From a virus, in IMG/VR virus record IMGVR_UViG_3300049856_000084, positions 1-64,000 of that record: DNA of 64,000 nt; one strand, 5' to 3'. The first letter of the stretch is position 1; the number at the start of each line of letters is the position of its first letter. Below are positions 1 through 64,000 of the stretch, in pieces. The translations under genes were made by a program, and so were the position numbers. The notes under the pieces are model-generated. The model did not search any database and was not told the DNA's origin. It saw nothing but the letters and a program-made list of their open reading frames with translations.

Positions 1-1
1 T

Positions 2-334
2 CGGGCTCATGGGTCTAAAAATCTGTCTGATTTCGATAAGCAAGAAGGTCTATTTGGAGATCAGAAATATCCTGCGAAAACTGTTCAGCTTGCTGAAACA
101 ATGAGCAATCTCACACAAAAACAATTGGTTGATGCTGTGCGGCAGTATGCTCAGGATGCAGAAATGGCGAGTCAAGGGCCTGGACTATTTGGAGATCCAC
201 CAACGGCATCGCAGTCTTTCAAGGATGCATTCGCCAAACCCAAGCCCACCACTACCGCTACCGCAGCCGATACGCTGCTAGATGCGAAGAAGGCGGCGGC
301 GAAACGTGCGTCCAATAAATCGAGGAAACAATGA
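2..334 (+). CDS. C-terminal end of a large phage protein (5' truncated)
   Basis: The reading frame is open from the first complete codon of the window, so this is the 3' end of a longer gene; an internal ATG at 101 is unlikely to be the true start. The visible 110 residues contain two LFGD motifs about 40 residues apart and a basic, Ala/Lys-rich tail. The gene that runs off the other end of the window (from 61971) is in the frame that would join this one if the sequence closed into a circle, so this may be the end of the same polyvalent protein. The next gene overlaps by ATGA. Function not recognised from this fragment alone. Confidence 0.6.
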   Translation, partial: RAHGSKNLSDFDKQEGLFGDQKYPAKTVQLAETMSNLTQKQLVDAVRQYAQDAEMASQGPGLFGDPPTASQSFKDAFAKPKPTTTATAADTLLDAKKAAAKRASNKSRKQ

Positions 335-630
335 AGCTGAACACGGTACTACTATTATTTTGCATGGCGGGCACGCTATTTGCAGCGGATGCGCCGAAGT
401 TGACTGATGCCGACCGCGTTGAAGCGATCCAAAAGCTGCTGATCGAAGCGAATGCTCGGATTGCGATGCTGCGCAACGAGATCGAAATACGCGATACCGT
501 CAAGTTCACGGCCAAGTATGCGAGCGGCCTATGTGCCGTAATCGCGGCGGAAAATGCACGGTCGAAGGTAGAGGCAGATAAATGCGGGGCTGGGTTCAAG
601 TTGGACGATAAAGGGGAGTGTGTAAAATGA
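331..630 (+). CDS. small exported protein with Sec signal peptide
   Basis: A 99-residue protein that begins MKLNTVLLLFCMAGTLFAAD, a clear Sec signal peptide with probable cleavage after FA or ADA. The mature part is about 80 residues, largely helical, with two cysteines near the C-terminus (KCGAGFKLDDKGEC) that could form a disulfide in the periplasm. Start overlaps the previous stop (ATGA). It lies between the polyvalent protein and a fibre-like protein, so it may be a virion or lysis accessory; the family is not recognised. Confidence 0.75.
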   Translation: MKLNTVLLLFCMAGTLFAADAPKLTDADRVEAIQKLLIEANARIAMLRNEIEIRDTVKFTAKYASGLCAVIAAENARSKVEADKCGAGFKLDDKGECVK

Positions 631-1505
631 AGCTCATATTAGCGATACTTATGATCGGATGCGCGATGGCACAGACGCCAATTGCTGGGCCTGCATTGTC
701 TGGTGGTGGCGGCGGCGGTGCGGATTGCACTAATAATTGTACGTTCACTGGTGTAACCACCATTGCGAATGGAACAAGCACGGTCCCCAGCTTGCAATTC
801 GCTGGGTCTGCCACAACTGGACTTTCGCAGGGTGGAAACCAGTTGTATATCGTTGCTGGTGGGGCACTCAGCGCGTATTTCGATGCGACGTATCAGGTAT
901 TTAACGGCAATCAGAGCTTTGGCGGAACAACTATAACTCTAAATTCTGGCGCTGGTACTAACTTCCCGATGACTTCGAGCGGCGGCAAATGGGGATTAGG
1001 TGCTGGAGCAACCTCGCCCAGCTATTTTATGACCGTGATTCCGACAGCAAACGTTACAGCCTCTCAGACCTTCTTCCTTCAAGATGGAACGGCGAGCACT
1101 GGGAAGACTGGGGCTGTCATCAAGGCTGGTGCTGGGGATGCGGCAACGGACAAGCTATTTCAGACGCAGAATAATAGCGGGACACTTACCTCAAGCATCA
1201 CCCGCGACGGGGATATTTCTGCCCATACGTTGACCGGTATTGGAACGGCCCCAACTGTATCTTCGGGCACAATTGGCACTGGGGCAAGGAATTTAGCTGG
1301 CTTTATCACTTCAACTACAACCGGGGCTTATACTGGTGTACTAACTTTTAGCGGACTCACTGCTCCCGTAGGTTGGGCATGTGCAGTTTCAAATAATACA
1401 ACTGCCAACTTGATTAGGCAGACAGCCTATACGACCACAACAGCAACTTTCGCAGGGACAACGGTAAGCGGCGACGTTCTGACGTACAACTGCATTGCAT
1501 TCTAA
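627..1505 (+). CDS. tail-fibre-like protein with N-terminal signal peptide
   Basis: A 292-residue Gly/Thr/Ser/Ala-rich beta protein. The start at 627 is chosen because GGGGAG lies 9 bases upstream. The N-terminus MKLILAILMIGCAMAQ is a Sec-type signal, with a near lipobox (MIGC). A six-Gly run follows at about residues 29-35. Repetitive beta segments resemble trimeric fibre shafts, and the C-terminal module (GWACAVSNNTTANLIRQTAY, then TATFAGTTVSGDVLTYNCIAF-like strands with a late Cys) is of the kind seen at the tips of phage fibres. Exported fibre or receptor-binding protein is inference; a signal peptide on a virion fibre is odd. Confidence 0.65.
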   Translation: MKLILAILMIGCAMAQTPIAGPALSGGGGGGADCTNNCTFTGVTTIANGTSTVPSLQFAGSATTGLSQGGNQLYIVAGGALSAYFDATYQVFNGNQSFGGTTITLNSGAGTNFPMTSSGGKWGLGAGATSPSYFMTVIPTANVTASQTFFLQDGTASTGKTGAVIKAGAGDAATDKLFQTQNNSGTLTSSITRDGDISAHTLTGIGTAPTVSSGTIGTGARNLAGFITSTTTGAYTGVLTFSGLTAPVGWACAVSNNTTANLIRQTAYTTTTATFAGTTVSGDVLTYNCIAF

Positions 1506-1520
1506 GGAGAAAAGAGAAAA

Positions 1521-2009
1521 ATGAAACTGCTACTCTTTGTAATATTCGCGGCTTCGGCATTCGCGCAGACGACGGTTAACGCTTCGGCGGTGCTACTGGA
1601 TACAAACGCCACTGGGGCACTTGCACGGTGGATGATGGGGCAAAACACAGCGGCGAGCACCACGCTTGCATCGCCTATCGACGCCGTATCGAATACGTTC
1701 ACGCTTGCGAGTGGTACTGGCTTCGGAGCCACTTCGGCTATCGTGGTCAACGGCGTTGAAATAGCCCAATGCACTGTAAAGGCTGGGGCTGTGCTCACCT
1801 GTACTCGTGCGCAGATCGGAACCACGGCGGTAGCTCATGCGGCTGGCGTGTCGGTGAAGGAAATGATATACAAGACTCCGAATCAAGCGGGCACTGAACT
1901 CATGCGGGGACAACTCAAAGGCATTATGAGGTCCGACCAAGTGATTCAGGCGCAAGTTGCGGCGGCTGCGGCTGCTGCTGAAGCTATTATTGCAGCCGGG
2001 GTGCAATGA
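1521..2009 (+). CDS. exported protein with phage interface beta-domain
   Basis: A 162-residue protein starting MKLLLFVIFAASAFAQ, a textbook Sec signal with AFA-Q cleavage. Residues ~50-115 form a small beta domain ending TRAQIGTTAVAHAAGVSV, the GTTAxAHAAG motif common in phage tail proteins. The N-terminal part of the tail spike at 43644 and the protein at 52873 carry related domains. An Ala-rich helix ends the protein. AAGGAG lies upstream. The next gene, the endolysin, overlaps by ATGA. Probably a small tail or baseplate accessory that is exported. Confidence 0.65.
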   Translation: MKLLLFVIFAASAFAQTTVNASAVLLDTNATGALARWMMGQNTAASTTLASPIDAVSNTFTLASGTGFGATSAIVVNGVEIAQCTVKAGAVLTCTRAQIGTTAVAHAAGVSVKEMIYKTPNQAGTELMRGQLKGIMRSDQVIQAQVAAAAAAAEAIIAAGVQ

Positions 2010-2575
2010 TCGACAGCATCCTATTCGCTGACCGCTGGGAAGCGGCCCACAAGCTCACGGAGCTAGGGCGTGCGAATCTGCGCCGTCTGGTGCAGTGGCT
2101 TGAAGATGCCCCCACAATGGCCGATGACCGCTGGAAAGCCTACGCTCTTGCGACCGTGTGCCGTGAGTGCGGCTCAGAGTTCGATATGACCATCAAAGAG
2201 CGTGGCAAGCCTGAATACTTCAAGAAGTACGATGGCAGGTATGGGAACGTGAATCCAGGCGATGGATATCGGTATCGCGGGCGTGGTCCAGTTCAGTTAA
2301 CATTCTTGGACAACTACGCGAAGTTCGGGAAACTGCTTGGCTTGGATCTGGTGAATGATCCCGATCTGGCGTGTGTCCCCGAGAACGGCGTCAAGATCAT
2401 GGTCCAGGGTATGGTTGCCGGAATGTTTACGGGCGTCTCGCTGCACAAGTACATCGATAATCTGAAGACGGATTACTTGAACGCACGGCGGATCATCAAC
2501 GGGCTGGATCATGCGCAAGAGATTGCGGATAACGCGCAAGCGTTCATCGACATTTACAAAGAGGTACGCGCTTGA
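2006..2575 (+). CDS. endolysin, glycoside hydrolase family 19-like
   Basis: A 189-residue murein hydrolase. The central region has the GH19 (chitinase/endolysin) pattern: ALATVCRECGSEF with the Glu of the usual HE pair, then KYDGRYGNVNPGDGYRYRGR, then GPVQLTFLDNY. The His before the first catalytic Glu is replaced (CREC instead of KHET). No signal peptide or membrane anchor is present, so a holin is needed. Start overlaps the upstream stop by ATGA. It would cleave peptidoglycan glycan strands at the end of infection. The small membrane genes downstream fit a lysis cassette. Confidence 0.85.
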   Translation: MIDSILFADRWEAAHKLTELGRANLRRLVQWLEDAPTMADDRWKAYALATVCRECGSEFDMTIKERGKPEYFKKYDGRYGNVNPGDGYRYRGRGPVQLTFLDNYAKFGKLLGLDLVNDPDLACVPENGVKIMVQGMVAGMFTGVSLHKYIDNLKTDYLNARRIINGLDHAQEIADNAQAFIDIYKEVRA

Positions 2576-2586
2576 GGAACCGAGTC

Positions 2587-2655
2587 ATGGGCGTTTGCGC
2601 GTATTTGGGCGGCGCTGCATTATTATGGGTATTGATAGAATGGTTACTTGGTTAG
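2587..2655 (+). CDS. 22-residue membrane miniprotein (tentative)
   Basis: ATG at 2587 follows GAGGAA with 6-7 bases of spacing, and the product MGVCAYLGGAALLWVLIEWL plus two residues is one hydrophobic helix. An overlapping frame (2625-2699) also encodes a single hydrophobic helix but has no ribosome site. Position just after the endolysin suggests a holin or antiholin-like role; this is inference from location and hydrophobicity only. Confidence 0.4.
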   Translation: MGVCAYLGGAALLWVLIEWLLG

Positions 2656-2705
2656 GGTGGGCGTTCTTGGTTTGGTTCGTTTGGAATCTGATTGAGTGAG
2701 GGAAT

Positions 2706-2933
2706 ATGGATTGGCAATCTTCAGTAGCTCGCAAATCGGTAGATCGATTCTTCAAGGGCAAGCTCGGTCGTAGCATCATCGTTGCGGCCTCCGGCGCTGG
2801 ACTGACCGTATACAACAACTGGAAGGTCTACGGTACGGTCTGGGAAGGGATTGACGAACTATGGACAGCCGTGGGTGGCGCTGTTGTGCTAACCGTTGTA
2901 CTCCATCTAAAAAGCCAAGGGGAAGAGAAATAA
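2706..2933 (+). CDS. small membrane protein, holin candidate
   Basis: A 75-residue protein with GAGGGA upstream of its ATG. Two hydrophobic stretches, around residues 23-38 (SIIVAASGAGLTVY) and 53-67 (AVGGAVVLTVVLHL), are separated by a short polar loop, and the ends are charged (KGKLGR, KSQGEEK). The size, two-helix topology and position between endolysin and a membrane PAS protein fit a class II-type holin. No family motif is recognised, so the call rests on context. Confidence 0.55.
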   Translation: MDWQSSVARKSVDRFFKGKLGRSIIVAASGAGLTVYNNWKVYGTVWEGIDELWTAVGGAVVLTVVLHLKSQGEEK

Positions 2934-3551
2934 ATGGACGTTCAAGAGGTAGTAGAATTTGCGCAAAAGTGGCAGGCTGCTATTGCAACTGGTGTCGCCA
3001 TCGGCGGCGCGGTGATAAGCTGGAAGCCCGTTCAGGATATTCGCGTTTCTCTGGCTCAATTGCGCCCAAACGGTGGAACATCGCTGCATGACAAGGTGAC
3101 CAGCATCGATAACCGACTGTGCAAGCTCGAATCCATAAATCTCGCAGACTTCCAAGACGATCATGAAATGCGGTTCTATTCCGATAAAGATGGGCTGTGC
3201 GAAATTGCAAACACTGCCTACCTCACAACGATGAAGAGGCAACTTTACGAGGTTACTGGTCACTCATGGCCTCAGTGCATCTACGAGGATGATCGGGAAA
3301 TGGTGATACGCAAGTGGGATGCGGCTGTAAAAGACAAGCGCAGCTTCCATTTGGAATATCGTATGGTTGACCGCGATCAGAATATTATCCACGTAATGTG
3401 TGATGCATCCATGATGGTTGACCTTGCCGGAGTGGTACAGGGGTGGAAAGGTGTCATCACAAAGAAAGAAACACCTAACCCCGTAGCCACGGCGGCGCTA
3501 ACTTTAGGCGCATTCGCGGCGGCAACGGTGCTAACATTGGCAGCAGGTTAA
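2934..3551 (+). CDS. membrane-anchored PAS-domain protein
   Basis: A 205-residue protein. Residues ~15-31 form a membrane helix (AIATGVAIGGAVISW) followed by a short coiled segment. Residues ~80-178 match a PAS fold: FYSDKDGLCEIANTAYLTTM, then YEVTGHSWPQ, ED at the helix cap, FHLEYRMVDRDQNIIHVMCD and GVVQGWKGVITKK. A second hydrophobic segment ends the protein (LTLGAFAAATVLTLAAG). PAS domains bind small ligands or mediate dimerisation; no kinase, cyclase or DNA-binding output domain is attached. It starts directly after the holin candidate, so a role in sensing and lysis timing is plausible but unproven. Its 3' end overlaps the convergent endonuclease gene. Confidence 0.7.
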   Translation: MDVQEVVEFAQKWQAAIATGVAIGGAVISWKPVQDIRVSLAQLRPNGGTSLHDKVTSIDNRLCKLESINLADFQDDHEMRFYSDKDGLCEIANTAYLTTMKRQLYEVTGHSWPQCIYEDDREMVIRKWDAAVKDKRSFHLEYRMVDRDQNIIHVMCDASMMVDLAGVVQGWKGVITKKETPNPVATAALTLGAFAAATVLTLAAG

Positions 3552-4297
3552 ACCCTCGCCCACGTTTTGCGCTGTAGAAGCAGGTAAATGTTTTGAGTGG
3601 CTATCCCGTATTCCTTGGAAAGATCGCAGACAGTAGCACCATTCTCACGCTTCTTGCGAATCTCCACGGCTTGAATGGCGGTTAGTTTCCCATGATAGGC
3701 ACGTTCCCCATGGGTTGTGCGGCCCTTCGCAACCATGTCATTGTTATTGTCCGTTCGAGTCCCAACAAACATGTGTTCAGGATTTGTGCAAGGCGGATTG
3801 TCGCAGTGGTGGCATAGGCACATGTCATCTGGAACAGGCTCTTTGAATTCCCCGTAAACAAACCGATGAGCTAGTACATTCTTTCCATCTATAAATATCC
3901 GTCCATACCCAGATCGTTCCAGCTTCCCCACCCAAACCCAGCATCCATGGATATCAACAATCCTATTGGCCAAGGATGGCAGTTTTTCTAGAATAGCCGA
4001 TGGCGCTTTACTTGTATCCGACATGGCGATCAGCTTTGGATTGAACTGATGATGGTAAGGCGAAACGCAATCGTCAGTTTCACATGTACGTTTGCCTACA
4101 AGAGATGGGCTAAGATCTGGTTCAACAAACAGCTTATACATCAGCCTCGATACTACCTCGCCCTTCCCGTTAAACCAAATGAGGGCTTTCCCTCGATGGT
4201 TCAAAGAACCACGCCATACCCAGCATCCATCTGGTTGGAAATAGATTCTTTCACGTATACGTGCGGGCAAATTGTTGATAGAATATTGTTCAGGCAT
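3548..4297 (-). CDS. HNH homing endonuclease (HNH_3 type) with HTH
   Basis: A 249-residue protein with two related halves. Residues ~115-195 are a good HNH_3-like module: GCWVWVGKLERSGYGRIF, HRFVYGEF, CLCHHCDNPPCTNPEHMFVG and TDNNNDMVAKGR. Residues ~20-85 look like a decayed copy (GCWVWRGSLNHRGKALIWF, CETDDCVSPYHHQF). The C-terminus (KLTAIQAVEIRKKRENGATV.. YGIATQNIYLLLQRKTWA) is a helix-turn-helix used by homing enzymes to hold their target. It stands alone on the minus strand between the lysis and early regions, which is typical of a selfish insertion. AAGGGAG precedes the ATG. Confidence 0.85.
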   Translation of the reverse strand: MPEQYSINNLPARIRERIYFQPDGCWVWRGSLNHRGKALIWFNGKGEVVSRLMYKLFVEPDLSPSLVGKRTCETDDCVSPYHHQFNPKLIAMSDTSKAPSAILEKLPSLANRIVDIHGCWVWVGKLERSGYGRIFIDGKNVLAHRFVYGEFKEPVPDDMCLCHHCDNPPCTNPEHMFVGTRTDNNNDMVAKGRTTHGERAYHGKLTAIQAVEIRKKRENGATVCDLSKEYGIATQNIYLLLQRKTWARV

Positions 4298-4312
4298 TGC
4301 GGACTCCCTTAA

Positions 4313-4373
4313 AGTTCGTAAAGTTTAGAGCTGGCCGGATGCGGAAACATCCTACCAGTTCGTTCAAGTTTAA
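4313..4373. repeat. pair of direct repeats AGTTCGTwmAAGTTTA
   Basis: AGTTCGTAAAGTTTAG (4313-4328) and AGTTCGTTCAAGTTTAA (4357-4373) lie in the 99-base gap between the divergent genes at 4297 and 4397. A looser copy, GGTTCGTAAGTGTTC, lies at 9314-9328, also upstream of a gene. They could be binding sites for a regulator. No clear -35/-10 pair was found here. Confidence 0.45.
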
Positions 4374-4396
4374 CACGGCAAGGAGCTTTAATTCAA

Positions 4397-4582
4397 ATGG
4401 CAAATGATAATGATCCCCACATCCCAAGTTGCCCGCCAACGTGCGAAGCGTTGCTATTCAACGCATTTACCAAAGGGCAGCAGGGCGAATTCAAAGACCA
4501 AGCAGCCGCTGCAAAGGCTTTCTGGAAGACAGTCCACGACGAGTACCATCGTCTCGTTGACTTAGCCACAAAAAAGGCGTAA
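4397..4582 (+). CDS. small hypothetical protein
   Basis: A 61-residue soluble, Ala/Lys-rich protein with AAGGAG upstream. N-terminal DNDPHIPSCPPTCEALLF is followed by a helix (QAAAAKAFWKTVHDEYHRLVDLATKK). It is a single-gene plus-strand island facing the long minus operon and ends before a strong bidirectional terminator. No family recognised. Confidence 0.6.
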   Translation: MANDNDPHIPSCPPTCEALLFNAFTKGQQGEFKDQAAAAKAFWKTVHDEYHRLVDLATKKA

Positions 4583-4623
4583 GCTGTAATCAGTCTTCTT
4601 TCCTTTGATCTAAGCGCATGCAC

Positions 4624-4656
4624 AAGGCCCCCTACTTGGGGGCTTTCTTGTTTCTG
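4624..4656. terminator. bidirectional intrinsic terminator
   Basis: AAGGCCCCC - TACTT - GGGGGCTTT forms a 9-bp stem (one G.U) followed by TCTTGTTT on the plus strand, and it reads symmetrically on the minus strand. It separates the convergent genes ending at 4582 and 4673. The right arm shares TTGGGGGCTTTC with the repeated C-terminal coding sequence at 5313 and 5528. Confidence 0.8.
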
Positions 4657-4672
4657 GTTCAATGAACGAGAA

Positions 4673-4978
4673 TCAGACTTCGTTGGGGTGTAAAACCAAG
4701 GCTGAATCGTCGACCACTTGAACGCCTTCCGGCATTCGAGTCTGCCAAGTGAAAACCTGCCCATTCTTCCGCATTCTGGTTTTGAATCGCCGAAACGAAT
4801 GGATCATATTCTCTTCCTCTTCGGAAAGAATGTTGATTTCCTTCGTGGCTATCATCTGCTTCATCTGCTTGCGTAGCCTTGCTCTAGCTTCAAGTTCGGC
4901 CAGTTCATCCATCTGTTCTGCTGTTTTCAAATCAGCGAAGGCACGCATACTTAATTCAGTTGCGGTACGATCTTGCAT
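4673..4978 (-). CDS. hypothetical helical protein, last gene of the minus early operon
   Basis: A 101-residue charged protein, mostly helical (residues ~15-60, ARARLRKQMKQMIATKEINI), with a short beta tail (GQVFTWQTRMPEGVQVVDD). AGGAGCC precedes the ATG. It is the promoter-distal gene of the operon and ends against the terminator. No family recognised. Confidence 0.65.
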   Translation of the reverse strand: MQDRTATELSMRAFADLKTAEQMDELAELEARARLRKQMKQMIATKEINILSEEEENMIHSFRRFKTRMRKNGQVFTWQTRMPEGVQVVDDSALVLHPNEV

Positions 4979-4979
4979 T

Positions 4980-5300
4980 TTAGGCTCCTGGTTTCTTGTG
5001 TTCGTCGGTCACTACAAATTCACTAACGTCGGAAGGCGGTCCTTTCTTGCCTTGCGCCTCCCGGTATTGGCGAAACAAAAGCAGAGTTTGAATTGCTTCT
5101 TGTTTCTGAAACTTCAATTCTGTCATAAAGAAGTGGACCAAAAATGCATCCTGTTCTGAAGCCTCAATCGCTTCAAGGATATTCTTCGCGTGGTCTCTGG
5201 CCTCTGCTGGCCCCATCTGACAGATAACCTTATCGCCAAACAGCAATTGGACGAATGGTTCGAGCTTGCTATTAATTCCTGATTGATGCCAAAGTATCAT
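4980..5300 (-). CDS. hypothetical protein
   Basis: A 106-residue soluble helical protein (EARDHAKNILEAIEASEQDA..) with GGGATAT just upstream of ATG. It sits tightly between its operon neighbours. No motif recognised. Confidence 0.6.
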   Translation of the reverse strand: MILWHQSGINSKLEPFVQLLFGDKVICQMGPAEARDHAKNILEAIEASEQDAFLVHFFMTELKFQKQEAIQTLLLFRQYREAQGKKGPPSDVSEFVVTDEHKKPGA

Positions 5301-5308
5301 ATATCCCT

Positions 5309-5527
5309 TTACTTGGGGGCTTTCGTGCGTTTTGCATCCTTCAACCGTCGAAGTTTAAGTTCCCCAGCCGCTCGCATATTCAAGCCACGTGACTCAACTA
5401 CCCGAAAGCGGCGGATGCCATCGGTGATAATGTCGCCAGCCTCAATGTCGAAATTACGGATGCTGGAATCAATGTGGCAATCGAAGTGCCATGTTGTGCG
5501 TCCGCGCTTGTCGGTACTCTTAGTCAT
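5309..5527 (-). CDS. small hypothetical protein ending KRTKAPK
   Basis: A 72-residue basic protein, probably a small beta barrel in the middle (FDIEAGDIITDGIRRFRVVE). The last seven residues KRTKAPK are identical to those of the upstream gene, encoded by an identical 20-base sequence. Start overlaps the upstream stop (ATGA). Confidence 0.6.
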   Translation of the reverse strand: MTKSTDKRGRTTWHFDCHIDSSIRNFDIEAGDIITDGIRRFRVVESRGLNMRAAGELKLRRLKDAKRTKAPK

Positions 5528-5841
5528 TTGGGGGCTTTCGTGCGTTTAGGCACAATATCGTACCCGCATTTGTCCAATGCAATTCGTAGGAAATCGAAGC
5601 CCACGTTACTCCCAAGCCATTGGATAACCGTGGCGTAAAATACTGAGGCTTGCTCTGTTCCGGCCAAGGTAACTGTTCCAGCAAGCCGCTGCACTGTAGC
5701 GTAATCGCCTACAGGCATGCCTTTGTTTTGCTTCTCCCATTCAAGGGCAAACGCTTCCTCGCGTGGGTTTTCCTGTTCATCCAGCAGCCGCTTGCTGTGC
5801 AGCCCGCGATTCTTCAATGCTTTGATTTGCTTTTCCGTCAT
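5524..5841 (-). CDS. hypothetical protein ending KRTKAPK
   Basis: A 105-residue protein. A helical N-terminus (QIKALKNRGLHSKRLLDEQE) precedes a globular part (VQRLAGTVTLAGTEQASVFY). It shares its C-terminal KRTKAPK tail with the gene at 5309. Both ends overlap neighbours by ATGA. Confidence 0.6.
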   Translation of the reverse strand: MTEKQIKALKNRGLHSKRLLDEQENPREEAFALEWEKQNKGMPVGDYATVQRLAGTVTLAGTEQASVFYATVIQWLGSNVGFDFLRIALDKCGYDIVPKRTKAPK

Positions 5842-5921
5842 CGCATCCCCTCGCTGCTATGCCCCAATTCGTCAGCCTCAATCTGTTCCAGCGTCAGCGG
5901 CGGGTTCATTTGGTTCTCCAT
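5838..5921 (-). CDS. 27-residue acidic miniprotein
   Basis: ATG at 5921 gives MENQMNPPLTLEQIEADELG and seven more residues, then TGA overlapping the next ATG. It fills the only gap between 5841 and the gene ending at 5906, keeping the overlap chain unbroken, which is the main support. No function recognised. Confidence 0.45.
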   Translation of the reverse strand: MENQMNPPLTLEQIEADELGHSSEGMR

Positions 5922-6103
5922 TTGCCAACCACGGTTGACACCTTCACTTCTCGGAATTTCACGTTAGTGATATTGCCAGATCGGTCGTTCCAAGCCTTCA
6001 TGGTTTTTCTAGCATTGGCCAAGGTAGCTCGCCTGACAATCCAATAATCGACGTCACCGCATACAGTGGCCGCAACTTCGTAATGCACCTTAGTGGTTTT
6101 CAT
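5906..6103 (-). CDS. small hypothetical protein
   Basis: A 65-residue basic protein with alternating strand and helix (VHYEVAATVCGDVDYWIVRR, LANARKTMKAWNDRSGNI). Linked to the upstream gene by ATGA. It resembles a small alpha/beta fold but no family was recognised. Confidence 0.6.
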   Translation of the reverse strand: MKTTKVHYEVAATVCGDVDYWIVRRATLANARKTMKAWNDRSGNITNVKFREVKVSTVVGKWRTK

Positions 6104-6492
6104 TCCGCCTCCAGTGGCATCGGGATAGGGCAGTGGCGTTTCACGTATCGCTCATCCATGACACGATTATCGTCCGAGAAATGCACAAAGCAATAATCCA
6201 CCTGCCCTGATTCCCACTCAATCAGGTAGCGGCCCTTCCCGTCGCGCGGAACTGGCCCATCCACCCAGCGCATCTGCGCGGCCTCCAGTGCCTTAGCGTT
6301 CCAAGCCCATACTTGAAGCATGGTCCGCGTTATCTCGACGCCACCAAGAGCCGTGGGGTCATTTGCCATCTGTTCAATCACTTCACTCAGCTTCATCTTA
6401 GGCTTAGGATGCGGGCTGCTGGAACTTCCATCTCTCGGCATACCAATGGCATCCATGATATCGTCGTCAGTGCTCCCGAAGTTACCCATCAC
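6100..6492 (-). CDS. hypothetical protein
   Basis: A 130-residue protein. The acidic, Ser/Pro-rich N-terminal ~35 residues are disordered; the rest is a mixed alpha/beta domain (GRYLIEWESGQVDYCFVHFS). It starts with two ATGs overlapping the upstream stop. No family recognised. Confidence 0.6.
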   Translation of the reverse strand: MMGNFGSTDDDIMDAIGMPRDGSSSSPHPKPKMKLSEVIEQMANDPTALGGVEITRTMLQVWAWNAKALEAAQMRWVDGPVPRDGKGRYLIEWESGQVDYCFVHFSDDNRVMDERYVKRHCPIPMPLEAE

Positions 6493-6689
6493 TTCACCTC
6501 TTCAATCCTGCGAATCAATACCCAAACCTGATCAGCCTTGCATCGATCAAATGTACCTTTAGTGAGTTGATGCACAAACGAATCGCCTTGCTCTCGGCTG
6601 GAATCGTCTTTCGGTCTGCCTAAGTTTCGGCAATGGCAGCATAGCGTTGCCGCGTGGAGCGTTAGATCGACAATAGTAAATGATTCCAT
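6489..6689 (-). CDS. small protein with CCHC cluster, FTIVD N-terminus
   Basis: A 66-residue protein. Start at 6689 is used because it overlaps the upstream stop (TGATG). It opens MESFTIVD, an N-terminus shared with the genes starting at 15153 and 19334. A CCHC cluster at residues ~17-20 and a later Cys may bind zinc. No family recognised. Confidence 0.55.
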   Translation of the reverse strand: MESFTIVDLTLHAATLCCHCRNLGRPKDDSSREQGDSFVHQLTKGTFDRCKADQVWVLIRRIEEVK

Positions 6690-6880
6690 CACTTCACCGC
6701 CTTGGTGGGGTTGGGTGCATCGTGCTGGCGAAATGCGGCCCATCCTTCGAGGATCTCTTCGTACTTCTCGCGTAGGCTCATACGATCTTGCGCCGCGAGT
6801 ACCTTCAGGATTTGGTTCGCCGCTTCGCTGACGGTCACCTGCATTCGGAGCTTCGCTGGTTGCTTCTTTGGTCTTGCCAT
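6689..6880 (-). CDS. ribbon-helix-helix-like DNA-binding protein
   Basis: A 63-residue basic protein. Residues ~10-50 follow the Arc/MetJ ribbon-helix-helix order: a short strand (LRMQVTVS), helix A (EAANQILKVLAAQD), a turn, and helix B (LREKYEEILEGWAAFRQ). The N-terminus ARPKKQPAK is a basic arm. Such proteins act as dimeric operator-binding repressors. It lies near the divergent promoter at 7.1 kb, so local autoregulation is possible. Confidence 0.55.
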   Translation of the reverse strand: MARPKKQPAKLRMQVTVSEAANQILKVLAAQDRMSLREKYEEILEGWAAFRQHDAPNPTKAVK

Positions 6881-7119
6881 TAGAACTGTACCTCGTCTCT
6901 CTCTTCCAGTAACCGATGAAGCCGTTGGTTTTCAGTAATCAATTCGAGCATGTTTCCAGCCATCTCAATCACCTGCTTTTGCAATTGGCTTGCTAAGCGT
7001 AGTAATTCAGGCGACTCTGGGCTTGCTTCGATTATTGGCATTTTGATCGCTTCTCGCAATTCCGCCATATGGCGCGCAAGTTCCGCTTCGGCTTGTTTGA
7101 GTTCGTTTTCTAGGATCAT
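6880..7119 (-). CDS. coiled-coil protein, leaderless start
   Basis: A 79-residue, almost wholly helical protein with heptad-like Leu/Ile spacing (LENELKQAEAELARHMAELR, LRLASQLQKQVIEMAGNMLE, LITENQRLHRLLEER). ATG at 7119 is chosen over an upstream ATG because TACTAT ends 6 bases before it, the same leaderless spacing seen at 33.6-36 kb. Confidence 0.6.
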   Translation of the reverse strand: MILENELKQAEAELARHMAELREAIKMPIIEASPESPELLRLASQLQKQVIEMAGNMLELITENQRLHRLLEERDEVQF

Positions 7120-7125
7120 GAAAAT

Positions 7126-7172
7126 ATAGTACACCAAAGGTATTGACAATTACAAGTAGTATCTGATAATAT
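7126..7172. promoter_or_regulatory. divergent promoter region
   Basis: Plus strand: TTGACA (7143-7148) and GATAAT (7165-7170), spacer 16, reading toward the gene at 7258. Minus strand: TTGTAA, 18-base spacer and TACTAT placed 6 bases before the ATG at 7119. The transcribed plus leader contains a hairpin TGCGCC..GGCGCA (about 7217-7241) before the ribosome site. Confidence 0.6.
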
Positions 7173-7257
7173 TTATCTTGACTAAGGCTTACCGCCGATG
7201 TCGTGATTGAATGGGATGCGCCGTTGCCCACGGGCGGCGCATTAAAGGGAGAGTTCA

Positions 7258-7569
7258 GTGCTGTTGACATTGATATATTTGATCGGCGTAGCAAGCGGCC
7301 TCTTCCTGTATCGGGCGCATCTATACGTACAATCAATGATGAAGAGAGAGCTTGCGCGGCGATTGCGTAAGAAGGCTGAGACGTTTGGGAATTGCGCCCC
7401 TGTGATGATTTTGGAAGTACTTTCTGCTAAGTCAAAGCCGATGAGAGTAAACGATATTCATTTGGCGTTGCCGGATATTTCGGCCATGACAATCCGTGGT
7501 GCTCTCACTAGAATGGTTAAGGATGGGCGAGTCAAGAAATGTGAGCGCGGTGAATATGCGGCGCATTAA
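7258..7569 (+). CDS. membrane-tethered winged-helix protein
   Basis: A 103-residue protein with GTG start 6-7 bases after GGGAGAG. Residues ~2-21 are a membrane helix (LLTLIYLIGVASGLFLYRA). Residues ~45-100 look like a winged helix (MILEVLSAKSKPMRVNDIHL, then MTIRGALTRMVKDGRVKKCE, wing GEYAAH). A short basic linker (KRELARRLRKKAE) separates the two. A DNA-binding domain fixed to the membrane is unusual. An internal ATG at 7336 would yield only the soluble part. Confidence 0.6.
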   Translation: MLLTLIYLIGVASGLFLYRAHLYVQSMMKRELARRLRKKAETFGNCAPVMILEVLSAKSKPMRVNDIHLALPDISAMTIRGALTRMVKDGRVKKCERGEYAAH

Positions 7570-7578
7570 AGGAGCAGC

Positions 7579-7764
7579 ATGATTAATGCATTTGAGCAGT
7601 GGTGGGAAGCCGAGTGCCATAAAGATAGGGACGTAGGAGTATGGTCGAGCGAGTCTCAGTACGATGTGGCCGAAGCCGCTTTCGCCGCTGGCGTGGAGTA
7701 TGGGCGCGAGTTCGAGCGTAAGATTACTTCGCCCCACGCAGACCTGAAGCTGTTCACCTACTAG
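7579..7764 (+). CDS. small hypothetical protein
   Basis: A 61-residue soluble helical protein with AAAGGAG upstream. The intergenic sequence GCGGCGCATTAAAGG before it is a copy of that before the previous gene (7235-7249 and 7558-7572). Its pattern (FEQWWEAE.., YDVAEAAFAAGVEYGREFER) is common in short phage proteins of unknown role. Confidence 0.65.
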   Translation: MINAFEQWWEAECHKDRDVGVWSSESQYDVAEAAFAAGVEYGREFERKITSPHADLKLFTY

Positions 7765-7766
7765 CC

Positions 7767-8240
7767 ATGAGCCGACGATTAGAAGCGCTTCGCAATCTCG
7801 CAGAACGCCCCGGCACTGAGGCTGAGGGCCGCGTGGCGCGTGCGATGTACGAGAAAGCCAAGGGCAAGCGGGTGGGCCATCCAACTAAAGTCTATTGGGA
7901 CGAAGTTGATATCCTCCCCGAACGCTTAATGTGTGACTGTGGTTCTCGGTATTGGATGTTTCGCGGGTGCACTGAATTAGCGAAGCACAAGCTGGTACGA
8001 GAATTTGGGGAAGTGTTCTTCCCGCCCGGTACGCGAATCTACTATAACTGCTGGGCATATGCGCAAAACTCACCCGGTGTGGTTGTGCCATCAAAAACCT
8101 GCGATTGGAACTGGATGCGGATTAAGTTCGATCATCTGAAGCAACCACGCAAGGTGCCAGTGTTTCGCAAGGGCAAGTGGTTGATCTCAACTGAACCATT
8201 ATCGAAGGAGACCGCTGATGAACTGTACCACCTCGTCTAA
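7767..8240 (+). CDS. hypothetical protein with DUF2786-like N-terminus
   Basis: A 157-residue protein. The N-terminal helix pair (RRLEALRNLAERPGTEAEGR, then VARAMYEKAK) resembles a short motif common at the start of phage proteins. The rest is a mixed domain with two close cysteines (CDCGSRYW) and aromatic strands. Function unknown. Confidence 0.65.
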   Translation: MSRRLEALRNLAERPGTEAEGRVARAMYEKAKGKRVGHPTKVYWDEVDILPERLMCDCGSRYWMFRGCTELAKHKLVREFGEVFFPPGTRIYYNCWAYAQNSPGVVVPSKTCDWNWMRIKFDHLKQPRKVPVFRKGKWLISTEPLSKETADELYHLV

Positions 8241-8475
8241 GCCACCATGCGAGTGCCACTCGTGCCAGCGGTCTAGGCGCGTGGATGCGGCGATAGAGGC
8301 ACTATTCAATTCAAAGGTGTTCCAGTCTAACAATCCGGTAATACATGAACTGGTGGAGTGCATCGACCTATTGCGCTTTAATTTATTCAACGCCGAAACC
8401 GAGATTCAGGTGCTCAAGCAAAAGCTTGACGCGCCGCCGAAACAGGCGCATAATGCGGATAGTGGTCCAGCCTAA
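8218..8475 (+). CDS. small protein with Cys cluster and coiled coil
   Basis: An 85-residue protein with four cysteines near the N-terminus (CTTSSKPPCECHSCQRSRR, possible zinc site) and a coiled-coil C-terminus (LLRFNLFNAETEIQVLKQKL). It overlaps the previous gene by 23 bases. No family recognised. Confidence 0.55.
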   Translation: MNCTTSSKPPCECHSCQRSRRVDAAIEALFNSKVFQSNNPVIHELVECIDLLRFNLFNAETEIQVLKQKLDAPPKQAHNADSGPA

Positions 8476-8747
8476 GTGCGAGTACTGGCTGGTTGGAAGT
8501 TAGAGAGGCGGTCCTAAATAAGCATCTGTCTCTATAGCCACGATTCAAGTTTTCCGTATTCCACATAGGAGGTACAGCTATAAGCGAAAAGTTACCTAGG
8601 GGGATCGAAATTACTTCCAATTTTCTGTACACAAGGCCCGGAGCAATCCGGGCTTTGCTGTGTTAATATAGGAATTGTCGAGGTACACATTGACGAAACG
8701 CGCGTGAACGGCGCATGGCTCTGAAGGCTGTGCGCTGATTCGCATTT
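8476..8747. other. intergenic region between convergent units
   Basis: A 272-base gap. It holds a perfect AGGAGGT at 8567-8573 followed by an in-frame run of 28 sense codons that would need an ATA start at 8581, and the terminator at 8633-8658. No ATG-, GTG- or TTG-started gene could be supported. Confidence 0.5.
8633..8658. terminator. bidirectional terminator
   Basis: AAGGCCCGGA - GCAA - TCCGGGCTTT: a 7-bp GC stem extended by A/T pairs, GNRA loop GCAA, T-rich on both strands. It lies between the convergent genes ending at 8475 (+) and 8748 (-). Confidence 0.75.
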
Positions 8748-8993
8748 CTAATGGTTATTGGCAAATCCGCCTTCAAATCCAGGTGGGTCAGACGGTTCCC
8801 AATCGGGGGACAATCTCCACCTTGCTTCTTTGTACTTCCGTTCCTCAATATGTTCTAAGATGGCATTTAGCCATGGTTCTGCTTGCGTAATCTGGCTCAA
8901 GTTCTCCATCTCAATAGCCACATCGTGCAACCGTTGTTCGATGGTTCGATTCAGACAATGCGAACAGGGAATTGTAGTTTTTCTATCGGCCAT
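8748..8993 (-). CDS. small hypothetical protein with CxxC
   Basis: An 81-residue soluble protein. CSHC at residues 10-13 could be half a zinc site. Two helices follow (IEQRLHDVAIEMENLSQIT, LNAILEHIEERKYKEARW). The start touches the upstream stop. No family recognised. Confidence 0.6.
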   Translation of the reverse strand: MADRKTTIPCSHCLNRTIEQRLHDVAIEMENLSQITQAEPWLNAILEHIEERKYKEARWRLSPDWEPSDPPGFEGGFANNH

Positions 8994-9274
8994 TAGCGAT
9001 TCCCTTCCTTTTCTAAAACGGTAAACTCAGTCAGTGTTATCTTATCTGAGTAGCAATCAGAGCAACTGTAGGACCGCGAAAAATCATCGACCGTCCAAGA
9101 TACTCCACAATCCCTGCAATGCATTTTGCCGGGAAGAATAGCTTCGCCCCATCGCGGAGTGGCAAGCCTTATCTGACGTCGCCACGTTCGCCACATCAAA
9201 TCAACCACATTTGAGTTAGGAACTGGGAATAAATCGATTCTACATCGATACCGTTTCCATATTTCTGGTTCCAT
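8993..9274 (-). CDS. zinc-ribbon protein
   Basis: A 93-residue protein; ATG at 9274 is chosen because TAGGAGA lies 6 bases before it. CRDCG at residues ~53-57 and CSDC at ~71-74 form a four-Cys ribbon. The N-terminal half is basic and aromatic. Likely nucleic-acid or protein binding; no specific family recognised. Confidence 0.6.
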   Translation of the reverse strand: MEPEIWKRYRCRIDLFPVPNSNVVDLMWRTWRRQIRLATPRWGEAILPGKMHCRDCGVSWTVDDFSRSYSCSDCYSDKITLTEFTVLEKEGNR

Positions 9275-9833
9275 CGCTTCTCTCCTATCCAAAATTTGAA
9301 CATCTGTTCGGAAGGTTCGTAAGTGTTCTTTGTTTTAGTGTATGCTTTTGTTCGGTTTTCAGCAGAGAGGTCCCAGCCCGAGCAAGCTCAGGTCAAGACC
9401 TCAATGGTATGCCTCCGCCCGGCCCCCATTGGCGCTTGCGCTGTTATGCCAAACGCTTCCCAGACTTCCAAGGTATAACCCCTGTCTCCGCGCTCTAGAA
9501 TCAGTCCCCACGCTGCCACTTTGGAGATACCATTCTTGTGGCTTTCGACTTTCACCGCACGACCGTGATTTCAGACGCCTAATGCAGTGAGCACACGTCG
9601 GCCCGGCTTGGGGTTGAATCGAATTGTGAGAGCGCAAGGCATTTTCAAATTACCGTTTTATCTACCCTATCAATCTTCAGAAAGGGTAGGGGGTCTGGGT
9701 AGACCCCACAGCAATCTGAGGAGATTGAAAGTTTTGAATCCCCGGCCAAAGGGAACAGCATCAAAGCTCAATTACAGGATAGCCGACTTCGATTTCTTCG
9801 TCAATACCTAAACTATTGATTTATAATTACCGT
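9275..9833. ncRNA. structured non-coding segment, candidate RNA
   Basis: 559 bases without a convincing gene. Two nested stem-loops stand out on the plus strand. One (about 9366-9400) has GAGGTC..GACCTC closing a CCCGAGC-AA-GCTCAGG inner stem. The second (9671-9727) has CAATCTTCAG pairing with CTGAGGAGATTG around a perfect GGGGTCT-GGGT-AGACCCC hairpin (9690-9707). A repeat GGTTCGTAAGTGTTC lies at 9314-9328. It may hold an RNA gene or a control region; no tRNA was found. Confidence 0.4.
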
Positions 9834-10493
9834 ATGCTCTTCGCGCTCGCGGCGGTACAAGCGATATGCTCAGTAGTGCCGTGGTACAGGTGCCACCAGC
9901 AACGGCTGTACCTGGGCGTGATGTTTTTCGCCTACGACGCATTCCGCCAAATATTGCAGGGTGACCCATGCCATTACAAGGCCTACGCTGCGGCGTGGGT
10001 GGCGCTAGAACCGATTGGCTTGGCGTTGTTGTGCTTAGCGACCCTTGAGGCATCCGGGCGCGTTCTGCGCGGCCACAAGGCTGAAACGGCGGCGTATTAC
10101 CTATTGTGCGTACTGGCGGGGATCAGCTTGATTTGTGGGCTTGCAAAGCTGCTGGAGATACAGAGCAAGATATTTTGGGTGAATACCGAGATTCACAACC
10201 TCACCACATGGCACCAGATCGCGTACGCGGCGTGCTGTGGGCTGCTCGCCTGGGCCGCTGCAAGTACCGGCAATGTGCATTGTAGGCGCATGGCGTGGCT
10301 GTGCGGGGTTGAAGCTGTGTTCATGCTGGCAGGCAATCTCAGGGGCATCTACGGCAGCTTAGTACCTATGGCGCTTTACGTTTCTACGGCGGGAACCAGC
10401 TTGATGTGGGCGCGGCCGGCGTCGGTGACAAACCAGCGGCTGGAGAAGCAGCGGGTATCGTTGGATGCGTCCATCTCCCACAACCGACGCTGA
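9834..10493 (+). CDS. multi-pass membrane protein, leaderless start
   Basis: A 219-residue protein with about six hydrophobic helices (for example LFALAAVQAICSVV, WVALEPIGLALLCLATLEA, YYLLCVLAGISLICGLAKLL, AYAACCGLLAWAAAS). ATG at 9834 follows TATAAT (9822-9827) by 6 bases, so the transcript probably starts at the ATG. It stands alone on the plus strand, and its last 118 bases overlap the convergent gene at 10376. Possible superinfection-exclusion or host membrane modulator, by inference only. Confidence 0.65.
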   Translation: MLFALAAVQAICSVVPWYRCHQQRLYLGVMFFAYDAFRQILQGDPCHYKAYAAAWVALEPIGLALLCLATLEASGRVLRGHKAETAAYYLLCVLAGISLICGLAKLLEIQSKIFWVNTEIHNLTTWHQIAYAACCGLLAWAAASTGNVHCRRMAWLCGVEAVFMLAGNLRGIYGSLVPMALYVSTAGTSLMWARPASVTNQRLEKQRVSLDASISHNRR

Positions 10494-10615
10494 ATGATAT
10501 GTTCGGTGGTATCGAGACCACCATGCAGAAACAGCACTTCTCGCACCGCTACTACTGTGGCATTTGGCTCAAGCGCGGCCACGGTGCGCAGTAGCAGGCG
10601 ATCAAAGTCAGTCAT
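10376..10615 (-). CDS. winged-helix-like small protein
   Basis: A 79-residue protein, helical then a hairpin: DFDRLLLRTVAALEPNATVV, HIIQRRLWEMDAS, then SSRWFVTDAGRAHIK, which resembles a winged-helix C-terminal wing. It overlaps the upstream gene by 8 bases and the convergent membrane gene by 118 bases. Possible regulator. Confidence 0.5.
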   Translation of the reverse strand: MTDFDRLLLRTVAALEPNATVVAVREVLFLHGGLDTTEHIIQRRLWEMDASNDTRCFSSRWFVTDAGRAHIKLVPAVET

Positions 10616-10814
10616 ATTTCACATCCGGGTTGTTGTGCATGTCAATGGTAAAGCTAAAATCCCCAAGGACGGAATCTCGATAGGCGTTCAGTTCAGGCAA
10701 CAATTCACGCCGGAAGCGGCGAACTGGCTTACCTGGGATTGTCAAGTAGATGCGGCCTTCTCTATCGGTATTCGTGAGCGATTGCAGGATTCTGGCGGCT
10801 CTGATGTCCGTCAC
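10608..10814 (-). CDS. small hypothetical protein
   Basis: A 68-residue basic protein (RIYLTIPGKPVRRFRRELLP). Linked by overlap to both neighbours. No family recognised. Confidence 0.6.
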   Translation of the reverse strand: MTDIRAARILQSLTNTDREGRIYLTIPGKPVRRFRRELLPELNAYRDSVLGDFSFTIDMHNNPDVKYD

Positions 10815-10981
10815 TTGTCAACCTCCACGCCATCCAGGTATTGAACATGCCGGTCGAGCATTGCCATAATCTCGGCGGCGGCTTTCATTCGGGTTTCACG
10901 AGTATCGCAATCGTAAATCGCCAATAATCCGATGATGCACAGCCGCACTGCCTCGCGTTTGTCATTATTCGCCGGGTCCAT
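10811..10981 (-). CDS. small hypothetical helical protein
   Basis: A 56-residue helical protein (REAVRLCIIGLLAIYDC, RMKAAAEIMAMLDRHVQYL). ATG at 10981 follows the upstream TAA by one base (TAATATG), supporting translational coupling. Confidence 0.55.
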   Translation of the reverse strand: MDPANNDKREAVRLCIIGLLAIYDCDTRETRMKAAAEIMAMLDRHVQYLDGVEVDK

Positions 10982-10982
10982 A

Positions 10983-11252
10983 TTAGATAGTTCCACCATA
11001 GCGGTTCTTGCGTGGCTCAACGCCGTGCTGTTCGCAGCACGCCACACCAACAGTGATTAATTTTCTAATTTCGACAAGTGCATCAGCGTCACCTCTATTA
11101 CTGGCCCAAGCATCTTGAGCTTCGCGCAAGTACCGCGCCATGATTGTCAGCCATCCGCCTACCTCGTGGCCATGATTCTCAAGCGTGCCCCATTTCGCAT
11201 CTTGAAACGTACGTTCTGAATCGATTGCACTGTAAACTTGTTCTCTGTTCAT
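10983..11252 (-). CDS. conserved phage protein of the ERDYQ type
   Basis: An 89-residue helical protein: NREQVYSAIDSERTFQDAKW, GHEVGGWLTIMARYLREAQD, then IRKLITVGVACCEQHGVEPR. This order (an N-terminal VYxAIDxER helix, a W..YLxEAxxAW helix and a terminal CxEQHG) recurs in many phages. The fold looks like a small MazG-like helical bundle but lacks the acidic metal site, so the function is unknown. AAGGATT precedes the ATG. Confidence 0.65.
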   Translation of the reverse strand: MNREQVYSAIDSERTFQDAKWGTLENHGHEVGGWLTIMARYLREAQDAWASNRGDADALVEIRKLITVGVACCEQHGVEPRKNRYGGTI

Positions 11253-11291
11253 ATCAATCCTTTGAAGGCGGCCTTTCAGCCGCCTCAGCTT

Positions 11292-11678
11292 CTATTGTTG
11301 GTGCGTCCCTTCAACTTGCCGCTTGATTCGCTCGCGTGTTCGCTCCTGCAAACAATCCAAAGCACTTCTGCAATGGGTTAAGGCTTGAGCGTTCATGACG
11401 GTGCTATATGGACCGGCTTGAAAGCATTCCAATCGATCAATAACAATCGCGAGAAGCGCTTCCTGCGTTACTCCGTTCACCCCGACCTCTTTGATTGGGC
11501 CGTTCTGGAAACTGATACGGCATTTCTCCATTGTTGGGTGCAATTCCATGTAGTCGGATGGCATCAAGACTTCGTATTCATGGTTAGCACCACCAGCACC
11601 CGGTTCATCTAATACGCGAATTTCCAGTTGGTGGTTAACTGAATCGCCTTCAACTATGTGTGTTTTTATGGTTCTCAT
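11292..11678 (-). CDS. Tad1/Acb2-type cyclic-nucleotide sponge (anti-Thoeris/anti-CBASS)
   Basis: A 128-residue protein. The N-terminal part has strands ending NHEYEVLMPSD and ISFQNGPIKEVGVNGVTQEA. The C-terminal helical hairpin LLAIVIDRLECFQAGPYSTV, NAQALTHCRSALDCLQERTR, ERIKRQVEGTHQ follows the pattern (N..AL.....AL..L..RT.DR..RGVEGT) of the Acb2/Tad1 hairpin domain. Members bind and sequester the cyclic signals of Thoeris (gcADPR) or CBASS, protecting the phage. The usual RGVEGT is RQVEGT here. Start at 11678 is preferred because the upstream gene ends 4 bases earlier. Family call is from residue pattern only. Confidence 0.75.
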   Translation of the reverse strand: MRTIKTHIVEGDSVNHQLEIRVLDEPGAGGANHEYEVLMPSDYMELHPTMEKCRISFQNGPIKEVGVNGVTQEALLAIVIDRLECFQAGPYSTVMNAQALTHCRSALDCLQERTRERIKRQVEGTHQQ

Positions 11679-11682
11679 ATTA

Positions 11683-11814
11683 TTATCCGTGGCAGCCCGA
11701 GCACTTTGGCTCATCTGCCATTCTGGTTGTTTCTGGTTGCACCGGGGAGGCTAGCCCAAGCGCGATAATCGATGTGGCTGCAAGTATCGCAGCGATCCAC
11801 ATTAGTGGCTTCAT
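11683..11814 (-). CDS. 43-residue exported or anchored protein ending in CxxCH
   Basis: TAGGAGA lies 5 bases before ATG 11814. Residues 1-25 are a signal or anchor helix (MKPLMWIAAILAATSIIALG), then a polar stretch and a C-terminal CSGCHG. CxxCH is the haem c attachment motif and works only outside the cytoplasm, where this segment would be. A zinc or disulfide role is an alternative. It is directly upstream of the Tad1-like gene. Confidence 0.6.
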   Translation of the reverse strand: MKPLMWIAAILAATSIIALGLASPVQPETTRMADEPKCSGCHG

Positions 11815-11821
11815 AGTTCTC

Positions 11822-12067
11822 CTAAACGGGCGGTTCATTCGGTTTGTACTTCCGTTTCACCGAAAATTGCAAGGTCTTGATATCATAACCACGATCTTCA
11901 AGTTCATCCAAAAACGGTTTACCGTCTGACGACGATTCCAAGTAAGTAAATACCCCATGTACGAGACGCCCATCTGGACGGCACGGTGAACCGTATACGA
12001 TATCGTTTTTTTTCTTGTCCCAGTAGCAGGTCAACCATCCCTCGTCCCAGTGCTTGCCTCTTAGCAT
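11822..12067 (-). CDS. hypothetical protein
   Basis: An 81-residue protein rich in aromatics and lysine (HWDEGWLTCYWDKKKNDIVY, a beta-rich start; ELEDRGYDIKTLQFSVKRKY at the end). GGAGAA precedes ATG. No family recognised. Confidence 0.6.
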   Translation of the reverse strand: MLRGKHWDEGWLTCYWDKKKNDIVYGSPCRPDGRLVHGVFTYLESSSDGKPFLDELEDRGYDIKTLQFSVKRKYKPNEPPV

Positions 12068-12234
12068 TTACGTTTCTCCACGGGCGCGTCTTCAATTGGC
12101 GTAGCGGCCAATGCTCTATCTTCGCAATGCTGGTTCATAATTGCAGCATTTGCCTCAACGCCGCAGAAGGTACACACAAGCCACACGCGGCGCTTGTGTT
12201 GCTGGCGTATCCAATTGTGCGGCGTTGTACTCAT
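12061..12234 (-). CDS. 57-residue zinc-finger-like protein
   Basis: ATG 12234 follows AAGGAA. The core RVWLVCTFCGVEANAAIMNQ plus HC gives a CxxC..HC arrangement suited to a zinc finger. It overlaps the next gene start by 7 bases. No family recognised. Confidence 0.6.
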   Translation of the reverse strand: MSTTPHNWIRQQHKRRVWLVCTFCGVEANAAIMNQHCEDRALAATPIEDAPVEKRKC

Positions 12235-12270
12235 ATGTTCCTTTGAAGCCGGATGGGATCAAGCACCCGG

Positions 12271-12882
12271 CTATCGTGCTGGCCCCAGAGCAGGCTCAGC
12301 CGCGATCTGTAGTATTCGCACCTTGCGCTTGTAATCAGGCATGTAGCTCACCAGATGCGCATTCTTGGTACGAAAGGCGTCAATAGCGGCCTGCAATTCC
12401 TCGACGCCTTCTACCGATTCTTCCATACCCTCATAGCTTTCCTCGCAGCCATTAGCCACCAAATCACTGGCGTCATCAATAGCCGGGCCTCTGAGTGTTG
12501 GCGTGCAGCAAAAAGCAAACTCAACTTGCGGGAGTTCGTCATTGGCAAGGTAGTCCGACAAGTCTTCAGCGCTCTCGAAGTACCCATCCCCCCATCCACC
12601 ACTACTCACGGCGTCAGTGTAAACCGGGCCGGTGTAACCCTCTACCAGTTCGGCGCGTTCGAGATTTGCGGCTTCTCGCTCCTCGCGTTGTTTGCGATCA
12701 CAGGTGTTGCAGTACAGCTTTGGATTTGAAATTTGCCGCTTGATCGGCACTCCGCATGTATAGCAGGTGCAGCACTTCTCTGCAATGTCCATATTGGGAA
12801 GTGCGAACAGCGTGTTGCATTCGCTGCAAGCTGCAATTTGCGATGGCGTACCGTCTGCGTACATTAGTTGTTTCGCGTTCAT
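12271..12882 (-). CDS. conserved phage cysteine-rich protein
   Basis: A 203-residue protein. The N-terminal ~60 residues carry paired cysteines (ACSEC, CCTCYTC, YCNTC) for two zinc sites. The acidic middle is followed by a conserved-looking C-terminus (ESYEGMEESVEGVEELQAAI, DAFRTKNAHLVSYMPDYKRK), a pattern I have seen in other phage genomes without known function. Start overlaps the upstream stop. Confidence 0.65.
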   Translation of the reverse strand: MNAKQLMYADGTPSQIAACSECNTLFALPNMDIAEKCCTCYTCGVPIKRQISNPKLYCNTCDRKQREEREAANLERAELVEGYTGPVYTDAVSSGGWGDGYFESAEDLSDYLANDELPQVEFAFCCTPTLRGPAIDDASDLVANGCEESYEGMEESVEGVEELQAAIDAFRTKNAHLVSYMPDYKRKVRILQIAAEPALGPAR

Positions 12883-13301
12883 ACTTTATTGATCCTTGCT
12901 ACAAAATCCTTGCCTTCTTTCCGCAGCCGCCGCGTTTCCGATTTATGGCACGGCACACACAGCGTGCGAAGATTGTCCATGTCGCCAGAGCCACCAAGGC
13001 TCACTGGGATGATGTGGTCGGCCTCGGTATCGGACTGAGCATCTCCGCAAAGCTGGCAGGTATTTTTATCGCGCCTGCGTACATAATCGAAAAGCGTTTG
13101 CGGGTAACAGGCGTATCGAATCGATTGAGCGCATTCTTTGGCATCGCACCTTGTACGGCGACCGCTGGGAACGCGAACGTGGCACCAAGTGCAAACGCGA
13201 ATCGCCTGATGCTTGAATATTTCTTGCTGTGCATCTTGCATTTCGCGCCATGTCACAAGCCCCAGAATCGGGTGAGTGATGCGATGTGGACGCTTGTTCA
13301 T
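12879..13301 (-). CDS. HNH nuclease (McrA-like)
   Basis: A 140-residue protein. Zinc cysteines (CTWC, CDAKEC) precede a compact HNH motif: YVRRRDKNTCQLCGDAQSDT, EADHIIPVSLGGSGDMDNLR, TLCVPCHKSETRR. The DH pair and terminal CxxCH Asn/His frame fit an active beta-beta-alpha-metal nuclease. It overlaps its neighbours in the operon, beside a VRR-NUC gene, so it probably acts in DNA processing, not homing. Confidence 0.85.
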   Translation of the reverse strand: MNKRPHRITHPILGLVTWREMQDAQQEIFKHQAIRVCTWCHVRVPSGRRTRCDAKECAQSIRYACYPQTLFDYVRRRDKNTCQLCGDAQSDTEADHIIPVSLGGSGDMDNLRTLCVPCHKSETRRLRKEGKDFVARINKV

Positions 13302-13621
13302 GCCTTGCCGTCCCTTGAATCTTGCACTGAAGCCACTACCGCCAGCACCGCCAGCGCCTCATCAATCGTCTCAACAACAGCCTTCTGGCCGCGCCAGTCG
13401 CCGTGCCATACAACCTGTGCAGGTGTAAGCTGTTTTTGCGGTCGATGCGTCGTAGTGATCGGCTCCTTCACTTCGATGCACAGATTGACGCCGCGATACC
13501 CTACCAGCAGATCGGTACAGCCTCCACCAACGGCACTCAACGGTTGCACCGATGCACCGCATTGGCGCAGGGCCTTCACGATGGCTGGCTGGTTCTTGTC
13601 GATCCTGCCAAACTTTCTCAC
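13298..13621 (-). CDS. VRR-NUC / Holliday-junction-resolvase-like nuclease
   Basis: A 107-residue protein with the PD-(D/E)xK core: helix AIVKALRQCGASVQPLSAVG, GGCTDLLVGYRG with the catalytic Asp, and LCIEVKEP with the ExK pair, then LTPAQVVWHGDWRGQKAVVE. Small VRR-NUC proteins resolve branched DNA during phage replication and packaging. Confidence 0.75.
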   Translation of the reverse strand: MRKFGRIDKNQPAIVKALRQCGASVQPLSAVGGGCTDLLVGYRGVNLCIEVKEPITTTHRPQKQLTPAQVVWHGDWRGQKAVVETIDEALAVLAVVASVQDSRDGKA

Positions 13622-14076
13622 TTGCCCTCCAGCCGCGCTTTCGCCGCATTGAGTTCAGCGGTATATGTTGGTCCGGTATATGGCCCGTTGTGAATCTGCG
13701 ATAGACACCAAACGGCACGGTAATCTTCGCTTGCGTGGAGTGCTTCAAGTTGATTCACCAACTTAATGAGCGCTTCTCGCAGCTTCTCATTCTCGGAGTT
13801 CAGGCGTTGCAGGTCTGAGCACATCTGCGCGAATACTGACTTCTGGACGGCGATAGTATCGCGTGGCTCTGTGTTTTGCGTTTCGGTGAATGTACCGCAT
13901 TTGGGGTATTCAGGCGAATCCACGAATTCAAGATACACTTTGGCGTCTTCAGCGTCGGGATAGCCTGAAAGCACCTCGCGAATTTCCTGCCAGTGCTGCT
14001 TGATCACGGCGCCCAATATTGTGGAATCGCCGATGCTCAGCTTGTCGAACATTTCGAGCAGTTCAGGTTTTGTCAT
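13618..14076 (-). CDS. hypothetical protein with coiled coil
   Basis: A 152-residue protein. A helical segment in the middle (MCSDLQRLNSENEKLREALI, KLVNQLEALHASEDY) forms a coiled coil. The N-terminal domain ends in a PEYPKCGTFTE loop. Overlaps at both ends (ATGA). No family recognised. Confidence 0.6.
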   Translation of the reverse strand: MTKPELLEMFDKLSIGDSTILGAVIKQHWQEIREVLSGYPDAEDAKVYLEFVDSPEYPKCGTFTETQNTEPRDTIAVQKSVFAQMCSDLQRLNSENEKLREALIKLVNQLEALHASEDYRAVWCLSQIHNGPYTGPTYTAELNAAKARLEGK

Positions 14077-14246
14077 CTGGTTTGTCCTAGTTTGAACTTC
14101 AATCGCCCTATCTGTGCCAGCAAAATCGGGATATCGCCATGAACGCCTACCGTATTTTGTAGCTTGGCAAGTTTGGCAGATTGAAACGCGATCATGCCTT
14201 CTACGTCCGAACTGGTTTCGATAGCCAGCAACTCAGCGTTAGTCAT
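14073..14246 (-). CDS. 57-residue hypothetical protein
   Basis: ATG 14246 gives MTNAELLAIETSSDVEGMIA and a helical remainder (FQSAKLAKLQNTVGVHGDIP). It closes the gap between 14239 and 14076 with ATGA overlap at its end. No family recognised. Confidence 0.5.
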   Translation of the reverse strand: MTNAELLAIETSSDVEGMIAFQSAKLAKLQNTVGVHGDIPILLAQIGRLKFKLGQTR

Positions 14247-14526
14247 CGATTTTCCATCCTTTCGCTGCCTTTTTCAATTGGCGGTACTCTTCAGGGGAGC
14301 ATCCAAAGTATACGGAGATTCGCAAGAGACCCCACGTAGTTGGTGGGGCAGAGTAGCCTCGTTCTATGTCGCTCATGTACATTACCTTCCATCCCATAAG
14401 CCGTGCTACTTCACCTAACGTCTTGTTGTGTTTCCTTCGTAGTAGCCTGAGCACTTCGCCAAAGCATGGGTTACATGGACGATTGTCCGGCTCAACCGGA
14501 TGCTTGAATGTTCCACAGCCTTTCAT
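14239..14526 (-). CDS. XRE-family helix-turn-helix protein
   Basis: A 95-residue protein. After a Cys-containing N-terminal segment (CGTFKHPVEPDNRPCNPC), residues ~22-85 are a Cro/C1 HTH: FGEVLRLLRRKHNKTLGEVA, RLMGWKVMYMSDIERGYSAP, then a helix ending SPEEYRQLKKAA. Likely a transcription regulator; its site is unknown. Confidence 0.75.
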   Translation of the reverse strand: MKGCGTFKHPVEPDNRPCNPCFGEVLRLLRRKHNKTLGEVARLMGWKVMYMSDIERGYSAPPTTWGLLRISVYFGCSPEEYRQLKKAAKGWKIDD

Positions 14527-14726
14527 GGTCCCGGCCTCCGTAAATCTGCCAATGCTCTTGTCAAATCCATGGATGCACGGCGTACCGCTGCCGACGCCTT
14601 GGAGTCATCAACGAATTGCCTTTTGCTGCCGTTTGAATATGTGTACTCCTTGAATGTTACTGCCTTGCATCGCTTCAGGAAACGCTCAGCCTCAGCCTTT
14701 GCGGCATCCAGTATTTCTTTCGTCAT
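14523..14726 (-). CDS. small hypothetical helical protein
   Basis: A 67-residue, lysine/arginine-rich helical protein (ILDAAKAEAERFLKRCKAVT). Overlaps both neighbours by ATGA. No family recognised. Confidence 0.55.
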   Translation of the reverse strand: MTKEILDAAKAEAERFLKRCKAVTFKEYTYSNGSKRQFVDDSKASAAVRRASMDLTRALADLRRPGP

Positions 14727-14941
14727 TCGATAACCTCCACGCCGCTGATGCGCGGCTTGCCAGTGCCGTTACAAAACCAGCAAGGCTTGGACTCTCCGCG
14801 AATTTCTAGACTCCCTGTGCCGCTGCAATTGGCGCATTGCCATGGTTCCCATGGCTTTCTCCCGCTCATGGCCTTGTGAACAATGCGCACGGCTTGTTCC
14901 ATCGTTTGTGTCTCGTACTTGATTCGGATTTGTTCAGCCAT
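14723..14941 (-). CDS. DnaJ-type zinc-finger protein
   Basis: A 72-residue protein; ATG 14941 overlaps the upstream TAA (TAATG), and the AAGGTG of the upstream gene serves as ribosome site. Residues ~35-62 hold two CxxCxGxG repeats (CANCSGTGS, CWFCNGTGK), the DnaJ cysteine-rich pattern. Similar repeats end the gene at 15399 and occur at 37603. Confidence 0.65.
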   Translation of the reverse strand: MAEQIRIKYETQTMEQAVRIVHKAMSGRKPWEPWQCANCSGTGSLEIRGESKPCWFCNGTGKPRISGVEVIE

Positions 14942-15153
14942 TACCGCACCTTCCCCAGCACCCATGCCGACGCCTGTTTCAGCGCTTCGATCAACACATC
15001 CACTTGGTCTATCGTTTCAGGCCATGACCGCGGGGTGATGCGGTATCTCCCGGGTCTTACCCATGCTGAAACAAGAATAGAATTAGAGCCGGAGTACCAT
15101 GACCGCTCTTCTTTTTCTCCGAACGTCTCATCGACGATTGTAAATTTCATCAC
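14941..15153 (-). CDS. small beta protein, paralogue of the upstream gene
   Basis: A 70-residue protein starting MKFTIVDETFGEKEERSWYS. It aligns along its length with the gene at 15150 (SILVSAWVRPGRYRITP versus GILIVTARVRGDSYSITP; LIEALKQASAWVLGKVR versus LLRRCLVEAETWISEHVEVR), so the two are a tandem duplication. Function unknown. Confidence 0.6.
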   Translation of the reverse strand: MMKFTIVDETFGEKEERSWYSGSNSILVSAWVRPGRYRITPRSWPETIDQVDVLIEALKQASAWVLGKVR

Positions 15154-15398
15154 CGCACCTCCACATGCTCAGAGATCCACGTTTCAGCCTCAACTAGGCA
15201 TCGACGAAGGAGCGCTGAGTTTTCCAGCGTGGTCATGGATGCACGCAGCGGGGTTATAGAATAAGAATCGCCCCTTACCCTTGCAGTTACGATCAATATT
15301 CCGCCCTGCATCCAATCGCGACTCTTCAGACCATTGGAGTACGTTTGGTCATCAATAGTAATCGATGGGCTCTCGCCTTTCATTGTAGGTATCACCAT
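15150..15398 (-). CDS. small beta protein, paralogue of the downstream gene
   Basis: An 82-residue protein homologous to the gene at 14941. It ends HVEVR, the same tail and coding sequence as the upstream gene at 15399; the tail encodes the GGAGGTG ribosome site of the next gene. Function unknown. Confidence 0.6.
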   Translation of the reverse strand: MVIPTMKGESPSITIDDQTYSNGLKSRDWMQGGILIVTARVRGDSYSITPLRASMTTLENSALLRRCLVEAETWISEHVEVR

Positions 15399-16097
15399 TT
15401 ACCGCACCTCCACATGCGAGCCACGCGGCTCCAGCGTTACGCCGGGTACGGTACGCCTCCCGGTGCCTTGGCAATCGGGGCAAGGTACACGAGTTTGCTC
15501 ATCGTCACCATACCATTCCAAATCGCCGTGCCCACCACACTGCTCGCAATTCTTCGCCAACTCCGCACGGATGCGGTCGAGGTTGGGAACGCGCTTCACT
15601 ATGGCATCCTTAACCGTATAGCCATTGAGGATAAACGGGACCAATTGCCCAGCTTCTTTCCATGGACCCCACGGCATCACCACATGCGCATCGCACAGCG
15701 CATCCGGAACCAGTTCAGGGTTCGTGATCGTGAGTGCCTGTTTGCCGCCATTACCTTTCAGCGACAATACGCCAGTGCGCCCTTCCAGCTTCGTAATGCC
15801 ACGCTTGCCCATAATGAACTGAACAATGGCCTTCATGCGCTCGCCACGGCCTTCCCACGTCTTCTGGTAGTCTCTGAGCCGTTCCGATTCAGCTTTTGCA
15901 CCTTGCGCCATAAACTTGCACTGGTTGATCCATGCCACAATGCCATCAACCTTGGATACTTCGCGTTCACAGTACAGAGCAATCTGCGCGTCGATGGCTT
16001 CGAGCGATTCCTGAGTCAGGTCCGGCTCATCGTACAACTGCATGAGTTGCGTGAGTTCGGCGTCGATCTGGTACAGGCTGAGTGATTGTTCGCCCAT
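15399..16097 (-). CDS. Gp157-like protein with C-terminal zinc fingers
   Basis: A 232-residue protein. The N-terminal ~120 residues match the siphophage Gp157 pattern: SLYQIDAELTQLMQLYDEPD, coiled helices with AWINQCKFMAQGAKAESERL, and MGKRGITKLEGRTGVLSLKG. A PNLDRIRAELAKNCEQCGGH segment follows, with two CxxCxGxG-like fingers (CEQCGGHGD, CPDCQGTG). Gp157 genes sit in phage replication/recombination modules, as here beside a RecT-like gene. The zinc extension is not usual for the family. Confidence 0.75.
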   Translation of the reverse strand: MGEQSLSLYQIDAELTQLMQLYDEPDLTQESLEAIDAQIALYCEREVSKVDGIVAWINQCKFMAQGAKAESERLRDYQKTWEGRGERMKAIVQFIMGKRGITKLEGRTGVLSLKGNGGKQALTITNPELVPDALCDAHVVMPWGPWKEAGQLVPFILNGYTVKDAIVKRVPNLDRIRAELAKNCEQCGGHGDLEWYGDDEQTRVPCPDCQGTGRRTVPGVTLEPRGSHVEVR

Positions 16098-16099
16098 GG

Positions 16100-17143
16100 T
16101 TAGGCTCCTAGCGCTGCTTCATTCTCAAGTGCTCGAACCAATGCATCCATCTGGTCGGTGGTGACGTTCTTGGTTGACTTGCGTCCGAAGAATGCCAAGA
16201 TGTCTCGGTACTTCTCTTCTGGAATTTCGCGCTGCTTCTGGAGTGTTCGTAGCATCGCAACCTGCTTGCCATTAATCACTGGGCAGGAGTCTCTTGCGCC
16301 TTGTTCCCCGTCGCCAATCATCATCGGCTCGATCACTTCTTCATATTGCTCTTCCTGAAGTTCTTCAACTGTTGATGCTTCGAGTACCTTGTCGCGATCC
16401 TTGGCATACTTGTAAGCCTTTTCCATGAATTCGGAATCGAGCAACTTGGATTCATCGGGGGATAGCGTAGAGAACCACTGTCGAAGCATGACTGATCCCA
16501 GCTTAGACTTGGAACGAACCCCGTCCTTGAGCTTCTCGGTTGCAACCGCAAGCTGCGCGGCCCTTGCCGCAGCAAGCTCTTCTGCTGTTGGCTCAGGTGG
16601 AACGTAATCTCCGTCGGAATTGACAACACCACCAAGTTCTTCCGGCACATAGACAGGCATCCCGCAAGTGACCTCTGGACAATACCATTTCTGCCCATTC
16701 GAGATAGCACGGTTGAAGTACATGTTTCGAGGGAACTTGCGGTACATGTCGCTGTAGACTCCCGCTGTTTTAGCATCCTCTTCGGTGAAGCTAGACTCGC
16801 CCAAAATCTCGCCCTGCTTGCCGATGAACTGCAAAGAACAGCCCTTGTTGTCGAACTTCAGGTGTTTGAAGTTGTAGCCATGGCGACGGATCTGAGAAGC
16901 AATCAGCCCACCGCTCAGCGTGATCTTCCCTTTGATGATGTGAATGCCCATGACGGCGGCTACGGGCGCAATGCCTAGTTCTTCCCCTGCCATCACCTTA
17001 ACAGCGGCTTGGGCGGCTTCACGCATATCGGAGAAGTACCCTGACTGCGCAAGGATGTTCCCGATGCGTTCAAGCCCGTTGATGCGCTCGTTGGAAAACC
17101 GCGCTACTTCTTGATTCTGTACTACGATTTCTGTTGTTGACAT
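16100..17143 (-). CDS. RecT-like single-strand annealing protein
   Basis: A 347-residue protein; ATG 17143 is preceded by AGGAGC and GGGATT. Residues ~20-180 follow the phage RecT-like order: SGYFSDMREAAQAAVKVMAG, EELGIAPVAAVMGIHIIKGK, ITLSGGLIASQIRRHGYNFK, SSFTEEDAKTAGVYSDMYRK, FPRNMYFNRAISNGQKWYCP. An acidic linker leads to a C-terminal helical domain (INGKQVAMLRTLQKQREIPE). It would bind and anneal ssDNA in recombination-dependent replication; no exonuclease partner is adjacent, but Gp157, VRR-NUC and HNH genes lie downstream. Confidence 0.75.
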   Translation of the reverse strand: MSTTEIVVQNQEVARFSNERINGLERIGNILAQSGYFSDMREAAQAAVKVMAGEELGIAPVAAVMGIHIIKGKITLSGGLIASQIRRHGYNFKHLKFDNKGCSLQFIGKQGEILGESSFTEEDAKTAGVYSDMYRKFPRNMYFNRAISNGQKWYCPEVTCGMPVYVPEELGGVVNSDGDYVPPEPTAEELAAARAAQLAVATEKLKDGVRSKSKLGSVMLRQWFSTLSPDESKLLDSEFMEKAYKYAKDRDKVLEASTVEELQEEQYEEVIEPMMIGDGEQGARDSCPVINGKQVAMLRTLQKQREIPEEKYRDILAFFGRKSTKNVTTDQMDALVRALENEAALGA

Positions 17144-17298
17144 AATCCCTTTGCTCCTGCCACCCATGTAAATGACCTGTTAAACATCTCCACCTTGTAG
17201 AACCCTTCCGTTATCCCGCTCGCCTCAACCTTGCCGCATCGCTGGCACACCCAGCGCCATCCGCCAAAGAACAGCTTGTACCGCCAATCGTGGTTCAT
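17122..17298 (-). CDS. 58-residue hypothetical protein
   Basis: ATG 17298 overlaps the upstream stop (ATGA). Product MNHDWRYKLFFGGWRWVCQR contains CQRC, possibly half a zinc site, and an aromatic core. It overlaps the RecT-like start by 22 bases. No family recognised. Confidence 0.55.
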   Translation of the reverse strand: MNHDWRYKLFFGGWRWVCQRCGKVEASGITEGFYKVEMFNRSFTWVAGAKGLCQQQKS

Positions 17299-18161
17299 TT
17301 CATGTCCACCGCAATAGCCCTAAGCTGTATCGCCTTGCTTCGGTACTCCACTATTGTGGCCTCAAGCTCTTTGTTCCTGGCGCGGCACTTGCGGAGCTTG
17401 TCGATGCACGCCATATGCTGAGCGAACGCCATTGGTAATTTACTCCGTTCTTCTGCCAACTCGATCAACTTGCGCTGCTCTTCGATGGTCAGCTTGTAAT
17501 TGTGGATCTGGCGTTGAAGTTCGGCAATCTGGCCCGTTAAATCGGGGACATGCATGGATATGTTCATTGCCTTGGCGTAGTCCGCCTTCAGCTTCTCGTT
17601 CTCCGCTTGCAAGTCGGCGTACTCGCCAACGTTCAGCATATTGGCATGAGTCATATTCGCGATGAAGCTGTCCTTTTCTGCTACAGATTCCAGTACCGCC
17701 TTGTGGTTGCGCCCCAGCACCGCGTTAGCCTCTGTGAGCGAGTCGATCTGCTGTGTCTTAAGTTCGCAGGCCCTACGAGCCAGTTCGTTCTCGGTTTTAA
17801 GTGAGTCGCGCTCCGCCAGTAACTCAGCGTGTTCCTTCTTGTAGTCGATGGCATTCTCAATATCTGTTTGGCGTTGAACCGCAGTATCGCGTTCTCGCTT
17901 CAGCCGCAGCGCCTGGGTATGCAGCGCCGCGATCTCGCGGTCCTTGCGTTCTATCTCCCCTCGTAGGCTCGACGTCTCAGCCACATATACGTTGAGCGAG
18001 TCCCTGGCGGCTTGAAGTTCTTGCACCTTGGCCGCGTTGCCAGCTTTCGCCGTTTCGAGTAGCGATTGAAGTTCGGCAATCTGCCCAATGTAAAACTCGT
18101 GCAGATCAGTCAGATCGCTTGTCACTTTGTTTCGCAGTACCGCTTGTTTCGTATAGTCCAT
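17295..18161 (-). CDS. long coiled-coil protein
   Basis: A 288-residue protein, almost entirely coiled coil from about residue 20 to 275 (for example IERKDREIAALHTQALRLKR, EHAELLAERDSLKTENELAR, DLTGQIAELQRQIHNYKLTI). No membrane segment or nucleotide motif. It might be a scaffold or DNA-organising protein in the replication module; no family assigned. Confidence 0.7.
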   Translation of the reverse strand: MDYTKQAVLRNKVTSDLTDLHEFYIGQIAELQSLLETAKAGNAAKVQELQAARDSLNVYVAETSSLRGEIERKDREIAALHTQALRLKRERDTAVQRQTDIENAIDYKKEHAELLAERDSLKTENELARRACELKTQQIDSLTEANAVLGRNHKAVLESVAEKDSFIANMTHANMLNVGEYADLQAENEKLKADYAKAMNISMHVPDLTGQIAELQRQIHNYKLTIEEQRKLIELAEERSKLPMAFAQHMACIDKLRKCRARNKELEATIVEYRSKAIQLRAIAVDMK

Positions 18162-18257
18162 AAATCCTCTAAAAGTGGGCCAGCCTCCCCCATGGACACT
18201 GGCCCGTTAGTTGAGCGTTGGTCAAGCTGCTCGGAGTGGGCAGCGGCGCTCAGTCCC

Positions 18258-18707
18258 TCAAACTTCTGGAGTTGTCACCACGATTACGCGATCAGGCCCA
18301 ACCATGTCGATGAGTTCAGAAATCGGATTCTTTGACATGTGCGCCTCTTTGGGAATTGGAGCAATGTCAAGCATTTCTGGGACTTCAACACCGTACTTGC
18401 CAGAAGTGATTTTTGACAGCCACCCAAGGATAAGGCTCGCCCGTTCATTTTTGCCAGCGTCAGTTTCCATCATTAAGACCAATTCGCCTACTGCAAAGGT
18501 TTGAATTTCAGGACTGTCTAATTGCGGGAATTGTTTCAGCAAGTAAGGCTTACACTCTTCCCCAAATCTTCCCAGTTGATGGGTGAATACACTCTCCCCC
18601 GTCATGAAGCTGAGAATGTCATACAGCCCATCAATGTGTCTGGTTGATACGAGACGGCCAGTGGTAACACTGAGAACGTCTGAAATGTGAAATTGCTTCG
18701 TGTCCAT
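18258..18707 (-). CDS. conserved phage protein of DUF7736 type
   Basis: A 149-residue protein with FHISDVLSVTTGRLVSTRHI, GLYDILSFMTGESVFTHQLG, ECKPYLLKQFPQL, then GKYGVEVPEML and MSKNPISELIDMVGPD. The TTGRLVSxxHxxG..DIL.FMTG..xFTHQL..ECxPxLL signature is typical of this uncharacterised phage family. A 96-base gap downstream holds no supported gene. Confidence 0.7.
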   Translation of the reverse strand: MDTKQFHISDVLSVTTGRLVSTRHIDGLYDILSFMTGESVFTHQLGRFGEECKPYLLKQFPQLDSPEIQTFAVGELVLMMETDAGKNERASLILGWLSKITSGKYGVEVPEMLDIAPIPKEAHMSKNPISELIDMVGPDRVIVVTTPEV

Positions 18708-18708
18708 T

Positions 18709-19083
18709 TTATTCTTTCCACTTATCCAAAATCTTCAGAGCCTCCGCAATCGCGGCGCGTAAATCCGGCTCGTGTTGTGTGCGGTTTGGGTGCGTCCAAT
18801 CATGGAGATGCTTGTAGGCCTTATCGAGCTTGTAGGCACTTTCCAGTATCGCCTTGCGGGTTTCAAATGGTGTGGGGTCAATGTCAGGCCGATAATCGTT
18901 ACCCTCATACCCTCTTATTTCCCAAATGTCTCCAGTGTTAACAAAGAGATCGGTAGCTCGCTCACCATTCCAGCTAACCTTAACCATCCCCGTCTTCGTG
19001 ATGGAGATCACACGGCCCTCTATAAAGGATTGGCCACGCCATCCAGTTCTAATGTACACGCCCTGCCCGACTTCGTAGCTCAT
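18709..19083 (-). CDS. protein with N-terminal SH3/KOW-like barrel
   Basis: A 124-residue protein. ATG 19083 overlaps the upstream stop (ATGA). Residues ~1-55 alternate short strands with a KOW-like motif (YEVGQGVYIRTGWRGQSFIE, GRVISITKTGMVKVSWNGER). The rest is helical (FETRKAILESAYKLDKAYKH). May bind nucleic acid or protein; family unknown. Confidence 0.6.
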   Translation of the reverse strand: MSYEVGQGVYIRTGWRGQSFIEGRVISITKTGMVKVSWNGERATDLFVNTGDIWEIRGYEGNDYRPDIDPTPFETRKAILESAYKLDKAYKHLHDWTHPNRTQHEPDLRAAIAEALKILDKWKE

Positions 19084-19334
19084 GGCTTTGCCTTCACGTT
19101 TGGTTGGGGCTTGTCTTCCAGCCAAACGGTATAAGTGCCATCTTCTTTGTTTTTGCGACTACGCAGTTTGTAGCTGCTTACGTGGTAGAAAGTTGCCGCG
19201 CTCGCATACTGCCGGTGTGTAAGTCCCGCCACTGCTTTCTTCGCAGCGAAAGCATTTTCTAAAGCATCGTACACTGCTCTGTAGCTATTTTGTGGAGCTA
19301 CGGATGGGATATCTACGATTGTGAATGGTTCCAT
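19080..19334 (-). CDS. first gene of the minus early operon, unknown
   Basis: An 84-residue basic protein starting MEPFTIVDIPSVAP, an N-terminus shared with the genes starting at 6689 and 15153. A helix (YDALENAFAAKKAVAGLTHR) and strands (YKLRSRKNKEDGTYTVWLED) follow. It is first behind the minus promoter at 19415-19443. Confidence 0.6.
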   Translation of the reverse strand: MEPFTIVDIPSVAPQNSYRAVYDALENAFAAKKAVAGLTHRQYASAATFYHVSSYKLRSRKNKEDGTYTVWLEDKPQPNVKAKP

Positions 19335-19414
19335 TGTATTTGATCCTCGGCGGCCCGCGCACCCTGTAGCCTGGAAAGCTAATTAACCGGGTGCCATACG
19401 GTGCCGCCTGATTC

Positions 19415-19443
19415 AATATATTTTAGATTCGCTGCGTTGTCAA
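19415..19443 (-). promoter_or_regulatory. promoter of the minus early operon
   Basis: On the minus strand TTGACA (19443-19438) and TATATT (19420-19415) are 17 bases apart, near-consensus sigma70. A ~75-base leader leads to the ATG at 19334; the operon can run to the terminator at 4.64 kb. Confidence 0.75.
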
Positions 19444-19466
19444 GGAAAATCGTATAAAAATATAAT

Positions 19467-19495
19467 TTGACATTTTTATAGTTTCGGATTACACT
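19467..19495 (+). promoter_or_regulatory. promoter of the plus early operon
   Basis: TTGACA (19467-19472) and TACACT (19490-19495) with a 17-base spacer, ending 10 bases before the ATG at 19506. It is back-to-back with the minus promoter 25 bases away. Confidence 0.75.
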
Positions 19496-19505
19496 GATTT
19501 CAACG

Positions 19506-19670
19506 ATGGCAAAACGAAAGTTTACAGACCCTACCACGGTCAATCTGCGAATCCCACAGAAGCTACATTCTTCGTTCAAGCAAGCCTGCGCGAAGAAGAT
19601 GGTTTCGATGATACAGGGATGCACTGAGGCCGTCCAGCTTTGGATGGAAGAACAGAAGGTGAAACGATGA
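19506..19670 (+). CDS. ribbon-helix-helix regulator
   Basis: A 54-residue protein: basic arm AKRKFTDP, strand TTVNLRIP, helix QKLHSSFKQACAKK, and helix MIQGCTEAVQLWMEEQKV. This is the Arc/Mnt-type ribbon-helix-helix layout. As the first gene behind a divergent promoter pair it is a good candidate for the repressor of this region. Confidence 0.7.
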   Translation: MAKRKFTDPTTVNLRIPQKLHSSFKQACAKKMVSMIQGCTEAVQLWMEEQKVKR

Positions 19671-19858
19671 CACTTCGGGACGAAATCAAGGAATTGAAAG
19701 ACTTCTTGTATCGCATTATCAGGGAGACCCAAATGGAAAAAGATGCAAGAATTCAGGGTTTCCCACGGATCGCAAGGACTGCGCGTAAGGATCGTTTAGA
19801 AATCACCGAAGACGTACGTAAATACTTGAAGGCGGCGGAAAAGCGAGGCAAGCGATGA
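19667..19858 (+). CDS. small helical basic protein
   Basis: A 63-residue protein starting at the ATGA overlap (19667). Helical N-terminus (LRDEIKELKDFLYRIIRETQ) and basic C-terminus (KDRLEITEDVRKYLKAAEKR). Might be a partner of the RHH protein; unknown. Confidence 0.6.
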   Translation: MTLRDEIKELKDFLYRIIRETQMEKDARIQGFPRIARTARKDRLEITEDVRKYLKAAEKRGKR

Positions 19859-19983
19859 TTGACCGCTTCTTTGACTGGTACGCCAATGCGCCGCTCGTGG
19901 AAGTGGTGCGAGTTGGGACCATTACGGCCTATCTGTTCGGCATTATAACCGGCGCAATGATTAGCTATGCGGTGCTGCGATGA
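19855..19983 (+). CDS. 42-residue membrane protein
   Basis: MIDRFFDWYANAPLVEVVRV then TITAYLFGIITGAMISYAV, a single membrane helix. It is joined to both neighbours by ATGA overlaps, which supports it as real. Confidence 0.65.
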   Translation: MIDRFFDWYANAPLVEVVRVGTITAYLFGIITGAMISYAVLR

Positions 19984-20219
19984 GCGAACCGCTAAAGCTG
20001 AGCGATCTGGGAAGCCACGAGTTTCTATTGGCTTCTCGCAATGACGGCAAGACTACGATATCACTGTACGCTGATTTTGGTTTGTCGCCGCCGTTCACGC
20101 CATATGGATTCTACATCCGTGGAACCAATGGCTCTGGTCACACGACAGATCCAAATCAGGCAATTGCAGCATTCAACGCACAAGTTTTGATCGACGCCCA
20201 ACAGGGCAAGGAGAAGTAA
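19980..20219 (+). CDS. small hypothetical protein
   Basis: A 79-residue soluble protein, strands then helix (HEFLLASRNDGKTTISLYAD, QAIAAFNAQVLIDAQQG). No family recognised. Confidence 0.6.
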   Translation: MSEPLKLSDLGSHEFLLASRNDGKTTISLYADFGLSPPFTPYGFYIRGTNGSGHTTDPNQAIAAFNAQVLIDAQQGKEK

Positions 20220-20221
20220 GT

Positions 20222-20743
20222 ATGGCAAAGAAAAATGCAGTTCGAGAATTAGAGCCAAATCCAGTGCCGGGAACGCCCGGTGTTGATGTTGAGCCAAACC
20301 ACGCAGATGCAGTTCGCAATGGGCAGGAAGTTGAGGCTCAAGCCAACCGTGAGATTCTCAAGAAGTTTCTTGACGAATTGAAGGATTGGGTTACTAATTC
20401 ACCAAAGGCCGCAGGGGTTGGCAAAGACTGGGGACCGGAACCAGTGGCACCATATGGCATCAAGGTTAAGGTTTATCCCGATAATCGCTTTGAAGTGCTG
20501 ATCGGCGAAAAGGTGACTACTATCACGGCAAAAGACATCACGCCGGTTCCACCGACAAACATCAATGCGGTTGGTGGCCCGGTCGGTGGACCAATTCCTG
20601 ATAGTCCTGGGCAACCGAGCAACCGCTTCTACAACATCGGCGGATCGAAGTATGTTCCAGGCGACCGCTACGAAACAACGGATGGCAGCATCTACATTTG
20701 CATCGCCAATCTGTTTTACACCTGTTGGCTGAAAGTTCGATAA
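20222..20743 (+). CDS. hypothetical protein with glycine/proline linker
   Basis: A 173-residue protein with AAGGAG upstream. A helical middle (NREILKKFLDELKDWVTN), a beta part (YGIKVKVYPDNRFEVLIGEK), a Gly/Pro linker (NAVGGPVGGPIPDSPGQP) and a C-terminal segment resembling short carbohydrate-binding tails (YVPGDRYETTDGSIYICIAN). Function unknown. Confidence 0.6.
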   Translation: MAKKNAVRELEPNPVPGTPGVDVEPNHADAVRNGQEVEAQANREILKKFLDELKDWVTNSPKAAGVGKDWGPEPVAPYGIKVKVYPDNRFEVLIGEKVTTITAKDITPVPPTNINAVGGPVGGPIPDSPGQPSNRFYNIGGSKYVPGDRYETTDGSIYICIANLFYTCWLKVR

Positions 20744-20755
20744 CCACAACCTCAC

Positions 20756-20773
20756 GGGGCTTCGGCCCCTTCT
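20756..20773 (+). terminator. intrinsic terminator with UUCG loop
   Basis: GGGGC-TTCG-GCCCC followed by TTCT: a perfect 5-bp GC stem with the very stable UUCG tetraloop and a short U-tract, 12 bases after the stop at 20743 and before the tRNA locus. Confidence 0.65.
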
Positions 20774-20854
20774 GAGCGGTTCGGCCTTGAAAAAGTTCGG
20801 TATGGCTGGTACAGAAAGCCGAATATAATTGCAAGGCCGTTCCGCTGAGAGTTT

Positions 20855-21053
20855 GGGAATGTAGCTAACTGGATAAGCTTGTGGTCCGCAAGATCACGGC
20901 TGACGATGTGGCGAAATGGCATACGCGCTGGTCTAGCAAACTGGTGTTAGGTAAAGCTTAAGCCTAGCGTGCTGGTTCGACCCCAGCCATCGTTAGATAA
21001 TCATCCGAACCCGAGGGTGGTTGATTCGAGTTCGAGTCTCGACATTTCCACCA
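20855..21053 (+). other. interrupted tRNA-like outer element with CCA end
   Basis: The 5' end GGGAATG (20855-20861) pairs with CATTTCC (21043-21049), followed by A and an encoded CCA. A D-arm (GCT-AACTGGATA-AGC, 20864-20878) and an arm GTGGT-CCGCAAG-ATCAC (20881-20897) lie in the 5' half; a perfect T-arm (TCGAG-TTCGAGT-CTCGA, 21026-21042) and a hairpin (ATCATCC..GGTTGAT) lie in the 3' half. Between them sits a complete class II tRNA. Anticodon and isotype of the outer element are not resolved (the loop lacks U33). A TATAAT at 20824 could be its -10 box. Confidence 0.45.
20902..20995 (+). tRNA. class II tRNA (Leu-like body, anticodon apparently AGC)
   Basis: Acceptor GACGATG/CATCGTT with A73, D-arm GCG..CGC with GG in the loop, anticodon arm CTGGT-CTAGCAA-ACTGG, long variable arm TTAGG..CCTAG, T-arm GCTGG-TTCGACC-CCAGC. 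The body and A73 are Leu-like, but read with U33 the anticodon is AGC (Ala), not a Leu or Ser anticodon; a one-base register shift would give UAG (Leu). The anticodon stem has two G.U pairs. CCA is not encoded. It lies wholly inside the outer tRNA-like element. Confidence 0.6.
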
Positions 21054-21085
21054 AATTTTGAAGTGATGAGAGAAGGGGAAGACTA

Positions 21086-21598
21086 ATGGAAAAAACAATC
21101 ACAGTTCACGGTGAAGAGTGCATCGTCACGCTTCAGGATGATTTTACGTTTATAGCGTCGTACAGCGACGCCGAATACAACACCAAATATGTCAATGGTG
21201 AAAGCTTAAAAGAGGTTCGCGCCAATCTTGCGGCGGCGATCCCCAAGCCTGAAAAGTCGAACGCTCCGAAGAAGCAGAAAATTGAGATCAAAGCTATCCA
21301 TTGGATGGCGGTCATAAATCGTTACGATAAGCCACCATCGAACGAACCCATTACCATCACTGGTGTGCATCAACGAGATGGACGATCATTGCTAGGGTTT
21401 TATGATAATCACCCGAAAGCATCATTTGAGCCAGGGGGAAAGTATAGCAATGCTTGTTTGCTGGTTGCCGATGCACCTGTATCTGAGTTACTGCTTTTGA
21501 AACAGACCGCCGAAATGCACAAGCAGAACTTTGACGCCACGTTGCATAAGTACCGCTTCGATCCAACAACGATTCCCGGCTATAAGAAGGGGTTCTAA
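21086..21598 (+). CDS. hypothetical protein
   Basis: A 170-residue protein with AAGGGGA upstream. Beta-rich N-terminus (KTITVHGEECIVTLQDDFTF), Lys/Pro linker, then a domain with WMAVINRYDKPPSNEPITIT. The C-terminus is helical. No family recognised. Confidence 0.65.
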   Translation: MEKTITVHGEECIVTLQDDFTFIASYSDAEYNTKYVNGESLKEVRANLAAAIPKPEKSNAPKKQKIEIKAIHWMAVINRYDKPPSNEPITITGVHQRDGRSLLGFYDNHPKASFEPGGKYSNACLLVADAPVSELLLLKQTAEMHKQNFDATLHKYRFDPTTIPGYKKGF

Positions 21599-21600
21599 CC

Positions 21601-21837
21601 ATGAATGACAACGGAATATTGGCAATCGAAGTGAGCACGCTGCTGCTTGCGGCTATCGGCGGAATCAGTGCCATCTACAAGTGGCGTACATGGGCCGCAT
21701 TCTGGCACTGGTGCGCTTCCAAGTGCATGGCGGCTGGTACGTACTGTTTCCGCTGGTGTACAGGCAAGGCGGTCGCCGAAGAGGCCAAGAAGGCGTACTG
21801 GCGTAATCTGGGTAAGCCGAACACGGAGCAAGTATGA
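21601..21837 (+). CDS. small membrane protein
   Basis: A 78-residue protein. One membrane helix at residues ~8-24 (AIEVSTLLLAAIGGISAIY), then an aromatic, Cys-containing amphipathic segment (FWHWCASKCMAAGTYCFRWC). Overlaps the next gene by ATGA. Confidence 0.6.
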   Translation: MNDNGILAIEVSTLLLAAIGGISAIYKWRTWAAFWHWCASKCMAAGTYCFRWCTGKAVAEEAKKAYWRNLGKPNTEQV

Positions 21838-22100
21838 AAACGGTAGATTTGACAGACGTAATCAAGATGAAACGAACTGCTCCTGGGTTTATACCAGAGT
21901 TGTTTGAAACTTTGAAGGCACTGGAACCAGGGAAGTGCCTAGAAGTTCTTGTTGCAGAATTAGAAGGCCGTACACCTAAAAAATTTCGAGCGCAACTCAC
22001 GATGCGTTGCATCACTGTATCACCTACGCATAAGCTGTGTATGCGAGATAAGGTCGATACTCTCTACCTCTGGCTTGAGCCACGGGAGCCGAAGCCATGA
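21834..22100 (+). CDS. hypothetical protein
   Basis: An 88-residue protein; a helix (FIPELFETLKALEPGKCLEV) then strands (FRAQLTMRCITVSPTHKLCM). ATGA overlaps at both ends. No family recognised. Confidence 0.6.
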   Translation: MKTVDLTDVIKMKRTAPGFIPELFETLKALEPGKCLEVLVAELEGRTPKKFRAQLTMRCITVSPTHKLCMRDKVDTLYLWLEPREPKP

Positions 22101-22363
22101 GCAAGCCATACTCGGTACCGCCGTGTGATCTCACAGAGAAGCCACGCTACACGCCTGGGCCGCCGCCAGCCGACGCCGAGGGCTGGTACATGCTGCGGTG
22201 GGACAAGCTATCGGATATCGACGAAGTACAAGTGCTTTGCGATAATCTCACCAATGGCGTTGGGATTAAGTATACGCGCCGAAACTTGGAACAATGCTCG
22301 CACCACATGAAGATAGAGATGCCGGAGGAACCAGAATGCCACGAGACTCAGCCGAAGAGTTGA
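22097..22363 (+). CDS. hypothetical protein
   Basis: An 88-residue Pro-rich protein (YSVPPCDLTEKPRYTPGPPP) with a C-terminal helix and several Cys. No family recognised. Confidence 0.55.
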   Translation: MSKPYSVPPCDLTEKPRYTPGPPPADAEGWYMLRWDKLSDIDEVQVLCDNLTNGVGIKYTRRNLEQCSHHMKIEMPEEPECHETQPKS

Positions 22364-22548
22364 AGTTTATGTTCACTTCGGCTGCTATGGATTACGCGGC
22401 GGCTGTTTCCATCATTATGGACGATGTTATGGCGATAGGGAGCGAAGGCCCAAACGCAGATGCTGTCAAAACAGCACATAGAAACATGCGGCTAGCGCAA
22501 TCACGCATGATGCGCTGGTACGGGAAGATACAGGAGCAAGCCAAGTGA
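22336..22548 (+). CDS. small helical protein
   Basis: A 70-residue protein starting at ATG 22336, which has GGAGGAA 6 bases upstream. Helical throughout (LKFMFTSAAMDYAAAVSIIM). Overlaps the previous gene by 28 bases in another frame. Confidence 0.55.
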   Translation: MPRDSAEELKFMFTSAAMDYAAAVSIIMDDVMAIGSEGPNADAVKTAHRNMRLAQSRMMRWYGKIQEQAK

Positions 22549-22757
22549 CGATTAAGAACCTACACCGTGGAACGTGTCAAATGCCCAATAAGTGCCAGTA
22601 TCCCGGCTGCGACGCGATCGCGCTGATCTATTGCGATAACTGCAATGCCGTGGCGTGCGAAGAGCACACGAAGCACTGGGACGCGGACCAATGCAGTTCT
22701 GGCGAGACTACGCAGTGCTGGAAGTGTACGGGGATGGATCTTGACTTATGCGAGTAG
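22545..22757 (+). CDS. B-box/AN1-like zinc-finger protein
   Basis: A 70-residue protein, GTG start overlapping the upstream stop (GTGA). Cysteines and histidines are spaced like a treble-clef or B-box finger: CQYPGCDAIALIYCDNCNAV, ACEEHTKHW, then CWKC. Likely binds zinc and a protein partner. Confidence 0.6.
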   Translation: MTIKNLHRGTCQMPNKCQYPGCDAIALIYCDNCNAVACEEHTKHWDADQCSSGETTQCWKCTGMDLDLCE

Positions 22758-22978
22758 GGATAGCCGTGTACTGCACCGTTTGTGGACGCCAGAAGAAGCC
22801 GCGTGGCCGTAGCGCTCCCATGGGTATGGTGATGTGTGAAGCGCCGTTCTTCGATGAACCAGGCAGATGTACCGGCTATGGACAAGAACCGCGTGTTGGG
22901 GATCTGTGGCCGGGTGAGACGCAGGAAGATTTTGGCTACCTGGTGAGTGCCGATGGAACGAAGGAGGTGACGCCGTGA
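22748..22978 (+). CDS. small cysteine-containing protein
   Basis: A 76-residue protein with CTVCGRQKKPRGRSAPMG at the start and two further Cys (MVMCEAP, GRCTGYG) that could complete a zinc site. Overlaps both neighbours. Confidence 0.55.
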   Translation: MRVGIAVYCTVCGRQKKPRGRSAPMGMVMCEAPFFDEPGRCTGYGQEPRVGDLWPGETQEDFGYLVSADGTKEVTP

Positions 22979-23082
22979 AAATCACAATCGAGCATAATAC
23001 CCAGGTGTTAGAAAATCAAGCCGCGTTAGCCGTAGGGCGTGCGTTGTCTGCCTGGCAAGCCGTGGAGGCCAGTCACAGTTGA
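22975..23082 (+). CDS. 35-residue open frame, possibly frameshifted with the next
   Basis: GTG overlaps the upstream stop (GTGA): MKITIEHNTQVLENQAALAV and 15 more residues. A second frame (23039-23149) continues with protein-like sequence, so the two may be one gene with a frameshift. Confidence 0.4.
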   Translation: MKITIEHNTQVLENQAALAVGRALSAWQAVEASHS

Positions 23083-23149
23083 TGGAAAGAACTACGTAGT
23101 GCTGCGTCACGCGAATGGAACATTCTACGAAGTATCCATCGCAGAATAA
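23039..23149 (+). CDS. 36-residue open frame
   Basis: GTG 23039 gives a basic, beta-type peptide (PGKPWRPVTVDGKNYVVLRH, then ANGTFYEVSIAE). It overlaps the previous frame by 44 bases. The stop is followed directly by the first GCTTTGCC..GGCAAGC hairpin. Confidence 0.4.
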   Translation: MRCLPGKPWRPVTVDGKNYVVLRHANGTFYEVSIAE

Positions 23150-23174
23150 TGCTTTGCCATCGCGGCAAGCTGTG
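23142..23174 (+). repeat. intergenic hairpin repeat, copy 1
   Basis: CAGAATAATGCTTTGCCATC.. : the stop codon TAA followed by GCTTTGCC-ATCGC-GGCAAGC (7-bp stem with a bulge) and TGTG. A near-identical copy is at 23325-23358. Confidence 0.6.
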
Positions 23175-23197
23175 AATCAAATAAAGGAGTGTTAATT

Positions 23198-23332
23198 ATG
23201 AACAACGAACTCGATGAAGCCCTGCGCAAATGGCAAGCATGGGTACACCAGAAGCCCATGGATGAAATTTCTACCGAGGAAGTAAATTTGGACATCCAGA
23301 TTCAAAACTGGTTCTCATATGAGCCAGAATAA
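23198..23332 (+). CDS. 44-residue acidic protein
   Basis: AAAGGAG before ATG 23198. Product MNNELDEALRKWQAWVHQKP followed by an acidic stretch (MDEISTEEVNLDIQ) and an aromatic end. It sits exactly between two copies of the hairpin repeat. Confidence 0.6.
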   Translation: MNNELDEALRKWQAWVHQKPMDEISTEEVNLDIQIQNWFSYEPE

Positions 23333-23358
23333 TTGCTTTGCCATCGCGGCAAGCTGTG
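23325..23358 (+). repeat. intergenic hairpin repeat, copy 2
   Basis: CAGAATAATTGCTTTGCCAT.. again places a stop codon directly before the GCTTTGCC..GGCAAGC hairpin. It differs from copy 1 by one inserted T. Confidence 0.6.
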
Positions 23359-23469
23359 CTAGACTTATAGAGCCTGTACAGTTTGACCCATGCGCTTAGC
23401 GGCAATTGGGCGAAGGAATCCAGGGTAGGGCCTCCATCCCTGCCCTCCTTCAAATTCCCATGGAGGGGA

Positions 23470-23820
23470 ATGATGGAACCACCAAAACACGACATTGATT
23501 TTTCGCACGGATGCCTTGCATACGCCATCGAAGATATTTTCGCGGCTGAGCCAAAAGAACTGTGGACTGCGGTAAAACTAGCCGTGCGGCTGGAGACATT
23601 TCCGTTTCGCCACCGTAGCTTGACTGACCCTGCAAAACAGCGAACACGGCGTATTCAGTCTATATCCCAAAGTCTGCACAAGTTAGCACTTGCCGGGCGC
23701 ATAGCGCTGGTGCGCAAGCCACGCGAGGGCCAACCGTGCAAGTATGCAACGATTGGTGCATCTTGCTCCATCTGCTCCGAGTATCCATGCCGGTGCCACG
23801 CGCTGGAGGGCAAACGCTAG
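23470..23820 (+). CDS. hypothetical protein with winged-helix-like core
   Basis: A 116-residue protein with GGAGGGG upstream. Helical core (ELWTAVKLAVRLETFPFRHR, RIQSISQSLHKLALAGRIAL) followed by VRKPREGQPCKYAT, like a winged helix, and a terminal zinc-like cluster (CSICSEYPCRCH). It lies just before the replisome organiser and may act in replication or its control. Confidence 0.55.
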   Translation: MMEPPKHDIDFSHGCLAYAIEDIFAAEPKELWTAVKLAVRLETFPFRHRSLTDPAKQRTRRIQSISQSLHKLALAGRIALVRKPREGQPCKYATIGASCSICSEYPCRCHALEGKR

Positions 23821-24746
23821 TGCCCAATAGACTCTTGCGGGATGGGATTCTTACCAGCGAAAAAGTTAACGCTTTGTCGATGGCCGGAGAGGTTTTCTAC
23901 CGTCGCCTAATGAGCGTAGTTGACGACTTCGGACGGCTCGAAGCTCACCCTCAAATACTTCTAACGAAGTGCTTCCCGCTGCAAATGGAGACCGTGACTG
24001 TTGAAAATGTCCGCATGATGCTCGCAGAGTGCGCGCAATTGCCCGCAGGATGGCCGCAGGGCTCGGAAGACAATGAACCGCTCATCACTATATATGTAGT
24101 AAAAGGCAAAAAGTACTTACAAATCAATAACTTCCAACAAAGAGAGCGTACTGCTAAATATCCTTCGCCAGCGGAATGCGCGCAAGTTGCTAGCAGCGTG
24201 CTGGCAGAATGCGCGCAGCTTGCGCCTCGCGCGTCGCATTCGACTTCGCATTCGACTTCGCATTCGACTTCGCATTCGACTTCGACTGTTCGGAAGGGTT
24301 CGGACGCGCGCGACCCAATTGCATGGGAAGCTGGCCCGAACTGGCAAACTGTAACCGACATCTGGAACGGTGACGAACTAAACCAAGGCGATTGCCAGAT
24401 GTACATCAGCCTGATTTATTCAGAATCGGAATTTAATTTGCTAGTGGAAGGGCTGAAGATTTGGGAAGCCTGCGAAAAATGGAAGACTGGCTACCGTACC
24501 AATTTTCAGAAATTTCTCAAAGACGGAGTTTACAAAACTCGTCCGGCAAAGAATCCAAAAGGCACGGCTTACGTGGCGCGGTCGGCGCATTGCCAGAAGT
24601 GCTTGGACACCGGCGAAGTGGTAGACCCGCACTACAGCGTTGGAGATGGCGCAAATTGGGACCGTTACTATCGGGATGGGGTAGAGGTGTCTGAATCTGA
24701 ATTCGCGGCGGCAGTAAGGCCGTGTGTTTGCAGGGGTGGACTATGA
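23820..24746 (+). CDS. replisome organiser / replication initiation protein
   Basis: A 308-residue protein; GTG 23820 overlaps the upstream TAG, with GGAGGG 9 bases before. It opens PNRLLRDGILTSEKVNALSM, AGEVFYRRLMSVVD, DFGRLEAHPQILLTKCFPLQ, the common start of phage replication organisers with a winged-helix N-terminus. VKGKKYLQINNFQQRERTAK follows, then a linker with a 12-base repeat encoding HSTS four times, a helical DnaD-like C-terminal region and a zinc tail (CQKC..CVC). It likely loads the host helicase at the phage origin. Confidence 0.8.
   Translation: MPNRLLRDGILTSEKVNALSMAGEVFYRRLMSVVDDFGRLEAHPQILLTKCFPLQMETVTVENVRMMLAECAQLPAGWPQGSEDNEPLITIYVVKGKKYLQINNFQQRERTAKYPSPAECAQVASSVLAECAQLAPRASHSTSHSTSHSTSHSTSTVRKGSDARDPIAWEAGPNWQTVTDIWNGDELNQGDCQMYISLIYSESEFNLLVEGLKIWEACEKWKTGYRTNFQKFLKDGVYKTRPAKNPKGTAYVARSAHCQKCLDTGEVVDPHYSVGDGANWDRYYRDGVEVSESEFAAAVRPCVCRGGL
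24238..24285 (+). repeat. 12-base tandem repeat inside the replication gene
   Basis: Four perfect head-to-tail copies of CATTCGACTTCG (within a reading phase encoding HSTS), in the linker between the N- and C-terminal domains. Copy number could vary without loss of frame. Confidence 0.8.
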
Positions 24747-24952
24747 GCAAGCAATCACGAGAGTCACTTGGGCGAACGCTGGAGATGGAAGCAGGTCCAA
24801 GCGAACCGGCGCGGCTACACCGCTACTGCTGGCGTAATGAACTGGGGCAGGTTACGCGATCAGAGTCGATGAGTCTGCGGGAAGCGCGGGAGTGGGCTGA
24901 ATCGAGCAACACGCTGTTCCCGCAAACGCTGTACTGGGTGGAACCGGCATGA
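24743..24952 (+). CDS. small hypothetical protein
   Basis: A 69-residue protein starting at the ATGA overlap 24743; contains RLHRYCWRNELGQVTRSESM, a short beta-type motif, and a helix. No family recognised. Confidence 0.55.
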   Translation: MSKQSRESLGRTLEMEAGPSEPARLHRYCWRNELGQVTRSESMSLREAREWAESSNTLFPQTLYWVEPA

Positions 24953-25149
24953 CGGAAAAGCAGAAACAGGCCGACCAAGTTTTTGATGTCTTGGTGGTAA
25001 AACTTGGGGCGCTAGAGCATCAAATCCAGTGCCAGATTTTGGGGCAGCAGCAATTGCTCGATAGGCTGATGGCGGTTGAGAAGCAGGCGGCGGAAGATAG
25101 GGCAATTTTGAGGGCACTGGAGGAGCGATGCCGAATATCGAAACCGTAG
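24949..25149 (+). CDS. coiled-coil protein
   Basis: A 66-residue helical protein (QADQVFDVLVVKLGALEHQI, QQQLLDRLMAVEKQAAEDRA). Joined to neighbours by overlap. No family recognised. Confidence 0.55.
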   Translation: MTEKQKQADQVFDVLVVKLGALEHQIQCQILGQQQLLDRLMAVEKQAAEDRAILRALEERCRISKP

Positions 25150-25277
25150 TTATGTTTGGGGTCGGGCTAATGATCGGGTATGTGATAAACATCCTGAGCG
25201 GGATTCGCAAAGAATTGCGCCGTAGTGCAGATGCACTGGAAGCACTGGAGGAAGCAGCATGTCGAGTGACAAAGTGA
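25128..25277 (+). CDS. 49-residue membrane protein
   Basis: AGGAG before ATG 25128. MPNIETVVMFGVGLMIGYVI is a membrane helix, followed by a basic amphipathic helix (RKELRRSADALEALEE). Overlaps both neighbours. Confidence 0.6.
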   Translation: MPNIETVVMFGVGLMIGYVINILSGIRKELRRSADALEALEEAACRVTK

Positions 25278-25687
25278 GCGTGGTGGAAGGGATGGCTCAG
25301 GCTATAGCTGGTGGTATAGCTGGTGGGCTTAGGAAATCTATCGAATTGGCGCGGAATCGATTCGATGTGACAGATAAGCGCATCACAGATCTACAGGCGC
25401 AGCTTGACGCGGTGCTGGAGCGCCTTTCAAAAGTCGAGGCAACGCTTGAAATCGACGATGTTGGCTGCGAGTTAAACGCAGAACTACGGGTAGAGCGTGG
25501 CAGGATCGACGCGGCGCTGAAGCGGCTGGATGCGCTGGAGCCACTGGTTGCCAAGATCAACCGCTGGACGATCGACGAGAACGCCGATGAGCGTATCGCG
25601 GCGCTGGAGAAGCGGCTGTCGCTGATGCCGGACCCGCGCCCTAGGCCGCTGGTGCGAGATGCGAATATCGGGGAGGTGCAACCGTGA
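25259..25687 (+). CDS. coiled-coil protein
   Basis: A 142-residue protein. The first ~40 residues are Gly/Ala-rich (MAQAIAGGIAGGLRKSIELA), then long helices (RITDLQAQLDAVLERLSKVE, RGRIDAALKRLDALEPLVAK, ERIAALEKRLSL). Function unknown; might pair with the neighbouring small membrane protein. Confidence 0.6.
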   Translation: MSSDKVSVVEGMAQAIAGGIAGGLRKSIELARNRFDVTDKRITDLQAQLDAVLERLSKVEATLEIDDVGCELNAELRVERGRIDAALKRLDALEPLVAKINRWTIDENADERIAALEKRLSLMPDPRPRPLVRDANIGEVQP

Positions 25688-25851
25688 AGCGCGAATGGCG
25701 TGTAGCGTGGCGTACTGAAATGCGGATGGAGTGGTACGGGCCTAAATCCGATGTGAAATACAAAGCGCGGCAATTGCGCAAGGATGTGCTAAATACCCGC
25801 ATCCAGGTGCAGAGCCGGGAAGTAAGCGCGTGGAAGGCGGCAAAGCCGTGA
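25684..25851 (+). CDS. 55-residue basic protein
   Basis: GTG overlaps the upstream stop. MKREWRVAWRTEMRMEWYGP then a lysine-rich helix (KYKARQLRKDVLNTRIQVQS). Ends in GTGA overlap with the next gene. Resembles short phage proteins of unknown role. Confidence 0.55.
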   Translation: MKREWRVAWRTEMRMEWYGPKSDVKYKARQLRKDVLNTRIQVQSREVSAWKAAKP

Positions 25852-26102
25852 AACTGGGCAATATCAAGGCGCTGAATCGGGAGCGCGGGCCGCTGATCGA
25901 CAAGAAAATTGCTGGCACGATCACCGAGGCTGAAAGCATCCGGCTGAAGCAGTTGAACGCATTGGTCGATGAGCATATCCAGCGTGTTGCACCACGGCCA
26001 GATCACGGTGAAATGCTCGCCTCGCTTGAGCGAACGGATGCATTGCGCCGGAAGATAGAAGTGAGACTAGCTGGAAAAGGAGCAAGGGAAGATGGGCGCT
26101 AA
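25848..26102 (+). CDS. small helical protein
   Basis: An 84-residue protein, GTG start at the overlap. Helical (NRERGPLIDKKIAGTITEAE, SIRLKQLNALVDEHIQRVAP). No family recognised. Confidence 0.55.
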   Translation: MKLGNIKALNRERGPLIDKKIAGTITEAESIRLKQLNALVDEHIQRVAPRPDHGEMLASLERTDALRRKIEVRLAGKGAREDGR

Positions 26103-26292
26103 AACCGAGATTGAAGTGACAGCGGAGGAAAGGGCCGCAATGGTGGAAGAATACAACCGCGACGGGACCAGCACATGTCCAAAGTGTGGAACTAAATCAC
26201 AGCCATGGGCCGGGTATTGGTTTTGCCAGTGTGGGGCGTTCGCAGCGCCAGTACAACAAGGAGACGCCATGAGGGTGGAACATGGGGCGTGA
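26092..26292 (+). CDS. zinc-ribbon protein
   Basis: A 66-residue protein with CPKCGTKSQPWAGYWFCQCG, a compact four-Cys ribbon, behind an acidic helix (EVTAEERAAMVEEYNRDG). Overlaps both neighbours. Confidence 0.6.
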   Translation: MGAKTEIEVTAEERAAMVEEYNRDGTSTCPKCGTKSQPWAGYWFCQCGAFAAPVQQGDAMRVEHGA

Positions 26293-26938
26293 GTATATCC
26301 AGGATCAAAAGCTCCGCGCTGCCAAAATCGCGGAGTACGAAAGGGAAATCAAGCGTCTCACTAAGCCATCACAGAGCCGAACACGAGTATGCAAGGAATT
26401 GGCCGTTAGGAGGCTCAAGGGCGAATTGCCCTACCTGGACGGCGTAAAGCCCACGGAGTGCCGCGTTAAGCTCGCCACGGGCGGTTTCTGCCGCAAGCCA
26501 CGTACCCATAACGGCAAATGCGCGGAGCATAACCGGGAGTATGATCGGAAGAAATACTGGAGGCTGAAAGAGGCGAAAATGCCGGCTGAACCAAAACCAC
26601 GAGGAGAGCCGTTAAAGTGCCTGCTGTGTGATGCTCCCCCACTTGGGCGAAGCAAGTACTGCGAAGGGTGCCAAGATTCGCCAGATCGTCCGAAGATCGG
26701 CAGGCCAAATGGCTATGCAGTTAAAATGCAAAAAATTGGGGCCCAACGGTCTAAGCCAATGAAAACAAGTACAGAATCAGATATGCAGTTGAAACCCAAG
26801 CGCGGCGTCGTGATTCGCAGGCGTCCAGATCCACCGATGCCCGATGGTTACCAGATGCCACGGGAGATGGTGGCACCGCCGATCATCCGCATTGCGCATA
26901 CGTGGTTTCAGGATTTGATGGACAAGAACACAGGCTGA
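26282..26938 (+). CDS. cysteine-rich basic protein, last gene of the plus early operon
   Basis: A 218-residue basic protein. Zinc-like clusters (ECRVKLATGGFCRKPRTHNG with KCAEH; CLLCDAPPLGRSKYCEGC) occupy residues ~60-150. The C-terminus is Pro/Arg-rich (RGVVIRRRPDPPMPDGYQMP). Probably nucleic-acid binding. Its end overlaps the convergent gene at 26908 by 31 bases. Confidence 0.6.
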   Translation: MGREYIQDQKLRAAKIAEYEREIKRLTKPSQSRTRVCKELAVRRLKGELPYLDGVKPTECRVKLATGGFCRKPRTHNGKCAEHNREYDRKKYWRLKEAKMPAEPKPRGEPLKCLLCDAPPLGRSKYCEGCQDSPDRPKIGRPNGYAVKMQKIGAQRSKPMKTSTESDMQLKPKRGVVIRRRPDPPMPDGYQMPREMVAPPIIRIAHTWFQDLMDKNTG

Positions 26939-27072
26939 GGCGCTGGCGGTTCGTCCTTGCCTACCATGTACGCCATCATGCCAACGAGGGCGAAAAATAG
27001 TATCAACCACAGCACCCCGCGTGTTTCGGCGGCTTCACGTGGCTCGTGTGTGTTTTCCTGCCATAGTGTCAT
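26908..27072 (-). CDS. 54-residue membrane protein
   Basis: ATG 27072 overlaps the upstream stop. One helix (GVLWLILFFALVGMMAYMVG) flanked by a charged N-terminus and Pro-rich C-terminus. Promoter-distal gene of the minus block. Confidence 0.6.
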   Translation of the reverse strand: MTLWQENTHEPREAAETRGVLWLILFFALVGMMAYMVGKDEPPAPQPVFLSIKS

Positions 27073-27359
27073 TGCTTGGTATCCTCCGTCCATTGCTCAT
27101 ATTCGATTCTGGCGGCTGGTTCTATGGCATCGAGCGCAAACTTTACGGACCACATGATGTGCTCCCAGTGCGAAATTTCGTTATTGATGGTGGCGTGTTC
27201 ACCCCCGCATTTTGGGCAACTATCAACGCATCCTTCGCCGTGATTCTTTAATGCTCTGCGTTTGATAATAAGCCCGTCGTGCTGGGACTCAGCCCAGTGG
27301 TGCGCGGATTGCAAGGCCATGCGCCGTGTAAAGTTTGGGTACTTCTGTTGATCGGTCAT
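27069..27359 (-). CDS. small protein with CxxC
   Basis: A 96-residue protein. SCPKCGGEHATINNEISHWE holds CPKC and two His in a possible zinc site. Helical C-terminus (IMWSVKFALDAIEPAARIEY). Overlaps both neighbours by ATGA. Confidence 0.6.
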   Translation of the reverse strand: MTDQQKYPNFTRRMALQSAHHWAESQHDGLIIKRRALKNHGEGCVDSCPKCGGEHATINNEISHWEHIMWSVKFALDAIEPAARIEYEQWTEDTKQ

Positions 27360-27547
27360 ATTCGCTTACCATCCACTTCGTCCAGCGTGGCGAGAAACCG
27401 GGTTGGCCTGTAGCCTTCGGTGATGTTGGTTCGCTGATCCCAAGCGTTGAGAGCATTTGCAATCTTGGTAGCGCAATCGCCATCTACCGTTAGATGGTCG
27501 ATCCAATCAATTTGCTGTACTTTGTCCCATATTCGGTATGTCGTCAT
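27356..27547 (-). CDS. small hypothetical protein
   Basis: A 63-residue soluble alpha/beta protein (YRIWDKVQQIDWIDHLTVDG, helix KIANALNAWDQ). No family recognised. Confidence 0.6.
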   Translation of the reverse strand: MTTYRIWDKVQQIDWIDHLTVDGDCATKIANALNAWDQRTNITEGYRPTRFLATLDEVDGKRI

Positions 27548-27599
27548 TCGGTCATTCTCCTTTGAATCGCGGATTCACGGATAGCGTGAATTTGCATTT

Positions 27600-27622
27600 A
27601 CGGGGGAGGCCGGAACCTCCCC
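27600..27622. terminator. GC hairpin in the minus operon
   Basis: GGGGAGG-CCGGAA-CCTCCCC, a perfect 7-bp stem between two minus-strand genes. No T-run follows on the minus strand, so it may only slow polymerase or protect the upstream message. Confidence 0.45.
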
Positions 27623-27632
27623 GAATTTCTCT

Positions 27633-27926
27633 CTAAACTTTTAGTTTGCCCAATCCGCGCGTTTTCGGAACTTGAAGCGTCATGATCGGTTCAACTTCGA
27701 ACACTGGCTTCTCTGGGCGAAACATCAGCGCGGCGACGTGGTTGGCGGATAGGTTGCAAGTGATTGCCGTTGGGTTGCCATGCAAATAAATTGCGCACAT
27801 CTCCTTGTCAAACGGCACAACTGCGACAATTGCGGTAGTTTCGAGCCACTTGTATTCTGGGCTGTTTTTCTTTGGTGGACTATCGGTAAAGATTGGTCCT
27901 GTTTCGGTTCTAATTGGTATCAGCAT
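27633..27926 (-). CDS. hypothetical protein
   Basis: A 97-residue beta-rich protein (IVAVVPFDKEMCAIYLHGNP, then MFRPEKPVFEVEPIMTLQVP). No family recognised. Confidence 0.6.
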   Translation of the reverse strand: MLIPIRTETGPIFTDSPPKKNSPEYKWLETTAIVAVVPFDKEMCAIYLHGNPTAITCNLSANHVAALMFRPEKPVFEVEPIMTLQVPKTRGLGKLKV

Positions 27927-28138
27927 GCGGTCTCCTTTGTCTCGGTCAGTTCTAATTGCCTTGGGTCCGGATCAATCCCGAAATCAAAGCGGTCTACCCA
28001 CAGCGGCTTGTTGAGGCGGCTGCATTCCTTGATCGCTTGGTACTCTTCAAGGTTTCGGTGGTGTGCCTCGCCCGTAGGCTTGCCATCCTCCAGAATGCGA
28101 TAGCGGGGGCGGGCGAGGTAAGTTTCTTCAGCCGTCAT
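27920..28138 (-). CDS. small hypothetical protein
   Basis: A 72-residue protein from ATG 28138 (ATGA overlap). Contains YRILEDGKPTGEAHHRNLEE, a beta hairpin and a helix. No family recognised. Confidence 0.55.
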   Translation of the reverse strand: MTAEETYLARPRYRILEDGKPTGEAHHRNLEEYQAIKECSRLNKPLWVDRFDFGIDPDPRQLELTETKETAC

Positions 28139-28316
28139 TGTCCACCTCACTTGGGTCGATGCCCACAAGCTCCAGCGCTCGGGCGGCGGCGATACGTTCG
28201 TCTTCGGCTTTCCGCTTATCAGCAAGCCATTGGAATGCCTTAAACCATGCAGCATCGCTCGAATCGTCTTCTGGGTATTCCATCGGATCTGGTTGTTCGA
28301 TCTGCCTATTTTCCAT
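28128..28316 (-). CDS. small acidic helical protein
   Basis: A 62-residue protein, acidic at the N-terminus and helical in the middle (AAWFKAFQWLADKRKAEDER). Overlaps both neighbours. Confidence 0.55.
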   Translation of the reverse strand: MENRQIEQPDPMEYPEDDSSDAAWFKAFQWLADKRKAEDERIAAARALELVGIDPSEVDNDG

Positions 28317-28551
28317 TGTCTTGCTCCAGTAATCCTTCGATCTGAAATTCTGTGTAAAGTTTCTTTGTGCGGCGGTTGGTCAGGTAGTAGTGTACATTCC
28401 CAGCAGCTTCTACCCTCTCGATAATGTACTTACGGTTCTTGTTGAGGCGGTCCAGTCCATCGATAAAAGCAGGCCAAACGCTATCTTTTTCCCCATACAT
28501 TTCAAGACTCATCCCCCCGTTATTCGGGCGATGTTTAGTTATGGTGACCAT
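28306..28551 (-). CDS. hypothetical protein
   Basis: An 81-residue basic protein with a beta hairpin (YIIERVEAAGNVHYYLTNRR). No family recognised. Confidence 0.6.
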   Translation of the reverse strand: MVTITKHRPNNGGMSLEMYGEKDSVWPAFIDGLDRLNKNRKYIIERVEAAGNVHYYLTNRRTKKLYTEFQIEGLLEQDNGK

Positions 28552-28765
28552 CTTCCACCTCGTCGAGTTTGGCGATCAGCGCATCTGCATGGGCCAACGC
28601 GTAGTCGGTTATGTACGTTCCGTTGTCAGGGTCAGGCTCTAGGCCATTATTTGAGAGAAGCCCTTGCATTGCAGCCTTGGCGAATTCGTCGCGCCGTGAT
28701 AGCGGCTTTATCGGCACATAGGCCCACATTGGGGCTTTAGGTGGCAGGTTGCTGGTAAAGCTCAT
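28535..28765 (-). CDS. conserved small phage protein (AMQGLL motif)
   Basis: A 76-residue protein. RRDEFAKAAMQGLLSNNGLE and ITDYALAHADALIAKLDEVE follow the RDxFAxxAMQGLL..A..AxxxADALI pattern often seen in short phage proteins of unknown function. ATG 28765 overlaps the upstream stop. Confidence 0.65.
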   Translation of the reverse strand: MSFTSNLPPKAPMWAYVPIKPLSRRDEFAKAAMQGLLSNNGLEPDPDNGTYITDYALAHADALIAKLDEVEDGHHN

Positions 28766-29064
28766 AATCCCCCCATGATCTTCGGAATCACTACATGCAC
28801 CCACAATGCGAACAAAAGAGCTATCCCTACCACGGCGGCGAGCGCGGTCCAGTACGGATTCACACCCGTCGGCTTATCCGAGAGTTGCTCCACTGGCCGG
28901 TAATCCACTGGACGGTTCTTGTTTGCGTATTCAAACCCAAAGTGAGAAGCACGGTTTGCGATTTCAAGAATTTCCGCTGAGAGCTTAATGTCGTGGCAAT
29001 ATGTACAACTGATGTACTGCTTCAATTCGGCCATAGTGGACAGCTTGTCAAATGGTGGCTTCAC
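28762..29064 (-). CDS. tail-anchored membrane protein with CxxCH
   Basis: A 100-residue protein, GTG start at the GTGA overlap. ISCTYCHDIK (CxxCH) lies near the N-terminus and a membrane helix near the C-terminus (WTALAAVVGIALLFALWVHV). No signal peptide, so CxxCH is probably cytoplasmic and a metal or redox site. Confidence 0.55.
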   Translation of the reverse strand: MKPPFDKLSTMAELKQYISCTYCHDIKLSAEILEIANRASHFGFEYANKNRPVDYRPVEQLSDKPTGVNPYWTALAAVVGIALLFALWVHVVIPKIMGGL

Positions 29065-29282
29065 GGTTGCACCTGCGGGCCTTCGCATCGCGGACCAGTC
29101 AAAAAGCCCTTTGCCCCTATCGGCGTAGGTGCATTTGCTTCCGTGATCTCCACGGCGCGGTCTATGATTGCTTCGAGTGCTACCTGATACCATATCGCCG
29201 CTGGCCTTTGTGCAACACAGGCCTTCAGTTCGTCGATGGTTTCACACTGTTCGATGGTCTTAAAAAACGGGTCAACTGACAT
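29061..29282 (-). CDS. small hypothetical protein
   Basis: A 73-residue helical protein (FKTIEQCETIDELKACVAQR, WYQVALEAIIDRAVEITEAN). No family recognised. Confidence 0.55.
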   Translation of the reverse strand: MSVDPFFKTIEQCETIDELKACVAQRPAAIWYQVALEAIIDRAVEITEANAPTPIGAKGFLTGPRCEGPQVQP

Positions 29283-29640
29283 TTGCTTTCTCCTTTTTCC
29301 TTTGCTTCCACTTCTTAAATTTGCACGCGGCACACCCGGGCAACTCGCAGCCCTCGGGCTTATCCAGCGTTGCGCATTTCATCCGGCGCCCAGGCTTGAG
29401 GCGCTCCAGCCCTTCGGCTTTACGGGCTTCGTGGCGCTGGTTGGCTGCTGCCTGCTTGCACAGCTTGCAATTACCGCACCTGCCGCATTTAGCCGGGCGC
29501 GGGTAGAGCTTGGCATTGATCTTGCCCACGTGCCTACTCATCCACAGGCGGATTGTGGCAAGCTCCGGGTGATCGGCGGAGTTGATGAGTGATTCCACCA
29601 GCGCGGGGACGTTGGTATCGAGGATCGAGACTTTAGACAT
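29272..29640 (-). CDS. cysteine-rich zinc protein
   Basis: A 122-residue basic protein with CGRCGNCKLC in the middle and CATLDKPEGCELPGCAAC near the end, probably two zinc sites. Ends in a lysine-rich tail (KFKKWKQRKKEKA). Likely nucleic-acid binding. Confidence 0.6.
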   Translation of the reverse strand: MSKVSILDTNVPALVESLINSADHPELATIRLWMSRHVGKINAKLYPRPAKCGRCGNCKLCKQAAANQRHEARKAEGLERLKPGRRMKCATLDKPEGCELPGCAACKFKKWKQRKKEKANVS

Positions 29641-29830
29641 TATCGGCCACCGTAAAAAGGTAAGTTTCAACTACGTGTAAATCGGTGTTCAGGTGCGTGT
29701 TGTCCGGCGCGTGCTGCATTTTGACTTGATGTGCCGCGTCTCCAGCAGTTGGTCCACAAGCCCAACGTTCTGGCGATCCATCGACCCACGCTGACCAGTC
29801 ATTGGCTCGCTTTGCTGCTATTATTCGCAT
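29633..29830 (-). CDS. small hypothetical protein
   Basis: A 65-residue protein from ATG 29830, overlapping the upstream gene by 10 bases. Contains NDWSAWVDGSPERWACGPTA. No family recognised. Confidence 0.5.
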   Translation of the reverse strand: MRIIAAKRANDWSAWVDGSPERWACGPTAGDAAHQVKMQHAPDNTHLNTDLHVVETYLFTVADNV

Positions 29831-30006
29831 TCTGCCACCTCGTAGCCAGCGGCTCGCACGGCGGCGGCGCATTCTTCGCGGGTGTTGAAATATTGCGGTT
29901 TCATCGCGTATGTTTTCCCGTTTCGGTAAAATTTGGTATAGCATTTTTTGGTTCTGCGGGATGCATACCATCCCCGAACTGCGTAAAAGTGCAGTGTCAG
30001 TTTCAT
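29821..30006 (-). CDS. small basic protein
   Basis: A 61-residue basic protein with strands and an amphipathic helix (YFNTREECAAAVRAAGYEVA). ATGA link to the upstream gene. Confidence 0.55.
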   Translation of the reverse strand: MKLTLHFYAVRGWYASRRTKKCYTKFYRNGKTYAMKPQYFNTREECAAAVRAAGYEVAECE

Positions 30007-30251
30007 TTGTCTATCCTTTGCGCATTCACTCGCACGCCATCAATGCGGTACGGGGCTTGGTGCATGATGCACTTTCCCGCGCGTTCCGTGGCATCTAGCC
30101 GACGTGCCACGCCTAAGCAGGCTTGCTCTGCCGCTGATGGCATTGCGTTGCACGCTGCCCACTGTAGCGGGTCGAGCGTGGCAATCCCGCAATGGCGCTG
30201 TCCGTCGAAGATTGCCTCCAGGTGGTAGCGGACCATTACGGGTTCAGGCAT
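30003..30251 (-). CDS. hypothetical protein
   Basis: An 82-residue protein (MVRYHLEAIFDGQRHCGIAT, helix EQACLGVARRLDATE). No family recognised. Confidence 0.55.
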   Translation of the reverse strand: MPEPVMVRYHLEAIFDGQRHCGIATLDPLQWAACNAMPSAAEQACLGVARRLDATERAGKCIMHQAPYRIDGVRVNAQRIDK

Positions 30252-30615
30252 TGGGCACCGCCTCTAAGCCTGTGCCGCGTCGTAGCCAGACGGCAGCTAC
30301 ATCGTGATCGGCTAATTCACTCTCCCAATTCTCTGGGCCTTCGCCTGCGATGCATCGGCAGACCATGCAAAAACTGGTAGGGTCTTTCATGCATTCCCGC
30401 GCCGATGGCAGGTTCGTGCAATAAACTAAATGGCTGTGTTCGTTGCACAGCACCTGATAGCGGCCCCCTTCCTCGACGTAGTTTTCGACCAGCGGTATCC
30501 CCTCGGCGTCGGCGCGTTTGCAATCGCAAATCACGGTATGCCCGCCTGAGTACTTATTGCGCAACTCGCAGACATACCCGGCAAAATCGCTGTGAGGTTT
30601 TCGAGCACTAGGCAT
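30244..30615 (-). CDS. cysteine-rich conserved protein
   Basis: A 123-residue protein. RYQVLCNEHSHLVYCTNLPS, ARECMKDPTSFCMVCRCIAG resembles a small zinc protein family found in phages and plasmids (C.EH..L...T...AR..M.DP..FC..C). Function unknown. Confidence 0.6.
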   Translation of the reverse strand: MPSARKPHSDFAGYVCELRNKYSGGHTVICDCKRADAEGIPLVENYVEEGGRYQVLCNEHSHLVYCTNLPSARECMKDPTSFCMVCRCIAGEGPENWESELADHDVAAVWLRRGTGLEAVPNA

Positions 30616-30805
30616 TGGCCACCGCCTGCAACATCTGGCGCTCGATGATTTGTGCTATTACGTCACGCTTAGCTGCTCCGTTTACCGATGTGATAGTGTT
30701 CATCCACCACAGATCCATAACCTCAGTGGCCGCGTTTTCGGCCAGCACTTTAACAAGTGCGAGCTGATTGTCCCTCGCCACGTCACGCTTTTGTTTCGTT
30801 GTCAT
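30608..30805 (-). CDS. small helical protein
   Basis: A 65-residue helical protein (VARDNQLALVKVLAENAATE). Overlaps the downstream gene. No family recognised. Confidence 0.55.
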   Translation of the reverse strand: MTTKQKRDVARDNQLALVKVLAENAATEVMDLWWMNTITSVNGAAKRDVIAQIIERQMLQAVANA

Positions 30806-30870
30806 TTTCGTTATTCTCCTTGTTCAATCCACGCATCCCGCGCCCCTGCATTTTGGCGCGGATGTGGTGA

Positions 30871-31026
30871 CTATCGTTCCAACGGGTCGATATCTTCAGC
30901 GTCGCGTGCTTCCCGCTCTAGGCGTTCGGCGCGGTCGATGGCGGAATCCGCCAATTCCATCGTGTCATACCAGCCAATCACTACGCCCTGGTAGGTGGCC
31001 TTAAATCTTGTGCCTGTCATTTCCAT
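30871..31026 (-). CDS. 51-residue hypothetical protein
   Basis: ATG 31026 after GGGAGAAAG. FKATYQGVVIGWYDTMELAD then a charged helix (SAIDRAERLEREARDAED). Fits a small strand-strand-helix fold. Confidence 0.55.
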   Translation of the reverse strand: MEMTGTRFKATYQGVVIGWYDTMELADSAIDRAERLEREARDAEDIDPLER

Positions 31027-31083
31027 TTTCTTTCTCCCTTGATTTAGTGCGGTTTCCCGCAAGCCCGGAGGCGTTTCGACCTG

Positions 31084-31287
31084 TTACGGTTGGTACGGCT
31101 TGAATCCCTTGAGTTTTACAATGGCTTCAATGCTGGTGTAACCGCCGTCGCCATCGCGTGGTGGCTTATCGTTGCGGACAATGTTGTAAATTGTGCCGCT
31201 TGACTTTGCAAATTCCCATACGCTGTGATCGCTGTACGGTTGGTATTCCAACTTCTTCCATTCGGTGGTCTGTGTTGTCTGTGTCAT
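31084..31287 (-). CDS. small protein under a palindromic operator
   Basis: A 67-residue protein from ATG 31287, which has AGGAGC 6 bases before it. It opens MTQTT like the gene at 32649, and the promoter/operator of both is the same. Contains TIYNIVRNDKPPRDGDGGYT. Function unknown. Confidence 0.6.
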   Translation of the reverse strand: MTQTTQTTEWKKLEYQPYSDHSVWEFAKSSGTIYNIVRNDKPPRDGDGGYTSIEAIVKLKGFKPYQP

Positions 31288-31302
31288 GTTTGCTCCTGTA
31301 TC

Positions 31303-31332
31303 CAATATACTTTGTATTCGGTATATTGTCAA
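31303..31332 (-). promoter_or_regulatory. promoter with palindromic operator, copy 1
   Basis: Minus-strand TTGACA (31332-31327) and TATATT (31309-31304), spacer 17. The palindrome CAATATAC-N10-GTATATTG (31303-31328) spans -35 to -10, so a bound dimer would block polymerase. Confidence 0.75.
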
Positions 31333-31346
31333 TAGCTAAGTTAGAT

Positions 31347-31610
31347 TTATTTTACGTGACTCCATCCAAACTCAACTAACCGCGGTAGCGGGATGCGGTC
31401 GAACTTCGCTTGTGCCGCTTCAGTGCGCATTGCGCCTCGGATGGTGCGCAGCATATGGGCCGTAGTAGCGTCTAGGATCACCCACCCGCGTTTGTTGCCA
31501 GTAAACAAGGGCTTTGTGTCGTATTGCTTGATTGAATCGCTTGTAGGGCGAGTCCGGAGCATAATTGCTTCGTTTGCTGGCGTGGTTTCGAGAACTTGTG
31601 AAATTGTCAT
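31347..31610 (-). CDS. hypothetical protein
   Basis: An 87-residue protein; AGGAGC before ATG 31610. Alpha/beta with NEAIMLRTRPTSDSIKQYDT and GWVILDATTAHMLRTIRGAM. No family recognised. Confidence 0.6.
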   Translation of the reverse strand: MTISQVLETTPANEAIMLRTRPTSDSIKQYDTKPLFTGNKRGWVILDATTAHMLRTIRGAMRTEAAQAKFDRIPLPRLVEFGWSHVK

Positions 31611-31614
31611 TGGG

Positions 31615-31845
31615 TTAGCTCCTGATCCCGTAGTGGCGAATCCCAAACGGTCCGATAACGTAGAACTTCGCAAATCCAAAATGCAGGGAAAAGGACCACA
31701 AACCATGGGCTCTTTCTCCGCCGATATGCCACCGGCTTTCCCCGTCGCGTAACAATGCCAATTGCACCCAACCAGTCATCCAAGCTGGTGACGCCAGTGA
31801 GCGGTAGCGGTAAGTTTCTTTGCAATATTCGATAAAGCTGTCCAT
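31615..31845 (-). CDS. small hypothetical protein
   Basis: A 76-residue aromatic protein starting MDSFIEYCKETYRYRSLASP with AAGGATC upstream. Chosen over an overlapping frame (31607-31888) because of its ribosome site and more protein-like composition. Confidence 0.5.
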   Translation of the reverse strand: MDSFIEYCKETYRYRSLASPAWMTGWVQLALLRDGESRWHIGGERAHGLWSFSLHFGFAKFYVIGPFGIRHYGIRS

Positions 31846-31909
31846 GATGTTGATCCTTTGTTGGAGTTAAGCGCTCCACCCGGCCCACCGTGTGGGCTAG
31901 GTGCGGTGC

Positions 31910-32437
31910 TCAAGCTACCAGCGCCGTTTGCCTGTGCTTTTTTTCGGTAACGAAATCATCAGCCTTTGGCAATGTGATGCCAACGCCAGGGTGAATGTGG
32001 ATTTGGCTATCTGCGCATAGTGAGAAATCCTTGCATTTGCCAAATTGAGCAAGCCCACTATAAACGCCAATTTCCAACTCGATATCGATGTAGTGACCGG
32101 ATGTTTCGCCGCCATTTGACCGGCTGGTGTATTTCCCGCCTTGCTCCAATTTGACGACTTTCACGTATTTCATGGAGCAGCCGATCATTTTGATGTAATC
32201 GCCAACCTTCACATCTGCAACCGTTTTCAGCGTGATAGCGTCACAAGCTGCGCGCCAAGTATTGTAGTTTTTCTGGCCGTGCTTTGTGAGTATGAAGAGC
32301 GCCCCAGAGCATTTGAAGCACTTGCCTGCGTAGACATTGAAGCAGCTAAATGCATTCGCATGGCCATAGCAACGTGTACATGGCATAGACTCGAAAATCT
32401 CATGTATTTTACGGGGGGTTACTGGTGTGGTGTTCAT
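31910..32437 (-). CDS. zinc-binding protein with beta-barrel domain
   Basis: A 175-residue protein. Residues ~18-45 hold CTRCYGHANAFSCFNVYAGK with CFKC, a zinc site. A barrel-like part follows (VADVKVGDYIKMIGCSMKYV, KVVKLEQGGKYTSRS). No family recognised. Confidence 0.6.
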   Translation of the reverse strand: MNTTPVTPRKIHEIFESMPCTRCYGHANAFSCFNVYAGKCFKCSGALFILTKHGQKNYNTWRAACDAITLKTVADVKVGDYIKMIGCSMKYVKVVKLEQGGKYTSRSNGGETSGHYIDIELEIGVYSGLAQFGKCKDFSLCADSQIHIHPGVGITLPKADDFVTEKKHRQTALVA

Positions 32438-32439
32438 GG

Positions 32440-32640
32440 CTATAATCCCCTTACCATTTCGCCGTTGACGCAGGCAGCATATTCACTGCCGTCACGGGAG
32501 TCGATCACTCTAATTTCATCGGGTGCGCAATTGTCCGATAGTGCTTGGGCGGAATCCAGCCCATAGATTCCTAAGTCATACGATTCAAGAATTGTTCCCA
32601 ATTCGTTGATAACGTGATAGCGTTTCTTTGTGGTGTTCAT
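32440..32640 (-). CDS. small hypothetical protein
   Basis: A 66-residue protein, strand-helix-strand (RYHVINELGTILESYDLGIY, AQALSDNCAPDEIRVIDSRD). No family recognised. Confidence 0.6.
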   Translation of the reverse strand: MNTTKKRYHVINELGTILESYDLGIYGLDSAQALSDNCAPDEIRVIDSRDGSEYAACVNGEMVRGL

Positions 32641-32648
32641 GGTGGCTC

Positions 32649-32804
32649 CTAATTCTCCATTACCTTGAAAAGCTTCTGGACCAGCGCCACATACTCAGGC
32701 TCGTTGCCGATGTACCCGGCTGCGTCTAATGCTTCCATTTCAGCGTTGATGGCATCGTAAAAATCGCCGTTTGCAATGTCGTTGTTAATCGTAGTCTGTG
32801 TCAT
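32649..32804 (-). CDS. 51-residue protein, first gene of the minus block
   Basis: ATG 32804 after AAAGGAA. MTQTTINNDIANGDFYDAIN then a helix (YVALVQKLFKVMEN). Its MTQTT start and upstream operator match those of the gene at 31084, indicating duplication of a promoter-plus-start cassette. Confidence 0.6.
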   Translation of the reverse strand: MTQTTINNDIANGDFYDAINAEMEALDAAGYIGNEPEYVALVQKLFKVMEN

Positions 32805-32834
32805 GTTGTGTTCCTTTTCTCTACCTTACATAAT

Positions 32835-32864
32835 CAATATACTCTACACTAAGTATATTGTCAA
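32835..32864 (-). promoter_or_regulatory. promoter with palindromic operator, copy 2
   Basis: Minus-strand TTGACA (32864-32859) and TATATT (32841-32836), spacer 17, with palindrome CAATATAC-N10-GTATATTG (32835-32860). The arms and the 10-base gap are the same as at 31303. Confidence 0.75.
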
Positions 32865-33555
32865 TAGCCTTGTGCATCTTTTTTTACTAATCTGCGTTAC
32901 CACAACTTAAACCATATCTCAAGCATTATTAACAGCTTAGAACGCCTTAACTGTAGTTAACTCCACACCTTAACCACAGCTAACAATTCAGCCTTAACCA
33001 CTGCACTATCGTCTCGCGTGTAAGATTTACCGATTCGTGCTACGAAATGACGATTTTATGGCCGATCGTGCTACGATTCGCAGCCGCTACTCGTTTTATG
33101 GCGTTCGCCCCACATTTTGCAACGCTCGCCCTACAATCGCCCAATGTATGCCGCATCCCGCACGCCAGGCGTGTAGCATTGCATTTGGTAGCTATTGCCG
33201 CTACCCGGTTGAGTTGTAAAGGTTTGAGTAGAATACGAACGAAGGCGGGAACAGCTTGTACGGGTTCTGAGTAGGGGTTTTGATGGGCGACTGTATAAAA
33301 TCCCCCCTACCCCCCTTATTGTGGTTTTTGCAACTCAACGCCCATGGTTTTCGGCGCGTTACGTCTTGCGCCTGCCCTTGCCCGCTCACACTGGTTAGGT
33401 GGGGTTCAGATCCCCGGTACGTCGCCGTTCTGTGCCGTGTACCCGATTACGGTAGGTTCCGCTTATCGTTCACGCCCAACGGTGCCTACATTTTGCGCCT
33501 ATTTTCTACCGAATTGCAAGAACTATCGGTTCTGCTTATTTTGAGAGCATTGCTA
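32865..33555. other. non-coding, origin-like region
   Basis: About 690 bases without a convincing gene. CCTTAAC-type repeats at 32945, 32968 and 32992 are spaced 23-24 bases like iterons. Palindromes TTCG-TGCTA-CGAA (33034-33046) and ATCG-TGCTA-CGAT (33065-33077) follow. A large stem (33208-33339) has GTTGAGTTG/CAACTCAAC outer arms and GTAGGGGTTTT/AAAATCCCCCCTAC inner arms. It lies between divergent transcription units, fitting a replication origin or master control region. Confidence 0.5.
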
Positions 33556-33604
33556 TATAAGCTGTGCTTATACTTCTTGACGTACTACATGAAACGATTA
33601 CACT
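33556..33604 (+). promoter_or_regulatory. operator and leaderless promoter for 33611
   Basis: A perfect palindrome TATAAGC-TGT-GCTTATA (33556-33572) abuts TTGACG (33577-33582). TACACT (33599-33604) follows at 16 bases, and the ATG is 6 bases later, so the first base of the message is near the start codon. Confidence 0.7.
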
Positions 33605-33610
33605 GGAACT

Positions 33611-34015
33611 ATGGCAAAACAAAGGCGTTATCAACACACAGCAGAAGGCAAGGTCATGCTCCAATTAGCCAAAAGGCGTCTCCGGCGCATTTTGCGGGAG
33701 ATCATGGACCACAACGCGGAACTTGATCGATTTAGAGAACTTGGGTATGAGGTTGACTGTCCTATTGTCGGTGGCGGGCCTGTCTATCTGCAAAAATGGC
33801 CGGTTCCGTTACTCACATTGTCAGCTAACCAAGTGGTGGACGTTTGGGACGATACGCTATTCGATGACTTTCTAGAGCAAGGCCCAGACCTCGACCCTAA
33901 GTCAATCAAGCGTAGGGCAAGGGAAGACGCAGACAGAGCTATCTTTGACCGGGCTATCTTGGCCTCTGAGCCACCCAAGAGTTTGGCGAGCATCGAACTG
34001 GCGGAATCCGCTTGA
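33611..34015 (+). CDS. leaderless small protein ending SLASIELAESA
   Basis: A 134-residue basic protein. Helical N-terminus (EGKVMLQLAKRRLRRILREI), beta middle (GPVYLQKWPVPLLTLSANQV), helical end. The last residues LASIELAESA are shared with the next gene through a 24-base identical sequence. Function unknown. Confidence 0.65.
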   Translation: MAKQRRYQHTAEGKVMLQLAKRRLRRILREIMDHNAELDRFRELGYEVDCPIVGGGPVYLQKWPVPLLTLSANQVVDVWDDTLFDDFLEQGPDLDPKSIKRRAREDADRAIFDRAILASEPPKSLASIELAESA

Positions 34016-34030
34016 CGCTGGGTGTATAAT
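34012..34030 (+). promoter_or_regulatory. TTGACG-N7-TATAAT element before 34037
   Basis: TTGACG overlaps the TGA stop of the previous gene; TATAAT (34025-34030) is only 7 bases further and 6 bases before the ATG. The short spacing is the same as at 42878 and 50478. Confidence 0.5.
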
Positions 34031-34036
34031 CGGGCT

Positions 34037-34498
34037 ATGAGCATAGACGAACGGCGCAAAAGCGATTACAAAGCGTTGCGGGATTCCTTATTCGTGGCTG
34101 ACTGGTATTTTAATCGGTCCCAGTTGATCGCAGACCACTTCGCCAGCATTGACCGCATGGAAGCCAAGGAAAATGAGTGGATAAAGGCATTGCAAGCGCA
34201 GGGCATTAAAGCCGCACATCCCGACGATGGGTGGGTTAATCGAGCCGAAAACTACATTACATTGTGCTACCCGTCGTTCGATGATGGCCTGGAAGTTGGG
34301 TCTAAGCTGGTTCTCGGTAGCTCGCTACGGGATAAATACCGGGTAGTTGAGATCACTAGAGCAGATCATATTTGGGTGGGACTAACTCACTGGTATTTTA
34401 AGCCAGTCCAAGAACCAAAACGCCCCAGCCGGTTTAGCGTGGCTCTCGATTGGATTAGGCGACGGTTGGCGAGCATCGAACTGGCGGAAAGCGCTTGA
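34037..34498 (+). CDS. leaderless protein, unknown
   Basis: A 153-residue protein from ATG 34037. Helical N-terminus (DERRKSDYKALRDSLFVADW), then a beta part (GLEVGSKLVLGSSLRDKYRV, IWVGLTHWYFKPVQ). Its last ten residues LASIELAESA copy those of 33611. It starts MSI like the next gene. Function unknown. Confidence 0.65.
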   Translation: MSIDERRKSDYKALRDSLFVADWYFNRSQLIADHFASIDRMEAKENEWIKALQAQGIKAAHPDDGWVNRAENYITLCYPSFDDGLEVGSKLVLGSSLRDKYRVVEITRADHIWVGLTHWYFKPVQEPKRPSRFSVALDWIRRRLASIELAESA

Positions 34499-34522
34499 TG
34501 TTTATCGAGATGCGTCTATAAT
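34495..34522 (+). promoter_or_regulatory. leaderless promoter before 34529
   Basis: TTGATG (34495-34500, containing the previous stop) and TATAAT (34517-34522), spacer 16, then 6 bases to ATG. Confidence 0.7.
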
Positions 34523-34528
34523 CGAGTT

Positions 34529-34783
34529 ATGAGCATCAACTTTGACCCCAAGCAGCATGATTACACCAGGCACCAAACATACAGCGGTCAAGGCTGTGCG
34601 ATGTGCGGGCGCGAGATTGCCGATCATTGGCAGGGCCAGCCGGTTGACGCAATTTCTCGATACGCGCCTGGCAAGTTGCTGCGGATTCACCCTGATGCCT
34701 ACCGACTTTTGGATGATAGACCTGGCGGTCGAAACCAGTCAGGGGACTCAGGTAGCGAGTTTCTCAAAGCTATTGGGCTGTGA
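34529..34783 (+). CDS. leaderless small protein, unknown
   Basis: An 84-residue protein: SINFDPKQHDYTRHQTYSGQ, GCAMCGREIADHWQ with CxxC and His (possible zinc), then a basic part. No family recognised. Confidence 0.6.
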   Translation: MSINFDPKQHDYTRHQTYSGQGCAMCGREIADHWQGQPVDAISRYAPGKLLRIHPDAYRLLDDRPGGRNQSGDSGSEFLKAIGL

Positions 34784-34834
34784 TACAGTAGAGCTACACG
34801 GATACCCTTCATTAACCCGTTGAGTGTTCACCGA

Positions 34835-34873
34835 TCTGGTTCGTCGGTCCCTTTCAAAAGCTAACGAACCAGA
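34835..34873 (+). terminator. stem-loop TCTGGTTCGT..ACGAACCAGA
   Basis: A 10-bp perfect stem with a 19-base loop in the 145-base gap after 34783. It ends 44 bases before the next -10 box. It may terminate transcription from the previous promoter, though the T-run is weak. Confidence 0.45.
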
Positions 34874-34894
34874 CCTTCTTGCTCGTACCTACTA

Positions 34895-34922
34895 CGGACC
34901 GGCGCGGGATTCGGGATATAAT
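34895..34922 (+). promoter_or_regulatory. leaderless promoter before 34929
   Basis: TATAAT (34917-34922) 6 bases before ATG. The 16 bases upstream are the same GGCGCGGGATTCGGGA as at 35123-35138; the -35 is degenerate (CGGACC). Confidence 0.6.
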
Positions 34923-34928
34923 CCAAAT

Positions 34929-35120
34929 ATGAACTTGATCTGGATCTGCGAGAACCCGGAATGCAGGGCAGAATACCAGGAGTATTGCAACGGTTGCCCC
35001 AAGTGTAGCTCACGGCCATTCCCGCTGATATTCTCGGTTCGGTGCGCTGGAAGGCCTGAAACAGATGAAACGCGCACCATGATCGAAGCGTTTGAATCCG
35101 AACACAACCAAAGCGCTTGA
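34929..35120 (+). CDS. leaderless zinc-finger-like protein
   Basis: A 63-residue protein: WICENPECRAEYQEYCNGCP, KCSSRPFPL, with paired Cys for one zinc site, then an acidic C-terminal helix. Its TGA is inside the next -35 box. Confidence 0.65.
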   Translation: MNLIWICENPECRAEYQEYCNGCPKCSSRPFPLIFSVRCAGRPETDETRTMIEAFESEHNQSA

Positions 35121-35144
35121 CCGGCGCGGGATTCGGGATATACT
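35117..35144 (+). promoter_or_regulatory. leaderless promoter before 35150
   Basis: TTGACC (35117-35122), 16-base spacer GGCGCGGGATTCGGGA, TATACT (35139-35144), 5 bases to ATG. Confidence 0.75.
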
Positions 35145-35149
35145 GAGGC

Positions 35150-35365
35150 ATGGACATCGACCGGCGTATTCTCATAGGCGGAAACCACCTAGCCAACGCC
35201 TTAATTGGAACTGAGATTCCTAACAACTTCGCCAACTACCAAGAAGCACTGGCAGCGCACGGTCAGCCCTATGCCGATATGTGGGTCTGTTGGCGTGCGA
35301 TCATGGATGTTAGAGACGATAACTCCCTGTATCGGCAACGATCCAAGCTGCCAGTGTCAAGATAA
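35150..35365 (+). CDS. leaderless small protein, unknown
   Basis: A 71-residue soluble protein (IGGNHLANALIGTEIPNNFA, YADMWVCWRAIMDVRDDNSL). No family recognised. Confidence 0.6.
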   Translation: MDIDRRILIGGNHLANALIGTEIPNNFANYQEALAAHGQPYADMWVCWRAIMDVRDDNSLYRQRSKLPVSR

Positions 35366-35396
35366 GCCCTAAATCTGAGTGGCCTGCTTTCAGCGG

Positions 35397-35424
35397 TTGA
35401 ACTTCGCGGGATTCGGTTTATACT
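35397..35424 (+). promoter_or_regulatory. leaderless promoter before 35430
   Basis: TTGAAC (35397-35402), 16-base spacer ending CGGGATTCGGTT, TATACT (35419-35424), 5 bases to ATG. Confidence 0.75.
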
Positions 35425-35429
35425 GAGGC

Positions 35430-35612
35430 ATGGAACAAACTATGGACCTACAAAAAGAAAACGAGCAACTGAAAGCGCAAGTCGCCGCTATGGGACTAGA
35501 AATCAGGGAATTGCAAGATGAGCGACTCAATGACTTGAAGCATATGCCGTGGCAGATATTCGACCCCGTAGAACGCGCAATCCTCACCCGGTTAGGGGCT
35601 GGCCTAAAGTGA
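35430..35612 (+). CDS. leaderless coiled-coil protein
   Basis: A 60-residue helical protein (LQKENEQLKAQVAAMGLEIR, ELQDERLNDLKHM). GTGA overlap with the HTH gene that follows, so the two are co-translated and may interact. Confidence 0.6.
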   Translation: MEQTMDLQKENEQLKAQVAAMGLEIRELQDERLNDLKHMPWQIFDPVERAILTRLGAGLK

Positions 35613-35851
35613 GTAACCTTTTAAGCACATCACAGGTAGCAGCGGAGCTTTCGCGTCATCGCTCCACAATCTATCGATTGCTGCGTATTGGCAAACTGCG
35701 CGGGACGCTAACCGGAAAAGGTTGGCGCATAGTCTCGCCGCAATACGAAATATCGCTAATGATGAACGTATTGAAAGCAGACATCGACCGGAAAGTTAAG
35801 GACTGGGCCAGGGAGCATGGTAATCTTGCACGCGGCGCGGATTCGGTGTAA
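35609..35851 (+). CDS. MerR/excisionase-like HTH protein
   Basis: An 80-residue protein from GTG 35609. STSQVAAELSRHRSTIYRLL, RIGKLRGTLTGKGWRIVSP is the HTH_17 pattern of excisionase-type and small MerR-like regulators. A helical tail follows (ADIDRKVKDWAREHGN). Without an integrase in the window it is more likely a transcription factor. Confidence 0.75.
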   Translation: MSNLLSTSQVAAELSRHRSTIYRLLRIGKLRGTLTGKGWRIVSPQYEISLMMNVLKADIDRKVKDWAREHGNLARGADSV

Positions 35852-35905
35852 GATGGGTGCTGGTGGTCCGCTTGCGAGTATGAGGGGTCTGTTTGTTAGG
35901 CCCCT
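35826..35905 (+). ncRNA. candidate short RNA with own promoter and terminator-like hairpin
   Basis: TTGCAC (35826-35831) and TAAGAT (35849-35854), spacer 17, with the CGCGGATTCGG signature. Instead of a gene, a hairpin AGGGGTCT-N7-AGGCCCCT (35883-35905) follows. A transcript of roughly 45 bases could be made. Confidence 0.35.
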
Positions 35906-35925
35906 TACACTATCAGCCCCAACAC

Positions 35926-35953
35926 TTGCACTTCCCGGCGATTCGGTTATAAT
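35926..35953 (+). promoter_or_regulatory. leaderless promoter before 35959
   Basis: TTGCAC (35926-35931), 16-base spacer ending CGGCGATTCGGT, TATAAT (35948-35953), 5 bases to ATG. Confidence 0.75.
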
Positions 35954-35958
35954 CAGGC

Positions 35959-36318
35959 ATGGCAACACAAACCAGAACAAACGGCGCATTGGTTGGCGCA
36001 TCCACCATCAAAGGGCTGGAAACGTATCTCGGGAAAGTGCAGAATGTTAACACATCCAATGAGCCGGAAGTGCGAGAGATCCCGCACGAGTTAAACCGGC
36101 TGGCTGTTCGCCTTGAGGATATGGAGTGCCGATGGCGTTGGGTGTGCGAGAGACTGAATCCGGCGCTAACATCTGATATTCCTGCCGTAAGCACTGATGA
36201 TGGCGATACCAGAGAAGCCTGTCATACTGAGCTAGCAGCCACGATCCAACACGCAAACAGGCGCATTGAGTCACTTGTTGAAGGTATGGACAACGTGTTA
36301 AACAGGCTGCAACTGTAA
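35959..36318 (+). CDS. leaderless protein with coiled coil
   Basis: A 119-residue protein, helical in the middle (ELNRLAVRLEDMECRWRWVC) and C-terminus (AATIQHANRRIESLVEGMDN). TAATG overlap with the next gene. Confidence 0.65.
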   Translation: MATQTRTNGALVGASTIKGLETYLGKVQNVNTSNEPEVREIPHELNRLAVRLEDMECRWRWVCERLNPALTSDIPAVSTDDGDTREACHTELAATIQHANRRIESLVEGMDNVLNRLQL

Positions 36319-36536
36319 TGTGTTCAAGCTACCCAGTACATGTTTCGAACATCGAGACCCGCGACAATCCCAAAACGCTGGCACTGGAAACCAAGATAGG
36401 CATTAGCTTTCACCCCGACGCCTTCACCCTGGTCAGTCCACCGGCCACGGATGCGGAGATTGAGGCAATCAAAGAAGCACTCCAAGATGTTCAAGCCCCA
36501 CCAGTTAGCCCTAATCCGCCAATTCCGCAAAGGTAA
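36318..36536 (+). CDS. small hypothetical protein
   Basis: A 72-residue protein (TLALETKIGISFHPDAFTLV, helix DAEIEAIKEALQDVQAPP), Pro-rich end. No family recognised. Confidence 0.55.
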   Translation: MCSSYPVHVSNIETRDNPKTLALETKIGISFHPDAFTLVSPPATDAEIEAIKEALQDVQAPPVSPNPPIPQR

Positions 36537-36540
36537 GAGC

Positions 36541-36690
36541 ATGGACCCAATCACAGCTATTTTCGCGTTCTTGGCTACTCCGGCGGGTCAGGACGTGGTG
36601 CAGGATATTCGCAAGGTTAACGCGGAGTTTGCCGGCTTGATTGCCAAGCTTATTCAGCGCATCCACGACCGGCGAGAAGATAAGCCCTAG
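36541..36690 (+). CDS. 49-residue small protein
   Basis: ATG 36541. MDPITAIFAFLATPAGQDVV then a basic helix (GLIAKLIQRIHDRREDKP). Last gene of the array; its stop overlaps the convergent gene. Confidence 0.5.
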   Translation: MDPITAIFAFLATPAGQDVVQDIRKVNAEFAGLIAKLIQRIHDRREDKP

Positions 36691-36941
36691 ATTTGCCCTC
36701 TCAACCGGTACTGTATCGCACTCTCCACCACAAACCGACTGTGCACCTGGCGTAGTTCAGATGGCGTCAAGCCCGCACGCATACCGGCTAGGCAATCGAG
36801 CACGCGGCCCACGTAGGCAAGTTTCAGCGGTGCCAATGGGCGCGGCTGGTCCTGTTCCGTGACCTTCTGCCTACCCTTGCGCTTCGGCTGGTTAGCGCGG
36901 GGGCTGGGCGGTAGTAGCTTGGCTCTGATTCGCTTGTTCAT
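36687..36941 (-). CDS. small basic protein
   Basis: An 84-residue protein with a basic, Pro-rich N-terminal half (RIRAKLLPPSPRANQPKRKG) and a helical C-terminus (LTPSELRQVHSRFVVESAIQ). ATGA overlap upstream. Confidence 0.55.
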   Translation of the reverse strand: MNKRIRAKLLPPSPRANQPKRKGRQKVTEQDQPRPLAPLKLAYVGRVLDCLAGMRAGLTPSELRQVHSRFVVESAIQYRLRGQI

Positions 36942-37315
36942 GGGTTTGTGGTGCAAGCTGCTGACCTGATTTGATTAGGACGTCCAGTAGACTCAATCAG
37001 GCATTGCAATTGCTTCTCAAGTTCCTTAGAGTACTTGTCAACCCTTGCGAAGTTCGCCCTTAGTTCTTTGACAACATCCCAGCAAGCTGCGCTTTCACTA
37101 TACCTAGTATCGGCAAGAGAGCGGGTTACTTCAATCTCTGTATCACGGTGGTAGATTTCGGCTTCTAATACATGGATGCGGCCCCACAATGCCTTTGTGT
37201 CCTTGGTCCATTCCTTGATGCATTCAGATCGCGTGTTGGTGTGCCCGACAAACCAGCCACAGGCGTATAACGCAATGGCACAACCGATATGTATGAGTAG
37301 GTGATTAATCTTCAT
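36938..37315 (-). CDS. membrane-anchored coiled-coil protein
   Basis: A 125-residue protein. Residues ~5-24 form a membrane helix (LLIHIGCAIALYACGWFVGH), then a long helix (LWGRIHVLEAEIYHRDTEIE). The topology resembles an inner-membrane spanin (Rz), but it lies far from the lysis genes, so that call is weak. Confidence 0.55.
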   Translation of the reverse strand: MKINHLLIHIGCAIALYACGWFVGHTNTRSECIKEWTKDTKALWGRIHVLEAEIYHRDTEIEVTRSLADTRYSESAACWDVVKELRANFARVDKYSKELEKQLQCLIESTGRPNQIRSAACTTNP

Positions 37316-37321
37316 GCTTGT

Positions 37322-37606
37322 TCATCCGGCGTAGTGCCACCAATGGCCAGTAGATGCGGAGAATCTGACTTCGTACTGTTTCCCACACGTGCAAGTGTAT
37401 GGGAAGTATGAGCCAGTACCAATGGTGCAACGCCATGTCCAAGCATCCGGCACGGTGCAGACGTGCTCCAATGGTGGGGCTGGTTGTGGTTGTTTCCAAA
37501 ATGCCAACTTATCCCATAGCAGGCTACAATCTCTATTGTCACCACCATGCATCGCCAATAGGGTACGCAGAAACCGCGCTTCTTCCGGCGTTAGTTCGAT
37601 GTTCAT
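37322..37606 (-). CDS. small zinc-like protein
   Basis: A 94-residue protein: ELTPEEARFLRTLLAMHGGD helix, a Pro linker, then HVCTVPDAWTWRCTIGTGSY and CTCGKQYEVR, a Cys pattern that could bind zinc. Confidence 0.6.
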   Translation of the reverse strand: MNIELTPEEARFLRTLLAMHGGDNRDCSLLWDKLAFWKQPQPAPPLEHVCTVPDAWTWRCTIGTGSYFPYTCTCGKQYEVRFSASTGHWWHYAG

Positions 37607-37782
37607 GACAGTATCACCGCCTTCACATTATCCAAGTCAAATTGATATTCCCCGCTTCCTTTGCACTTCGGGCAGGTGATTTGTATCAGGTGCATGTACT
37701 TATCCCAGTCTTCCGGCGTTGGGATCCAGTTCGGGTTGACTCGGTGAATCGTGCCGGTACCGCTGCAATTATCACACTTCAT
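37603..37782 (-). CDS. DnaJ-type zinc-finger protein
   Basis: A 59-residue protein with CDNCSGTGT and CPKCKGSGE, two CxxCxGxG repeats split by 30 residues. ATG 37782 overlaps the upstream stop. Confidence 0.65.
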   Translation of the reverse strand: MKCDNCSGTGTIHRVNPNWIPTPEDWDKYMHLIQITCPKCKGSGEYQFDLDNVKAVILS

Positions 37783-37877
37783 TCTCTCCACCTTCTCCCA
37801 ACCCATAGGCACAGTACAGCTAGCCCGACGCTCAGAGCCTTCAGGAGGTACACTTCCGTCGCAGTGAGACACATCAT
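37779..37877 (-). CDS. 32-residue membrane miniprotein
   Basis: Linked to both neighbours by ATGA. MMCLTATEVYLLKALSVGLA VLCLW is a single membrane helix ending in a basic WGRRWRE-like tail. The continuous overlap chain supports it. Confidence 0.55.
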   Translation of the reverse strand: MMCLTATEVYLLKALSVGLAVLCLWVGRRWRE

Positions 37878-38128
37878 AGGCCCACCTTGCATTCCCGCAA
37901 CTCAGCCGTAAATGGTTCCACATTCTCCCACAGGCTTAGACTGGATTTGATTTGACCTAAGTATTCGGATTCCAACACAACACTACGCTCCCACGGCTGG
38001 AGGCTGTCACGGTGGCGGGCGTGCTTGCAATCAGAACACCGGCAGGGCTTGTAGGTGGCAGCGCCGTACTGGTTGCGGTTTCGCATCTGGTCGGTTAGTT
38101 CAGCCCACTTGGCTAGATTCTTTCTCAT
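37874..38128 (-). CDS. small protein with CRCSDC motif
   Basis: An 84-residue basic protein; CRCSDCKHARHRD gives a Cys/His cluster. C-terminal helix (SLWENVEPFTAELRECK). ATGA overlap upstream. Confidence 0.55.
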   Translation of the reverse strand: MRKNLAKWAELTDQMRNRNQYGAATYKPCRCSDCKHARHRDSLQPWERSVVLESEYLGQIKSSLSLWENVEPFTAELRECKVGL

Positions 38129-38394
38129 TCGATGATCGTCTCCACTCCGCCCACGAGTTGAGCAATGCGGATTTTTAGCAGCTTGCCTTCTGGGATCGCT
38201 ATCGTTTGCAGGCACACACCTACTGCATTTGGCTTATTGGCGACCCTGGCAGCGATTTCCAGCGGTTCCTTGGCTGTTTCAGGCTGGTATGTGATGGTTA
38301 CAAAGTACTCGTCGGTTGTTCCACCCTTTACCAGAATCAGAACGCCACCCGGCCATGGTGCCCAAACAAATACGATGGGTGATTCACTGAGCAT
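38125..38394 (-). CDS. small beta protein
   Basis: An 89-residue protein rich in strands (PIVFVWAPWPGGVLILVKGG, TDEYFVTITYQPE, GKLLKIRIAQLVGGVETIIE). No family recognised. Confidence 0.55.
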   Translation of the reverse strand: MLSESPIVFVWAPWPGGVLILVKGGTTDEYFVTITYQPETAKEPLEIAARVANKPNAVGVCLQTIAIPEGKLLKIRIAQLVGGVETIIE

Positions 38395-38488
38395 TTTTTA
38401 TCACCACGGATATAGTTAGCAGCGCAGCGGTTGCCAGTAGTGGGGCGATCAGGTTCCGCCAGACGGTGTTAACGTGCTTCATATTCAT
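38384..38488 (-). CDS. 34-residue membrane miniprotein
   Basis: GAGGAA before ATG 38488. One helix (LIAPLLATAALLTISVVIK). ATGA overlap with the upstream membrane gene. Confidence 0.55.
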   Translation of the reverse strand: MNMKHVNTVWRNLIAPLLATAALLTISVVIKNAQ

Positions 38489-38616
38489 TTGTTCCTCGTG
38501 TAGGTTGACGGCGTGACTTCGATTCTGTTGGCAGCTACGGCGGCGGCGATTAGCAGCACAACCACTAGGCCCCAGATTGCGAAAACTATGCGTACTAGCG
38601 TTTTATCGGTTTTCAT
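38485..38616 (-). CDS. 43-residue membrane protein
   Basis: MKTDKTLVRIVFAIWGLVVV then LLIAAAVAANR: one membrane helix and a short polar tail. Forms a tandem with the next small membrane gene. Confidence 0.6.
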   Translation of the reverse strand: MKTDKTLVRIVFAIWGLVVVLLIAAAVAANRIEVTPSTYTRNK

Positions 38617-38789
38617 AGTGTTGGTCTCACTGTCTCGTAGCAGCCGGATTCGTGGATCAGGAACAGGCCACGGTCGTTACCGGCGAATAGATGGCCGTCG
38701 ATTACCTGTAAAAACGTGATGTTGCCACCGGGGAGAACGCATAGACATTCCATTGGCCTGTCCCATGGCTGCAATTCGTGGAAGTTCAT
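38613..38789 (-). CDS. 58-residue hypothetical protein
   Basis: ATG 38789. MNFHELQPWDRPMECLCVLP then strands (ITFLQVIDGHLFAGNDRGLF). No family recognised. Confidence 0.5.
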   Translation of the reverse strand: MNFHELQPWDRPMECLCVLPGGNITFLQVIDGHLFAGNDRGLFLIHESGCYETVRPTL

Positions 38790-38808
38790 GGCTTCTTCGG
38801 CCCTCCGG

Positions 38809-39096
38809 CTATGATGTAGGGCATTTGTGCTTCCTCCAACTATCACACATCAATTCAAACTGTTTGATTATGGCCCTTGTATTCTCGCGAATCGATTCTT
38901 CGCTATCACCGTTTATGGCAATGCATATGGCGTGAGATATCCATTCTGGCGGAAAGGCTACAAACATTTTAGTCCCAACCGCTTGAGTTAATATAACTTT
39001 GTTTCCTCTGATTTCCGTATTTCTGAAGATGCCAAAAGATGCACCGTTAACCCATTCTTCGAGCAACGGCATTGCTATTTCACAGGCTGAGGGCAT
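38809..39096 (-). CDS. hypothetical protein ending WRKHKCPTS
   Basis: A 95-residue alpha/beta protein (MFVAFPPEWISHAICIAING, ESIRENTRAIIKQFELMCDS). Its tail WRKHKCP is encoded by the same 20 bases as in the gene at 39075. Confidence 0.6.
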   Translation of the reverse strand: MPSACEIAMPLLEEWVNGASFGIFRNTEIRGNKVILTQAVGTKMFVAFPPEWISHAICIAINGDSEESIRENTRAIIKQFELMCDSWRKHKCPTS

Positions 39097-39197
39097 TTGT
39101 GCTTCCTCCACGTCAAATCTGATGGTCTGACCATGGCACCACAGTCTGGGCATGGTACGGTGCTCTTGGGGCGTCCACCGCCCTTGGTTTTGCGCAT
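39075..39197 (-). CDS. 40-residue zinc-finger protein
   Basis: ATG 39197: basic arm (MRKTKGGGRPKSTVP), then CPDC, then H and C in WRKHKCP, a one-finger C2HC arrangement. Overlaps the downstream gene by 22 bases. Confidence 0.6.
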   Translation of the reverse strand: MRKTKGGGRPKSTVPCPDCGAMVRPSDLTWRKHKCPQPVK

Positions 39198-39219
39198 GGC
39201 TGCGAGTGCAGCGCCTGGC

Positions 39220-39546
39220 TTAGGGCATTTTGGCATTGCCGGACTCCTTCAGTTTCATGCATTCCTGGCAGTCACGGTTAAGCAAGAGTAGCGGTTTGCC
39301 TCCGTGCTCCCTGACCATGTTCGGGAAGCAGCGTCTTTCTTCGCAACTAGGGCAATCGAGAACCACTTGCTCATAATTTATCATCGAAATCGTTTGTGCC
39401 GATTTAACTGAGTAGCGAACCCACGTTTTACCAGTTTTAGGGTTTATAGAATCGCTAATTGTGATAGTTTCGCAGGTTTTGTCAATGGGGAGATTGATGA
39501 GCGCCTCTTCCAGTTGGGCGAGCGACACCGTGATGCTATTTGGCAT
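39220..39546 (-). CDS. cysteine-containing protein
   Basis: A 108-residue protein. Strands at the N-terminus (SITVSLAQLEEALINLPIDK), then CPSCEERRC and CQEC, probably one zinc site. Confidence 0.6.
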   Translation of the reverse strand: MPNSITVSLAQLEEALINLPIDKTCETITISDSINPKTGKTWVRYSVKSAQTISMINYEQVVLDCPSCEERRCFPNMVREHGGKPLLLLNRDCQECMKLKESGNAKMP

Positions 39547-39712
39547 TGTAAACTCCGTTAAAAGCGCTCATGTGAAGCACTTGCATACGAATTGCAAAGA
39601 TTTGGCAATTCAGGGTTATGGCAGACTGGATTAACGCCAATTTAGCGGCGGCTTGCGCTTCCCTGTGGGCCATCTCGACCGCCTGGGCCTGCATTTCTTC
39701 AAGGCTTGGCAT
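39536..39712 (-). CDS. 58-residue helical protein
   Basis: From ATG 39712, inside the end of the upstream gene. Helical (EEMQAQAVEMAHREAQAAAK). No family recognised. Confidence 0.5.
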   Translation of the reverse strand: MPSLEEMQAQAVEMAHREAQAAAKLALIQSAITLNCQIFAIRMQVLHMSAFNGVYNAK

Positions 39713-40184
39713 TCTGTTTCTCCAGCATGGCGTTGAATCGGTCCACGTCGGCTTGGTCCTGCAGGGTGATGGATCGTCGCGTTGGGGCAGTGAACTTATG
39801 CGGTCTGAATTCTGTCCCATCGCTGGCAATGAATTGCTGGTGACGGTCATGAACCACGACAGTACTTCCGATTACGATTGGCGTATGGTAATGTTCAACC
39901 GTGCCTGTAAACTTGCCTGATCTGAACCGCGCCTCAAAGTCCGCCTGTTCCTTCAGATCACGCTTCTTGTCTGCGATTGCTTGAATAATGGCGTCTTGCA
40001 ATTTGCGATTTCTGGGCAAGATGGCGAGCGCTTGGTCAACGAAGTGATCCGGTTGCGTTGCCAGCATGCCTACCAGCGTGTGCATGAAATCGTAGAACTT
40101 GAAATGAAGCGTTCTGATGTGGGTTTCGCGCTTCGCTGCCAGCTTCTTGTAGTAGCCGGGTGGCTTACGCTTCGTCTGTTTCAT
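39699..40184 (-). CDS. hypothetical protein
   Basis: A 161-residue basic protein; GGAGGAA lies 7 bases before ATG 40184. Helical N-terminal half (YYKKLAAKRETHIRTLHFKF), then a beta part (TPIVIGSTVVVHDRHQQFIA). Function unknown. Confidence 0.6.
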   Translation of the reverse strand: MKQTKRKPPGYYKKLAAKRETHIRTLHFKFYDFMHTLVGMLATQPDHFVDQALAILPRNRKLQDAIIQAIADKKRDLKEQADFEARFRSGKFTGTVEHYHTPIVIGSTVVVHDRHQQFIASDGTEFRPHKFTAPTRRSITLQDQADVDRFNAMLEKQNAKP

Positions 40185-40230
40185 GTTCCACTTCCTCCGA
40201 TTCAGCTTCGATATCCTCGCCACGGTGCAT
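40165..40230 (-). CDS. 21-residue acidic mini-ORF
   Basis: ATG 40230 overlaps the upstream TAA (TAATG). The peptide HRGEDIEAESEEVEHETDEA is very acidic, and its codons GAG GAA provide the ribosome site of the next gene. It may act only as a coupling leader. Confidence 0.4.
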   Translation of the reverse strand: MHRGEDIEAESEEVEHETDEA

Positions 40231-40556
40231 TACTTCACCTCGTTCAATAATCGGTGCTGTTCTTCAATCGACTTCAGAAGCAACTCCTGCTGGTCTATGT
40301 GTCGTTCCATGTCCCAGATGGCCTTGCCCCAGTAGCATAGTGCTATGAAGAAGAGGCTTATCACAAACTTGCCGTTTTCGTCCTCGGTCCAACAAATTTT
40401 CCAGTTATACCCATCCCCAACGGGTTCGTGGAACTTGCGCATATGCTGGGTTAGTTTAGATTCCGCTTCGTCCCTGACTCGCCATTGGATGATGTTCAAG
40501 CCCAACATGATAGGGAATAGCACAATGTGGATTCTTCCAAACGTTTTCCAGTTCAT
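40230..40556 (-). CDS. small membrane protein
   Basis: A 108-residue protein with two helices (IHIVLFPIMLGLNIIQW near residue 10-26; VISLFFIALCYWGKAIW near 65-81) and a coiled C-terminal tail (QQELLLKSIEEQHRLLNE). Confidence 0.6.
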   Translation of the reverse strand: MNWKTFGRIHIVLFPIMLGLNIIQWRVRDEAESKLTQHMRKFHEPVGDGYNWKICWTEDENGKFVISLFFIALCYWGKAIWDMERHIDQQELLLKSIEEQHRLLNEVK

Positions 40557-40795
40557 TTCGGCAACTCCGGCTTGGGGTAGATCCCTGGGAACACTTCGGG
40601 ATGCGATTCCTTCGTAGTGTAGGCGACATCGCTTATTGGAATCTCGATTCTGTCGATTCTTGCGATGTTCTCTACATCAGTTTCGCCACTACCGTCTGAG
40701 TACTTATGGATGAACCGCACTGGCTTGGATTCATCAGTAGAGATTGCACGCCGTATCAGTGCATCTAGTTCGGCGAGTGTGATTACAATGTTCAT
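40553..40795 (-). CDS. hypothetical protein ending PELPK
   Basis: An 80-residue protein (ITLAELDALIRRAISTDESK, strands, Pro-rich end). Its PELPK end and next start share 21 bases with the upstream gene junction at 40790. Confidence 0.55.
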   Translation of the reverse strand: MNIVITLAELDALIRRAISTDESKPVRFIHKYSDGSGETDVENIARIDRIEIPISDVAYTTKESHPEVFPGIYPKPELPK

Positions 40796-41127
40796 TTCGG
40801 CAACTCCGGCAGCTCGCGCCAGTGGGTGGGCTTAATCATAAACGTCGATACGCCAGCCCGAAGACGCATAACCCACACTTCCTGCCCAAATTCGAGGATG
40901 TCGTGGAAGATTTGAGCCTGATACAAGCCATCGGTACCCCAGATCGCACGATCCTTGGGCGCTGTGGCGATGGGCTGCCAGCTAAGATGTGGGTTTCTCG
41001 CTACGGATTCGTCATACATTTGCTGCATCGATTCCAAGTACTCCATGCTGTCATTAGCCAATATCGAGCTGAGTGAAATCCGCGATAAAGCTACTGCAAT
41101 TTCTTGCTTTGATAACTTCTCGCTCAT
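40792..41127 (-). CDS. DUF551-like protein ending PELPK
   Basis: A 111-residue protein. Residues ~50-110 follow the DUF551 layout: WQPIATAPKDRAIWGTDGLY, then VWVMRLR and THWRELPELP. The N-terminal helical part is extra. Such proteins are common in phages, function unknown. ATGA overlap upstream. Confidence 0.7.
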   Translation of the reverse strand: MSEKLSKQEIAVALSRISLSSILANDSMEYLESMQQMYDESVARNPHLSWQPIATAPKDRAIWGTDGLYQAQIFHDILEFGQEVWVMRLRAGVSTFMIKPTHWRELPELPK

Positions 41128-41234
41128 TTGATTTGTGCCACCTTCCAGATCAAGTACAAAAGCACAAACAGAAGCGCAGTTCCGGCGATTAAATCAAACG
41201 CTTCTGATCGAAGCACGTGGCGGAGTAGTTCCAT
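41124..41234 (-). CDS. 36-residue membrane miniprotein, first gene of the block
   Basis: MELLRHVLRSEAFDLIAGTA then LLFVLLYLIWKVAQ: one helix. Minus-strand TAGAGT (41245-41240) ends 5 bases before the ATG, again leaderless-type spacing. Confidence 0.6.
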   Translation of the reverse strand: MELLRHVLRSEAFDLIAGTALLFVLLYLIWKVAQIK

Positions 41235-41239
41235 ATCTC

Positions 41240-41286
41240 ACTCTACAACATCCACGCTGTACTTTTCAAGAGAAATCGGTTAGAGT
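41240..41286. promoter_or_regulatory. divergent promoters, minus block and late operon
   Basis: Minus: TTGAAA (41269-41264), 18 bases, TAGAGT (41245-41240). Plus: TAGAGT (41281-41286) 7 bases before ATG 41294, preceded by AATCGGT similar to the array promoters, but the -35 is poor. Confidence 0.45.
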
Positions 41287-41293
41287 AGGGGGC

Positions 41294-41848
41294 ATGGACA
41301 CTAAAACATGGGTTCTGATTGAGGTTGGAGAACTAGAGAAGCTGAAAGCAGAGAATCGTCAAATGAATAGGGCGTTGCGTACTCTTGATCCAACAGAAGA
41401 GGAACGAAGGCTCGGTATCGCTCTAGATGGCAAGGCGCAGGATGCCAACGAGACGGCAGAGTCACCTGAGTGCCCAGAATGCGAGAAGCGCAACAGCGGT
41501 GTACCGTTTAGCGGTAGTCACCTCGCATTCAGCCAAATGTGTTCCAAGTGCCAATCGGCATTACTGGCAGAGAAAAAAGGGATAGCGATGGCCTCAGCCT
41601 ACAAAGCCTGCGGCGAAGAGTTGAGGCCACATCGGGAACGGCAAGCAAACGCAGACGCCGAAGCAACTGCGAAGTTGGTAGCCACCCAAGCAGCACGCGA
41701 GAAAGCCTACCACCGCGTGGAGCTTGCCGCGCAGTTCATGGCGGCGTTGCTAACTCGGTCTCAATATTTGCCACAATCAGACTACTGGGCAAAAGATGCA
41801 TTCCAAGCGGCTAACGCATTCCTGGCAGAGGCGGAGAAACACCAATGA
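41294..41848 (+). CDS. hypothetical protein with zinc ribbon and coiled coil
   Basis: A 184-residue protein. Helical start (LIEVGELEKLKAENRQMNRA), a ribbon (CPECEKRNSGVPFSGS..MCSKC, residues ~62-85), then long helices to the end. First gene of the late operon; function unknown. Confidence 0.6.
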   Translation: MDTKTWVLIEVGELEKLKAENRQMNRALRTLDPTEEERRLGIALDGKAQDANETAESPECPECEKRNSGVPFSGSHLAFSQMCSKCQSALLAEKKGIAMASAYKACGEELRPHRERQANADAEATAKLVATQAAREKAYHRVELAAQFMAALLTRSQYLPQSDYWAKDAFQAANAFLAEAEKHQ

Positions 41849-42096
41849 ACGAAGCGCTTGCTGATCGAGTGGCTCGTGAAATGGCAGAACAGCAATATTA
41901 CAAGAGTCACGGCTTTCTGCTCTTCGGCGCGGACAATCGCCCAGCGCCCATTGCCGGGAGATCATTGTACCAAGATCAAGGCTTAGGCCTGCGTTTCGTG
42001 CGAGAAGCTACTGAACTTGATGAGTTGACAGGAATCGTAATGAAAGGCAACACTACCGACGCATCGACTACCTACAAAATCGAGTTTACCAAATGA
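41845..42096 (+). CDS. small hypothetical protein
   Basis: An 83-residue protein (ALADRVAREMAEQQYYKSHG, strands at the end). ATGA overlaps at both ends. Confidence 0.55.
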   Translation: MNEALADRVAREMAEQQYYKSHGFLLFGADNRPAPIAGRSLYQDQGLGLRFVREATELDELTGIVMKGNTTDASTTYKIEFTK

Positions 42097-42425
42097 AAAC
42101 ACTGCTTTTATCAGCGCTGCTGTGCCTCCCGGCACTTGCACAGATGGAGATTGTTCTAACTCCGGTGCCAAGTTGGGCGACGCCGTTTCCATCAGTTGAG
42201 CCTACTTCCACGCGGATTCTCACGATTAGCGGCGGCAAGGGCACGCATTACGACGTGACTACGGTTTATGGGATGGCTGGGGAGAAGGTTACACTGAAGA
42301 TGCGCATCGAAAACAGTGGTAAGTACTCCAGTGCCGTGCTATCTATCCCGCAAAAGGCAGAATTATGGTCTGTTTCGATGGAGGATATCACAGTTCACGA
42401 GAAGCGGGAGGCCAAAATTGAATAG
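42093..42425 (+). CDS. exported beta protein with Sec signal
   Basis: A 110-residue protein starting MKTLLLSALLCLPALAQ, a strong Sec signal with ALA-Q cleavage. The mature domain is Ig-like by pattern (TRILTISGGKGTHYDVTTVY, GEKVTLKMRIENSGKYSSAV). Probably periplasmic during infection; role unknown. Confidence 0.65.
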   Translation: MKTLLLSALLCLPALAQMEIVLTPVPSWATPFPSVEPTSTRILTISGGKGTHYDVTTVYGMAGEKVTLKMRIENSGKYSSAVLSIPQKAELWSVSMEDITVHEKREAKIE

Positions 42426-42651
42426 GCGCACGTTCCTCAAGGCTATCGCGGTGGCTCCGATGGCGGCTCCCGCTATTCCCGTTATTGCTGGCAGCATTCC
42501 GGGCTGCAATCTTCGACCGGGCGACACATTTACCATGGCAAAGGTTTACGATCCATATCGGCGGCTGAAACGCTTTACGATTGTTGCCGCTTATGCTGTA
42601 AAGACGCCGGACGGAATTACCTTTCAACTAGAACCATGGACCGAATCATGA
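42418..42651 (+). CDS. small protein with Tat-type signal (NRRTFLK)
   Basis: A 77-residue protein from TTG 42418, which has GGGAGG 7 bases upstream. The N-terminus NRRTFLKAIAVAPMAAPAIP matches the twin-arginine consensus (RRxFLK) with a mild hydrophobic region and AGS site. The mature part is short (NLRPGDTFTMAKVYDPYRRL). Tat export of a phage protein is very unusual. Confidence 0.6.
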   Translation: MNRRTFLKAIAVAPMAAPAIPVIAGSIPGCNLRPGDTFTMAKVYDPYRRLKRFTIVAAYAVKTPDGITFQLEPWTES

Positions 42652-42881
42652 AGCCACTCAACGAAGCCATTGCCGACATGCTGGATGCCGTTATTGCGGA
42701 CGCCACGATCATGCGAGATGCACTGCGAGCCGACAAGGTGGGCCTGATTAAGTATCCAGTGGCACGGAAGCGCCAATTCGCCACTATTGGGCACTTTTTC
42801 TCGAACCACCAAGGTTACGCGAAGGTGTGTCTGGATCATGGCGGCGAATGGAAGGCGTTCAACTTCTTCAAGCCGCGTTGA
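42648..42881 (+). CDS. small helical protein
   Basis: A 77-residue protein from the ATGA overlap 42648 (NEAIADMLDAVIADATIMRD). Its TGA stop lies in the TTGACA of the next promoter. Confidence 0.6.
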   Translation: MKPLNEAIADMLDAVIADATIMRDALRADKVGLIKYPVARKRQFATIGHFFSNHQGYAKVCLDHGGEWKAFNFFKPR

Positions 42882-42896
42882 CAGTTCGTGTATAAT
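42878..42896 (+). promoter_or_regulatory. TTGACA-N7-TATAAT element (late promoter candidate)
   Basis: TTGACA (42878-42883) and TATAAT (42891-42896), 7 bases apart, 6 bases before ATG 42903. Same spacing and GTGTATA core as at 34012 and 50478. Confidence 0.5.
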
Positions 42897-42902
42897 GCCG
42901 AT

Positions 42903-43412
42903 ATGGGCCAAGTAGTTTGCAAACCGCGACTTGAGGATAAAATGACCCTCAAGTTGAAGCTGAAGCCAATTCTTGAAGCGATGGCCGATCACGTGCAACT
43001 GAACGCTGATGGCGAATTTGTACCGTTTGACCCACTTTCCAAGATTATCGAGATTGCGAGTGGGAATATGGTTTGCGGCGTATGCCACGGCGACAAAGAG
43101 GCCAAATACGCGCTTACGGATGAAGATGGCAACCGGCTGAAGGACGAAGCAGGGAACATTAAAACGGCGTTTCGGCTTTGCCAGTCATGCTACGGCACTG
43201 GGAAGGAAGCGCTTTCACCCAAAATCGTGCTGGATGCCAATGAAATGCTGCTGGCTAAGATGTACCCTGATTTGAAGGCAATTGAGCATACTGGGGACGT
43301 TGGCAACGGGCTGGCAGAAGCGATTCTGGAGCGTCGGCGTCTGAGGGAAGCAATGCGAGAGCAGGAAGACAAAACGATAACCGTGCCTCCGGCGCATGAG
43401 CAAGTTCAATGA
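42903..43412 (+). CDS. putative small terminase subunit with zinc finger
   Basis: A 169-residue protein. A central zinc finger (NMVCGVCHGDKEAKYALTDE ... CQSCYGTGKEAL) is followed by PKIVLDANEMLLAKMYPDLK, AIEHTGDVGNGLAEAILERR. The YPxLKAIEHTG end resembles small terminase proteins that mark phage DNA for packaging. TerL lies downstream across the tail spike gene. Medium confidence; it could instead be another DNA-binding protein. Confidence 0.55.
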   Translation: MGQVVCKPRLEDKMTLKLKLKPILEAMADHVQLNADGEFVPFDPLSKIIEIASGNMVCGVCHGDKEAKYALTDEDGNRLKDEAGNIKTAFRLCQSCYGTGKEALSPKIVLDANEMLLAKMYPDLKAIEHTGDVGNGLAEAILERRRLREAMREQEDKTITVPPAHEQVQ

Positions 43413-43603
43413 GCATCACCCACGATAAAAAGCTACATCGTATAGCTTGCAGACTGTGCCAGAACTGTGGGAAGGCGAAATGTGCCTGCTTGAAGCCTAA
43501 GCGCATGGGTTTACCTGTTGGGATTACGCGGCGTGCAGATATCAGGACTGGTCCGTATTGCCACCGTGACTTAGTTTCGGTTAAGATTGGTTCGGGGCGA
43601 TAA
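43409..43603 (+). CDS. small zinc protein
   Basis: A 64-residue basic protein with CRLCQNCGKAKCACL, enough Cys for one zinc site, and ITRRADIRTGPYCHRD. ATGA overlap upstream; a GGGGC-GATAA-GCCCC hairpin (43594-43608) spans its stop. Confidence 0.6.
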   Translation: MSITHDKKLHRIACRLCQNCGKAKCACLKPKRMGLPVGITRRADIRTGPYCHRDLVSVKIGSGR

Positions 43604-43618
43604 GCCCCTTGATATCTC

Positions 43619-43639
43619 GCGTCGTGAGACGCCAGGAGG
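43619..43639 (+). promoter_or_regulatory. GNRA hairpin and ribosome site of the tail spike gene
   Basis: GCGTC-GTGA-GACGC (43619-43632) directly abuts AGGAGG (43634-43639); ATG at 43644. Same hairpin at 50574 and variants at 50509 and 48201. Confidence 0.6.
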
Positions 43640-43643
43640 CCCA

Positions 43644-46256
43644 ATGGCCCGTTTTCTCGCCCTCTTGCTTTTGCTCGCCTGCCCGATTTTCCCTCAGATT
43701 TACACCGATTCACAGCTTCTCAGAGCTGTCAACAACTCCCAAGCACGGCTCAGCGCGGCAATTACCGCTGGCACAACCACGCTCACATTCCCAACGTCGA
43801 CGACGTTCGTAGCCAATTCCGTAGTTACGATTGACAACGAGATTATCCTGCTTGGTACGAAAGCCACCACGACGGTCATTACCTTCACCGGGTGTACTCG
43901 TGGCTATGACAGTACCACGGCGGCGGCGCATAATTCCAACTCGCTCGCACAGTCACGCATCGTAGCGGCGCACCACAACAATATGGTTGATGCGGTTGAA
44001 GCGATTGGGAGCAACGTGGCTGGGATCTTGTCAGGTTCAAGCGCAAGGGCCAATACGTATTACCAGTGGATTCGTGCGGTAAGCACTTCGGTTACTCCGG
44101 CAGCAGCGCTGGGGCAAGTAGCGCCGGTAAACTTCACCACGCTACCAACGGGCGTTCTCACTGGACTTCATGCCTACCCCATGACCGTTACAGCCGTTGG
44201 CACCGGCGCAACGTATCTTGGGCATATTTCGTTCCGGGTCACCGTGACGAATGCAGGCGGCGTGGCTGGTGCGATTCTCAACGATGATGACGTGATTATC
44301 CTTTCAGGCATCACAGGCACCGGCGGGTGCAATACTGCGATTCTCAAAGACCAAAGCAACACCATGGGTGTGTGGCGCGTTCGCAACGTGGCTGGCTTCC
44401 CGTTTCAGTTCGATCTCTATGGGAGTACCGCTGTTGGAAGCTGTAATGGGGTTGGAACAGCAACAAGAGCGACTCATTTCATTGATGTTTCTGGTGGTAC
44501 TGGGCAATCCGAGGCTGCTCCAATCGTTGGCGGGTCTGGCATCACACCGCTGGTATACTTTGCAAATTCACATTCTGGCGTAACTACCTATTCCTCGGCG
44601 ACTTCGGGAGTGCAGGAAGGCTATTACGCTGGGGCCGCAATCCTAAATATTCCAGTCGGTACTTACACGCAGGATGCAGAAACCACTATCGGTTACGATC
44701 AATTGCAAGGCGCGGCCAGCGGACTTAATATCGTCGGCCAACTTGCCCAAAGTTCGATATTCATCCGTGGGGCGCGTTTCATCGGTGCGAATGCTGACTC
44801 TGGAGTTAGCAACGTCGGCGGAATCATGTTCCGAGTTGAACATAATGCTCGATTTGTGTTCTCTCAGGCATCGATCTACAACTACGGGAATGGTGCAACG
44901 CCGTACAACCTAGGCACCCAAAGCGCTGCAATCAGCTTCCAAGCATTGTTTTCAAACGATTTCTGCCAAGTCAAGGATTCGTACTTCATCAATGAATACG
45001 TAGGTACGCTCATCAAGGGAGCGAATCAGATTTCGATACTCGACAACGTCTATTACGCCCAGCCTGGGTATGAACAGAACTCGTTGCATGGCTACGCATT
45101 TATCTGGCTCCCAAATTCCCCATATTCGAGCAATGCCAAGATCGTTATTTCCGGGAATACTCTCAATGCAACTGATCTGAATGACCCCAGCGTTCAGTTC
45201 ATGCAAAATTACGGGATCAGAATCGAACAAAGTGATGGCGTTCTGATATCAGGTAACGAGATCGCTGCCAAGCATGGGCTTGGGATGGTTGCGACTGGTA
45301 CCAACAATCTGAACTACGTCACGGTTCAGGGGAATACGTTCGACCAGAGTCAAGACAGCGCTATTTTTATCGTCGCGAATGTTGCAGGGGTGACGGCATT
45401 CGGGAATATAGACATTTCAGGAAATCTGATCCAAACCAGCCGCACTACCGGCAACGCCCTGATATTCATAACCGGGCCTTACATAAGCTCTCCAGGCATC
45501 AAGATCCACCACAACATCATGACTTCGAGTTACGCGGAGTTGGTGGACATTTACGACGCCAAAAACCTGTTTTTTGACGATAACCGGCTGGCTCGTGTTA
45601 ACTTCAGCTTGAGCGCGGGAGTGGATGCGATAACGATAAACACGACGGCTACCAACAGTAGCTTTTCGCGAAACAATATCACATGCTCTAACGATGAGGG
45701 CGGATATGCTGGGACGGCTGGAATTCACCTTAATACAGGAACAAGCGCCTCCCGATTGACTATTAACGGGAATCAGATTAGGAATTGCGGTTCAGGGATT
45801 TGGCAGGAGTTCGCTTGTACTGGGTGTGTTATAGCAAACAACACACTGACAGACCACTCTACCTATGGGCTTAGAAGTGACGCTGACCTGCCCAATGGCT
45901 CGATTAGTGGCAACACGTTCTACAACAACACCACGGCTTCTATGGGGCTGCTGGGGACGTATACGACACTAACGCTGGGGCCGAATAGCTACCAAGAATC
46001 GGCAAACACTACGATTGCCAGTGCCGCGACGATCACACTGCCGACTACTGGCACACCTGGTTGCATCCTAATTTCAGGCGTGACGAATATCGCCACTATC
46101 AACACAGGCTGGTCGAATCGGCAGGTGTGTTTCAAAATGGCCGGCATTCTCACTTTCACAGGTGGCAACATCGGGCAGGCATTTGGACCGACGACGGCAA
46201 ACCAAGTGGTGTATGCCTACTATGATGCGGCGGCTGTGAAGTGGTGGCTGAAATAA
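43644..46256 (+). CDS. tail spike / beta-helix fibre with signal-like N-terminus
   Basis: An 870-residue protein; ATG 43644 is chosen for AGGAGG 5 bases upstream. It opens MARFLALLLLLACPIFPQ, a signal-like segment with lipobox LLAC. Residues ~30-105 hold an interface domain ending GCTRGYDSTTAAAHNSNSLA. From ~350 to ~800 there are many parallel beta-helix rungs (KIVISGNTLNAT, GVLISGNEIAAK, YVTVQGNTFDQS, IKIHHNIMTSS, RLTINGNQIRNC). A C-terminal trimer-type domain ends WWLK. It probably binds and may cut surface polysaccharide. Confidence 0.75.
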   Translation: MARFLALLLLLACPIFPQIYTDSQLLRAVNNSQARLSAAITAGTTTLTFPTSTTFVANSVVTIDNEIILLGTKATTTVITFTGCTRGYDSTTAAAHNSNSLAQSRIVAAHHNNMVDAVEAIGSNVAGILSGSSARANTYYQWIRAVSTSVTPAAALGQVAPVNFTTLPTGVLTGLHAYPMTVTAVGTGATYLGHISFRVTVTNAGGVAGAILNDDDVIILSGITGTGGCNTAILKDQSNTMGVWRVRNVAGFPFQFDLYGSTAVGSCNGVGTATRATHFIDVSGGTGQSEAAPIVGGSGITPLVYFANSHSGVTTYSSATSGVQEGYYAGAAILNIPVGTYTQDAETTIGYDQLQGAASGLNIVGQLAQSSIFIRGARFIGANADSGVSNVGGIMFRVEHNARFVFSQASIYNYGNGATPYNLGTQSAAISFQALFSNDFCQVKDSYFINEYVGTLIKGANQISILDNVYYAQPGYEQNSLHGYAFIWLPNSPYSSNAKIVISGNTLNATDLNDPSVQFMQNYGIRIEQSDGVLISGNEIAAKHGLGMVATGTNNLNYVTVQGNTFDQSQDSAIFIVANVAGVTAFGNIDISGNLIQTSRTTGNALIFITGPYISSPGIKIHHNIMTSSYAELVDIYDAKNLFFDDNRLARVNFSLSAGVDAITINTTATNSSFSRNNITCSNDEGGYAGTAGIHLNTGTSASRLTINGNQIRNCGSGIWQEFACTGCVIANNTLTDHSTYGLRSDADLPNGSISGNTFYNNTTASMGLLGTYTTLTLGPNSYQESANTTIASAATITLPTTGTPGCILISGVTNIATINTGWSNRQVCFKMAGILTFTGGNIGQAFGPTTANQVVYAYYDAAAVKWWLK

Positions 46257-46266
46257 TGGGTTCTAC

Positions 46267-47760
46267 ATGGTAGCAAGCGACGCAGATACCGAACTATTGT
46301 CGATGATCGATGCGCATTACTATGCTGATCCGCTTGGATTTGTTTTAGATTGCTTCCCTTGGGGTGAAGGCTCACTTCATGGGATGAAAGGTCCAGACCC
46401 CAACCAACGCTCTTTTTTGGAAGATCTTGGGCGAGAGGTCAAAGCGCGCAAATTTGACGGGATCATGCCGGTTCTGCCAATTCGCATGGCGATCTCTTCA
46501 GGCCACGGTACTGGGAAGTCGGCCATGTACGGGTGGCTGGCGTGGTGGATACTTTCAACGCGGCCGTACTCGAAAGGCACAGTCACAGCGGGCACTTACG
46601 TTCAGTTGGAATCTCGCACTTGGGCGGCAATTCAGTATTGGGGGAAGATGTGTTCGACCTCGCATCTTTTTGATATTTTGCAAAGTGGTATCTACTCGAA
46701 AACAGACCCCGAAAACTGGAAACTCGAAGCTCAGTCTTGTAAACCAGAAAACGCTCAATCGTTCGCCGGACAGCATGCAAGAAATTCTAGTTCGTTTTAT
46801 ATTTTCGATGAGGCATCGGAAGTTCATGACAAAGTTTGGGAAACGGTTGACCCTGGTGGGTTGACAGACGGAGAGCCAATATTCATTGTCGGTGGTCAGA
46901 TGGTGCGGAATACCGGCACATTCTACGAGTCATGCTTTGGGAAGAACAAAGAGCGTTGGAATGTCAGGCGTTGGGATGGCAGGTCATCAGACTTCACCAA
47001 TAAGGCACTGATTGAAGAAGTTCGGCGGGATTGGGGCGAAGATTCCGATATGTGGCGAGTCCGCATCTTGGGGTTGCCACCAGCCGCGTCAGAACTGCAA
47101 TACATTGACCGTAATCGAGTGAATGATGCACGCAAGCGGCCTGCGCCACTTCCAAACCTTCAAGACCCACTTATTGCGGGGTTTGACGTGTCAGGCGGCG
47201 GCAAGGCGTGGAACGTGATCCGGTTCAGGCGTGGCTACGACATGCGTAGCAAACCTGCAATCCGCATTCCTGGGGAAAAAGATCCAGATCGGTCGATGCG
47301 CATTGGCCTTTGTGCGGAATTACTACGAGATCAACGCCAAGAACATAAATTGTCAGCAATGTTTGTGGATACGGCCTTCGGGGCTCCAATTGTGCAAACG
47401 CTTAGGGGCATGGGGTTCACGAATGTCTGGGAAGTGGCGTTTGGGGCCGAGACACATGATCCAAATTGCGCCAATCTTCGAGCTTACATGTACATGAGCC
47501 TGAAAGACTGGCTTTTGCGCGGGGCAATCCCGGATGAAGATGACCTTGCAGACCAATTATGCCGTCCTGGATTTCATATCCGAGTGCAAGGATCGAAATT
47601 AGTGATAGAGTCAAAGGCGGACATGCAGAAACGCGGAGAAAGCTCGCCTGATGACGGTGACGCCTGTGCGTTGACATTTGCAAGGCCAGTGGCAATTGCG
47701 AGGAAACCGCCACCGCCACAATATGTAACGCCTCCAAGGCTTACAATGGGGTGGAGTTGA
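46267..47760 (+). CDS. terL: terminase large subunit
   Basis: A 497-residue packaging ATPase/nuclease. Walker A SGHGTGKS lies near residue 80, adenine-contact region before it, and Walker B FYIFDEAS near 180. The C-terminal RNase H-like nuclease has GFDVSGGG (first Asp, ~residue 305), LSAMFVDTAFGA and a late DDGDACALTFA. It pumps DNA into the prohead and cuts the concatemer. It lies between the tail spike and portal genes; no good ribosome site is seen. Confidence 0.9.
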   Translation: MVASDADTELLSMIDAHYYADPLGFVLDCFPWGEGSLHGMKGPDPNQRSFLEDLGREVKARKFDGIMPVLPIRMAISSGHGTGKSAMYGWLAWWILSTRPYSKGTVTAGTYVQLESRTWAAIQYWGKMCSTSHLFDILQSGIYSKTDPENWKLEAQSCKPENAQSFAGQHARNSSSFYIFDEASEVHDKVWETVDPGGLTDGEPIFIVGGQMVRNTGTFYESCFGKNKERWNVRRWDGRSSDFTNKALIEEVRRDWGEDSDMWRVRILGLPPAASELQYIDRNRVNDARKRPAPLPNLQDPLIAGFDVSGGGKAWNVIRFRRGYDMRSKPAIRIPGEKDPDRSMRIGLCAELLRDQRQEHKLSAMFVDTAFGAPIVQTLRGMGFTNVWEVAFGAETHDPNCANLRAYMYMSLKDWLLRGAIPDEDDLADQLCRPGFHIRVQGSKLVIESKADMQKRGESSPDDGDACALTFARPVAIARKPPPPQYVTPPRLTMGWS

Positions 47761-47764
47761 AAAT

Positions 47765-48016
47765 ATGAATCGTAGACTATTTACTAAGCTTCTATTCGGG
47801 GCGGCATCTATGGCGACTGCTCTCCCTAAGTTTGTTGCCAATCTTTCGCTGTTTAATCACAGTGATGAGGGTACTTATTCTTTTGATAAATGGTATGTAG
47901 AACAATGCTTGAAAAGCTTCCGGACTCACATTCGCTATAAACCATTTGACGATGGGACGCACATGAGAATCGGGGACACTATTCGTGTACCTCGGCCAAT
48001 GAGGTTTAATGGATGA
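47765..48016 (+). CDS. small protein with Tat-like N-terminus
   Basis: An 83-residue protein. MNRRLFTKLLFGAASMATAL has the RRxF..K..GAA pattern of a Tat signal. The mature part is soluble (YSFDKWYVEQCLKSFRTHIR). It is inserted between terL and portal, an unusual place for an exported protein. Confidence 0.6.
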   Translation: MNRRLFTKLLFGAASMATALPKFVANLSLFNHSDEGTYSFDKWYVEQCLKSFRTHIRYKPFDDGTHMRIGDTIRVPRPMRFNG

Positions 48017-48183
48017 ACGAATTCAAGGATCGCGTTATTCGCTTGACTTGCCGCAAATGTACCCGGGTGGGAACATTCAAGGGCACTTCGGAAAAGGAAG
48101 CAGCCAAAGAGGCTGAGGCTAAGGGTTGGGTTATGGAGCAGGGGATAGTTTTTGTATGTCCCAAGTGTCCAGCGCGTAGATGA
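48013..48183 (+). CDS. 56-residue zinc-ribbon protein
   Basis: ATG 48013 overlaps the upstream stop. RLTCRKCTRVGTFKGTSEKE, a helix, then FVCPKCPAR: a four-Cys ribbon. Role next to the portal unknown. Confidence 0.65.
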   Translation: MNEFKDRVIRLTCRKCTRVGTFKGTSEKEAAKEAEAKGWVMEQGIVFVCPKCPARR

Positions 48184-48200
48184 GCCGGTTGAGAAATTCC

Positions 48201-48214
48201 AAGTCGGGAGACTT
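48201..48214 (+). promoter_or_regulatory. GNRA hairpin containing the portal ribosome site
   Basis: AAGTC-GGGA-GACTT: 5-bp stem, GNRA loop. GGGAG in the loop is the only Shine-Dalgarno-like sequence before ATG 48219, so folding would hide it. Confidence 0.55.
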
Positions 48215-48218
48215 CTGA

Positions 48219-50447
48219 ATGAGCGACGTTACACCAAAAGAAATTCGAGAACGCTTCGTTTACCACAACGATGCATGGGATGAATGGCGCACTCAGGCGG
48301 AAATTGACCGCGAATATGTCGATGGGAATCCATGGCCTAAAGATGAACAAGCGGCCCGCGAAGGTGTGCGCCCGTGCTATGTATTCAATGAGTTAAAGCA
48401 GTACACAAATGCGCTGGTTAACGGGTTCAGGCAGAACAAACGCGGCATCAAGGTAGGCCCGGATGAATTCGGCACTGATGAAAAGACTGCTGAACTTGAA
48501 GAAAACCACATTCGCCAGATCGAGTACAAGTCTCAGGCCCAAGTAGCCTACACCACGGCAGGAACGAACCAGGTGAAGGGCGGATACGGGTTTGTGGAGG
48601 TCAAGCGGGTATTCATTCCTGGAACGTTCGAACAAGAAATTCGCATTGTGCCGATTGAAAACGTTGATTCTGTGTCAACTGACCCAGATTCGGTCGAGCC
48701 GGACAATTCCGATATGATGGATGCATTTCAATTAGCCAGCGCGAGTCACGAGGACTTCAAGCATGACTATCCAGATGCAGAGATAAGGAATTTTTCAAAC
48801 GATTTGCTACATGAGTTTCCGCAATGGGTCAATGACAAGCGGGTACAACTTGCGAGATATTGGAGAGCGAAAAAGTCGAATGATACGATTGTTCAGTTAG
48901 CGCAAGACGGAAGCCCACTCACGCTAGAAGAGGGCATGAGGGTCATAAGGAAGCCAAACTTTAACCAGCGCAAGACTGGCATCGTGAACATCGGTGGAAT
49001 CGATTATGAAATCGTCGATCTGCGCAAGGAAGACAAGCGCACAATCACAAAGTACATTACCAACGGTATCGAGATCTTGGACGAAATCCCTTGGGATGGC
49101 AGCTACATTCCGATCATCCCGTTTTGGGGAGAACGAATTTACCTTCGGCGAAAATTAGTGCTCAAGGGATTAGGTAGAGATGCGCGTGATCCGGCTATGG
49201 CATTGAACACTTCGGCCACTACTGTAGTCGAGTTGACCGGGCAAATGCCAAAGGCTCCATTGATGGCAGCCGAAGGTCAATTTGAAGGACATGAAGCCGA
49301 AGTTGCGAATGCTAATCGAGTTCCGCTTGGGTTTATTTACTACAAGCCGGTCGTGGATTCTGGGTTAGGCCCTATTCAGGTAGCCGCCCCACAGCGTGCT
49401 CAATTTGAACCAGCAGTTCAATCTTTGATGTCGCAGATGGAAATCTTTCGCCGCGCAATCCAATCCAGTACAGGGCTTTCCCCTTTGCCTACTTCGGCTC
49501 AACGGGTGAACAACAAATCAGGGATTGCATTACAAGAGATTCAGGAAGCAACGAATCTTGGCAGCTATGCATTCACCGACAATTACGAGCGTGGAATAAC
49601 GAACGTCGGCAAGGTTGTTGAAGACTTGCTTGGGCCAACTATTGACACGAAGCGCAAAATCATCAACCGCAAGCCTGACGATACCCATGAACTGGTAGAA
49701 GTCGATGAGAACGCCTTCAAATTGCGGCATGATGTGACGATTTCTACCGGCCCGTCGAGTCTCAATCAGGCTGAGAAGGTTAAAGAATTCGCGCTGCAAA
49801 CTATCAGCAACAACAGTATTGTGCCAGCCGCCATTAGTGGCAATAAGCTTGCGCAGCAGTTTCTTGGGGCGTCTTTGAAGTTGCTGCAATTGGGTCCGAT
49901 GGGAGATCCGTTGATCGACGCGCTTGACCCTGAACAGCAAGGGCAGCAAGTGCCGCCAGAACTTCAACAACAGATGATGCAGCAGACTCAAGCGCTTCAG
50001 GCCCTGAATGCCCATGCTCAGCAAATGGAGCAAGAAAACGCAGAACTGAAGCAAAAACTTGAATTCAACCAAGAAGAATTGGCGCAAAAGGAACGCATCG
50101 CGGCGGCTGATCGTGAATCCAAGGAACGGATTGCGGCCATGCAGTATGGGGCTAAATTAGAAGCAGACTTGGCTAAACTTGGTTCCGCTGAAAGCTTAGC
50201 ACTTGGGGAACATGAAGCGCGATTCCTTGAATCTGAGGTTGATCGCGAACACGAAATCGGCATGACGATGATGGGTCATGCTCAAAAAACTGAAATGGCG
50301 GACCAGCAACATGAAAAAGATCTGCAAAAGCAGATGGTTTCCGCCGATCAATCGAGCCAATTGGCCGAACAGCAACACGAACAAGGACTGGAGCAGCAAC
50401 AGCAGGCGGCGGAATTGGCACCAGAGCCAGTCAAGGATGAGGCGTAG
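48219..50447 (+). CDS. portal protein, P22 type
   Basis: A 742-residue protein. The N-terminus (WDEWRTQAEIDREYVDGNPW, RPCYVFNELKQYTNALVNGF), the acidic VDSVSTDPDSVEPDNSDMMD region and the core GIALQEIQEATNLGSYAFTD fit the P22-like portal family. The last ~170 residues are a long Gln/Glu/Ala-rich coiled coil, like the barrel of P22 portals. It forms the dodecameric DNA gate at one capsid vertex and contacts TerL and the gp4-like adaptors. Confidence 0.85.
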   Translation: MSDVTPKEIRERFVYHNDAWDEWRTQAEIDREYVDGNPWPKDEQAAREGVRPCYVFNELKQYTNALVNGFRQNKRGIKVGPDEFGTDEKTAELEENHIRQIEYKSQAQVAYTTAGTNQVKGGYGFVEVKRVFIPGTFEQEIRIVPIENVDSVSTDPDSVEPDNSDMMDAFQLASASHEDFKHDYPDAEIRNFSNDLLHEFPQWVNDKRVQLARYWRAKKSNDTIVQLAQDGSPLTLEEGMRVIRKPNFNQRKTGIVNIGGIDYEIVDLRKEDKRTITKYITNGIEILDEIPWDGSYIPIIPFWGERIYLRRKLVLKGLGRDARDPAMALNTSATTVVELTGQMPKAPLMAAEGQFEGHEAEVANANRVPLGFIYYKPVVDSGLGPIQVAAPQRAQFEPAVQSLMSQMEIFRRAIQSSTGLSPLPTSAQRVNNKSGIALQEIQEATNLGSYAFTDNYERGITNVGKVVEDLLGPTIDTKRKIINRKPDDTHELVEVDENAFKLRHDVTISTGPSSLNQAEKVKEFALQTISNNSIVPAAISGNKLAQQFLGASLKLLQLGPMGDPLIDALDPEQQGQQVPPELQQQMMQQTQALQALNAHAQQMEQENAELKQKLEFNQEELAQKERIAAADRESKERIAAMQYGAKLEADLAKLGSAESLALGEHEARFLESEVDREHEIGMTMMGHAQKTEMADQQHEKDLQKQMVSADQSSQLAEQQHEQGLEQQQQAAELAPEPVKDEA

Positions 50448-50598
50448 AAACAAAACGATGTTCAGTTTGCAAAATACTTGACATTAGGTGTATAGTGTTC
50501 TTAGTTGAACGTCGTGAGACGTGCAATGGTTCGCCCGGAGAGTCCCAATAGGACATGGACGAACCTAAAACTAGCGTCGTGAGACGCGAGGAGTAGGA
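50448..50598 (+). promoter_or_regulatory. leader with promoter, hairpins and an upstream ORF
   Basis: 151-base leader of the scaffold-capsid genes. TTGACA (50478-50483) and TATAGT (50491-50496) are 7 bases apart. Hairpin ACGTC-GTGA-GACGT (50509-50522) is followed by a stem GGTTCG/CGAACC (50528-50565) enclosing GTCC-CAATA-GGAC, then hairpin GCGTC-GTGA-GACGC (50574-50587) against GAGGAG. An 18-codon ORF (50526-50582) starts after the first hairpin and stops in the loop of the last. Confidence 0.6.
50526..50582 (+). CDS. 18-residue leader peptide (putative)
   Basis: MVRPESPNRTWTNLKLAS, stop TGA inside the GUGA loop of the hairpin before the scaffold ribosome site. Its translation would open that hairpin, so it may couple or tune scaffold expression. 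The ribosome site before it is weak. Confidence 0.4.
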   Translation: MVRPESPNRTWTNLKLAS

Positions 50599-51597
50599 AT
50601 GGCTGACTTAGGCGCAAACCCGGCAGAATCGTCAACTGCCACAGCACCTCCCGACTCATTGTCCGCAATGACCGAAGCCGCGCTTCAGCGGTGGCAAAAT
50701 CCAGACAAACCCGAGGAATCTGGGGCCTCGGAACCACTTGAAGTTGAAGAGAAGGCAGCGGAAACAAGCATAGCCGATGAAGAACCGGAACCGGCAGAAG
50801 AAAAAGCCGTCAAACCCGGTGGAAAACTCAAAACAAAAGAAGACACAGCAAAGAGGATGGCAGATCTTCTTGCTGAAATCAACACACTGAAAGCCGAAAA
50901 GCGCGAAAGCGAAAAAAAGCCGGAAGTTCCTGTTGAGTCTCCTAAAACTGAACCTGTTGAAGCTTCCTCACTTAAAGAGCCAGATGAACCTCCCTCGCTG
51001 GAGGAGTTTGAAGGCACACTCAAGGAATGGGAGAAACTCAACCGAGCCTACCTCAAGGATCTAGCCAAGTATTTGGTTGACAAATCCAAAGAGGAAAGTA
51101 AGGCCGAGCGTCAGCAGGAAAGTGCGAAGGCTACAACTGAAGCAGAGACTAAGCGGTTGAAAGATATCTGGTTCAAAAAGGTGGATCTTGCAAAAGAATC
51201 CTATCCTGATTATGAATCGGTAGCTTTTAACGCCGAAATCCCAATCAGCGCAGCCATGGACGCATTCATTATTGACCCGGAGAATGATGGCGCTAAGCTA
51301 TTGTATCTGCTGGGACAAGATTTGGAAGAGGCAAAAAGAATCTTTAAGCTGTCTCCAAATGCGGCTACAAAAGCGCTTGTCAAACTTGAGGCTTCCATCG
51401 AAGCAGAAACGGAAGAATCTAAGCCAGAACCAACTCGGAAACCAATCAACATATCAAAAGCCTCACGGCCTGCAACTGATATTCCGCGAGCATCCGGCTT
51501 GCCGAAAGATCCGTCACTTGAAGCCGTGAAAGCCAATGATTTTGGAGCCTTCAGAGCAGCCGAACAGGCTAAAGCTCAAGCAAGGCGGAGGGCTTAA
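50599..51597 (+). CDS. scaffolding protein
   Basis: A 332-residue acidic/basic, charged helical protein with a disordered Pro/Glu-rich N-terminal half (PDKPEESGASEPLEVEEKAA). The C-terminal half has MDAFIIDPENDGAKLLYLLG, QDLEEAKRIFKLSPNAATKA, typical of scaffolds next to P22-like capsid genes, and a basic end (AEQAKAQARRRA) that would bind coat. It guides prohead assembly and leaves before maturation. Confidence 0.8.
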   Translation: MADLGANPAESSTATAPPDSLSAMTEAALQRWQNPDKPEESGASEPLEVEEKAAETSIADEEPEPAEEKAVKPGGKLKTKEDTAKRMADLLAEINTLKAEKRESEKKPEVPVESPKTEPVEASSLKEPDEPPSLEEFEGTLKEWEKLNRAYLKDLAKYLVDKSKEESKAERQQESAKATTEAETKRLKDIWFKKVDLAKESYPDYESVAFNAEIPISAAMDAFIIDPENDGAKLLYLLGQDLEEAKRIFKLSPNAATKALVKLEASIEAETEESKPEPTRKPINISKASRPATDIPRASGLPKDPSLEAVKANDFGAFRAAEQAKAQARRRA

Positions 51598-51600
51598 ACA

Positions 51601-52860
51601 GTGTCAAATGACCAGTTCGTATTTGCTGACTGGGTAGCCATGAAGAGTCTTGACCGACTCATCAATAAGCTAGTCATTTCAGAGAATTTCACGATGCGGT
51701 ACAACGAGGAGTACAACAAAGATTTTGCTGTTGGACCCACCGTTCGCGTCAAATACCCACAACGGTTCAAAGCAGTAGATGGCATGGTATTTGGTAACCA
51801 AGCTATTTCCCGGCGAACCACCACAGTCAATGTGGACCAACCCTTCCACGTACCATTTGCAATGGATTCAATCGACGTTTCGCTTTACAGCGAGCGTGGC
51901 CGCGAAGCAGTGCAAGAAGAGTACATTGAGCCAGCCATGGACGAAATGGCACAGCAGATTGAATCTCGTGCGGCTTTGTTCGCGTATCAGAATACCTCCA
52001 ACATTGTGGGTATTTTGGGAACCGACCCAACCGACGATACAACGCTTGCATCGGCCCGCCAGCGGCTTGTAGACTTCGGCGCTTATGCTGGGGCGAAACG
52101 CGCAATTCTAAGTACTGGAATGGCAACGGCTATCGGCAACGGACTTTCCACCCGCTTCAACCCCAGTTCGGATGTCAGTAAGATCTACCGGCAGGGTGCC
52201 CTTGGCGAACTTCGCACTTTCGATTGCTACGAATCGGTTTCTTTGTACAGCCACACCGCTGGTACTTGGGCTGGCGCGGTAACCGTCAATGGCGCTGGCC
52301 AGCAGGGTGCTCCTGGTTCAACCACTCAGGGGCAAGCTCTGAACATCAACTGTACATCTGGCGACACCTTCAAGAAAGGTGACGTGTTCAAGATTGCTTC
52401 AGTTAATGCTGCCAATCCCCAAACCCGGCGTATCGTCTCTTCTGGCGCACGTCAATTTGTGGTCACTCAGGATTTCACTGCAACCGCATCGACTGGCACA
52501 ATCCAGATCAAGCCTGCAATGTATGGTCCTGGGGACAACTACCAGAATGTTGACGCGCTTCCGGCAAATGCTGCGGCACTTACACTGTTCCCCGGTACTT
52601 CCTCGCCAAACGGCAAGGTTGGTATGCAGGGTATTGCTTCTCTCAAGGATGCTTTCGCTTTGGTTGGCGTCAAGCTACCCGAATTGAAGGGGTCAACTGA
52701 GTACAGCAAAACAGTGCAAGATCCAACAACGGGCTTGTCAATTTGCTTGTCGAAATTCAACAACCCTGAAACTCGCGTATTCGGTTGGAGGCTCGATACA
52801 AACATGGGCTTCGGCGACCTTTACGGCGATTATCTGTCGGTTAGAATCCTGGGAGCATAA
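51601..52860 (+). CDS. major capsid protein, P22 coat-like
   Basis: A 419-residue protein, GTG start 3 bases after the scaffold stop. The order FADWVAMKSLDRLINKLVIS, VRVKYPQRF, RRTTTVNVDQPFHVPFAMDS, YIEPAMDEMAQQIESRAALF fits the P22 gp5 HK97-fold coat. An inserted beta domain around residues 225-310 (VTVNGAGQQGAPGSTTQGQA, FKKGDVFKIASV) corresponds to the telokin-like insertion. Forms the icosahedral shell. Confidence 0.85.
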   Translation: MSNDQFVFADWVAMKSLDRLINKLVISENFTMRYNEEYNKDFAVGPTVRVKYPQRFKAVDGMVFGNQAISRRTTTVNVDQPFHVPFAMDSIDVSLYSERGREAVQEEYIEPAMDEMAQQIESRAALFAYQNTSNIVGILGTDPTDDTTLASARQRLVDFGAYAGAKRAILSTGMATAIGNGLSTRFNPSSDVSKIYRQGALGELRTFDCYESVSLYSHTAGTWAGAVTVNGAGQQGAPGSTTQGQALNINCTSGDTFKKGDVFKIASVNAANPQTRRIVSSGARQFVVTQDFTATASTGTIQIKPAMYGPGDNYQNVDALPANAAALTLFPGTSSPNGKVGMQGIASLKDAFALVGVKLPELKGSTEYSKTVQDPTTGLSICLSKFNNPETRVFGWRLDTNMGFGDLYGDYLSVRILGA

Positions 52861-52872
52861 GGAGAACACATC

Positions 52873-53538
52873 ATGGCAAATACTCTTACTCAAACAACTC
52901 TCAGTGGTGCTATCACCGCAAATCAGACTATCTTCACCTTGGCTTCCGGTACTGGAATTTCCGTTGGTATGAACTTGTACGTGATCGACCCCAATGAACA
53001 ATTGGGCGAACTCATGTCAGTGCGTGCCATCTCTAGTGCTGTAGTTACCGTGAATCGCTTTGGCATAAGTGGTGGCAACAAAGTTCCGCACTCCACAGGT
53101 GCTATTGTTCTGGCCGGAACCCCAGATCAGTTCTACACCAAAAACCCTTACGGGGGCGTAGTGGCTGCGGATATCGCAAACACCCCATATGTCAACATCA
53201 CGACCGGCGAACAGTGGCTTGCCCCAACATTGGCTGGCTTGAACTGGGTCAAAGGCTGGAACCAGCCCGCTCCGTTTGGTCCTACAGCGGCGGTTGCTTC
53301 GGCAGCCGGGGCTATTCTTCCAAGCGGACCACTGTTTCACGTTACCGGAACTGCTGCCGTTACTGGCTTCACCATTCCGGTCGGTTTTGCAGGTGGATCT
53401 TTCACGATTATCCCTGATGGGGCATTTACTTGGACTACAGCAGGCAATATCGCACTTGCCGGTACTGCGGTGGTTTCGCGTGCGCTGACCTTTACATGGG
53501 AAAGCAACGCGGCTAAGTTCTACCCCTCATACGTGTAA
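52873..53538 (+). CDS. capsid decoration or tail accessory protein
   Basis: A 221-residue beta protein with AAGGAG upstream. The N-terminal domain (NQTIFTLASGTGISVGMNLY, SAVVTVNRFGISGGNKVPHS) is related to the interface domains of 1521 and 43644. A C-terminal domain (GFTIPVGFAGGSFTIIPDGA) follows. Its place after the capsid gene suggests a decoration protein. Confidence 0.6.
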   Translation: MANTLTQTTLSGAITANQTIFTLASGTGISVGMNLYVIDPNEQLGELMSVRAISSAVVTVNRFGISGGNKVPHSTGAIVLAGTPDQFYTKNPYGGVVAADIANTPYVNITTGEQWLAPTLAGLNWVKGWNQPAPFGPTAAVASAAGAILPSGPLFHVTGTAAVTGFTIPVGFAGGSFTIIPDGAFTWTTAGNIALAGTAVVSRALTFTWESNAAKFYPSYV

Positions 53539-53552
53539 TCGATAACCAATAA

Positions 53553-53578
53553 GCCGAGGGCCTTAACCGGCCTTCGGC
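53553..53578 (+). terminator. GC hairpin after the decoration gene
   Basis: GCCGAGGGCC-TTAACC-GGCCTTCGGC: 10-bp stem with one G.U. No T-run follows, so it may be a partial terminator or RNA-stabilising element between capsid and tail genes. Confidence 0.5.
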
Positions 53579-53599
53579 CCAAACCATAAAGGATATCCA

Positions 53600-54004
53600 A
53601 TGCAGCCAGTCAATAATTTTCCAAACAAGCCCGTAGTTTATACCGCCGCAGGCATTGATCCTGATCCGCCGGTGGAATACCCATGCATGGTATACAACTT
53701 CGATGGCGCGACAAAGATCGTGCATGATGAAGCATCTGAAGTAGCTGCGAAGGCAAGCGGATGGACCCGTACAGTAGTCGAAGCCCCACCGCCGCCAGTT
53801 GTGCTCTCCCCGTTTGACCAGCTTCGCGCAGATTTTGAAAACCTGAAGTTCGACGTATGGGTTCACCAAACGGTACTTACGGAGGCTGGTTTGATTCAGC
53901 CAAGCGGATATCCCGTTCCTGGAATTCCTGCGATTGTCGTGGCTAAGGCAGTGGAAGAGCCGAAGCTACCCCAAATCCCTCTGCCAAAGGTAACCAAGAA
54001 ATGA
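53600..54004 (+). CDS. hypothetical virion-region protein
   Basis: A 134-residue protein with AAGGATA upstream. Pro-rich in the middle (TRTVVEAPPPPVVLSPFDQL) and end. YPCMVYNFDGATKIVHDEAS resembles short phage head proteins of unknown role. ATGA overlap with the next gene. Confidence 0.55.
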   Translation: MQPVNNFPNKPVVYTAAGIDPDPPVEYPCMVYNFDGATKIVHDEASEVAAKASGWTRTVVEAPPPPVVLSPFDQLRADFENLKFDVWVHQTVLTEAGLIQPSGYPVPGIPAIVVAKAVEEPKLPQIPLPKVTKK

Positions 54005-54473
54005 AGCTACTACTCCTAGTTTTGGCGATGACTTCGTTGTATGCTCAAACGCAACCTTATCGCGTGTTTCCGCCTGAAGTCCCACGATTTGGAGTCAGCA
54101 AAGAGACTGCGCTTACTGCGGCAACGGAAAAGGTCACAATTCAGAATGCATTAAAGACGAAGGTTACATTTGAATCGGTTACCGTTTATTGTTCTGTGGC
54201 CTGCGATGTAACGTTTCAGCAGAACGGAACGGCGGCGACGGCAACAGCCGTAACATTTGGTAACAGTGTGTTCTTCAGCCTTAACGGCGTTATGACCCCA
54301 ACCTCAACCGTGTAACGACCTACAAGTATAGTGTCGCGGCTGGTACCACATCCGTCTTTGATTGTTCCAAAGTGTACATCGGCGGGTCTACCGTTGGTAA
54401 TTTTTCTATTGGCGTGTCAAGCATCACTGGAACGGCACGCATTACAGCGCAATGGGTTGAGCAGTATAACTAG
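54001..54473 (+). pseudogene. exported beta protein split by a frameshift
   Basis: The first frame (54001-54315) encodes MKLLLLVLAMTSLYAQ, a Sec signal, then a beta domain to MTPTSTV and stop. In the -1 frame the protein clearly continues from the CCCC run at 54296-54299: NLNRVTTYKYSVAAGTTSVF, SIGVSSITGTARITAQWVEQ, ending at TAG 54471. The whole would be ~157 residues. This is a lost C in a homopolymer, a sequencing error or -1 frameshifting on CC-CCA. Confidence 0.65.
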
Positions 54474-54482
54474 AGCGAAACA

Positions 54483-55175
54483 ATGGCAACTCTCGTATCA
54501 GACACCATCCTACAATCGTTCGTTGATATGGGTTCCATAACGGCAGGCGGATCTATATCCACAGCACAGCAGACGGCTGCGTTCCTGATTTTACAGCAAA
54601 TGTGGGCTGGCTGGTCAACAGAACAGGATATGTCGAATGCGGTATACCATCAGGCTTTCACTCTTACTGCTGGGCAGAACGCCTATACATTGGGAACGGC
54701 TGGCACACTGGTAGCAACAGCAAACCCATTGCGGGTGACGGCGGCAACGTCTACATCTGGAGCCTTCAGAAACCCTGTGACGGTGGTTTCCTTTGATAAG
54801 TTCGATCAACTCGTGGCAGATGGAACCGGCAAAACTTCGGTCCTGGCTGAATTGGTGGCGGTCGATAATTCCTACCCTACAAAAAATATTCGTGTTTATC
54901 CGACCCCCGCCGCTTCACCAGGGTCTCTCACGTTGGAATATTTTGCTCAACTGGCGCAATTTGCAACAGTTGGTGATTCGCTGAACTTGGCACCTGGGTA
55001 TGAGGAAGCGCTGCATTACAACTTAGCAGTTGCGCTCTACCCGCAATACCGCAGAGCGGCTGGGATACCGCCCGAGCTGGCTATATTGGCAGAGAACTCC
55101 AAGCGGCGCATTATGGACTTGAACCGTTCTATTCTGGGGCTTCAACAGGCAGCACAAACGCCCGCAGTCGCATAA
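54483..55175 (+). CDS. head-tail adaptor, P22 gp4-like (copy 1)
   Basis: A 230-residue protein. A helical N-terminus (AFLILQQMWAGWSTEQDMSN), then AGQNAYTLGTAGTLVATANP, LRVTAA, EYFAQLAQFATVGDSLNLAP, GYEEALHYNLAVALYPQYRR. This order matches tail accessory factor gp4, which binds the portal ring. The next gene is a paralogue. Confidence 0.75.
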   Translation: MATLVSDTILQSFVDMGSITAGGSISTAQQTAAFLILQQMWAGWSTEQDMSNAVYHQAFTLTAGQNAYTLGTAGTLVATANPLRVTAATSTSGAFRNPVTVVSFDKFDQLVADGTGKTSVLAELVAVDNSYPTKNIRVYPTPAASPGSLTLEYFAQLAQFATVGDSLNLAPGYEEALHYNLAVALYPQYRRAAGIPPELAILAENSKRRIMDLNRSILGLQQAAQTPAVA

Positions 55176-55187
55176 AAGGGGGCCTAC

Positions 55188-55973
55188 ATGGCGTTATGGA
55201 ACGATAGTCTATGGAATGGTCCATCCGGTACCGGCGTCACCGCTGGGCACATCATTGGCGATGCCCTGAGAATTGCTGGAATTACCCAACGCGCAGGGTT
55301 CGGACCTGACGAAGATCAAGTTGAAGAACTTCGGCGTGCATTGAACCGATTGATGGGGCAATTGAACTGCCAAGCCAATGCAATTTATGGTAAAAGCATT
55401 GAATCATTCCCCGTAGTGGCCGGGCAACAAACCTATACAATCGGTGTTGGTGGCGAATGGGATACAGATCGGCCTCAACGCATCGAGATAGCTAATTTCG
55501 TTTATGGCTCGGCTCCTTGGCGCATACCGATGCGGATCTTGGACGATCAGGAATGGGGTGCGATTCAACTTCAATCTGCAAGTTCTAATATCCCAGCAGC
55601 GCTTTACAATGACGGGGCTAACCCGATCAGTACAATCTACCTTTACTACGTGCCTTCCGGGCCTGGGAGCGTGGAATTGTACCTGTGGAGCCTTCTAAAG
55701 TCGGATTTTGTATCGGTTGACGATGTGGCTGAGTTTCCCCCTGGGTATGCCGAAGCGATTACGCTGCATTTGGCGATAAAGGCTGCGATGCTGTACCCGT
55801 TACAACAAGCCATGATGAAAGAGGTATTTCAGCAGGCAGCGATAGCCTTGGCGAATGTCAAATCGCTTAATTCTTCCGTCCCAAAGCTTTATACTGATGC
55901 TCCGCAATCAAATCAGGGCTGCGGTCCGTCGAATTGGCGAACTATTTCTATTCTTGGACCATATGCTCGATGA
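55188..55973 (+). CDS. head-tail adaptor, P22 gp4-like (copy 2)
   Basis: A 261-residue protein with the same order as copy 1: ELRRALNRLMGQLNCQANAI, VAGQQTYTIGVGGEWDTDRP, QRIEIANFV, VDDVAEFPPGYAEAITLHLA. AGGGGG precedes ATG. Two adaptor-like genes in tandem suggest either two stacked rings or specialisation after duplication. Confidence 0.75.
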   Translation: MALWNDSLWNGPSGTGVTAGHIIGDALRIAGITQRAGFGPDEDQVEELRRALNRLMGQLNCQANAIYGKSIESFPVVAGQQTYTIGVGGEWDTDRPQRIEIANFVYGSAPWRIPMRILDDQEWGAIQLQSASSNIPAALYNDGANPISTIYLYYVPSGPGSVELYLWSLLKSDFVSVDDVAEFPPGYAEAITLHLAIKAAMLYPLQQAMMKEVFQQAAIALANVKSLNSSVPKLYTDAPQSNQGCGPSNWRTISILGPYAR

Positions 55974-57766
55974 GAATTCCCTTACTTGGTCAGTCCTATC
56001 AGCCTCTAAGCCTTGCGGCTTCGGCGCAGGATTGTATCAACTTGTTTTTCGAGCCTACTGAAGACCCAAACGAGAAAGCAAAGGGCATCGGGGCGTTGTA
56101 TGGGACGCCTGGACGAACTTCTATCGGAACAAATGCAAACTTAGGTGGGGAAATTCGCGGGGTGTGGTCTGGGGCTGGCCGTGTGTTCGTTATGGGGGCT
56201 CTCAAGTTCTGCGAATTTACTTCGGCGGGGGTTTTTGTCACTTCATACGCCATGCCTGGGGGTTTCGTAAACGGGCACATGCCGGTGGGGATATTCAGTA
56301 ACGGCACCCAGTTCATGTTAGTGACATCAGATGAAGTGGCAGGGAACCCGCATGGGTTCGCTTATTTTCTAAATGCTGGCGTCGTCACTAAGTGCGTATT
56401 TGATTCGTATGTAGGTACGGTAAATGTGCCCGTTGGCGGCGGCGCTGGTGTGCCGTTCTTGGTTAATTGGGTATCTGGTGATCTGTTCTTGAGTGACGGC
56501 ACTTGGGACGGGAGTACTGTGGTGATCGCTGGGGTACCCGCACCTTGCACTGTACTTGCTGGCAGCGTCGATATTAATGGGACTTTCATGTTCTGCACGT
56601 CTGTTGGCGTTACGGGTGTTTTGACTGGAGCGGCCTATACCCATGCCGCTGGTGATGTCACCGCTATTACTGGGGCCTACCTTGACGGCTATTTCATCGT
56701 ACAGCGTCCACCAACGGCTGGGGCAAACCTTGGGCAACAGATCAACATTTCCCGGTATCTGTGCTTGGATGCTGATGGCGTAGCCGGATCTGGTCAAAAG
56801 TGGGATGGATTAGATTATGCTCGCAAGGAATCCTCAATCGATAATTTGCAGTGCATCTACACCCACAATGAACAGCTTTTTCTGAAGGGTACAAACACGC
56901 TGGAGATCTGGCAGGCAAGCGGTGGAGTCACCCAGACCGGGCTTGCTGGCTTCCCGTTTCAACGTATCAATGGCGCGACGGCCAACTATGGTACGGTTTC
57001 TCGCTGGGCTGATGCATCGATCAACAATTTGATGTTCAGCATTGGGAGCGATTTTAACGGCGGCATTGTCGCCTACATGTTTGACGGGCTGACACCGACC
57101 AGAATCAGCACCTTCGCCGAAGAATCAGCTTGGGAAAACACCGAGATGCGGCACAGCATTGGGTTTTGCGAACGGCACGGCGGACACACATTTTACGTTA
57201 TCAATACTGGCGCGGTGACTTGGGTGTATGATGCCACGGCAAAGGCTTGGCATCAACGTTACAGGTACTCAGGTGGGGCATTCGCTCCATACGGAACGTG
57301 CTTCCATACCTTTGTGCAGGAAGGGAACAGCCAGCTTGGAATTCACATCACGGCTGGGCCACACTACCAATTGGCGACATATGACGCGAATCTCTACAAG
57401 GAATCGCTCTACATCTATTCCGACAATGGCACGGACATGAAGCGACAGCGGACGCTTCCCTATCAGTACGATGCTGCGAACGTTGATTTCTTTGGTCGCA
57501 TGGATCTTGAAATGGAAACGGGCACAGTGCCAAGTGGGGCCGCGCCCAATGTGAACAGGAGTTACTCAGCCGATAGGGGACGCACCTTCTCAACTGAAGA
57601 ACCAGCTTCTATCGGTGTGCATGATGACTCTGGCCTAACGGTGGCATGGCTCGCCGGTGGGTCTGGATCGAAGCGGATATGGCGATTCACGGTTATCGGC
57701 CAATTCAAAGTTGCGCTGATCGACTGCCAAGTTGATACCAGTGCTGGGCTTGGGAGGATCGGATAA
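55970..57766 (+). CDS. tail hub, P22 gp10-like
   Basis: A 598-residue protein from the ATGA overlap 55970. MRIPLLGQSYQPLSLAASAQ, DCINLFFEPTEDP, GTPGRTSIGT and a long run of beta repeats (NEQLFLKGTNTLEIWQASGG, GATANYGTVSRWADASINNL) match the packaged-DNA stabilisation protein of P22-like phages, which caps the portal and bears the fibre. TAATG overlap with the next gene. Confidence 0.8.
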   Translation: MRIPLLGQSYQPLSLAASAQDCINLFFEPTEDPNEKAKGIGALYGTPGRTSIGTNANLGGEIRGVWSGAGRVFVMGALKFCEFTSAGVFVTSYAMPGGFVNGHMPVGIFSNGTQFMLVTSDEVAGNPHGFAYFLNAGVVTKCVFDSYVGTVNVPVGGGAGVPFLVNWVSGDLFLSDGTWDGSTVVIAGVPAPCTVLAGSVDINGTFMFCTSVGVTGVLTGAAYTHAAGDVTAITGAYLDGYFIVQRPPTAGANLGQQINISRYLCLDADGVAGSGQKWDGLDYARKESSIDNLQCIYTHNEQLFLKGTNTLEIWQASGGVTQTGLAGFPFQRINGATANYGTVSRWADASINNLMFSIGSDFNGGIVAYMFDGLTPTRISTFAEESAWENTEMRHSIGFCERHGGHTFYVINTGAVTWVYDATAKAWHQRYRYSGGAFAPYGTCFHTFVQEGNSQLGIHITAGPHYQLATYDANLYKESLYIYSDNGTDMKRQRTLPYQYDAANVDFFGRMDLEMETGTVPSGAAPNVNRSYSADRGRTFSTEEPASIGVHDDSGLTVAWLAGGSGSKRIWRFTVIGQFKVALIDCQVDTSAGLGRIG

Positions 57767-58647
57767 TGCCGCTTCCCTTAATTTGCCCTACGCAAAGCAC
57801 GCCACCAAGCACAGACGCCCCAGTCTTTCAGAGCATCTGGTGGTTGTTTTTCAACCGGATTACTGACTGGATCAACAGCTCTGCTCGTGCGTTTGTTGGG
57901 CTGCACTCTAGCCGCTTGAATGACTTCGACCCTACTACCTTCCCCAAGGGGACTACGTTCTATGAAACCGATCGGACGGTAACCTATTCGGTGGTTCCAG
58001 TGAACGGTGTGAACGTGTGGCGTTGGACATCTGGCACATATTCGGTTGCAAGCCTTGCGGTACTTCCAACGGGCTTAGGAGTCAATGATACTGGGCTGCT
58101 GGCCTACGACCAAGCATTGATGCACTTGTACCAGTGGACGGGCACAGTCTGGCAATTTGGGCCGGGTGATCCAGGTGCAAACTTCATTCAAGCTGGCAAT
58201 CATGACACACTGGCACCTTACGGTGGAGTTTGGCAGAAGTGCGATGGAACGGCTGGGGTTACGGTTAGCAAGGGTGATGGCACAACCGTGACACTGACGG
58301 CTCGCAATGTCTACCAGTTGACTTTTGGAGTAGGTGACGGTGGCTGTTTCCTTGCGGCTGGCACGCCGGGGCGAGTTGGGCCGAGCCGACCATCTTGGGA
58401 TACCTCGGTAACAGCGAAGACAGAAACTGAAAACGCGCACACTCACACAGTTGGTAGTGATTCGGCTGGGTCTGATGGTGCGGCTGTAACTGTAGGCGCT
58501 GAGGGCGCAACGGGAGCGGGAACGGCGCACGCTCATAACCTGACCGATACCAATGCGGTGTTGAAATTCCCAAGCGATGGCAACGATGCCTCAAATGGCG
58601 GTTCAATGCCAGACCATTATCGTTTACACTGGTGGTTAAGGCGATGA
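57766..58647 (+). CDS. tail fibre / collar-type protein
   Basis: A 293-residue protein. The N-terminal ~60 residues (FQSIWWLFFNRITDWINSSA) would attach to the tail. A short beta shaft follows, and the C-terminal part has ENAHTHTVGSDSAG, GTAHAHNLTDTNAV and MPDHYRLHWWLRR. HxH motifs like these bind metal in phage fibre tips. Confidence 0.65.
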   Translation: MPLPLICPTQSTPPSTDAPVFQSIWWLFFNRITDWINSSARAFVGLHSSRLNDFDPTTFPKGTTFYETDRTVTYSVVPVNGVNVWRWTSGTYSVASLAVLPTGLGVNDTGLLAYDQALMHLYQWTGTVWQFGPGDPGANFIQAGNHDTLAPYGGVWQKCDGTAGVTVSKGDGTTVTLTARNVYQLTFGVGDGGCFLAAGTPGRVGPSRPSWDTSVTAKTETENAHTHTVGSDSAGSDGAAVTVGAEGATGAGTAHAHNLTDTNAVLKFPSDGNDASNGGSMPDHYRLHWWLRR

Positions 58648-59093
58648 CAATACAGCAAATTACGGTCGAGCAGCTACCTGCATTGAGCGGATTAGCTGAA
58701 TCGTTCTATAGCAGTTCGGCAGTGCTTTCCGCAGCCCCATTTCAACTTGAAAAGTTCGTTGAAATGTGGAGAGAGCTTATTGCGCTCGAAAGGGGGGTGA
58801 TCTTTCTTTTGATGGATAGAGAACAACCGGTTGGGGCATTTGGTGGTATTTTGCATTTGGAGCAATACAGCGACAAGCCGATTGCTTCTGAGTTCTTTTG
58901 GTTTGTCCAAGAAGAAGCAAGGGGCAGGGGCATTCTCTTGATGCGCGAGTTTGAAAAATGGGCTAGGGAGCGTGGCGCTCGTGAGTTTAGAATGATCCAC
59001 TTGGCCGATTCAATGCCTGAACGCTTGAAGGATTTCTATTTAAGGGATGGCTTTCACGTCGTAGAGACTGCATATGCCAAGGAGTTAGTGTAA
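58644..59093 (+). CDS. GNAT acetyltransferase
   Basis: A 149-residue protein from the ATGA overlap. The GNAT order is clear: VIFLLMDREQPVGAFGGILH (beta 2-4), EEARGRGILLMREFEKWARE (acetyl-CoA loop RGRGILL), FRMIHLADSMPERLKDFYLR and a final strand (GFHVVETAYAKEL). Enclosed by virion genes on the same strand, it may modify a virion or host protein. Confidence 0.75.
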   Translation: MTIQQITVEQLPALSGLAESFYSSSAVLSAAPFQLEKFVEMWRELIALERGVIFLLMDREQPVGAFGGILHLEQYSDKPIASEFFWFVQEEARGRGILLMREFEKWARERGAREFRMIHLADSMPERLKDFYLRDGFHVVETAYAKELV

Positions 59094-60190
59094 TGGCGGC
59101 ATTCACAACAGCGGCACTTTTGGGATCGGCTGCTATCAGCGGCGGTTCCAGCATACTTGGCGGATTGTTCGGGAGATCGGCAGCGAAGAAGGCAGCGGAA
59201 ACCCAAGCCAAGGCGGCACAAGCGGCTGGCGACAAGGTTGGGGAAGCAGTACGAATCACAAACCCTGCCATCGCTGAAGCGGCTCGGAATGCCGGGGCTG
59301 ATGTGGTTGGGCAGGCGAAGAATGCTGGTGCTGGGGTAGTCTCGGCAGCCGGGGAAGCAGGTAACTACGCAACCGACGCGGCGAACAATGCCAAGGCCGT
59401 AACGGGTGATGTTGCGCGGAAGACGGCGGCGGCATACAACCCTTACGCAGCACTTGGGGAACAGTCAGCGGATGTCATGAAGACTGGGCTTGCCGAAGGT
59501 GGCACGTTCAACAAAGCATTTACGGCCAATGACTTCATGTTGGACCCCGGATATCAGTTTCGGCTATCGCAAGGCATGAAGCTGCTTCAACAGAGAAATG
59601 GCGCACTTGGGGCGGCAACCGGCGGCGGTGCGGCCAAAGATTACATGAAGTTCAACAGCGATTTGGCATCACAGGAATTTGGAGCAGCCAATGATCGTTT
59701 CGAGAAAAACATTGCAGGGCGATTCGACCGTGAAAAGTTTGGTGTCAACACGGGTATGGATGCGGTCGGGAAGCAAAGTAATATTCTCAACGATGCGGCT
59801 CAGTTTGGCGAGACGGGCCTCAAGAATGCCGCGCTTTACTCAGGCGATAAACTCTATGATGCCAAGAAAGTTGAAGGCAGTTTGAATACTAACGCGGCGA
59901 TGTACTCAGGCGATGCTGGGATGCACGCTGCGGACACCATTGCGGCCAATACCGTTGGGGGTGCGCGGACGGCAGCGGATTACCTGACGCAAGGGGCGAA
60001 CGCGAAGGCCGCTGGAATCGTTGGCGGTAGCAATGCTCTATGGGGTGGCGTCAATAATGCTGTAGGCGGTGCAACGGGAGCACTGAGTCTCGCGGCTTAT
60101 CTGAAAATGATGAGAGAGGGCGGAGGTACAGGGGAAATTAGTCAGCCGTGGAATAGGCCGTATCCAACTCCTGCTCAGGTGAGACCATAA
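59093..60190 (+). CDS. internal virion / DNA ejection protein
   Basis: A 365-residue Ala/Gly-rich helical protein. N-terminal membrane-like stretch (LLGSAAISGGSSILGGLFGR), a middle with MLDPGYQFRLSQGMKLLQQR, NGALGAATGGGAAKDYMKFN, SDLASQEFGAANDRFEKNIA, a pattern common in DNA transfer proteins of P22-like phages. Probably ejected with DNA to help cross the envelope. Confidence 0.7.
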   Translation: MAAFTTAALLGSAAISGGSSILGGLFGRSAAKKAAETQAKAAQAAGDKVGEAVRITNPAIAEAARNAGADVVGQAKNAGAGVVSAAGEAGNYATDAANNAKAVTGDVARKTAAAYNPYAALGEQSADVMKTGLAEGGTFNKAFTANDFMLDPGYQFRLSQGMKLLQQRNGALGAATGGGAAKDYMKFNSDLASQEFGAANDRFEKNIAGRFDREKFGVNTGMDAVGKQSNILNDAAQFGETGLKNAALYSGDKLYDAKKVEGSLNTNAAMYSGDAGMHAADTIAANTVGGARTAADYLTQGANAKAAGIVGGSNALWGGVNNAVGGATGALSLAAYLKMMREGGGTGEISQPWNRPYPTPAQVRP

Positions 60191-60198
60191 GGGGAACT

Positions 60199-61971
60199 AT
60201 GCCAATCGACACTAGCTTTTACAGAACACAAGCACCTGCCCCAGTTCCCAGCCCAGTCGAGACATTCGGGAACGCGCTCTCTATTGGAAGCATGATCCAG
60301 CAGCAGAAACAACACGGTAATGCGATGCAGTTGCAGGAGCAGCAGATTGAAGCGGCGAAGCGCGTGAACGCAGAGAAGGATCGTGATGTCGAATCAATGC
60401 ACAACTTGCAAGGCATCTACCAGCAGAATCAGGGAGATTTAACGAAGACGCTGAAGGATGCGGCTGTTAGTGGCAAGGTATTGCCGAATCATATTCAGCA
60501 ATTAGAACAGCACGCAGCACAGTTGGTAGAGACTCGGGCAAAAACCAAGGCGCATGAGTTTGAACGCGACAAGTACAATAATGATTTGACCCTTGGGATC
60601 TTTGAGAACTTGAAGAATGTTTCACCTGACCAGTATGCGGCAGTGTTCCCCAGTGCGCGGCAGGAGTTTCTAAAGCTGCACCCCGATGCAAATGTTCCTG
60701 ACTTCGTTCCGCAGGAGCAACTTGGACAATACGCACTGCCGTTTCAAACGATGGCAGGGATCAATGCACAGGCTGAAGAGAAGCGCAAGGCCGAGGAAGC
60801 AAAACAAAAGCTCCAAAATGAAGCAGCAACCCTTCTTCATACCCAAGCTGGCACAGAAAACCTGAAGGCTGAAACTCCTGGCAAGGTAGCAACTTCCGCT
60901 CAAACAGTACGAACTACTGCTCTGGGAAGGATGGCTGGGTCGCAATCTCAGGCGGCTTGGACCCTGAACAGAAAAGCCGTCATTGCGGCCAGCCCTGATT
61001 TGGCAGCAGAAATCCCCGAAGAGTTTACGCCGCAAAATGCTAAAGCTGTAAACAATGCGGCACTCACAGCAGCCCAGCGCAGCAGCGACAGCAACAACCA
61101 GCCACCGAGCGTATTGAGACTCGCTGAAATCATTGCTGATCCAAATTCCACGCAGGAGGAAGTTAGCAAAGCGAAGAAGATGCTGGAGATAGACACAGCG
61201 CAAAAAGTTGCAGCACGCCCAATCAATCAAACCAATATTGCGGCGAATAACGCGAGTGGCGATGCTATTGACATGATGGCTCGTAGCATGATGGCTGGCG
61301 GATCTCCACCACGTAGTGCAGCTTTGCAGGTCAAGGCTTATGAGCGGATGGCCCAGATTGCCAAGGAATCCGGCATGGACGCAGAAGCTGCAATTGCCAC
61401 CAAGAATGCAGCCAAGGCTAACTCGATGGCTCTCAATGCAGTGACGAAGCAATACGAGACATTGAAGCCGTTTGCTGATATGGCCGAGAAGAATGCCGAT
61501 GTTCTCGAAAAGGCAATGAAGGGAGTTAATGACCTTGGCGTGCAATTCCTAAATACCCCAGTTCGAGCAATTGCCAAGCAATTTGGTGGGGAGAAAACAT
61601 CGGCGTTCACTGCGGCCATTTTGCCAGTGCAGGCTGACTTTGCACGAATCCTGAACAGTCCCACTGGTGCTGGCGTATTAAGCGACCATGCACGAAAAGA
61701 AATGCAGGCAGCGGTACAACCCGGCGCTACCGTTGGGCAGATCAAGGCGGCAATGGATGTATTCAGAACCGATGCAAGGAATCGGCGTGAAGCATATAAC
61801 GCTGAAATCAAGTCGTTGAAGGAGCGGAGTTCATTCAGTGGGGCGCAGCAGAATCAAACAGAACCAAGCGGCACAGTTCAGATGAAGCACCCACAAACTG
61901 GCAAGGTCGGGGCTGTCCCGGCAGACAAAGTAGCAGATGCCGAGAAGCATGGTTATAAGAGGGTCCAATAA
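60199..61971 (+). CDS. internal virion protein, coiled coil
   Basis: A 590-residue Gln/Ala-rich helical protein with AGGGGA upstream. N-terminal signature NALSIGSMIQQQKQHGNAMQ, long helices, a C-terminal helical domain (LNSPTGAGVLSDHARKEMQA, YNAEIKSLKERSSF) and a GKVGAVPADKVADAEKHGYK tail. Position and composition fit a P22 gp16/gp20-like ejection protein. Confidence 0.65.
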   Translation: MPIDTSFYRTQAPAPVPSPVETFGNALSIGSMIQQQKQHGNAMQLQEQQIEAAKRVNAEKDRDVESMHNLQGIYQQNQGDLTKTLKDAAVSGKVLPNHIQQLEQHAAQLVETRAKTKAHEFERDKYNNDLTLGIFENLKNVSPDQYAAVFPSARQEFLKLHPDANVPDFVPQEQLGQYALPFQTMAGINAQAEEKRKAEEAKQKLQNEAATLLHTQAGTENLKAETPGKVATSAQTVRTTALGRMAGSQSQAAWTLNRKAVIAASPDLAAEIPEEFTPQNAKAVNNAALTAAQRSSDSNNQPPSVLRLAEIIADPNSTQEEVSKAKKMLEIDTAQKVAARPINQTNIAANNASGDAIDMMARSMMAGGSPPRSAALQVKAYERMAQIAKESGMDAEAAIATKNAAKANSMALNAVTKQYETLKPFADMAEKNADVLEKAMKGVNDLGVQFLNTPVRAIAKQFGGEKTSAFTAAILPVQADFARILNSPTGAGVLSDHARKEMQAAVQPGATVGQIKAAMDVFRTDARNRREAYNAEIKSLKERSSFSGAQQNQTEPSGTVQMKHPQTGKVGAVPADKVADAEKHGYKRVQ

Positions 61972-64000
61972 TGGCCGAAGTGCCAAACTTCTTTGTTGAA
62001 AAATCCGATACCGTTCCTGACTTCTTCGTTGGATCGTCCGAGAAGAAAGAGAATCCGCGTGGTTTTGTCGAAGGACTTAAAGATTCGACTACCCGTGCAT
62101 TCACGTCATTGTCAGGGATCGACGATTTCAATGAAAGCGGGTTTAAGGGGTTGCTTCAGTTTGCGGCCAAAGGTGGACCAGCAGGGAAGGCAGCGCACGG
62201 AATTCTTCAAGGGCACATAGATCAAGCTAAGAAGGCGAAAGAAGCCGCAAGCCGTGGAAGCTATGTTGAAGCGGCTGGCCGCGCAGGGATGGCTGCTATT
62301 CCAATATTCGGACCGATGGCGGGTCAGTTTGTTGATACCGCTGTTGGGACTACACCACAAGATAGCCGTGGCAACGTGAATCCCGATGCGGCGGAAGGCG
62401 ACTTACCACGTGCATTGGGGCAACTTGCGCCAATCGTTGCTGGGGCTGGCGCTGCGAAGTTTGTGAAGGCATACCCCAATGCTCTGCCAGCGGCTCGGGC
62501 TGCGGGTGGCGATGTGGCCGCAGGGCTGAAGGCAACACCAAGAGGCTTGTGGGATGGTATAACACAGCCAGTGCCGACAGGGGCGGTTGGAGTAGATATT
62601 GGGTTAGAAGGATTAGGCCATGCGGCTGGACTCCCGCCAGGGGCTGTAACAGGCTCGCTTGCAGTTGCGCGCGGAGTGCCAAGTGCTGCAAGGGCATTCT
62701 TGGACGCATTCGCCAAGAACAAGGCCAAAAGAGCACCACAACCGCCGCCGATTCCCGCACAACCACCAGCATTGCCAGTTGAGGCAGTAGCCGTTCAGCC
62801 GGAAGTGGTAATTCCGCCGCCATCCATCAGAACTGGCAAGCCAGATACGACGGGCTGGCACCCGGTGGGGCAAGCTCCACCGATCAAGGTATTCACCAAG
62901 TCGGAGATTCAGCAGATGCCACCGAAGCAGGCATATGCTACTACTCTGGCCCAAGAGGCTATGGACCCTGCAGAGGTTCAAGCGGCTTTAGAACGGCGAA
63001 TCGCGGATGCTGAATTCAAAGCTAATGTTCAATCGCAAGGCGAGGGGCTGATAGAACAAGGCCGTAGCGGCCCTGTTGCGCCTCCAGTTGAACAAGTACC
63101 GACTTCAGCGCCAGTGGTTGAACCGCCATCAATCCCTAAGCAGCCTAAGCCTACCGAGCCAATAGTAACGCCGCAGCCTGAAGCGCCGGTAGCCGCTGAG
63201 GCACATCCAGCAGGTGGACCAAATAATTGGGGAAAAGAGATTGACGATTATTATCGCAGTATCGGGAAGCCCACAACCGCTGAACTGATGGAGATTATAA
63301 AGGCCAAAAAGGCCAATCGGGCAGCCGAAGCTCCTCCCTCCGCTGTACCAGTGCCTGAACCCGCACCAGCGGTGGTGGCGGAGCCAGTAGTAAAGGCGAA
63401 TCCGAATAACCCCGCCGATATCCCAGAGGCATGGCGAGGCAATGGCGAACTACCAGCGGAACAGGTACAGAAGGCACGCCAGCAAGAATTGAAGGGCAAG
63501 CTGGCAAAGAGTGACAACCAAGATCCACGGGCGAAGGCACTATTGGAGTATTTGGATAAGAACAATTACGATCTTGAGAAGGTTGCAAAGATCAAGCCCG
63601 GCTCTCCTGAATGGGAGCATTTCGCCCGTGAAGCTGGGCTTGCCGATTTGAAGAAAATCCATACGAAAGTAGAGCTAAAAAAGCTGGATGTTTCACCAGA
63701 TACCATCGACAAAATGTTCCTGCTCGATGCTGAACGCCGCACTCCACCAAAGGGCATGTTCAACCCTCATCCTGGGATGCCAAAGCCATGGAATAAGATG
63801 GATCTGACCGAAGAGGGATTGACACCAATCGAACCCGGTGTTATAAATGAAGCCAGTGGAATCGAATCAACCAAAGCTGGAACTAACGAAAGCCCAAGTG
63901 TTCCTAAACAGGCTCCATCAGTCCCTGGAATTGTGGGGCAAGAAACAGCAATCCGAGTCCCCGGCTCCCCCCAAAAGTACCCCGCACGTTATGAAGTCGC
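61971..64000 (+). CDS. large polyvalent protein, N-terminal 676 residues (3' truncated)
   Basis: Start at the TAATG overlap. N-terminus PNFFVEKSDTVPDFFVGSSE, then an Ala/Gly-rich membrane-interacting part (GMAAIPIFGPMAGQFVDTAV, LPRALGQLAPIVAGAGAAKF), and a long Pro-rich linker with APxP repeats. At the window edge IRVPGSPQKYPARYEV begins a ParB/DdrB-like domain as found in giant polyvalent phage proteins ejected with DNA and used against host defences (DarB type). Stops are absent to the end of the window. Confidence 0.65.
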   Translation, partial: MAEVPNFFVEKSDTVPDFFVGSSEKKENPRGFVEGLKDSTTRAFTSLSGIDDFNESGFKGLLQFAAKGGPAGKAAHGILQGHIDQAKKAKEAASRGSYVEAAGRAGMAAIPIFGPMAGQFVDTAVGTTPQDSRGNVNPDAAEGDLPRALGQLAPIVAGAGAAKFVKAYPNALPAARAAGGDVAAGLKATPRGLWDGITQPVPTGAVGVDIGLEGLGHAAGLPPGAVTGSLAVARGVPSAARAFLDAFAKNKAKRAPQPPPIPAQPPALPVEAVAVQPEVVIPPPSIRTGKPDTTGWHPVGQAPPIKVFTKSEIQQMPPKQAYATTLAQEAMDPAEVQAALERRIADAEFKANVQSQGEGLIEQGRSGPVAPPVEQVPTSAPVVEPPSIPKQPKPTEPIVTPQPEAPVAAEAHPAGGPNNWGKEIDDYYRSIGKPTTAELMEIIKAKKANRAAEAPPSAVPVPEPAPAVVAEPVVKANPNNPADIPEAWRGNGELPAEQVQKARQQELKGKLAKSDNQDPRAKALLEYLDKNNYDLEKVAKIKPGSPEWEHFAREAGLADLKKIHTKVELKKLDVSPDTIDKMFLLDAERRTPPKGMFNPHPGMPKPWNKMDLTEEGLTPIEPGVINEASGIESTKAGTNESPSVPKQAPSVPGIVGQETAIRVPGSPQKYPARYEV

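What the first reader, a model, noticed from the sequence alone, without database searches (positions are those of the whole stretch)
33577..35959. Array of near-identical promoters giving leaderless mRNAs
At least six genes (33611, 34037, 34529, 34929, 35150, 35430, 35959) start 5-6 bases after a TATAAT, TATACT or TACACT box, so transcription should begin at the ATG itself. Four share the spacer signature CGGGATTCGG or CGATTCGG with a fixed 16-base spacer. Other single genes show the same geometry (7119 minus, 9834, 41234 minus, 42903). One-promoter-per-small-gene, leaderless arrays are not usual in phages and would give expression independent of Shine-Dalgarno recognition.
Basis: partly seen in the sequence, partly recalled or inferred. 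Interest (0 to 1): 0.8.

Follow-up and report, generated by a model that had tools for sequence, protein, structure and literature searches.

The report
Array of leaderless promoters in phage
A phage that probably infects soil Acidobacteria carries seven small genes in a row, each with its own promoter placed so close to the start codon that the messenger RNA should begin at the first codon, a known but usually scattered layout that is here clustered and partly built from one repeated promoter sequence.

Summary
All seven ATGs at 33611-35959 lie 5 or 6 bases after TATAAT, TATACT or TACACT: 7 sites against 0.08 expected. A promoter scan of every ATG-starting ORF in the window finds 9 hits at distance 5-6 and at most 1 at any other distance from 0 to 30 (P about 7e-8). 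At three genes an in-frame stop lies 3-6 nt upstream, so no longer protein is possible. Usable Shine-Dalgarno sequences are missing, unlike at most genes of this phage.

Four copies share a 43-bp cassette with GATTCGG in the spacer; a fifth, degenerate copy has no gene start.

The phage has P22-like head genes. Its terminase sits in a clade whose only labelled members are Acidobacteriota, one of them integrated in a Bryobacterales chromosome. Acidobacteria are predicted to have 10-19% leaderless genes (PMC3160421), so the leaderless mode is probably ordinary for the host. The clustering and the shared cassette are the unusual part.

No relative with the array was found, so conservation is untested, and nothing here measures RNA 5' ends. 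Verdict: new variant of a known kind.

The parts
33577..33604 (+). Promoter 1: TTGACG-N16-TACACT, 6 nt before the ATG of 33611; spacer not of the GATTCGG type
33611..34015 (+). Gene, 134 aa, no family match; an internal ATG at 33704 with an SD-like sequence is an alternative start
34025..34030 (+). Promoter 2 -10 box TATAAT, 6 nt before the ATG of 34037; no -35 at 16-18 nt, TTGACG only 7 nt upstream
34037..34498 (+). Gene, 153 aa, phrog_9621 (function unknown); a relative aligns from residue 6, supporting this ATG
34495..34522 (+). Promoter 3: TTGATG-N16-TATAAT, 6 nt before the ATG of 34529; its -35 overlaps the stop codon of the previous gene
34529..34783 (+). Gene, 84 aa, one CxxC pair, no family match
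34895..34922 (+). Promoter 4: spacer GCGGGATTCGG, TATAAT, 6 nt before the ATG of 34929; no recognisable -35 (CGGACC)
34929..35120 (+). Gene, 63 aa, four cysteines near the N-terminus resembling a zinc ribbon (by eye)
35117..35144 (+). Promoter 5: TTGACC-N16-TATACT with GCGGGATTCGG, 5 nt before the ATG of 35150; -35 overlaps the previous stop codon
35150..35365 (+). Gene, 71 aa; in-frame stop 3 nt before the ATG and no other start in the first 40 codons
35397..35424 (+). Promoter 6: TTGAAC-N16-TATACT with GCGGGATTCGG, 5 nt before the ATG of 35430
35430..35612 (+). Gene, 60 aa, heptad-like sequence; in-frame stop 3 nt before the ATG
35609..35851 (+). Gene with HTH_17 / excisionase-like domain, GTG start overlapping the stop of 35430; no promoter of its own seen
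35822..35854 (+). Degenerate cassette copy: TTGCAC-N17-TAAGAT with GGATTCGG; no leaderless start codon after it
35926..35953 (+). Promoter 7: TTGCAC-N16-TATAAT with CGATTCGG, 5 nt before the ATG of 35959
35959..36318 (+). Gene, 119 aa, no family match; in-frame stop 6 nt before the ATG
42903..43412 (+). Outlying leaderless candidate, 169 aa: TATAAT 6 nt before the ATG; TTGACA 7 nt before the -10 as at 34037
9834..10493 (+). Outlying leaderless candidate, 219 aa: TATAAT 6 nt before the ATG
6880..7119 (-). Weak outlying candidate, 79 aa: TTGTAA-N18-TACTAT, 6 nt before the ATG

Best explanation
A compact module of seven small phage genes, each headed by its own promoter for the host's primary (sigma70-type) RNA polymerase. 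Each -10 box ends 5 or 6 bases before the ATG, so the mRNAs begin at or next to the AUG and are translated without a Shine-Dalgarno. Shown here: the promoter-like sequences, the fixed distance, the lack of alternative starts and of usable Shine-Dalgarno sequences, and the repeated spacer cassette. Inferred: that the promoters are active, that the 5' ends are at the AUG, that the host is an acidobacterium in which leaderless initiation is routine, and that the shared GATTCGG spacer either marks four promoters for joint control or reflects copying of one promoter in front of successive genes.
For: 7 sites against 0.077 expected. Distance histogram over all ORFs peaks only at 5-6 nt (P 6.8e-8). 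All seven ATGs open long ORFs; at five of them no start codon lies between the upstream in-frame stop and the ATG, and at three the stop is 3-6 nt away. Array genes lack the Shine-Dalgarno seen at most other genes. A 43-nt repeat spans promoter to ATG while the flanks differ. Terminase clade labelled only Acidobacteriota at 100/100, one member integrated beside cellular genes. Acidobacteria 3 of 3 genomes with 9.7-19.4% predicted leaderless genes (PMC3160421), and a modest excess of promoters 6-8 nt before ATGs in two genomes of that order but none at 4-13 nt in E. coli.
Against: No RNA data. 34037 and 34929 lack a normal -35. At distance 5 the A of the ATG is the 6th base after the -10, at the short end of the usual start-site range. 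In the two acidobacterial samples the excess is at 6-8 nt, not 5. 33611 has an internal start with an SD-like sequence. The capsid gives no support for the host call. No relative carries the array.
Confidence: 0.75

Rival explanations
1. The promoters are real, but some genes start at an internal codon with a Shine-Dalgarno, so the first ATG is incidental and the mRNAs have short leaders.
For: 33611 has an in-frame ATG at 33704 with SD energy -6.2 kcal/mol, and 42903 one at codon 14 with -5.6.
Against: 35150 has no other start in its first 40 codons; the internal starts of the other genes have weak or badly spaced SDs. The homologue of 34037 aligns from residue 6. A fixed 5-6 nt distance would have no reason.
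Confidence: 0.1
2. The repeats are copies of one promoter spread by recent recombination among small genes (a recombination junction as much as a regulatory module), so the shared spacer has no function of its own.
For: Identity is confined to the promoter and a 33-nt repeat joins the 3' end of two unrelated genes to the next promoter; one copy has decayed. Short repeats at gene borders have served recombination in cluster O phages (PMC4351075).
Against: The GATTCGG word is kept even where the rest of the repeat is only 63-65% alike and where the distance to the -10 shifts by one base, which suggests selection on it; three of the seven promoters do not belong to the repeat yet have the same distance to ATG. 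This rival does not contradict leaderless expression.
Confidence: 0.4
3. The boxes are not promoters: the genes are transcribed by read-through from further upstream and the TATAAT words are chance or serve another protein.
For: Two sites lack a -35; the plain consensus scan finds only 8 promoter-like sites against 4.0 (sd 2.1) in shuffles of this region.
Against: The distance-specific excess is about 90-fold. Read-through mRNA would have no Shine-Dalgarno to start from. Hairpins lie before promoters 4 and 7.
Confidence: 0.05

Closest known systems
Bacterial leaderless genes with a -10 box next to the ORF (Zheng et al. 2011, PMC3160421; Deinococcus-Thermus, PMC12340547)
   Same: TANNNT/TATAAT box a few bases before the start codon, no Shine-Dalgarno, primary sigma factor
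   Different: There scattered over the genome; here seven in a row in a phage, four of them built from one cassette
Predicted leaderless promoters of cluster O mycobacteriophages (PMC4351075)
   Different: A few promoters heading long operons; not an array over successive small genes and no common spacer word reported
Start-Associated Sequences of cluster K mycobacteriophages (PMC3203893)
   Same: Asymmetric repeat placed a few bases before the start codons of many small non-structural phage genes
   Different: SAS contains a Shine-Dalgarno core and is proposed to act in translation; this cassette is a promoter without a Shine-Dalgarno

Membership tests
Bacterial leaderless genes (sigma70 type) | -10 box about 12 nt upstream of the start codon (box edge 5-7 nt away) | tested here: met
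   All seven at 5 or 6 nt; histogram peak
Bacterial leaderless genes (sigma70 type) | No Shine-Dalgarno for the start codon | tested here: met
   Weak pairing at six of seven; at 34037 the pairing lies upstream of the expected RNA start
Bacterial leaderless genes (sigma70 type) | Mapped 5' end at the start codon | not testable with these tools
   No RNA data for this phage
Start-Associated Sequences (cluster K) | Consensus GGGATAGGAGCCC containing AGGAG before the start codon | tested here: not met
   The repeat reads GCGGGATTCGG-N2-TATAMT-N5/6-ATG with no AGGAG
Phage of Acidobacteriota | Hallmark gene nests with sequences from Acidobacteriota genomes | tested here: met
   Terminase clade of 8 rows, all four labelled rows Acidobacteriota, 100/100; one lies in a chromosome with cellular genes and an integrase
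Phage of Acidobacteriota | Other hallmark genes agree | tested here: inconclusive
   Capsid: one weak match (31%) in 297 genomes; adaptor gene 55188 32% to the acidobacterial contig L018

The most novel reading that the evidence does not exclude
The GATTCGG cassettes are a phage regulon: a phage-encoded factor (for example the HTH_17 protein made inside the array) acts at the promoter spacer and switches on a block of leaderless mRNAs together, giving these proteins a translation route that does not depend on Shine-Dalgarno initiation during infection.
Probability: 0.15. Interest if true: 0.75.

Novelty: new variant of a known kind. Interest (0 to 1): 0.45.

Why it matters
Leaderless genes are usually found scattered through genomes. 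A dense set with near-identical promoters in one phage would be a natural test bed for how leaderless mRNAs are made and translated in Acidobacteria, for which the papers searched gave predictions but no mapped leaderless transcripts. It also warns that gene callers that lean on Shine-Dalgarno signals misplace starts here: my own simple caller chose an internal start for 33611 and dropped 35150.

Tried and rejected
Exact promoter-family patterns in viral contigs: none with N5; one with N4-6, which lies inside a coding sequence and is chance. Relatives through the capsid, 42903 and 33611 proteins in viral contigs: none. Close DNA relatives in the phage collection: none. The nearest phage by head proteins (G001, capsid 47%) has no promoter at 5-6 nt. 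The 34037 family in Acidobacteria: none in 297 genomes; its relatives elsewhere do not show this promoter. Rfam for the array and the 35855-35920 hairpin: none. Low structure or A-rich first codons as a leaderless aid: A 0.37 against 0.31 and folding -4.1 against -5.1 kcal/mol, too small a difference with seven genes. Membership in the cluster K Start-Associated Sequences was rejected because the motif is absent. Canonical intrinsic terminators between the genes: the tool found none at the gene borders, only hairpins without a good U tract, so full insulation of each gene is not claimed.

Full report
What is there. Between 33577 and 36318 on the + strand, seven small genes (134, 153, 84, 63, 71, 60 and 119 aa) each begin 5 or 6 bases after a -10-like box. 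Five have a TTG hexamer exactly 16 bases upstream of the box; 34929 has CGGACC there, and 34037 has TTGACG only 7 bases upstream. Four of them (34929, 35150, 35430, 35959) are copies of one 43-nt repeat running from the -35 to just past the ATG (the other copies 63-86% identical to the reference), with the spacer word GATTCGG. A fifth, degenerate copy at 35822-35854 has a weak -10 (TAAGAT), no start codon at the right place, and is followed by a strong hairpin.

Is it chance? No. The box-N5/6-ATG pattern occurs 7 times on this strand of the region against 0.077 in shuffles, and with a TTG at the 16-base position 5 times against 0.0005. A scan that does not presuppose any distance, over all 311 ATG-starting ORFs of at least 50 aa, gives 9 promoter-like hits at 5-6 nt and 6 in total at the other 29 distances (P 6.8e-8). 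The nine are six of the seven array genes plus 9834, 42903 and, weaker, 7119 on the minus strand; the seventh, 34037, has a perfect -10 but too poor a -35 for the cut-off. All seven array ATGs open 60 codons or more, P about 4e-9 for random ATGs.

Are these ATGs the starts? For 35150, 35430 and 35959 the in-frame stop lies 3, 3 and 6 nt upstream, so no longer protein is possible. For 33611 and 34529 there is no start codon between stop and ATG; for 34037 the only one lies inside the -10 region; for 34929 a GTG 105 nt upstream is possible. 35150 has no other start in its first 40 codons. A homologue of 34037 aligns from residue 6. 33611 has a possible internal start at 33704 with an SD-like sequence. 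Most other genes of this phage show Shine-Dalgarno pairing (median -6.6 kcal/mol against -2.1 at random positions), the array genes do not. The one exception, 34037 (-6.3), pairs through GGGUG, which lies upstream of the expected RNA start.

Where does it live? The record is a 64.9-kb virus contig with P22-like portal, coat, scaffold and terminase, a RecT-like and a Gam-like protein, an endolysin and an HNH nuclease. The terminase groups with four Acidobacteriota sequences at 100/100 support, together with unlabelled viral contigs. One of these relatives lies in a Bryobacterales contig that also carries an integrase and cellular genes such as zwf, a lolC/E-like permease and glutamate decarboxylase, so it is an integrated element, not only a binned phage contig. 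The capsid has only one weak match in 297 acidobacterial genomes, so the host call is probable rather than shown.

Does the host lineage do this? A published survey predicts leaderless genes in 3 of 3 acidobacterial genomes, 9.7-19.4% of genes (PMC3160421). In 760 kb from two genomes of the order of the SbA4 relative, promoter-like hits near ATG are in excess at 6-8 nt (14 of 48; P about 1.6e-4 with bins chosen after looking), whereas 200 kb of E. coli K-12 shows none at 4-13 nt. In 41 genomes of that order strong promoters with an ATG within 20 nt favour short distances, but broadly, with 19 of 80 at 4-6 nt. The ten or so leaderless candidates among about 140 genes are therefore not more than such a host would have. 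The clustering and the shared cassette are the unusual part.

How it probably works. Host RNA polymerase starts each mRNA at or next to the AUG, and ribosomes start on the 5'-terminal AUG, as established for leaderless mRNAs. The four cassette promoters probably share a regulator, a common origin, or both. The HTH_17 protein encoded at 35609-35851, whose GTG overlaps the stop of gene 35430, is a candidate regulator without direct evidence. A 33-nt repeat shared by the 3' ends of genes 33611 and 34037, reaching the stop codon just before the next promoter, suggests recombination at these junctions.

What is known. Leaderless phage promoters have been predicted before (cluster O mycobacteriophages, PMC4351075), and the AR9 study says phage transcripts are often leaderless (PMC5312081). 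Repeats just before the starts of many small phage genes are known in cluster K (PMC3203893), but those carry a Shine-Dalgarno core. In eight literature searches I found no description of a run of leaderless promoters built from one cassette; the library is incomplete, so this is weak evidence of novelty.

Limits. No RNA data, no relatives with the array, a probable but unproven host, and no known function for the proteins of the array apart from weak motif hints.

Noticed in passing
35822-35920: A degenerate GGATTCGG promoter copy overlaps the end of the HTH gene and is followed by a strong hairpin (35855-35920, -33 kcal/mol, z -2.8); possibly a small RNA or a terminator; no Rfam match.
   Followed up: partly
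34013-34030 and 42891-42896: Two leaderless candidates (34037, 42903) share TTGACR-N4-GTG-TATAAT-N6-ATG, with the TTGAC word only 7 bp from the -10, too close to be a normal -35; perhaps a regulator site.
   Followed up: no
33983-34015 and 34466-34498: A 33-nt direct repeat (94% identical) encodes the same C-terminus (LASIELAESA) of two otherwise unrelated proteins and ends at the following promoter.
   Followed up: partly
32805-33576: Long intergenic region between divergent gene blocks with repeated words such as CGATTCGTGCTACGA and CGTGCTACGATTCG, and a minus-strand TTGACA-N17-TATATT promoter at 32864-32836; possible control region or origin.
   Followed up: no
20901-20996: A tRNA-like gene called tRNA-Ala with the anticodon AGC, unusually long (94-96 nt); Rfam tRNA score 43.
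   Followed up: no
34037-34498: Member of a phage family of unknown function (phrog_9621) with the motif AAHPDDGWVNR, found in nine viral contigs of 28-69% GC.
   Followed up: partly
L105:17469-18479 to L106:7810-9285: A Bryobacterales MAG contig holds an integrated element with integrase, a serine recombinase and a terminase 59% identical to this phage's, flanked by cellular genes.
   Followed up: partly
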